In this document: positions 1 to 13,258 of the stretch, piece by piece
Numbering within the stretch: position 1 is the stretch's first letter
Layout of the letters: each line of letters opens with the position of its first letter
Origin: Chitinophagales bacterium
GTDB taxonomy: Bacteria; Bacteroidota; Bacteroidia; Chitinophagales; JADIYW01
Assembly: GCA_020848315.1 (NCBI GenBank)
Contig: JADLAH010000097.1
Location: 1-13,258, forward strand
Direction: 5' to 3'
Length of the DNA stretch: 13,258 nt
The notes under the pieces: generated by a model
The model's input: the letters and a program-made list of their open reading frames with translations, nothing else
Told to the model about the DNA's origin: nothing
Databases searched by the model: none
Translations under genes and position numbers: made by a program

Positions 1-771
1 CATTATCTGGCGGAGGTATATGCCAACATCTCTCAGAATTACCGTGGTATTAATTTCACAGACCTGCGCATCAACAACCCGAATGTCAGGGTAGACCCGA
101 GTATTCAGGACGAGAAAGGCTTCAACGCGGATATAGGTGCGCGCGGAAAACTCGGTGAAAAAATTAACTACGATGTCAACTTTTTTGCCTTGTATTACAA
201 CCAGAAAATCGGCGCTATACAACAGGTCGACAGTGCCTATAATATCTATCGTTTCAGAACCAATGTAGCCAACTCACGCAGCTTCGGACTCGAGTCATTT
301 GTGGAGGTGGATTTCTGGAAAATAGCGGATGAAAATTCCCATTTCGGCTGGTCGGTATATTCAAACTATACCTACACCAACGCGCGTTATATAAAAGCAC
401 AAAATAAACAAATTGAAGGCAAAGTGGTGGAGTTTGCGCCGGCACATATTTTCAGGGGCGGTACTACTTTTAAATACAAAACATTCTCGCTCTCTTATCA
501 GGTTTCCTATCTGTCCCGCCAATTCACAGATGCCACCAATGCGCGCTATGCATCTACTTCTGTTATCGGTGAAATTCCGGCTTATGCCGTTATGGACATC
601 AGCACATCTTATACGTACAAGTTTTTCAAGGCCGCTTTTACTATTAACAATGTGGCGAATGCGACCTATTTCACGCGAAGAGCGGAAAGTTATCCCGGTC
701 CCGGTATCATACCAGCGGACGGCATTTCTTTTTACGGAACAGTTGCTTTCAGAATCGGTACTAAAAAGTAG
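1..771 (+). CDS. TonB-dependent outer-membrane receptor, FecA-like (C-terminal part)
   Basis: This is the last 256 residues of a TonB-dependent receptor; the reading frame is open from base 1, so the plug and the start lie outside the window. The visible part is beta-barrel. It has alternating aromatic/polar strands, an early segment with NYRGINF and NPNVRVDPSIQDE (residues 14-42 of the fragment) typical of ferric-citrate-type receptors, and a late SYPGPGIIPADG segment before the final strand. The last residues (TVAFRIGTKK) form the usual closing barrel strand, although the chain runs on past the aromatic that often ends such proteins. Receptors of this family import iron chelates or other large ligands across the outer membrane using TonB energy. 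The substrate cannot be told from this fragment; iron is an inference from the FecA-like look and the heme peroxidase downstream. Barrel identity is near certain, the FecA subtype fairly likely. Confidence 0.9.
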   Translation, partial: HYLAEVYANISQNYRGINFTDLRINNPNVRVDPSIQDEKGFNADIGARGKLGEKINYDVNFFALYYNQKIGAIQQVDSAYNIYRFRTNVANSRSFGLESFVEVDFWKIADENSHFGWSVYSNYTYTNARYIKAQNKQIEGKVVEFAPAHIFRGGTTFKYKTFSLSYQVSYLSRQFTDATNARYASTSVIGEIPAYAVMDISTSYTYKFFKAAFTINNVANATYFTRRAESYPGPGIIPADGISFYGTVAFRIGTKK

Positions 772-773
772 TG

Positions 774-781
774 TAACTTTG
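774..781 (+). promoter_or_regulatory. Possible -7 promoter element (TAACTTTG)
   Basis: TAACTTTG matches the Bacteroidota -7 consensus TAnnTTTG just after the receptor stop codon. It would give the peroxidase a leader of roughly 85 nt. No TTG lies at the expected distance upstream. A second, weaker candidate (TACATTTA, 849-856) lies closer to the start. Confidence 0.3.
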
Positions 782-872
782 TGGATGCAATGATATTCTG
801 TTAAGAAAAATTGGTGCAGAAAATGCGTGTTGCCTCCAAAAAAAATCTTACATTTAATACATAAAGCGTATT

Positions 873-2003
873 ATGAAAAAGGCAGTATGGGGAATGGCAT
901 TTGTGCTGACATTGATGGTCAGTTGCAAGACAGATAAACTGGAAGAACAGGAGCCTTTCTATTATTCTTCGGATGAGGAGTTTTTCAATAACAACGCGGG
1001 TTTATCCGATTCCGCGCTGATTGGAAAGTTGATTTTCTTCGATAAAAATTTATCCGAACCAGCCGGAATCAGTTGTGCTACCTGCCATTCTCCGATGTCC
1101 GCCTTTTCCGATTCGCGGCACACTTCTTTTTCTGCAGGTGTAAATGGACAAACAGGCACACGCAATGCGAGCGCTATCAGCTATATGACATTTGCGCCCA
1201 ACCGAAGAGCAGAGATGGTGCGCGGTATCTGGGAAACGGTAGGAGGCTTTTTCTGGGATGGGAAAGCGGAATTTCTCAATCAGCAGGCCTTGTTTCCATT
1301 TGTGCATCCGCATGAGATGAACAATCCGGGATATGGCGCGGTGGCAGACAAACTGAAACGCGCGGACTATTATCCTAAACTGGAAAAGTTGTTCGGTAAG
1401 GCAGCATTGGCTGACAGTCAGACGATAGTCTTTTATGCCATTAGCTGCATACAAGCGTTTGAGCAATCGCATCAGGTGAATCCGTTTACGAGCAAATTTG
1501 ATTTTTACCTGAAAGGAAAAGTGCAGTTGACCGAGCAGGAAAAACGGGGAATGGCACTGTTCAGCGATACCACTAAAGCAAAATGCAGTCTGTGCCACAT
1601 GACGTCTCCTACGCCATATGCCACTACTGATAAAATCCTGTTTACGGATTACTCCTATGATAATATCGGTTTGCCGAAACATCCGGATTTGTTGCATATG
1701 CCGATAGACAGCGGGCTGGCCATTTTTGAAAACAAAAATCCACTGGAGGTCGGACGTTTCAAGTCGCCGACATTGAGAAATATCGCCATTACGGCGCCCT
1801 ACATGCATTCCGGTATTTTCGGAACGTTGGAGGAAGTGCTGGAGTTTTACAACGAGCGCGATGTCAATCCGAAATTCGCGCATCCGGAAGTGGCGGAAAA
1901 TATCAATACCGCGGATATGGGCGATTTAAAGCTCACGGAGCAGGAAATCAAAGATATCATCGCGTTTCTGCATACATTGACGGATGGCTATCGATTGCCG
2001 TAA
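873..2003 (+). CDS. Di-heme cytochrome-c peroxidase (MauG/CcpA-type) lipoprotein
   Basis: The 376-residue protein belongs to the bacterial di-heme cytochrome-c peroxidase/MauG family, which reduces peroxide or oxidises partner proteins with two c-type hemes. A lipoprotein signal peptide ends in MVSC (Cys18), so it is probably anchored in the periplasm. The two heme-binding motifs are CATCH (68-72) and CSLCH (238-242). Other family marks are FFWDGKA (126-132), HPHEM (145-149, with the conserved Glu that shapes the high-potential heme site) and SPTLRNIAITAPYMHSG (298-314), the usual region of the distal ligand. Length fits the family. It lies 101 nt after a TonB-dependent receptor on the same strand; such pairs occur in Bacteroidota metal-uptake loci, so a role linked to iron or copper chelate processing is possible but inferred. 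Simple peroxide detoxification is the alternative. Confidence 0.93.
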   Translation: MKKAVWGMAFVLTLMVSCKTDKLEEQEPFYYSSDEEFFNNNAGLSDSALIGKLIFFDKNLSEPAGISCATCHSPMSAFSDSRHTSFSAGVNGQTGTRNASAISYMTFAPNRRAEMVRGIWETVGGFFWDGKAEFLNQQALFPFVHPHEMNNPGYGAVADKLKRADYYPKLEKLFGKAALADSQTIVFYAISCIQAFEQSHQVNPFTSKFDFYLKGKVQLTEQEKRGMALFSDTTKAKCSLCHMTSPTPYATTDKILFTDYSYDNIGLPKHPDLLHMPIDSGLAIFENKNPLEVGRFKSPTLRNIAITAPYMHSGIFGTLEEVLEFYNERDVNPKFAHPEVAENINTADMGDLKLTEQEIKDIIAFLHTLTDGYRLP

Positions 2004-2032
2004 TTTCTCGAATGCTAATTCAGAATTGCCAC

Positions 2033-2064
2033 TTGCTCATTTGATTTATCGGACGGTATCTTTT
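2033..2064 (+). promoter_or_regulatory. Possible promoter of the 2097 lipoprotein gene
   Basis: TTG (2033-2035), 21 nt, then TATCTTTT (2057-2064). This differs from TAnnTTTG only in the last base. It sits about 30 nt before the start codon. The evidence is motif only and weak. Confidence 0.3.
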
Positions 2065-2096
2065 AGATTACCTTAGTCCTATAAAATCATCATAAA

Positions 2097-2645
2097 ATGA
2101 GAAAAACCACCATGCTAATTCTGGCACTGATTGTATTAATTCAGTGCTCGTGTACAAAAGAAGGAAAAACAGGCCCTGTAGGTCCTGAAGGAAGTGCTAA
2201 CGTGATATATTCACCATGGCAAACATCACCGCATAATTCCAGAGATACGACGATAGATGGTACATGTGTGAAAATCCGACATCTTGATGCGCCGGCACTA
2301 ACAGATTCCATCCTGAAAACCGGCATAATGCTTACCTATTTCAGGGTTAGTAGTATTGGTCCGTATGCATTGCCTTACACATCAGATGCTGGTGGGGCAA
2401 CTAATACGATTGCTGCTATATATGGTCTCGGTAAGATTTATGTATACAGACATACATTTGGAACCTGCCGATTCACATCATCCGTACCGGCATCTACACC
2501 CGGCCAGCCTGTGATGGTCAGTTTTCCCCAGTCTCTGGAATACAGGTATGTATTTGTGCCGGGTGGACAGGCATTGAGAACCAGCAAGCCGCTGAAACAG
2601 ATGAGTTATAAGGAGGTCTGTGCTAAATATAATATTCCGCTATAA
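2097..2645 (+). CDS. Uncharacterised lipoprotein with short collagen-like segment
   Basis: The product is a 182-residue exported protein of unknown function. It starts with a hydrophobic signal peptide followed by a Cys-rich lipobox area (Cys17 and Cys19, either of which could be lipidated). A short Gly-x-y stretch follows (GKTGPVGPEG, 23-32), of the kind found at the base of many Bacteroidota surface lipoproteins. The rest looks like beta-rich globular domain. The C-terminal part (YRYVFVPGGQ around 149-158, then YKEVCAKYNIP near the end) resembles the ending of a widespread uncharacterised Bacteroidota lipoprotein group. Besides the lipobox cysteines it has Cys57, Cys123 and Cys175, which might pair after export. 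The gene is closed by a strong hairpin at 2659-2700. It could be transcribed with the peroxidase (93-nt gap) or from its own weak promoter. Confidence 0.8.
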   Translation: MRKTTMLILALIVLIQCSCTKEGKTGPVGPEGSANVIYSPWQTSPHNSRDTTIDGTCVKIRHLDAPALTDSILKTGIMLTYFRVSSIGPYALPYTSDAGGATNTIAAIYGLGKIYVYRHTFGTCRFTSSVPASTPGQPVMVSFPQSLEYRYVFVPGGQALRTSKPLKQMSYKEVCAKYNIPL

Positions 2646-2658
2646 ACTGCGGATATTT

Positions 2659-2700
2659 ATAAATGCGGAACAGCTGCACATGCAGCTGTTCCGCATTTAT
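2659..2700. terminator. Bidirectional terminator hairpin between convergent genes
   Basis: A perfect inverted repeat with arms of 19 bp (2659-2677 and 2682-2700) and loop ACAT. The A/T ends of the stem supply a short T run on either strand. It sits exactly between the stop codons of two converging genes (2645 on +, 2718 on -), so it very likely ends transcription in both directions. Confidence 0.87.
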
Positions 2701-2717
2701 TATTTGTGTTGCAGATT

Positions 2718-3281
2718 TTAGTTATTCAAGAGCGCTGTCTTTAGTCCGGCGTCTACCGGATTGTCGCTCAGCCAGATGCCGAAGAGCGCTTTCTTAAAGT
2801 CTTCCCCTTCGATGGTGGACAGCAACTTGCCGTTTTTATAGGCTTTCACGCCTGTGCCGGGTACATAATTGAGGGTGAAAATATCACCTTCCTTAATGGC
2901 TTCTTTGGAGAATATTTCGATGAAATTATCAATCTTACTTTGCAGTGGCGCCACTTTTCCGTTCAGCGATTTGCCGAATCCTTCGCGGATGGCTTCTTCC
3001 ATATTTTCGCTGTTCACTACACCGGAGGTGATTTGCAGACGCACCGCTATTTCATCATTGCTTTTCAGAATGGCCGCCGCATCTTTGCTTTTATTTTTTA
3101 CATACAGGCTGAGTACGTACACTTTGAAAAATGCTTTCTTGCGTACACCGGCACCATTCAGGTTCAGTTCGGTAGTGGCGGTTTTCAGTTTAGCCGGCAC
3201 ACTCACGCCGTTCACTGTCATTTGGGCTTTGCTTTCCGCGAACAGGCAAAAAACGAAAGCGAGTAAGAGAAGTTGTTTCAT
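2718..3281 (-). CDS. Secreted chalcone-isomerase-like family protein
   Basis: The 187-residue product resembles the bacterial chalcone isomerase-like family (Chalcone_3 type), small exported proteins whose bacterial role is not established; the plant enzyme activity should not be assumed. A signal peptide covers residues 1-20 and ends in ESKAQ. The mature part begins MTVNGVSVPAKL and contains VRKKAFFKVYVLSLYV, the central helix-strand pattern of the family, then EEAIREGFGKSL and a C-terminal FKKALFGIWLSDNPVDAGLK, the usual closing motif (a GIWLG-type ending). The start at 3281 is chosen because it gives the signal peptide; the frame stays open further upstream, but that extension would run through the tRNA-Lys gene and its terminator. 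No clear promoter was seen. Confidence 0.87.
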   Translation of the reverse strand: MKQLLLLAFVFCLFAESKAQMTVNGVSVPAKLKTATTELNLNGAGVRKKAFFKVYVLSLYVKNKSKDAAAILKSNDEIAVRLQITSGVVNSENMEEAIREGFGKSLNGKVAPLQSKIDNFIEIFSKEAIKEGDIFTLNYVPGTGVKAYKNGKLLSTIEGEDFKKALFGIWLSDNPVDAGLKTALLNN

Positions 3282-3392
3282 GATATTTACTGCTATTTGT
3301 AAGAATGAAAGTAAGCAGAATTTTAGTATTGTGCAAGGTGTGTGAGTCCTGAGATTGCAGTCCGATGGAGAATTAAACAGAAGTAAGTAAAA

Positions 3393-3430
3393 TAAAAAAA
3401 CGCCTGTAGTCCTCTGACGTACAAGCGTTT
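3393..3430 (-). terminator. Intrinsic terminator of tRNA-Lys
   Basis: Read on the minus strand, AAACGCTTGTA pairs with TACAGGCGTTT (11 bp, one U-G). An inner GTC/GAC helix closes an AGAG loop with one bulged base. A run of seven T follows immediately. It begins 15 nt past the tRNA-Lys 3' end. Confidence 0.88.
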
Positions 3431-3444
3431 GGGTTTGGCACCTG

Positions 3445-3517
3445 TGATCCCGCTGGGATTCGAACCCAGGACCCATACATTAAAAGTGTATTGCTCTACC
3501 AGCTGAGCTACGGAATC
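3445..3517 (-). tRNA. tRNA-Lys (anticodon UUU)
   Basis: This is a complete class I cloverleaf of 73 nt including the discriminator A (3445). The acceptor is GATTCCG paired with CGGGATC, with one U-G. The D-arm is GCTC...GAGC. The anticodon arm is ATACA-CTTTTAA-TGTAT with UUU at the centre, and the T-arm is CTGGG-TTCGAAT-CCCAG. No CCA is encoded: the bases after the discriminator are CAGG, so the 3' end must be added by the nucleotidyltransferase encoded at 7356-8771. It forms an independent transcription unit with its own promoter upstream and terminator downstream. Confidence 0.97.
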
Positions 3518-3573
3518 CTGCTTTAAAATATTATCTACTGTTTCCGGCAGATGCTTCATTTTAAAAGCGAATG

Positions 3574-3603
3574 CAAAGATACGGATTTTTTAATAAATGG
3601 CAA
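3574..3603 (-). promoter_or_regulatory. Promoter of tRNA-Lys
   Basis: On the minus strand TTG (3603-3601), 19 nt, then TATCTTTG (3581-3574). This is an exact match to the Bacteroidota promoter consensus TTG-N19-TAnnTTTG. Transcription would begin about 50 nt before the mature tRNA 5' end. Confidence 0.82.
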
Positions 3604-3634
3604 CAGAATTTTATTTTTTTTCTTCTGTTAACGC

Positions 3635-4012
3635 TTATTTAAACATCATGCCTTTCACGGAAATGGCTATTTTCTGTTCGGAAGTGCTGTCCTGCTTTGC
3701 ATCTGCCAGCACAATCACGGTCTTGCCGGGACTGTTGGTAGGTACTTTGAATTGCTCGTCTGCAATATCCAGTACAATCGCATTGCCTTTTTCATCTTTA
3801 ATAGAAAACCAGCAACCGATACTCATGCAGCTTTTTTCTACAACACCTTCAATCTGTATGTTTTTCAGTTCAGGCTGCTGCGCCAGCTGCGCGGCAACGG
3901 CATCAATGGTCATGGGCTGCTGCGGCGTGAATGTCTCGCCGAGGTTCTTTGAAGTGTTCTGACATGCTACAATGGTAGCCGCCAGTAATAAGATGCTCAA
4001 TAATTTTTTCAT
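3635..4012 (-). CDS. DUF4920 family lipoprotein
   Basis: This 125-residue lipoprotein has a signal peptide ending in the lipobox IVAC (Cys17). The mature part matches the DUF4920 pattern: a central strand leading into KSCMSIGCWFSI, with the paired cysteines Cys62 and Cys67 followed by Trp68, then IVLDIADEQFKVP. The two cysteines could bind a metal or form a disulfide. The family's function is not known. Its start lies 5 nt after the stop of the YwqK-type gene at 4018-4659, so the two almost certainly share a transcript, with this gene second. The tRNA-Lys promoter lies just downstream, so that unit is separately driven. Confidence 0.88.
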   Translation of the reverse strand: MKKLLSILLLAATIVACQNTSKNLGETFTPQQPMTIDAVAAQLAQQPELKNIQIEGVVEKSCMSIGCWFSIKDEKGNAIVLDIADEQFKVPTNSPGKTVIVLADAKQDSTSEQKIAISVKGMMFK

Positions 4013-4017
4013 GTGTT

Positions 4018-4659
4018 TTAATTTGCTGATTTATCAATCTGACGACCTTTTTCATACGTTACTGTTCTGCTGAGTTGTCCGGTAGAGTCATAGATCTGCA
4101 CGATGCCGTCATAGACATCGAATCCATCGGAAACTTCGATTTTATTGCCTTCTGCCATCAACTTGCCATTCGGATAATATTCCTTGGAAGGACCGTTGAT
4201 AATATTGTCTTTAAAGGTAACCTCCTGCTTGAGTACATTTTTCGGATCTTTGTAATAAAGTTTCCAGAGGCCGTTGCGGGCATTATCCTTAAATATGCCT
4301 TCCGTTTCCAGGCTTCCGTCTTCAAGATAAGAAGTATAAGGCCCTTCATACAAGCCGTCCTTGTAATTTTCTTTCACCATAATCTGGCCGCTTTCATAAT
4401 AGAGCGTGCGAATACCATCGAGTTTGCCATCCTTGAAATGACTGATTTCCATCACTTTTCCGGTGCTGTAATAGCCGGTGAACTGTCCGATTTTCTTGTC
4501 GGGATTCTTCTTGTCGACATAATATTCCTGCTCCACTTGTCCCTGATTGTTTTTTACAACCACCTTTTTCTTATTGCTGCAAGCGGCAAAAGTTATTAAC
4601 AACATGGTAATCACCAGCCATTGGATACGCACATTTAATTTATCTTTAACCTCGTTCAT
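4018..4659 (-). CDS. YwqK/MORN-variant repeat lipoprotein
   Basis: The 213-residue lipoprotein has an N-terminal hydrophobic segment ending in FAAC (Cys27), then a lysine-rich linker. About six degenerate repeats of roughly 24 residues run from about residue 60 to 208. Each follows the plan 'YY.(S/N)G+....E..(Y/F)KDG...G', for example GYYSTGKVMEISHFKDGKL and LYYESGQIMVKENYKDGLY. This is the MORN_2/YwqK-type repeat. Databases often label such proteins 'toxin-antitoxin system YwqK family antitoxin', but here it is exported and its partner is a DUF4920 lipoprotein, so a toxin-antitoxin role is not supported. It faces dapD divergently across only 41 nt. Function unknown; a surface or periplasmic scaffold role is a guess. 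Confidence 0.88.
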   Translation of the reverse strand: MNEVKDKLNVRIQWLVITMLLITFAACSNKKKVVVKNNQGQVEQEYYVDKKNPDKKIGQFTGYYSTGKVMEISHFKDGKLDGIRTLYYESGQIMVKENYKDGLYEGPYTSYLEDGSLETEGIFKDNARNGLWKLYYKDPKNVLKQEVTFKDNIINGPSKEYYPNGKLMAEGNKIEVSDGFDVYDGIVQIYDSTGQLSRTVTYEKGRQIDKSAN

Positions 4660-4672
4660 TTTTTTAAATATC

Positions 4673-4680
4673 TATTTTTG
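4673..4680 (+). promoter_or_regulatory. -7 element of the dapD promoter
   Basis: TATTTTTG fits TAnnTTTG and lies 20 nt before the dapD ATG, in the 41-nt gap between divergent genes. The -33 box is poor. The leader is A-rich (accaaaatacaaaa) with no Shine-Dalgarno, which is usual for the phylum. Confidence 0.48.
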
Positions 4681-4700
4681 ACACCAAAATACAAAATTCG

Positions 4701-5531
4701 ATGGAAGCTTTACAACAATTAATAGAAAAAGCGTGGGATGACAGAACTCTTTTGCACCAGGCAGATGTTCAGACCGCAATCCGCAAAGTGGTAGCACTGC
4801 TTGATTCCGGTCAACTCAGAGTGGCGGAACCCTTGACAGACGAACAAGGTAATAACTCCTGGAAAGTAAATGATTGGGTGAAAAAAGCGGTGATTTTGTA
4901 TTTTCCTATCCAGAAAATGGAAACAATAGAGGCGGGGCCTTTTGAGTTTTATGATAAAATTCCATTGAAAAAACATTTTGAACAATTGGGTGTCCGTGTA
5001 GTTCCACACGCTATCGCGCGTCATGGTGCATTCATCCAGAAAGGTGTGGTACTGATGCCATCCTACGTGAACATTGGTGCGTATGTGGACAGCGGCACGA
5101 TGGTGGACACCTGGGCTACGGTGGGCAGCTGCGCGCAGATTGGTAAAAATGTACACCTCAGCGGTGGCGTTGGTATCGGCGGTGTGCTGGAGCCTGTGCA
5201 GGCAGCACCGGTAATCATTGAAGACAACTGTTTCATCGGTTCCCGTTGTATTGTGGTAGAAGGTGTGCGCGTGGAAAAAGAAGCGGTACTCGGTGCCAAT
5301 GTGGTATTGACGATGTCCACTAAAATCATTGACGTATCCGGACCGGAACCAATAGAATACAGAGGTGTGGTGCCGGCCAGAAGTGTGGTGATTCCGGGCA
5401 CTATGCCAAAGGAATTTCCTGCCGGAACTTATCAGGTGCCATGCGCTCTGATTATTGGGAAGCGAAAAGAAAGCACCGATACCAAGACATCTCTGAACGA
5501 TGCCCTGAGGGATTTTAATGTTGCAGTATAA
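4701..5531 (+). CDS. dapD: 2,3,4,5-tetrahydropyridine-2,6-dicarboxylate N-succinyltransferase
   Basis: DapD transfers succinyl from succinyl-CoA to tetrahydrodipicolinate in the succinylase branch of the diaminopimelate/lysine pathway, feeding both protein and peptidoglycan; it acts as a cytosolic trimer. The 276-residue length matches the family (about 274). An N-terminal helical domain (1-100) holds the WKVNDWVKKAVILYF segment. The left-handed beta-helix of hexapeptide repeats follows (about 105-235), with conserved GAYVDSGTMVDTWATVGSCA (126-145), GGVGIGGVLEP (155-165) and EDNCFIGSRCIVVEG (174-188). The C-terminal strand includes YQVPCALIIGKR (244-255). The start is the only sensible one, beginning MEALQQLIEKAW. 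It is the first gene after a divergent promoter gap; the gene that follows is not related to lysine synthesis. Confidence 0.97.
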   Translation: MEALQQLIEKAWDDRTLLHQADVQTAIRKVVALLDSGQLRVAEPLTDEQGNNSWKVNDWVKKAVILYFPIQKMETIEAGPFEFYDKIPLKKHFEQLGVRVVPHAIARHGAFIQKGVVLMPSYVNIGAYVDSGTMVDTWATVGSCAQIGKNVHLSGGVGIGGVLEPVQAAPVIIEDNCFIGSRCIVVEGVRVEKEAVLGANVVLTMSTKIIDVSGPEPIEYRGVVPARSVVIPGTMPKEFPAGTYQVPCALIIGKRKESTDTKTSLNDALRDFNVAV

Positions 5532-5627
5532 TAAAACAAATCAGGTGATTGTAACATGCAACAGCGATAAAGATTGTCATTTTCGTCCTGCATCTTGTTG
5601 CTCACCGCTCATACCTAAAGGTCTTTT

Positions 5628-6734
5628 ATGATAATCGGATTTGACGGCAAGCGATTGTATGATAATAAAACAGGGTTGGGAAATTATTCCCGTACCCTGA
5701 TGCATCGTTTGCTGAATTTCTATCCGGAAAATGAATACAAAATTTTTGTACATCAGAAGTATTTTGAGGATTCTCCTTACAAGTACACTGACTTTGTGGA
5801 AAGAACAGTGATTTCCGAGGCGTTTAGTGCCGATTTGTGGCGTTTCCGCGGTGTTGAAGATGATATCATCAGACAGGGCGTGCAGGTGTATCACGGATTG
5901 AGCAATGAAGTGCCCGAATTGCCGGCAACGGTGAAGAAGGTAGTGACTATTCATGATGTCATCTTTCACAAACTGCCGAAAACATTTCCGTTCATAGACC
6001 GGCAGATGTATGCCTATAAAACAAAGAAAGCCTGTCATATTGCAGATGCCATCATCGCAGTGAGTGAGCAGACGAAACAGGATCTGATAGAACTGACCAA
6101 AACGCCGGAAGAGAAAATTCATGTGGTGTATCCTACCTGGAACAAGGAGTATGAACATGAATGTAATTATGTCCTGAAAGAAGAGTATTTCAATCGCTAC
6201 GGGTTGCCCCGCGATTTCGTCCTGTTTGTAGGGGCTGTCAGCAAGCGCAAGAATTTCCTGCGATTGTTGGAGGCGATGGCGTTGCCCGAGAATAAAGATA
6301 AAAATCTGGTCGCTGTTTCCAATGGTGGCGATGAATATGATGAAGCGGAAAGACTCATTTATGAAAAAGGGCTGGAAGGCAATGTCTTTTTTCTTAAAGA
6401 TCTGCCGTGGTATGAATTGCCTATCATCTATCATATGTCACAGGGTTTGGTGTATCCGAGTATTTACGAAGGATTCGGACTGCCGATACTGGAAGCACTG
6501 CGCTGCGGCAAACCTGTCATCACCAGCAATGTGTCATCCATGCCGGAAGTGGGTGGCGATGCCTGTATTTTTATAGATCCGGCGAATGTGGAAGAGATTT
6601 CCGCCGCGATTAACTTCATCTACTACAATCTTGAGCTGGCAGCAGAAATCAGAGAAAAGGCCATGCACCAGGTACAAAAATTCGCACCGGAAAAAATGAC
6701 TGCACAAATGATGCAGGTATATCAGTCTTTATAA
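5628..6734 (+). CDS. GT4-type glycosyltransferase
   Basis: This 368-residue GT-B glycosyltransferase belongs to family 4 and transfers a sugar from a nucleotide donor to an unknown acceptor, probably an envelope polysaccharide. The N-terminal domain opens IIGFDGKRL with the acceptor-side glycine loop TGLGNY (15-20). It includes VTIHDVIFHKLP (106-117) and the AIIAVSEQTKQDL segment (141-153). The C-terminal donor domain has VGAVSKRKNFLRLLEA (201-216) with the phosphate-binding basic residues, and the EX7E motif Glu281-Glu289 in PSIYEGFGLPILEAL. Cytosolic or membrane-peripheral. Its stop codon overlaps the TsaC-type start by one base (TAATG), so the two are co-translated although their functions are unrelated. 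No polysaccharide cluster surrounds it, so the product cannot be named. It follows dapD after a 96-nt gap without an obvious promoter. Confidence 0.92.
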   Translation: MIIGFDGKRLYDNKTGLGNYSRTLMHRLLNFYPENEYKIFVHQKYFEDSPYKYTDFVERTVISEAFSADLWRFRGVEDDIIRQGVQVYHGLSNEVPELPATVKKVVTIHDVIFHKLPKTFPFIDRQMYAYKTKKACHIADAIIAVSEQTKQDLIELTKTPEEKIHVVYPTWNKEYEHECNYVLKEEYFNRYGLPRDFVLFVGAVSKRKNFLRLLEAMALPENKDKNLVAVSNGGDEYDEAERLIYEKGLEGNVFFLKDLPWYELPIIYHMSQGLVYPSIYEGFGLPILEALRCGKPVITSNVSSMPEVGGDACIFIDPANVEEISAAINFIYYNLELAAEIREKAMHQVQKFAPEKMTAQMMQVYQSL

Positions 6735-7303
6735 TGAAACCAACCATCAATAAATATATAGAACTCTGTGCGGCCCATCTGGCATTAGGACATACCCTGC
6801 TGTATCCTACCGATACGGTTTGGGGTATTGGCTGTGATGCTGCCAATGCGGAGGCGGTAGAACAGGTGTTTGCCATCAAGCAGCGGCCCGCTGAAAAAAG
6901 CCTGATAGTGCTGGTGGATTCCATTGAGATGCTTATGCAATATGTGGATGTAACGCCGGATATAGAGAATATGCTGTTTTCCTTCACCGAACCAACAACA
7001 GTCATTTATCCCAATCCTGTCCGGTTGGCGAAAAATGTCATTAGTGAGGATAATACCGTAGCCATCCGTTATGTGAAACATCCCTTTTGTCAGCAGTTGA
7101 TTCGTTCCTTCGGAAAGCCCATCGTAAGCACCTCCGCGAATATTTCCGGAGAAAAGACACCGCAGCTCTTCGAGCAGATAGCCCCGGAAATCATAGAAGG
7201 AGTGGACGTTGTAGTGTCCCGCAAATACGATACTTCTACCTATAAAAAGCCATCCCGCCTGATCAGAATTCATGCGGATAAGTCCATAGAATATTTGAGG
7301 TAA
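6734..7303 (+). CDS. L-threonylcarbamoyladenylate synthase, TsaC/YrdC/Sua5 family
   Basis: The family makes threonylcarbamoyl-AMP from threonine, bicarbonate and ATP, the first step of t6A formation at position 37 of ANN-decoding tRNAs. At 189 residues it is the short (YrdC-domain only) form without the Sua5 C-terminal domain. Visible motifs are LLYPTDTVWGIGCDA (22-36), the basic KQRP (49-52) that holds nucleotide phosphates, STSANISGEKTP (132-143) and the closing PSRLIRI (173-179). The start overlaps the glycosyltransferase stop by one base, implying translational coupling. Two further tRNA-processing genes follow (CCA enzyme and MiaA), so this stretch is a small tRNA-maturation neighbourhood. 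YciO-type paralogues look similar and are not proven t6A enzymes; the intact KQRP and STSAN motifs favour TsaC. Confidence 0.9.
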   Translation: MKPTINKYIELCAAHLALGHTLLYPTDTVWGIGCDAANAEAVEQVFAIKQRPAEKSLIVLVDSIEMLMQYVDVTPDIENMLFSFTEPTTVIYPNPVRLAKNVISEDNTVAIRYVKHPFCQQLIRSFGKPIVSTSANISGEKTPQLFEQIAPEIIEGVDVVVSRKYDTSTYKKPSRLIRIHADKSIEYLR

Positions 7304-7318
7304 TAAATTTCAATCCCG

Positions 7319-7350
7319 TTACCGACTCCTGATTAGTAATCTTATATTTG
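7319..7350 (+). promoter_or_regulatory. Probable promoter of the CCA enzyme gene
   Basis: TTA (7319-7321), 21 nt, then TATATTTG (7343-7350), an exact TAnnTTTG. The ATG follows at 7356, so transcription would begin at or within a few bases of the start codon. Confidence 0.55.
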
Positions 7351-7355
7351 CAACT

Positions 7356-8771
7356 ATGCAAATCCACTTTACGGAAAGAGAAACCGAATTACTTCGGATA
7401 GTAGCAAAGTGCGCACAGTCGATGGGGATTCAGGCATTCGCTATCGGCGGCTTTGTACGCGACAAGTTGCTGCAACGCGAATGTAAGGATATTGATATCG
7501 TCTGTACGGGAAGTGGCATAGAGCTTGCGCATCAGGTGGCCGCCGGCATACAACCTCATCCGCATGTGGCATATTTCAAAAATTTCGGAACGGCGCAAAT
7601 CAAACTCGATGATATCGAAATCGAATTCGTCGGTGCGCGTAAAGAATCGTACCGCCGCGATTCCAGAAAACCAATAGTGGAAGACGGTACGCTGGAAGAC
7701 GATCAGCAGCGCCGCGATTTTACCATCAATGCGCTCGCGATACAATTGAATGAAGCAGAATTTGGTCAGGTGACAGACCCGTTCAACGGATTGGAAGACC
7801 TGAAAAACGGGATTATCCGAACACCGCTCGATCCGCATATCACCTTCGATGATGATCCGCTGCGCATGTTGCGCGCAGTGCGGTTTGCCTCGCAACTGAA
7901 TTTCAGGATAGAAGATAAAACCTACAAGGCAATAGAGCCACTCGCATCGCGACTCAAAATTATATCTCAGGAAAGAATCACAGATGAATTGAATAAAATC
8001 ATCCTGTCGCCGGTGCCGTCCGTCGGTTTTCGCTTGTTGTTTAATACCACTTTGTTGCATCAGTTTTTTCCTGAAATGGTGAAGCTGCACGGTGTGTCTA
8101 TGGTGGAAAATTATGGACATAAAGACAATTTCTACCATACATTGAAAGTGCTGGATAATCTGTCGGAGAACACGGATAATCTCTGGTTGCGGTGGGCTGC
8201 CATCCTGCACGATATCGCCAAGCCTGCGACCCAACGTTTTGAAGAAGGACATGGATGGACTTTCCACGGCCACGAAGTGGTGGGCGCGCGCTGGACGCCC
8301 AAGATTTTCGCGCGGTTTAAACTGCCGTTGGATGAAAAGATGAAGTTTGTGCAGAAAATGGTGGCATTGCATCTGCGTCCAATCTCATTGACCAAAGATA
8401 ATATCACAGATTCCGCCATCCGCCGTTTGTTGTTTGATGCCGGCGAAGATCTGGAAAGCCTGCTGCTGTTGTGTGAGGCGGACATCACCTCCAAGAATGA
8501 ACAGAAAGTAGAACGCTACAAGGCCAACCTGAAACTCGTTCAGCAAAAGATAAAAGAAGTCGAGGAGCGCGATCATATTCGCAACTGGCAGCCGCCAATT
8601 GACGGAGAATTGATTATGAAAACATTTAATATTCGCCCGTCCCGTGAAGTCGGTATCATAAAAGAAGCCATCAAAGATGCAATTCTGGATGGTATCATTC
8701 CCAATGATTATGATGCGGCATACCGGTTAATGCTGGAGAAAGGCAAGATATTGAATCTGAAAACAGAATAA
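7356..8771 (+). CDS. CCA tRNA nucleotidyltransferase (class II, HD domain)
   Basis: This enzyme adds or repairs the 3' CCA of tRNAs from CTP and ATP without a template. The 471-residue protein is a class II polymerase-beta-like nucleotidyltransferase. It shows the GGFVRDKLL loop (31-39), the catalytic DID (45-47), RRDFTINALA (119-128), DPLRMLRAVRFASQLNF (167-183) and the QERITDEL neck motif (205-212). An HD-type domain follows (H261, then H285-D286 in AAILHDIAKP, and HGHE 304-307). Motifs alone do not separate a full CCA-adding enzyme from CC- or A-adding forms. As only one copy is visible and both tRNA genes here lack CCA, full activity is the likely reading. It has its own promoter close to the ATG and leads a tight run with the 8778 gene (6-nt gap) and miaA. 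Confidence 0.95.
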   Translation: MQIHFTERETELLRIVAKCAQSMGIQAFAIGGFVRDKLLQRECKDIDIVCTGSGIELAHQVAAGIQPHPHVAYFKNFGTAQIKLDDIEIEFVGARKESYRRDSRKPIVEDGTLEDDQQRRDFTINALAIQLNEAEFGQVTDPFNGLEDLKNGIIRTPLDPHITFDDDPLRMLRAVRFASQLNFRIEDKTYKAIEPLASRLKIISQERITDELNKIILSPVPSVGFRLLFNTTLLHQFFPEMVKLHGVSMVENYGHKDNFYHTLKVLDNLSENTDNLWLRWAAILHDIAKPATQRFEEGHGWTFHGHEVVGARWTPKIFARFKLPLDEKMKFVQKMVALHLRPISLTKDNITDSAIRRLLFDAGEDLESLLLLCEADITSKNEQKVERYKANLKLVQQKIKEVEERDHIRNWQPPIDGELIMKTFNIRPSREVGIIKEAIKDAILDGIIPNDYDAAYRLMLEKGKILNLKTE

Positions 8772-8777
8772 ACTAAG

Positions 8778-9227
8778 ATGAATAAAGAGGTTTTCAGTGA
8801 TAATGATATGAAACACATAAAAGAGGTTTTCAGGAAAGAATCTAAAGATAGCCTGAGAACCTATGCTGCCATCTTTATAATGGCGTCATATGTGGTGAGT
8901 ACAAGATCGAAGATTGATTTATTACTCAGATTGGCATATATTTTTTTTATTTTTGTGCCCTTGCTTGCGTTTGCTTTTTTTCTGACGAATAGAAGTATTT
9001 TATTGGATATGTATAAACGTGAAAAGATTGTTACGTCCGCAATAGTGAATATTGTGTCGCTGTTCGGTGTGCTTTCAGATGCACATGTTCAGTTGTTATT
9101 GCCCTCTGGCGCAATTATGAACTTTAGTATGCATCATGATCAGGCGGCAAGTCTGGCATCCGGAGATGATGTGTCGGTTGCATTTGCGCCGCGCAGCAAA
9201 GTGTTGTTTAAAATCAATAAGGTTTGA
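8778..9227 (+). CDS. Unrecognised single-span membrane protein
   Basis: I do not recognise this 149-residue protein. It has a charged, hydrophilic N-terminus (1-28), a first moderately hydrophobic segment (about 29-41, YAAIFIMASYVV) and a clear transmembrane helix at about 48-70 (LLRLAYIFFIFVPLLAFAFFL). A C-terminal part of mixed helix and strand follows (about 75-149) and looks like a small soluble domain. It contains no obvious catalytic motif. The gene is visibly richer in A/T than cca and miaA on either side. It starts 6 nt after the cca stop and its TGA overlaps the miaA TTG start by 3 bases, so it is firmly inside the operon. Its position between two tRNA enzymes may be chance; function unknown. 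Confidence 0.8.
   Translation: MNKEVFSDNDMKHIKEVFRKESKDSLRTYAAIFIMASYVVSTRSKIDLLLRLAYIFFIFVPLLAFAFFLTNRSILLDMYKREKIVTSAIVNIVSLFGVLSDAHVQLLLPSGAIMNFSMHHDQAASLASGDDVSVAFAPRSKVLFKINKV
8784..8833 (+). repeat. 14-nt direct repeat within the 8778 gene
   Basis: AAAGAGGTTTTCAG occurs at 8784-8797 and again at 8820-8833, exactly 36 nt (12 codons) apart, so both copies encode KEVF in frame. The bases between the copies are not themselves duplicated. Confidence 0.6.
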
Positions 9228-10147
9228 TTTCGTCTCCCAAATATCTCATTATTATTGCCGGTCCCACAGCGGTGGGTAAAACAGCTGTAGCTATTGAAGT
9301 GGCAAAACATTTCCATACCGACATCGTCTCCGCGGATTCCAGGCAGCTGTTCAAAGAACTGAGTATTGGGGTCGCACGTCCGTCGGAAGCGGAACTGGCT
9401 GAAGTGAAACATCATTTTATCGCGAATAAAAGCATAGATGAATATATTTCCGCTGGTGAATACCAGCGGGAAGTCATGGATTTGCTGCATGAATTGTATG
9501 CAACAAAAGATGTTGTGGTGTTGTGCGGTGGCACCGGATTTTACATCAATGCATTGCTGTACGGATTGGATAAAATTCCGGATATCGATCCCGCTGTCCG
9601 TGCGCTGCTGAACCGCGAGTGCGAATTGCACGGACTGGTGCCTTTGCAGCAACGGTTGAAAGAGTTGGATGAAACAACGTATCACAGTATCGATGTGCAA
9701 AATACACAGCGCGTTATTCGTGCACTCGAAGTTTGTATCGGCACAGGAATGCCATTCTCCGCTTTCAAAACAAGACAAGCCGTGTCGCCATTGGAAGCCG
9801 CCGGTATCATTCCCGTGAAAATTGCATTGAATATGCCGAAAGAACAACTGCATCAGCGCATCAATGAACGAGTCGATGCCATGATGGAAGCCGGTTTCCT
9901 GGAAGAGGCAAAAAGTGTGCATGCATATAAATCGCACAATGCCCTGCAGACGGTAGGATACAAGGAGCTTTTTGATTTTGTAGAGGGGAAATGCACGTTG
10001 GAAGAAGCTGTGTCGCTCATTAAATTACATACCCGGCAATACGCCAAAAGGCAACTCACTTTTTTTAATAAAAACGACGATTACCACTGGTTCCATCCGT
10101 CGGAGATTCCTCAGTTGTTGCAGTTTCTGAAAGAAACTATCCGCTAA
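9224..10147 (+). CDS. miaA: tRNA dimethylallyltransferase MiaA
   Basis: MiaA transfers the dimethylallyl group from DMAPP to N6 of A37 in UNN-decoding tRNAs, the first step toward i6A/ms2i6A. The 307-residue length is normal. Motifs: P-loop GPTAVGKT (13-20), SADSRQLFKELSIG (36-49) with the catalytic Asp and substrate-adenine contacts, CGGTGFYINALL (101-112), NTQRVIRALEV, and the C-terminal VGYKELFDFVEG plus HTRQYAKRQLTFF that contacts the anticodon arm. The start is TTG at 9224, overlapping the TGA of the previous gene (TTGA). No ATG lies before the P-loop, so this non-ATG start is required and points to translation coupled with the upstream gene. Together with the TsaC-type gene at 6734 the window holds enzymes for both common A37 modifications. 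Confidence 0.96.
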   Translation: MISSPKYLIIIAGPTAVGKTAVAIEVAKHFHTDIVSADSRQLFKELSIGVARPSEAELAEVKHHFIANKSIDEYISAGEYQREVMDLLHELYATKDVVVLCGGTGFYINALLYGLDKIPDIDPAVRALLNRECELHGLVPLQQRLKELDETTYHSIDVQNTQRVIRALEVCIGTGMPFSAFKTRQAVSPLEAAGIIPVKIALNMPKEQLHQRINERVDAMMEAGFLEEAKSVHAYKSHNALQTVGYKELFDFVEGKCTLEEAVSLIKLHTRQYAKRQLTFFNKNDDYHWFHPSEIPQLLQFLKETIR

Positions 10148-10172
10148 TTCACACGGATCTCGCAATGTTGCA

Positions 10173-10180
10173 TACCTTTG
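10173..10180 (+). promoter_or_regulatory. Possible -7 element upstream of the MFS gene
   Basis: TACCTTTG is an exact TAnnTTTG. It lies 8 nt before the ATG at 10189 and after the ATG at 10165, so if it is used the 10189 start is the real one. The -33 box is weak (TTC at 10148-10150, 22 nt away). Confidence 0.4.
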
Positions 10181-10188
10181 CATGCAGT

Positions 10189-11382
10189 ATGTTTGCGAAT
10201 GCTGTCCGTTTTTATTTTAATTCCTACAAAGGATTGAACAGAGATATATGGCTGCTGGCTGTTGTCAATCTGATTAACCGTTGTGGCACTATGGTCATTC
10301 CGTTTCTGATGCTGTATCTGACTTCGCAGCTCGGCGTTTCTCTCAGCAAGGCGGGTGTAGTGATGAGCCTCTGGGGTGTCGGGGCATTTATTGGTAGTTA
10401 TATCGGCGGCAAGCTTACAGACCGCATCGGTTTTCATAAAATACAATTATTCAGTCTCTTTGCCGGCGGTGTCGGATTCATCATTCTGGGACAACTGAAG
10501 AGTTATTATGCCATCTGTATATTTACCTTCATCCTGGCCATGATTAATGAGGCTTTTCGTCCGGCCAACTCCGCCGCGATGGGTAAGTACAGCAACGAAG
10601 AAAACCGGATGCGTTCTTTTACATTGATGCGGCTTTCCTTTAATCTGGGCTGGGCGTTGGGCGCAGGTCTGGGTGGGTTTGTAGCGCATCAATCCTACCA
10701 ACTGCTGTTCTGGATTGATGGTATCACCAATATACTTGCCGCGATAATGCTGTGGTGGCTGCTGCCGGATAAATACAGTGCGGAGCAGGCGGCTAAGCAC
10801 AAAGAAATACCGGTAAAAGTTTCCGTGTGGTCGGATAAGGTATTCGTTCGTTTTATACTCATCTCCGTGATTTATCTGGGATGCTTTGTGCAGTTGTTCA
10901 CCAACCTTCCGGTGTATTTCAAGAATGAATTGCAATTGGATGAAAATTATATCGGCTATCTGTCTTCCTGGAATGGCATCCTGATTGTGATAGCGGAAAT
11001 GGCGTTGATTTATTGGATGGAGCGCAACTGGTCGCAGCAGCGCGCCATTGTGGTGGGTGTTTTGTTTCATGTGTTGGCTTATCTGATGCTGGTGTTGTTC
11101 AAGCTGTCTTTTGTCGGTGCTGTGGTAATGATCACATTCATCACCCTGAGTGAGATGTTCTCATTTTCCGTGCTTGTCAACTTCTGGATGAAACGAACGG
11201 ATGATACCAATCGCGGACAGTATGCCGCCATCTGGACGATGGTATGGGCCACCTCGCAAACGGCAGGTCCTTTCCTGGGTTCGCTGGTAGCAGAATACGG
11301 CGGATTCACCCTGTTGTGGTCGCTGGTGGCCGCGCTCAGCCTGCTGTCGACCATCTTGTACGCGCGACTGATACGCAATTGA
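10189..11382 (+). CDS. Major facilitator superfamily transporter
   Basis: This is a 12-helix MFS permease of about 397 residues in the cytoplasmic membrane; the substrate is not evident. The protein opens FYFNSYKGLNRDIWLLAVVN, leading into helix 1. The loop between helices 2 and 3 carries the MFS signature A in the form GGKLTDRIG, and a matching ARG-like motif is not clear in the second half. Helices are regularly spaced with a longer cytoplasmic loop near the middle (DKYSAEQAAKHKEIPVKVSV). The start at 10189 is preferred because homologues begin close to the FNSYKGL segment and a promoter -7 element lies just before it; an in-frame ATG at 10165 would add 8 residues. Many such Bacteroidota permeases are annotated as drug efflux pumps, but nothing here shows that. 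It follows miaA by 41 nt. Confidence 0.9.
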   Translation: MFANAVRFYFNSYKGLNRDIWLLAVVNLINRCGTMVIPFLMLYLTSQLGVSLSKAGVVMSLWGVGAFIGSYIGGKLTDRIGFHKIQLFSLFAGGVGFIILGQLKSYYAICIFTFILAMINEAFRPANSAAMGKYSNEENRMRSFTLMRLSFNLGWALGAGLGGFVAHQSYQLLFWIDGITNILAAIMLWWLLPDKYSAEQAAKHKEIPVKVSVWSDKVFVRFILISVIYLGCFVQLFTNLPVYFKNELQLDENYIGYLSSWNGILIVIAEMALIYWMERNWSQQRAIVVGVLFHVLAYLMLVLFKLSFVGAVVMITFITLSEMFSFSVLVNFWMKRTDDTNRGQYAAIWTMVWATSQTAGPFLGSLVAEYGGFTLLWSLVAALSLLSTILYARLIRN

Positions 11383-11394
11383 GTTAATGCCTGC

Positions 11395-11425
11395 TTTGCC
11401 GTCCTCTGAAAAATAAGTAGCTTCG
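11395..11425 (+). promoter_or_regulatory. Probable promoter of the phosphoesterase/DUF1003 pair
   Basis: TTTG (11395-11398), 19 nt, then TAGCTTCG (11418-11425), one mismatch from TAnnTTTG. It lies 10 nt before the ATG at 11436, again implying a very short leader. Confidence 0.5.
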
Positions 11426-11435
11426 GATAAAATCT

Positions 11436-11969
11436 ATGACCCGTATCGGAATAATATCAGACACCCACGGATACCTCGATGAGCAGGTGTTCACTTTTTT
11501 TAAAGAAGTGGATGTCATATGGCATGCCGGCGACATCGGCACGGCGGAGGTGACAGACAGACTCAGGGCGTTTAAGCCATTGATAGCGGTGTATGGGAAT
11601 ATTGACGGACAGGAGTTGCGCGCCGATTATCCCGAGGTGCAGTTGTTTAAAGTGGAGGGCTGCAAAGTCCTGCTCACACACATCGCCGGTGCGCCCGGAA
11701 AGTATAATGCGCGGGTGAATGCGATTATCCAAAAAGAAAAACCGGACATTTTAGTCTGCGGACATTCTCATGTAGTGAAAGTCATGAAAGACCCGAGGTT
11801 CGGATTCCTGCATGTCAATCCCGGTGCGGCAGGTGTACACGGTTTTCATAAAGTCAAAACCATTATCCGCTTTGAAATTGATAACGGAAAACCGCAGAAA
11901 ATGGAACTGATAGAGTTGGGCGCACGCGGAAGCCTGACAGAATCGAAAAAAACAGCTGACAATAAATAA
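11436..11969 (+). CDS. YfcE/MJ0936-family metallophosphoesterase
   Basis: This 177-residue calcineurin-like phosphodiesterase is of the small YfcE/MJ0936 type. Members hydrolyse phosphodiesters in vitro with two divalent metals, but the physiological substrate is mostly unknown. All five metal-binding motifs are visible: D-x-H in SDTHG (Asp9, His11), GD in HAGD (Asp33), GN in VYGNID (Asn55), H in LLTHIAG (His82) and GHSH (His110, His112). The C-terminal part LHVNPGAAGVHG is typical of the family. It is cytosolic, with no signal peptide. The last 20 residues are polar and probably disordered. It precedes the DUF1003 gene by 12 nt, so the two form an operon. Confidence 0.93.
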   Translation: MTRIGIISDTHGYLDEQVFTFFKEVDVIWHAGDIGTAEVTDRLRAFKPLIAVYGNIDGQELRADYPEVQLFKVEGCKVLLTHIAGAPGKYNARVNAIIQKEKPDILVCGHSHVVKVMKDPRFGFLHVNPGAAGVHGFHKVKTIIRFEIDNGKPQKMELIELGARGSLTESKKTADNK

Positions 11970-11981
11970 AACCACCTGATT

Positions 11982-12416
11982 ATGGCAAAGAAAAAAACCT
12001 GGCATGAAGAACATATAGAGATGTCCAATTTGGGGCAGCGACTCGCCGACATAGTAGCTAACGGGATGGGATCCTGGAAGTTTATTATTATCCAGACGAT
12101 CTTTGTGATTACTTGGATGGGAATGAATCTGGTCGGATATTTGCAACATTGGGATCCATATCCTTTTATCTTGCTTAATCTGCTGTTTTCCACCCAGGCA
12201 GCTTATGCCGCGCCCATCATCATGATGTCGCAAAACAGGCAGAGCGACCGCGACCGCGCGCAGGCGCAGGCCGATTATATTACCAATCTGGAAGCCAAGG
12301 AAGAGATAGAGTCTTTACAGCGGCAATTGAATAAAATTGAGGTAGATAAACTCGATAAGATTATTCTTATGTTAGAAGAGATAAGGAAACAGCAAAGCAG
12401 CACGTCGGAAAAATAA
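11982..12416 (+). CDS. DUF1003 family membrane protein
   Basis: The 144-residue protein matches DUF1003 across its length. A charged N-terminus with LGQRLADIVANGMGSWKFII (17-36) leads into the first transmembrane helix (about 33-53), then the conserved DPYPFILLNLLFSTQAAYAA (58-77) spans the second helix. The hallmark PIIMMSQNRQSDRDR (78-92) follows, and then a cytoplasmic coiled coil (about 93-138) rich in Glu/Lys heptads. The family's function is unknown; the coiled coil suggests oligomerisation. It is second in an operon with the phosphoesterase and is closed by the hairpin at 12439-12468. Confidence 0.95.
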   Translation: MAKKKTWHEEHIEMSNLGQRLADIVANGMGSWKFIIIQTIFVITWMGMNLVGYLQHWDPYPFILLNLLFSTQAAYAAPIIMMSQNRQSDRDRAQAQADYITNLEAKEEIESLQRQLNKIEVDKLDKIILMLEEIRKQQSSTSEK

Positions 12417-12438
12417 CTTTTATACAGTAGTAAAATAC

Positions 12439-12468
12439 AAATCGCCGAACCACATGGTTCGGCGATTT
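12439..12468. terminator. Perfect hairpin terminator between DUF1003 gene and RNA gene
   Basis: AAATCGCCGAACC pairs fully with GGTTCGGCGATTT (13 bp) around an ACAT loop. The A/T ends of the stem act as a short T run on both strands. It lies 22 nt after the DUF1003 stop codon and 18 nt after the 3' end of the minus-strand RNA gene, so it can serve both. Confidence 0.82.
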
Positions 12469-12486
12469 CGCTTTCGTAACAATAAG

Positions 12487-12643
12487 CTGTGAAGGTAGGA
12501 CTCGAACCTACACAAGGCGATTAGGAACAGGACAAAAAGTTGGTGGTCAACCCCTGCACACTGAAGTGCTCTACCCTGTCTTTATTTCGAACTCCTCACC
12601 CCCGAGACAAGAGGGCATGGCTGCCAAATTTCATCACCTCACA
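12487..12643 (-). tRNA. tRNA-like RNA, anticodon GUC (Asp-type), with 87-nt variable domain
   Basis: On the minus strand these 157 nt fold as a cloverleaf. The acceptor TGTGAGG (12643-12637) pairs in all 7 positions with CTTCACA (12494-12488, one G-U), with discriminator G at 12487. The D-arm is AUG/CAU with a 12-nt loop containing GG (12625-12624). The anticodon arm is CCCTC-TTGTCTC-GGGGG (12615-12599) with GUC at 12608-12606. The T-arm is GTAGG-TTCGAGT-CCTAC (12511-12495). Between the anticodon and T arms lie 87 nt (12598-12512) that can form their own helices. CCA is not encoded. The 3-bp D-stem resembles class II tRNAs. Asp identity features (G73, GUC, C38, G2-C71) are present, but pairs U1-A72 and base U37 are odd. 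It has its own promoter and terminator. Whether it is aminoacylated, or is a tRNA-derived regulatory RNA or decaying tRNA, is open. Confidence 0.72.
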
Positions 12644-12673
12644 ATGTGATTCTCTATAAGAACTTTGATACTG

Positions 12674-12705
12674 CAAATTTAATAAAACAACGCTATTTGT
12701 GCAAA
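12674..12705 (-). promoter_or_regulatory. Promoter of the tRNA-like RNA
   Basis: On the minus strand TTTG (12705-12702), 20 nt, then TAAATTTG (12681-12674), an exact match to the Bacteroidota consensus. Transcription would start roughly 25 nt before the tRNA-like 5' end, leaving a short 5' leader of the kind RNase P removes. Confidence 0.75.
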
Positions 12706-12817
12706 TAATACAATAAATTAAAGTAATTTTTGTGTAATTTTTATTAAAAATGGTATTTTATTGATTTTTATTCAATTTTGAATGCAAAAGAAAGTTGTTT
12801 TTTGAGAATTTTTCAAC
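12706..12817. other. A/T-rich intergenic stretch
   Basis: About 110 bases, very A/T-rich, between the RNA promoter and the acetyltransferase stop codon. It contains a short palindrome ATTCAATTTTGAAT (about 12770-12783) and T/A runs that may help end the acetyltransferase transcript. No gene is seen in it. The non-protein-coding gap 12417-12817 as a whole is filled by the terminator, the RNA gene and its promoter. Confidence 0.6.
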
Positions 12818-13258
12818 TCAAAATATCGGGAATTGTGCCTGTATGGTCGGCCATTCACTTTTCAGGATGCTGTAATACACCGTATTTCTCCGGAAGCCGT
12901 CGGGCAATACCATGTGACTGCGCAAAATACCTTCCTGTGTGGCGCCCAATCGCTCGACTGCTTTTCTCGAAGCCGCATTGCGTTCGTCGATTTTGAATTC
13001 CACCCGCTCAAATCCGAGTTCTCCGAAAGCATAAGACAACAACAATAACTTTGTATAGCGATTCAGTCCGCTGCGTTGAAAGGCGCGGCCATACCAGGTG
13101 TAGCCGATTTCCAGCCGGCGGTCGTGGTTGGATACGCCGTAAAAACTGGTGCTGCCGGCATAGTTTGCGGTAGCTTTATCAAAAACAATAAAAGGATAGC
13201 GCATTTCTTTCCCGCGGTTGCTTAGCGCGTCGGCAATATAAGCTTCGAGTAATTCCGG
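12818..13258 (-). CDS. GNAT acetyltransferase, RimJ/RimL type (N-terminus missing)
   Basis: The frame is open to the right edge of the window, so 146 C-terminal residues are visible and the start lies outside. It is a Gcn5-related N-acetyltransferase of the RimJ/RimL group, which acetylates protein N-termini or small amines with acetyl-CoA. The visible part includes FIVFDKATANYAGSTSFYGV, then RRLEIGYTWYGRAFQRSGLN, the segment of the acetyl-CoA pyrophosphate-binding loop. FERVEFKIDERNAASRKAVE with ERLGATQEGILRSHMVLPDG follows, the standard motif B region. An internal Met (at 13204) could be mistaken for the start, but the residues before it (ALSNRGKEMRYPF) continue the family pattern. The substrate cannot be told. 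Confidence 0.92.
   Translation of the reverse strand, partial: PELLEAYIADALSNRGKEMRYPFIVFDKATANYAGSTSFYGVSNHDRRLEIGYTWYGRAFQRSGLNRYTKLLLLSYAFGELGFERVEFKIDERNAASRKAVERLGATQEGILRSHMVLPDGFRRNTVYYSILKSEWPTIQAQFPIF

Follow-up and report, generated by a model that had tools for sequence, protein, structure and literature searches.

The window, that is, the whole stretch of 13,258 nucleotides analyzed here (contig JADLAH010000097.1 of a Chitinophagales bacterium), carries a tRNA-like RNA on its minus strand. A complete cloverleaf with 87 nt between the anticodon and T arms had been proposed here by the first-pass annotation and is indeed present, and the covariance model of the family described below matches positions 12484-12647 with 156.4 bits. 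Elsewhere in the window are a tRNA-Lys (3444-3517, ARAGORN), a PolyA_pol/HD protein of the CCA-adding enzyme type (7356-8771, Pfam) and an IPP transferase of the MiaA type (9224-10147, Pfam). The features of the RNA and its flanks, in the direction of the minus strand, are as follows.

12674..12681, minus strand: promoter-like box TAAATTTG, 30 nt upstream of position 1
12486..12643, minus strand: whole tRNA-like RNA, from position 1 to G73 plus a templated C74 (from the sequence, family alignment and pair counts)
12637..12643, minus strand: acceptor stem, 5' strand UGUGAGG, with U1 at 12643
12617..12634, minus strand: D arm, 3-bp stem AUG/CAU, loop with G18, G19, C20 and A20a
12599..12615, minus strand: anticodon arm, 5-bp stem CCCUC/GGGGG
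12604..12610, minus strand: anticodon loop UUGUCUC, 7 nt (position counts over 62 members), with G34 at 12608, U35 at 12607, C36 at 12606, U37 at 12605 and C38 at 12604
12512..12598, minus strand: variable domain, 87 nt counted between the anticodon and T stems
12594..12597, minus strand: helix V1, 5' strand GAGG (3' strand at 12514-12517)
12587..12589, minus strand: helix V2, 5' strand CGA (3' strand at 12518-12520)
12581..12586, minus strand: conserved internal loop AAUAAA, with CUAA at 12521-12524 as its other strand (conserved alignment columns)
12525..12580, minus strand: V3, a variable helix with an extended subdomain
12495..12511, minus strand: T arm, loop UUCGAGU
12488..12494, minus strand: acceptor stem, 3' strand CUUCACA, with A72 at 12488
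12486..12487, minus strand: G73 (12487) and C74 (12486), both present in 62 of 62 members
12439..12468, minus strand: terminator-like hairpin downstream of the RNA (1 found, against 0.4 ± 0.7 in shuffled sequences)

U8 and G9 lie between the acceptor and D stems, and C74 is templated in the tRNAs of the same genome too. The motif TANNTTTG, which we take to be the Bacteroidota -7 element, was found in the 40 nt that precede the RNA in 29 of 100 cellular members (2.4 in shuffled sequences) and in 2 of 76 viral ones. The tRNA-Lys was all that ARAGORN, and Rfam at its gathering scores, reported in the window; both missed the tRNA-like RNA, and a lax-threshold Rfam search gave a tRNA match in the region with 17 bits (E value of 0.74). 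At the loci of relatives, ARAGORN found no gene in 25 and Rfam no match in 20, and the compact phage members are called tRNA-Asp(gtc) by ARAGORN. Two other candidates were discarded. A group I intron would sit at the wrong site, and a tmRNA was rejected for lack of a tmRNA-family match in the region at E values of up to 10 or of any hit in the tmRNA search of ARAGORN. Like the RNA described here, tmRNA is tRNA-like and longer than a tRNA, and the two co-occur on the same huge phages, but our RNA has a full anticodon arm and D stem.

A conserved RNA family

The window RNA belongs to a conserved RNA family. That its structure is more than chance follows from comparison across the family and not from the folding of a single sequence, as its folding energy is ordinary (z of 0.33 for the minus strand, with 132 of 200 shuffles folding at least as well, and 0.34 for the plus strand) and its minimum free energy structure is not the cloverleaf. 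In a seed of 23 sequences, 99.0% of 667 cells pair and 14 of 29 pairs show changes on both sides; the covariation score is 0.436, whereas shuffles give 0.188 and slid alignments no more than 0.120. A further 106 matches from named genomes, which lay outside model building, paired in 96.6% of cells with 23 of 29 pairs changed on both sides; this alignment was fitted to the model and takes in five weak or truncated rows. The pair counts of alignment A3, where members are mixed with ordinary phage tRNAs, were left out.

Within the 7-bp acceptor stem, U1-A72, G2-C71 and U3-A70 are invariant in all 23 seed sequences, and the remaining four pairs vary with pairing retained. The D stem has two-sided changes in one of its three pairs in the seed and in all three in the 106-match set. 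In the variable domain, V1 changes on both sides in 3 of 4 pairs (100% of seed cells paired) and V2 in 3 of 3 (98.6%), 6 of 7 taken together. The structured insertion suggested by the first-pass annotation for the variable domain is upheld, as is the derivation of the RNA from a tRNA. The first two pairs of V3 also change two-sidedly, with 87% of seed cells paired. RNAalifold recovered the acceptor, V1, V2 and T helices from the seed and paired the D and anticodon regions otherwise; we retained the tRNA pairing there because the D and anticodon stems show two-sided changes and the alternative pairs of RNAalifold show none. By inspection, the motif GGGGUUGACCACC (12554-12542, within V3) appears confined to an extended subtype, and the variable-domain motif of this subtype, GGGRTTGACCAC (window 12542-12554 and relatives), includes GAC, complementary to the anticodon GUC.

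The first-pass annotation had also proposed a covariance-model search of Bacteroidota and had named a broken tRNA remnant as the alternative; the search found homologues of the same layout with paired substitutions. A broken tRNA or a mobile-element remnant would agree with the failure of tRNA finders and with the occurrence on phage contigs, but is refuted by the covariation (23 of 29 pairs two-sided) and by the conservation of invariant positions and of the whole RNA in phages, so that its probability is negligible. What did not hold was the large variable domain as a constant feature: the domain measures 39 to 131 nt in 151 cellular members and 21 to 102 nt in 78 viral members, and it shrinks to 7 nt in one compact cellular variant (genome G126, L365 1336-1418; loop CUAUCUC, followed by a strong hairpin). 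The core of the function therefore lies outside the domain, which is this short in G126 and also short in some phages. It is the anticodon loop, the first base pair, position 73 and the neighboring gene that are informative.

Distribution in bacterial genomes and phages

BLAST of the region gave matches in 24 of 60 genomes, its own included, some only through parts of ordinary tRNAs. With the covariance model, among 53 genomes of the window's order, 17 scored at least 117 bits and all the rest at most 60. In a phylum-wide set of 395 genomes, which included the window's own, 40 had a match of at least 89 bits, followed by G126 with 73 bits and then by scores of no more than 65. The positives fall in families f1, f18 and f20 of the same order, f23, f28, f29 and f30 of the same class and f68 outside the class. 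A pattern scan of named genomes gave at least 80 loci, all 80 with a model match of at least 86.6 bits; the titles of the listed loci include Chitinophaga, Saprospiraceae, Cyclobacteriaceae, Pedobacter, Dyadobacter, Spirosoma and Fulvivirga, and one is a metagenome-assembled genome labelled Ignavibacteriales. We considered as members those sequences with at least 86 bits in the bacterial genome searches, some viral members scoring 85 to 86; G126 (73 bits) and a truncated viral locus (L230, 72 bits) lie between these and the weak matches. The latter, at about 41 to 65 bits and mostly 88 to 93 nt long, were taken for ordinary class II tRNAs, such as the tRNALeu genes present on G000:C251, and rejected. 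No plasmid matched the window RNA. In the open-licence literature we found no title or abstract opening that describes such an RNA, which is weak evidence of novelty, and the word "bacteroid" is absent from the available text of a review of non-canonical tRNAs (PMC7609411).

The same pattern scan applied to IMG/VR gave at least 80 viral loci; among the 80 listed, 79 match the model with at least 84.9 bits and one is truncated at 71.8. Among these 80 stretches, 35 carry no other tRNA, 11 have at least 10 tRNA or tmRNA genes, and 7 have a tmRNA. An ordinary tRNA-Asp(GUC) stands alongside the RNA in five (L199, L225, L236, L238 and L244). Phage-family matches were obtained for four of seven viral-stretch proteins tested (exonuclease, terminase, PhoH-like and portal). 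In INPHARED, the RNAs of L249 and L244 had no match, and the compact RNA of L202 matched 13 records. Of these, LR756504.1 has a real member (116.1 bits) among its tRNA genes and represents an uncultured phage 636,363 bp in length, MT835737.1 holds an ordinary tRNALeu, and eleven Streptococcus phage records matched only 25% of the query. The window RNA itself gave a 30-nt match to one Erwinia phage. An attachment site was ruled out, since the whole RNA is present in phages. Some phage members have long D-loop insertions as well (L181, L191, L193, L199, L225, L244 and L245).

Conserved positions and tRNA identity

Since the scan pattern fixes GTCTC, loop counts are biased in the named-genome and IMG/VR sets. 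For the position counts we used 62 members detected through DNA similarity or the model, with no selection on the loop, although the model itself was built on similar sequences. U1-A72, G73 and C74 are present in all 62, as are U35, C36 and C38 of the anticodon loop, and G34 is present in 61. U1-A72 was also found in 100 of 101 cases in named genomes and in 77 of 79 viral ones. Several marks of an elongator tRNA are kept, namely the 7-bp acceptor stem, the T loop TTCRA and G18 G19. Those lost are U33 together with a purine at position 37 and recognition by ARAGORN or by RF00005 at its gathering score: U33 is found in 47 of 62 members, a purine at 37 in one, and U37 in 59, compared with 20/20 for both U33 and purine 37 in the tRNAs of the same genome and with 279/281 and 278/281, respectively, in tRNAs of the viral stretches.

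In a review (PMC9976931), the determinants of bacterial tRNAAsp are given as G73, G10, G34, U35, C36 and C38; U1-A72 is described there as conferring amidation on Asp-tRNAAsn, and G1-C72 with U20a as preventing it in Asp-tRNAAsp. The aspartyl-tRNA synthetase (AspRS) set G34, U35, C36, C38 and G73 is present in our RNA, with exceptions at position 34 in genus g60 (C34 in G219 and G440, A34 in G126) and in G373 (U34). These exceptions retain U1-A72, G73 and GatB. Either U35, C36, C38 and G73 suffice there or another enzyme charges the RNA. All 23 seed sequences have A10 in place of the listed G10, and all have A20a, so that both antideterminants of amidation, G1-C72 and U20a, are absent. The anticodon is GUC and not the GUU of tRNAAsn. 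In the window's own genome, tRNAAsp has G1-C72 and, if its D loop is numbered in the standard way, U20a, and tRNAAsn also has U1-A72. The RNA thus appears, judged from its sequence, to combine the charging face of tRNAAsp with the amidation mark of tRNAAsn, while its loop is not suited to decoding. Compared with bacterial tRNAAsp, with which it shares G34, U35, C36, C38 and G73, it has U1-A72 instead of G1-C72, A20a, a class II arm, any nucleotide at 33 and U37. The conservation of U37, on a par with that of the AspRS positions, sits outside the explanation proposed below.

An unusual tRNAAsp that decodes Asp codons would account for the anticodon GUC, the AspRS determinants and the tRNA-Asp(gtc) calls on compact phage members. 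It is very unlikely given the frequencies of U33 and purine 37 relative to the genome's own tRNAs, the U1-A72 pair, which would let GatCAB convert Asp to Asn on it, and the ordinary tRNAAsp already present in the genome and in phage arrays. With tRNALeu and tRNASer the RNA has in common the long variable arm; its 3-bp D stem and D-loop layout are tRNALeu-like and G73 is found in tRNASer too, but its anticodon is another one and its variable domain, of up to 131 nt, contains V1, V2 and the conserved internal loop. Seryl-tRNA synthetase (SerRS) does not need the anticodon loop, and the conservation of this loop argues against a seryl acceptor. Recognition elements of SerRS include the long arm and G73 (PMC7609411), and charging by SerRS through them would be conceivable, but the RNA has A72 and not the listed C72, C11 occurs in only 3 of 23 seed sequences and the variable arm of G126 is 7 nt long, so we give this reading almost no credence. 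Compared with the allo-tRNAs and other non-canonical tRNAs treated in that review, the shape is similarly unusual, but the 12-bp acceptor-T branch has the ordinary 7/5 division in this RNA.

AsnC-like neighbor, GatB and a proposed asparagine carrier

One protein cluster is found near the RNA in 49 of the 80 listed named loci, in 48 of them divergent, upstream and within 600 nt; asnC and asnA are likewise divergent in Escherichia coli. Four representatives match Pfam AsnC_trans_reg, and AsnC is the best NCBIfam model for all four proteins tested (160.9 to 173.7 bits; next best at most 83.3); as these scores are below the equivalog cutoff of NF008384 (227 bits), we call the proteins AsnC-like. 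By coordinates, the gene is divergent from and adjacent to the RNA in 29 of 40 RNA-positive genomes, and AsnC-like proteins (E value of 1e-30) occur in 39 of 40 RNA-positive versus 18 of 40 RNA-negative genomes. The gene is not adjacent to the RNA in the window's family, and AsnC was not matched within 3.5 kb around the G126 RNA or in any viral stretch searched. Conversely, inspection of the AsnC-like gene in seven RNA-negative genomes, G002, G009, G014, G023 (where the contig ends about 250 nt past the gene), G040, G061 and G176, showed no RNA next to it. Among neighbor clusters judged by sequence, the GNAT and DUF1003 neighbors in the window are absent from the 25 most widespread. AMP-binding (acyl-CoA ligase-like) and SufB-like genes, both assigned by eye, are common neighbors of the RNA and the AsnC-like gene in a set of loci (L069, L093, L096, L099, L102, L129, L130, L134, L135 and L137), and in one RNA-negative genome the AsnC-like gene adjoins asnS, convergent and at about 90 nt (G400:C54:82131-84050).

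The divergent AsnC-like gene, together with the conserved internal loop and V1/V2 helices, might point to a regulatory RNA that is charged by AspRS, perhaps amidated, and reports the supply of Asp or Asn, via AsnC or by titrating AspRS or GatCAB, with no bulk synthesis of Asn. We regard this as unlikely, given that phages carry the RNA without AsnC and that the variable domain of G126 has only 7 nt. In staphylococci, non-proteogenic tRNAs supply glycine for cell-wall synthesis; like the RNA proposed here, they are reserved for a pathway outside the ribosome, with a different amino acid, pathway and structure. A similar non-ribosomal donor of Asp or Asn to a lipid, peptide or protein, with GatCAB making the donor where an amide is needed, would have the same charging and amidation marks. 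However, no transferase gene recurs beside the RNA in the 80 listed named loci, the AsnC-like cluster being the only one found near it in more than 11 of them, and such a donor seems quite unlikely.

We compared 40 RNA-positive and 40 RNA-negative genomes, with their status taken from covariance-model searches and the presence of GatCAB judged by GatB, in genomes other than the window's own. GatB was found in 40/40 RNA-positive and 17/40 RNA-negative genomes, AsnRS in 40/40 and 39/40, and GlnRS in 31/40 and 24/40. GlnRS is absent from 15 of the 17 RNA-negative genomes with GatB, where GatCAB is therefore needed for Gln-tRNA, and from nine RNA-positive ones, where it is needed anyway. Among the 55 genomes with GlnRS, all with AsnRS, the RNA and GatB agree in 53 (31 with both and 22 with neither; Fisher test, P = 2e-13, for related genomes and not corrected for kinship). 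The two exceptions, G002 and G023, are RNA negative with GatB and GlnRS. The agreement also holds within families, as both are absent in G044 and G169 (f20), in G061, G176 and G412 (f23) and in G001, from the window's genus. A hold-out of 63 other genomes, scored for GatB only, showed GatB in 16/16 RNA-positive and 3/46 RNA-negative genomes and also in G126, which has the 73-bit short variant. The three RNA-negative genomes are G096 and, more weakly, G208 and G255, whose GatB-like matches (G208:C43:19334-20722 and G255:C26:9364-10752; 351 to 355 bits) lie inside frames of 1117 and 1123 codons.

AsnA was found in 4/40 RNA-positive versus 9/40 RNA-negative genomes, which alone is not significant. 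Among the matches listed (at least about 290 bits), a short type of AsnB (profile to 384-387 of 517, frames of 528 to 578 codons, presumably the size of E. coli AsnB) occurred in 12 RNA-negative, GatB-negative genomes and in no RNA-positive one, so that AsnA or this AsnB, among the matches listed, is present in 4/40 versus 16/40. AsnB matches over the cutoff, most of them to a longer type, were obtained in 33 of the 40 RNA-positive genomes, and Asn may thus be made otherwise in them; G013, G028, G204, G243, G302, G322 and G373 are RNA positive without AsnA and without such an AsnB.

According to PMC4206432, AsnRS, GlnRS and GatCAB occur together without an Asn synthetase in 18 genera, including Bacteroidetes, and its authors propose that tRNAAsn is charged there by a non-discriminating AspRS. 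Asn would then be made on tRNAAsn by this AspRS and GatCAB, as described for Bdellovibrio in that source, and the RNA would do something else. The pathway is known, and GatCAB could act on the genome's own tRNAAsn, which has U1-A72, but this gives no account of why GatB follows the RNA among genomes with GlnRS and AsnRS, and we consider it highly improbable.

From the observed RNA family and its fold, the conserved positions, the AsnC-like neighbor and the co-occurrence with GatB, we infer with a probability of roughly 0.7 that the RNA is a non-decoding tRNA dedicated to tRNA-dependent asparagine synthesis, in which it acts as the carrier. Once expressed, the RNA would be charged with Asp by the ordinary AspRS through G34, U35, C36, C38 and G73, and GatCAB would amidate the bound Asp to Asn, recognizing U1-A72 with no block by G1-C72 or U20a. 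Asn would leave the RNA by hydrolysis or transfer and join the pool used by AsnRS. The loss of U33 and of purine 37, with the bulky variable domain, would keep the charged RNA off the ribosome; there it would place Asn at Asp codons. AsnC, usually divergent beside the RNA, would raise its synthesis when Asn is scarce, like AsnC of E. coli at asnA. According to PMC8707732, E. coli AsnC activates asnA, less so with Asn present; the likeness lies in an AsnC regulator beside a would-be Asn maker, with the RNA in the place of the asparagine synthetase. The closest known system is the tRNA-dependent synthesis of Asn on tRNAAsn in Bdellovibrio, Deinococcus and Thermus (PMC4206432), which has in common the charging by AspRS, the amidation by GatCAB and the U1-A72 mark; there the carrier decodes (GUU) and AspRS is non-discriminating, whereas here a separate non-decoding RNA with an Asp anticodon is proposed. 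A separate role for the RNA, one of the options of the first-pass annotation, is very probable, and its list did include a non-ribosomal aminoacyl donor, but the amino acid, the pathway and the partners were not named.

At slightly under even odds, this carrier would be a purpose-built RNA cofactor through which an ordinary, discriminating AspRS supplies GatCAB; the variable domain would perhaps tether both enzymes, and phages, the 636-kb one included, would carry the RNA as an auxiliary metabolic RNA that raises or protects the Asn supply of the infected host. If the asparagine carrier is real, a non-decoding RNA would be the scaffold of amino acid biosynthesis, a role known, to our knowledge, only for tRNAs that also decode. 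It may also explain why these bacteria retain an enzyme apparently unneeded for protein synthesis and would add an RNA family unrecognized by the Rfam and ARAGORN searches run. The retention of GatCAB would become predictable from genome to genome, and phage non-coding RNAs would seem to serve metabolism as well as translation. The puzzle of AsnRS, GlnRS and GatCAB occurring together, as posed in PMC4206432, would be solved. Tandem copies of the RNA, two or three per genome, were observed at several loci (L010 1501-2103, L014 1262-1657, L059, L060 and L126 39-470).
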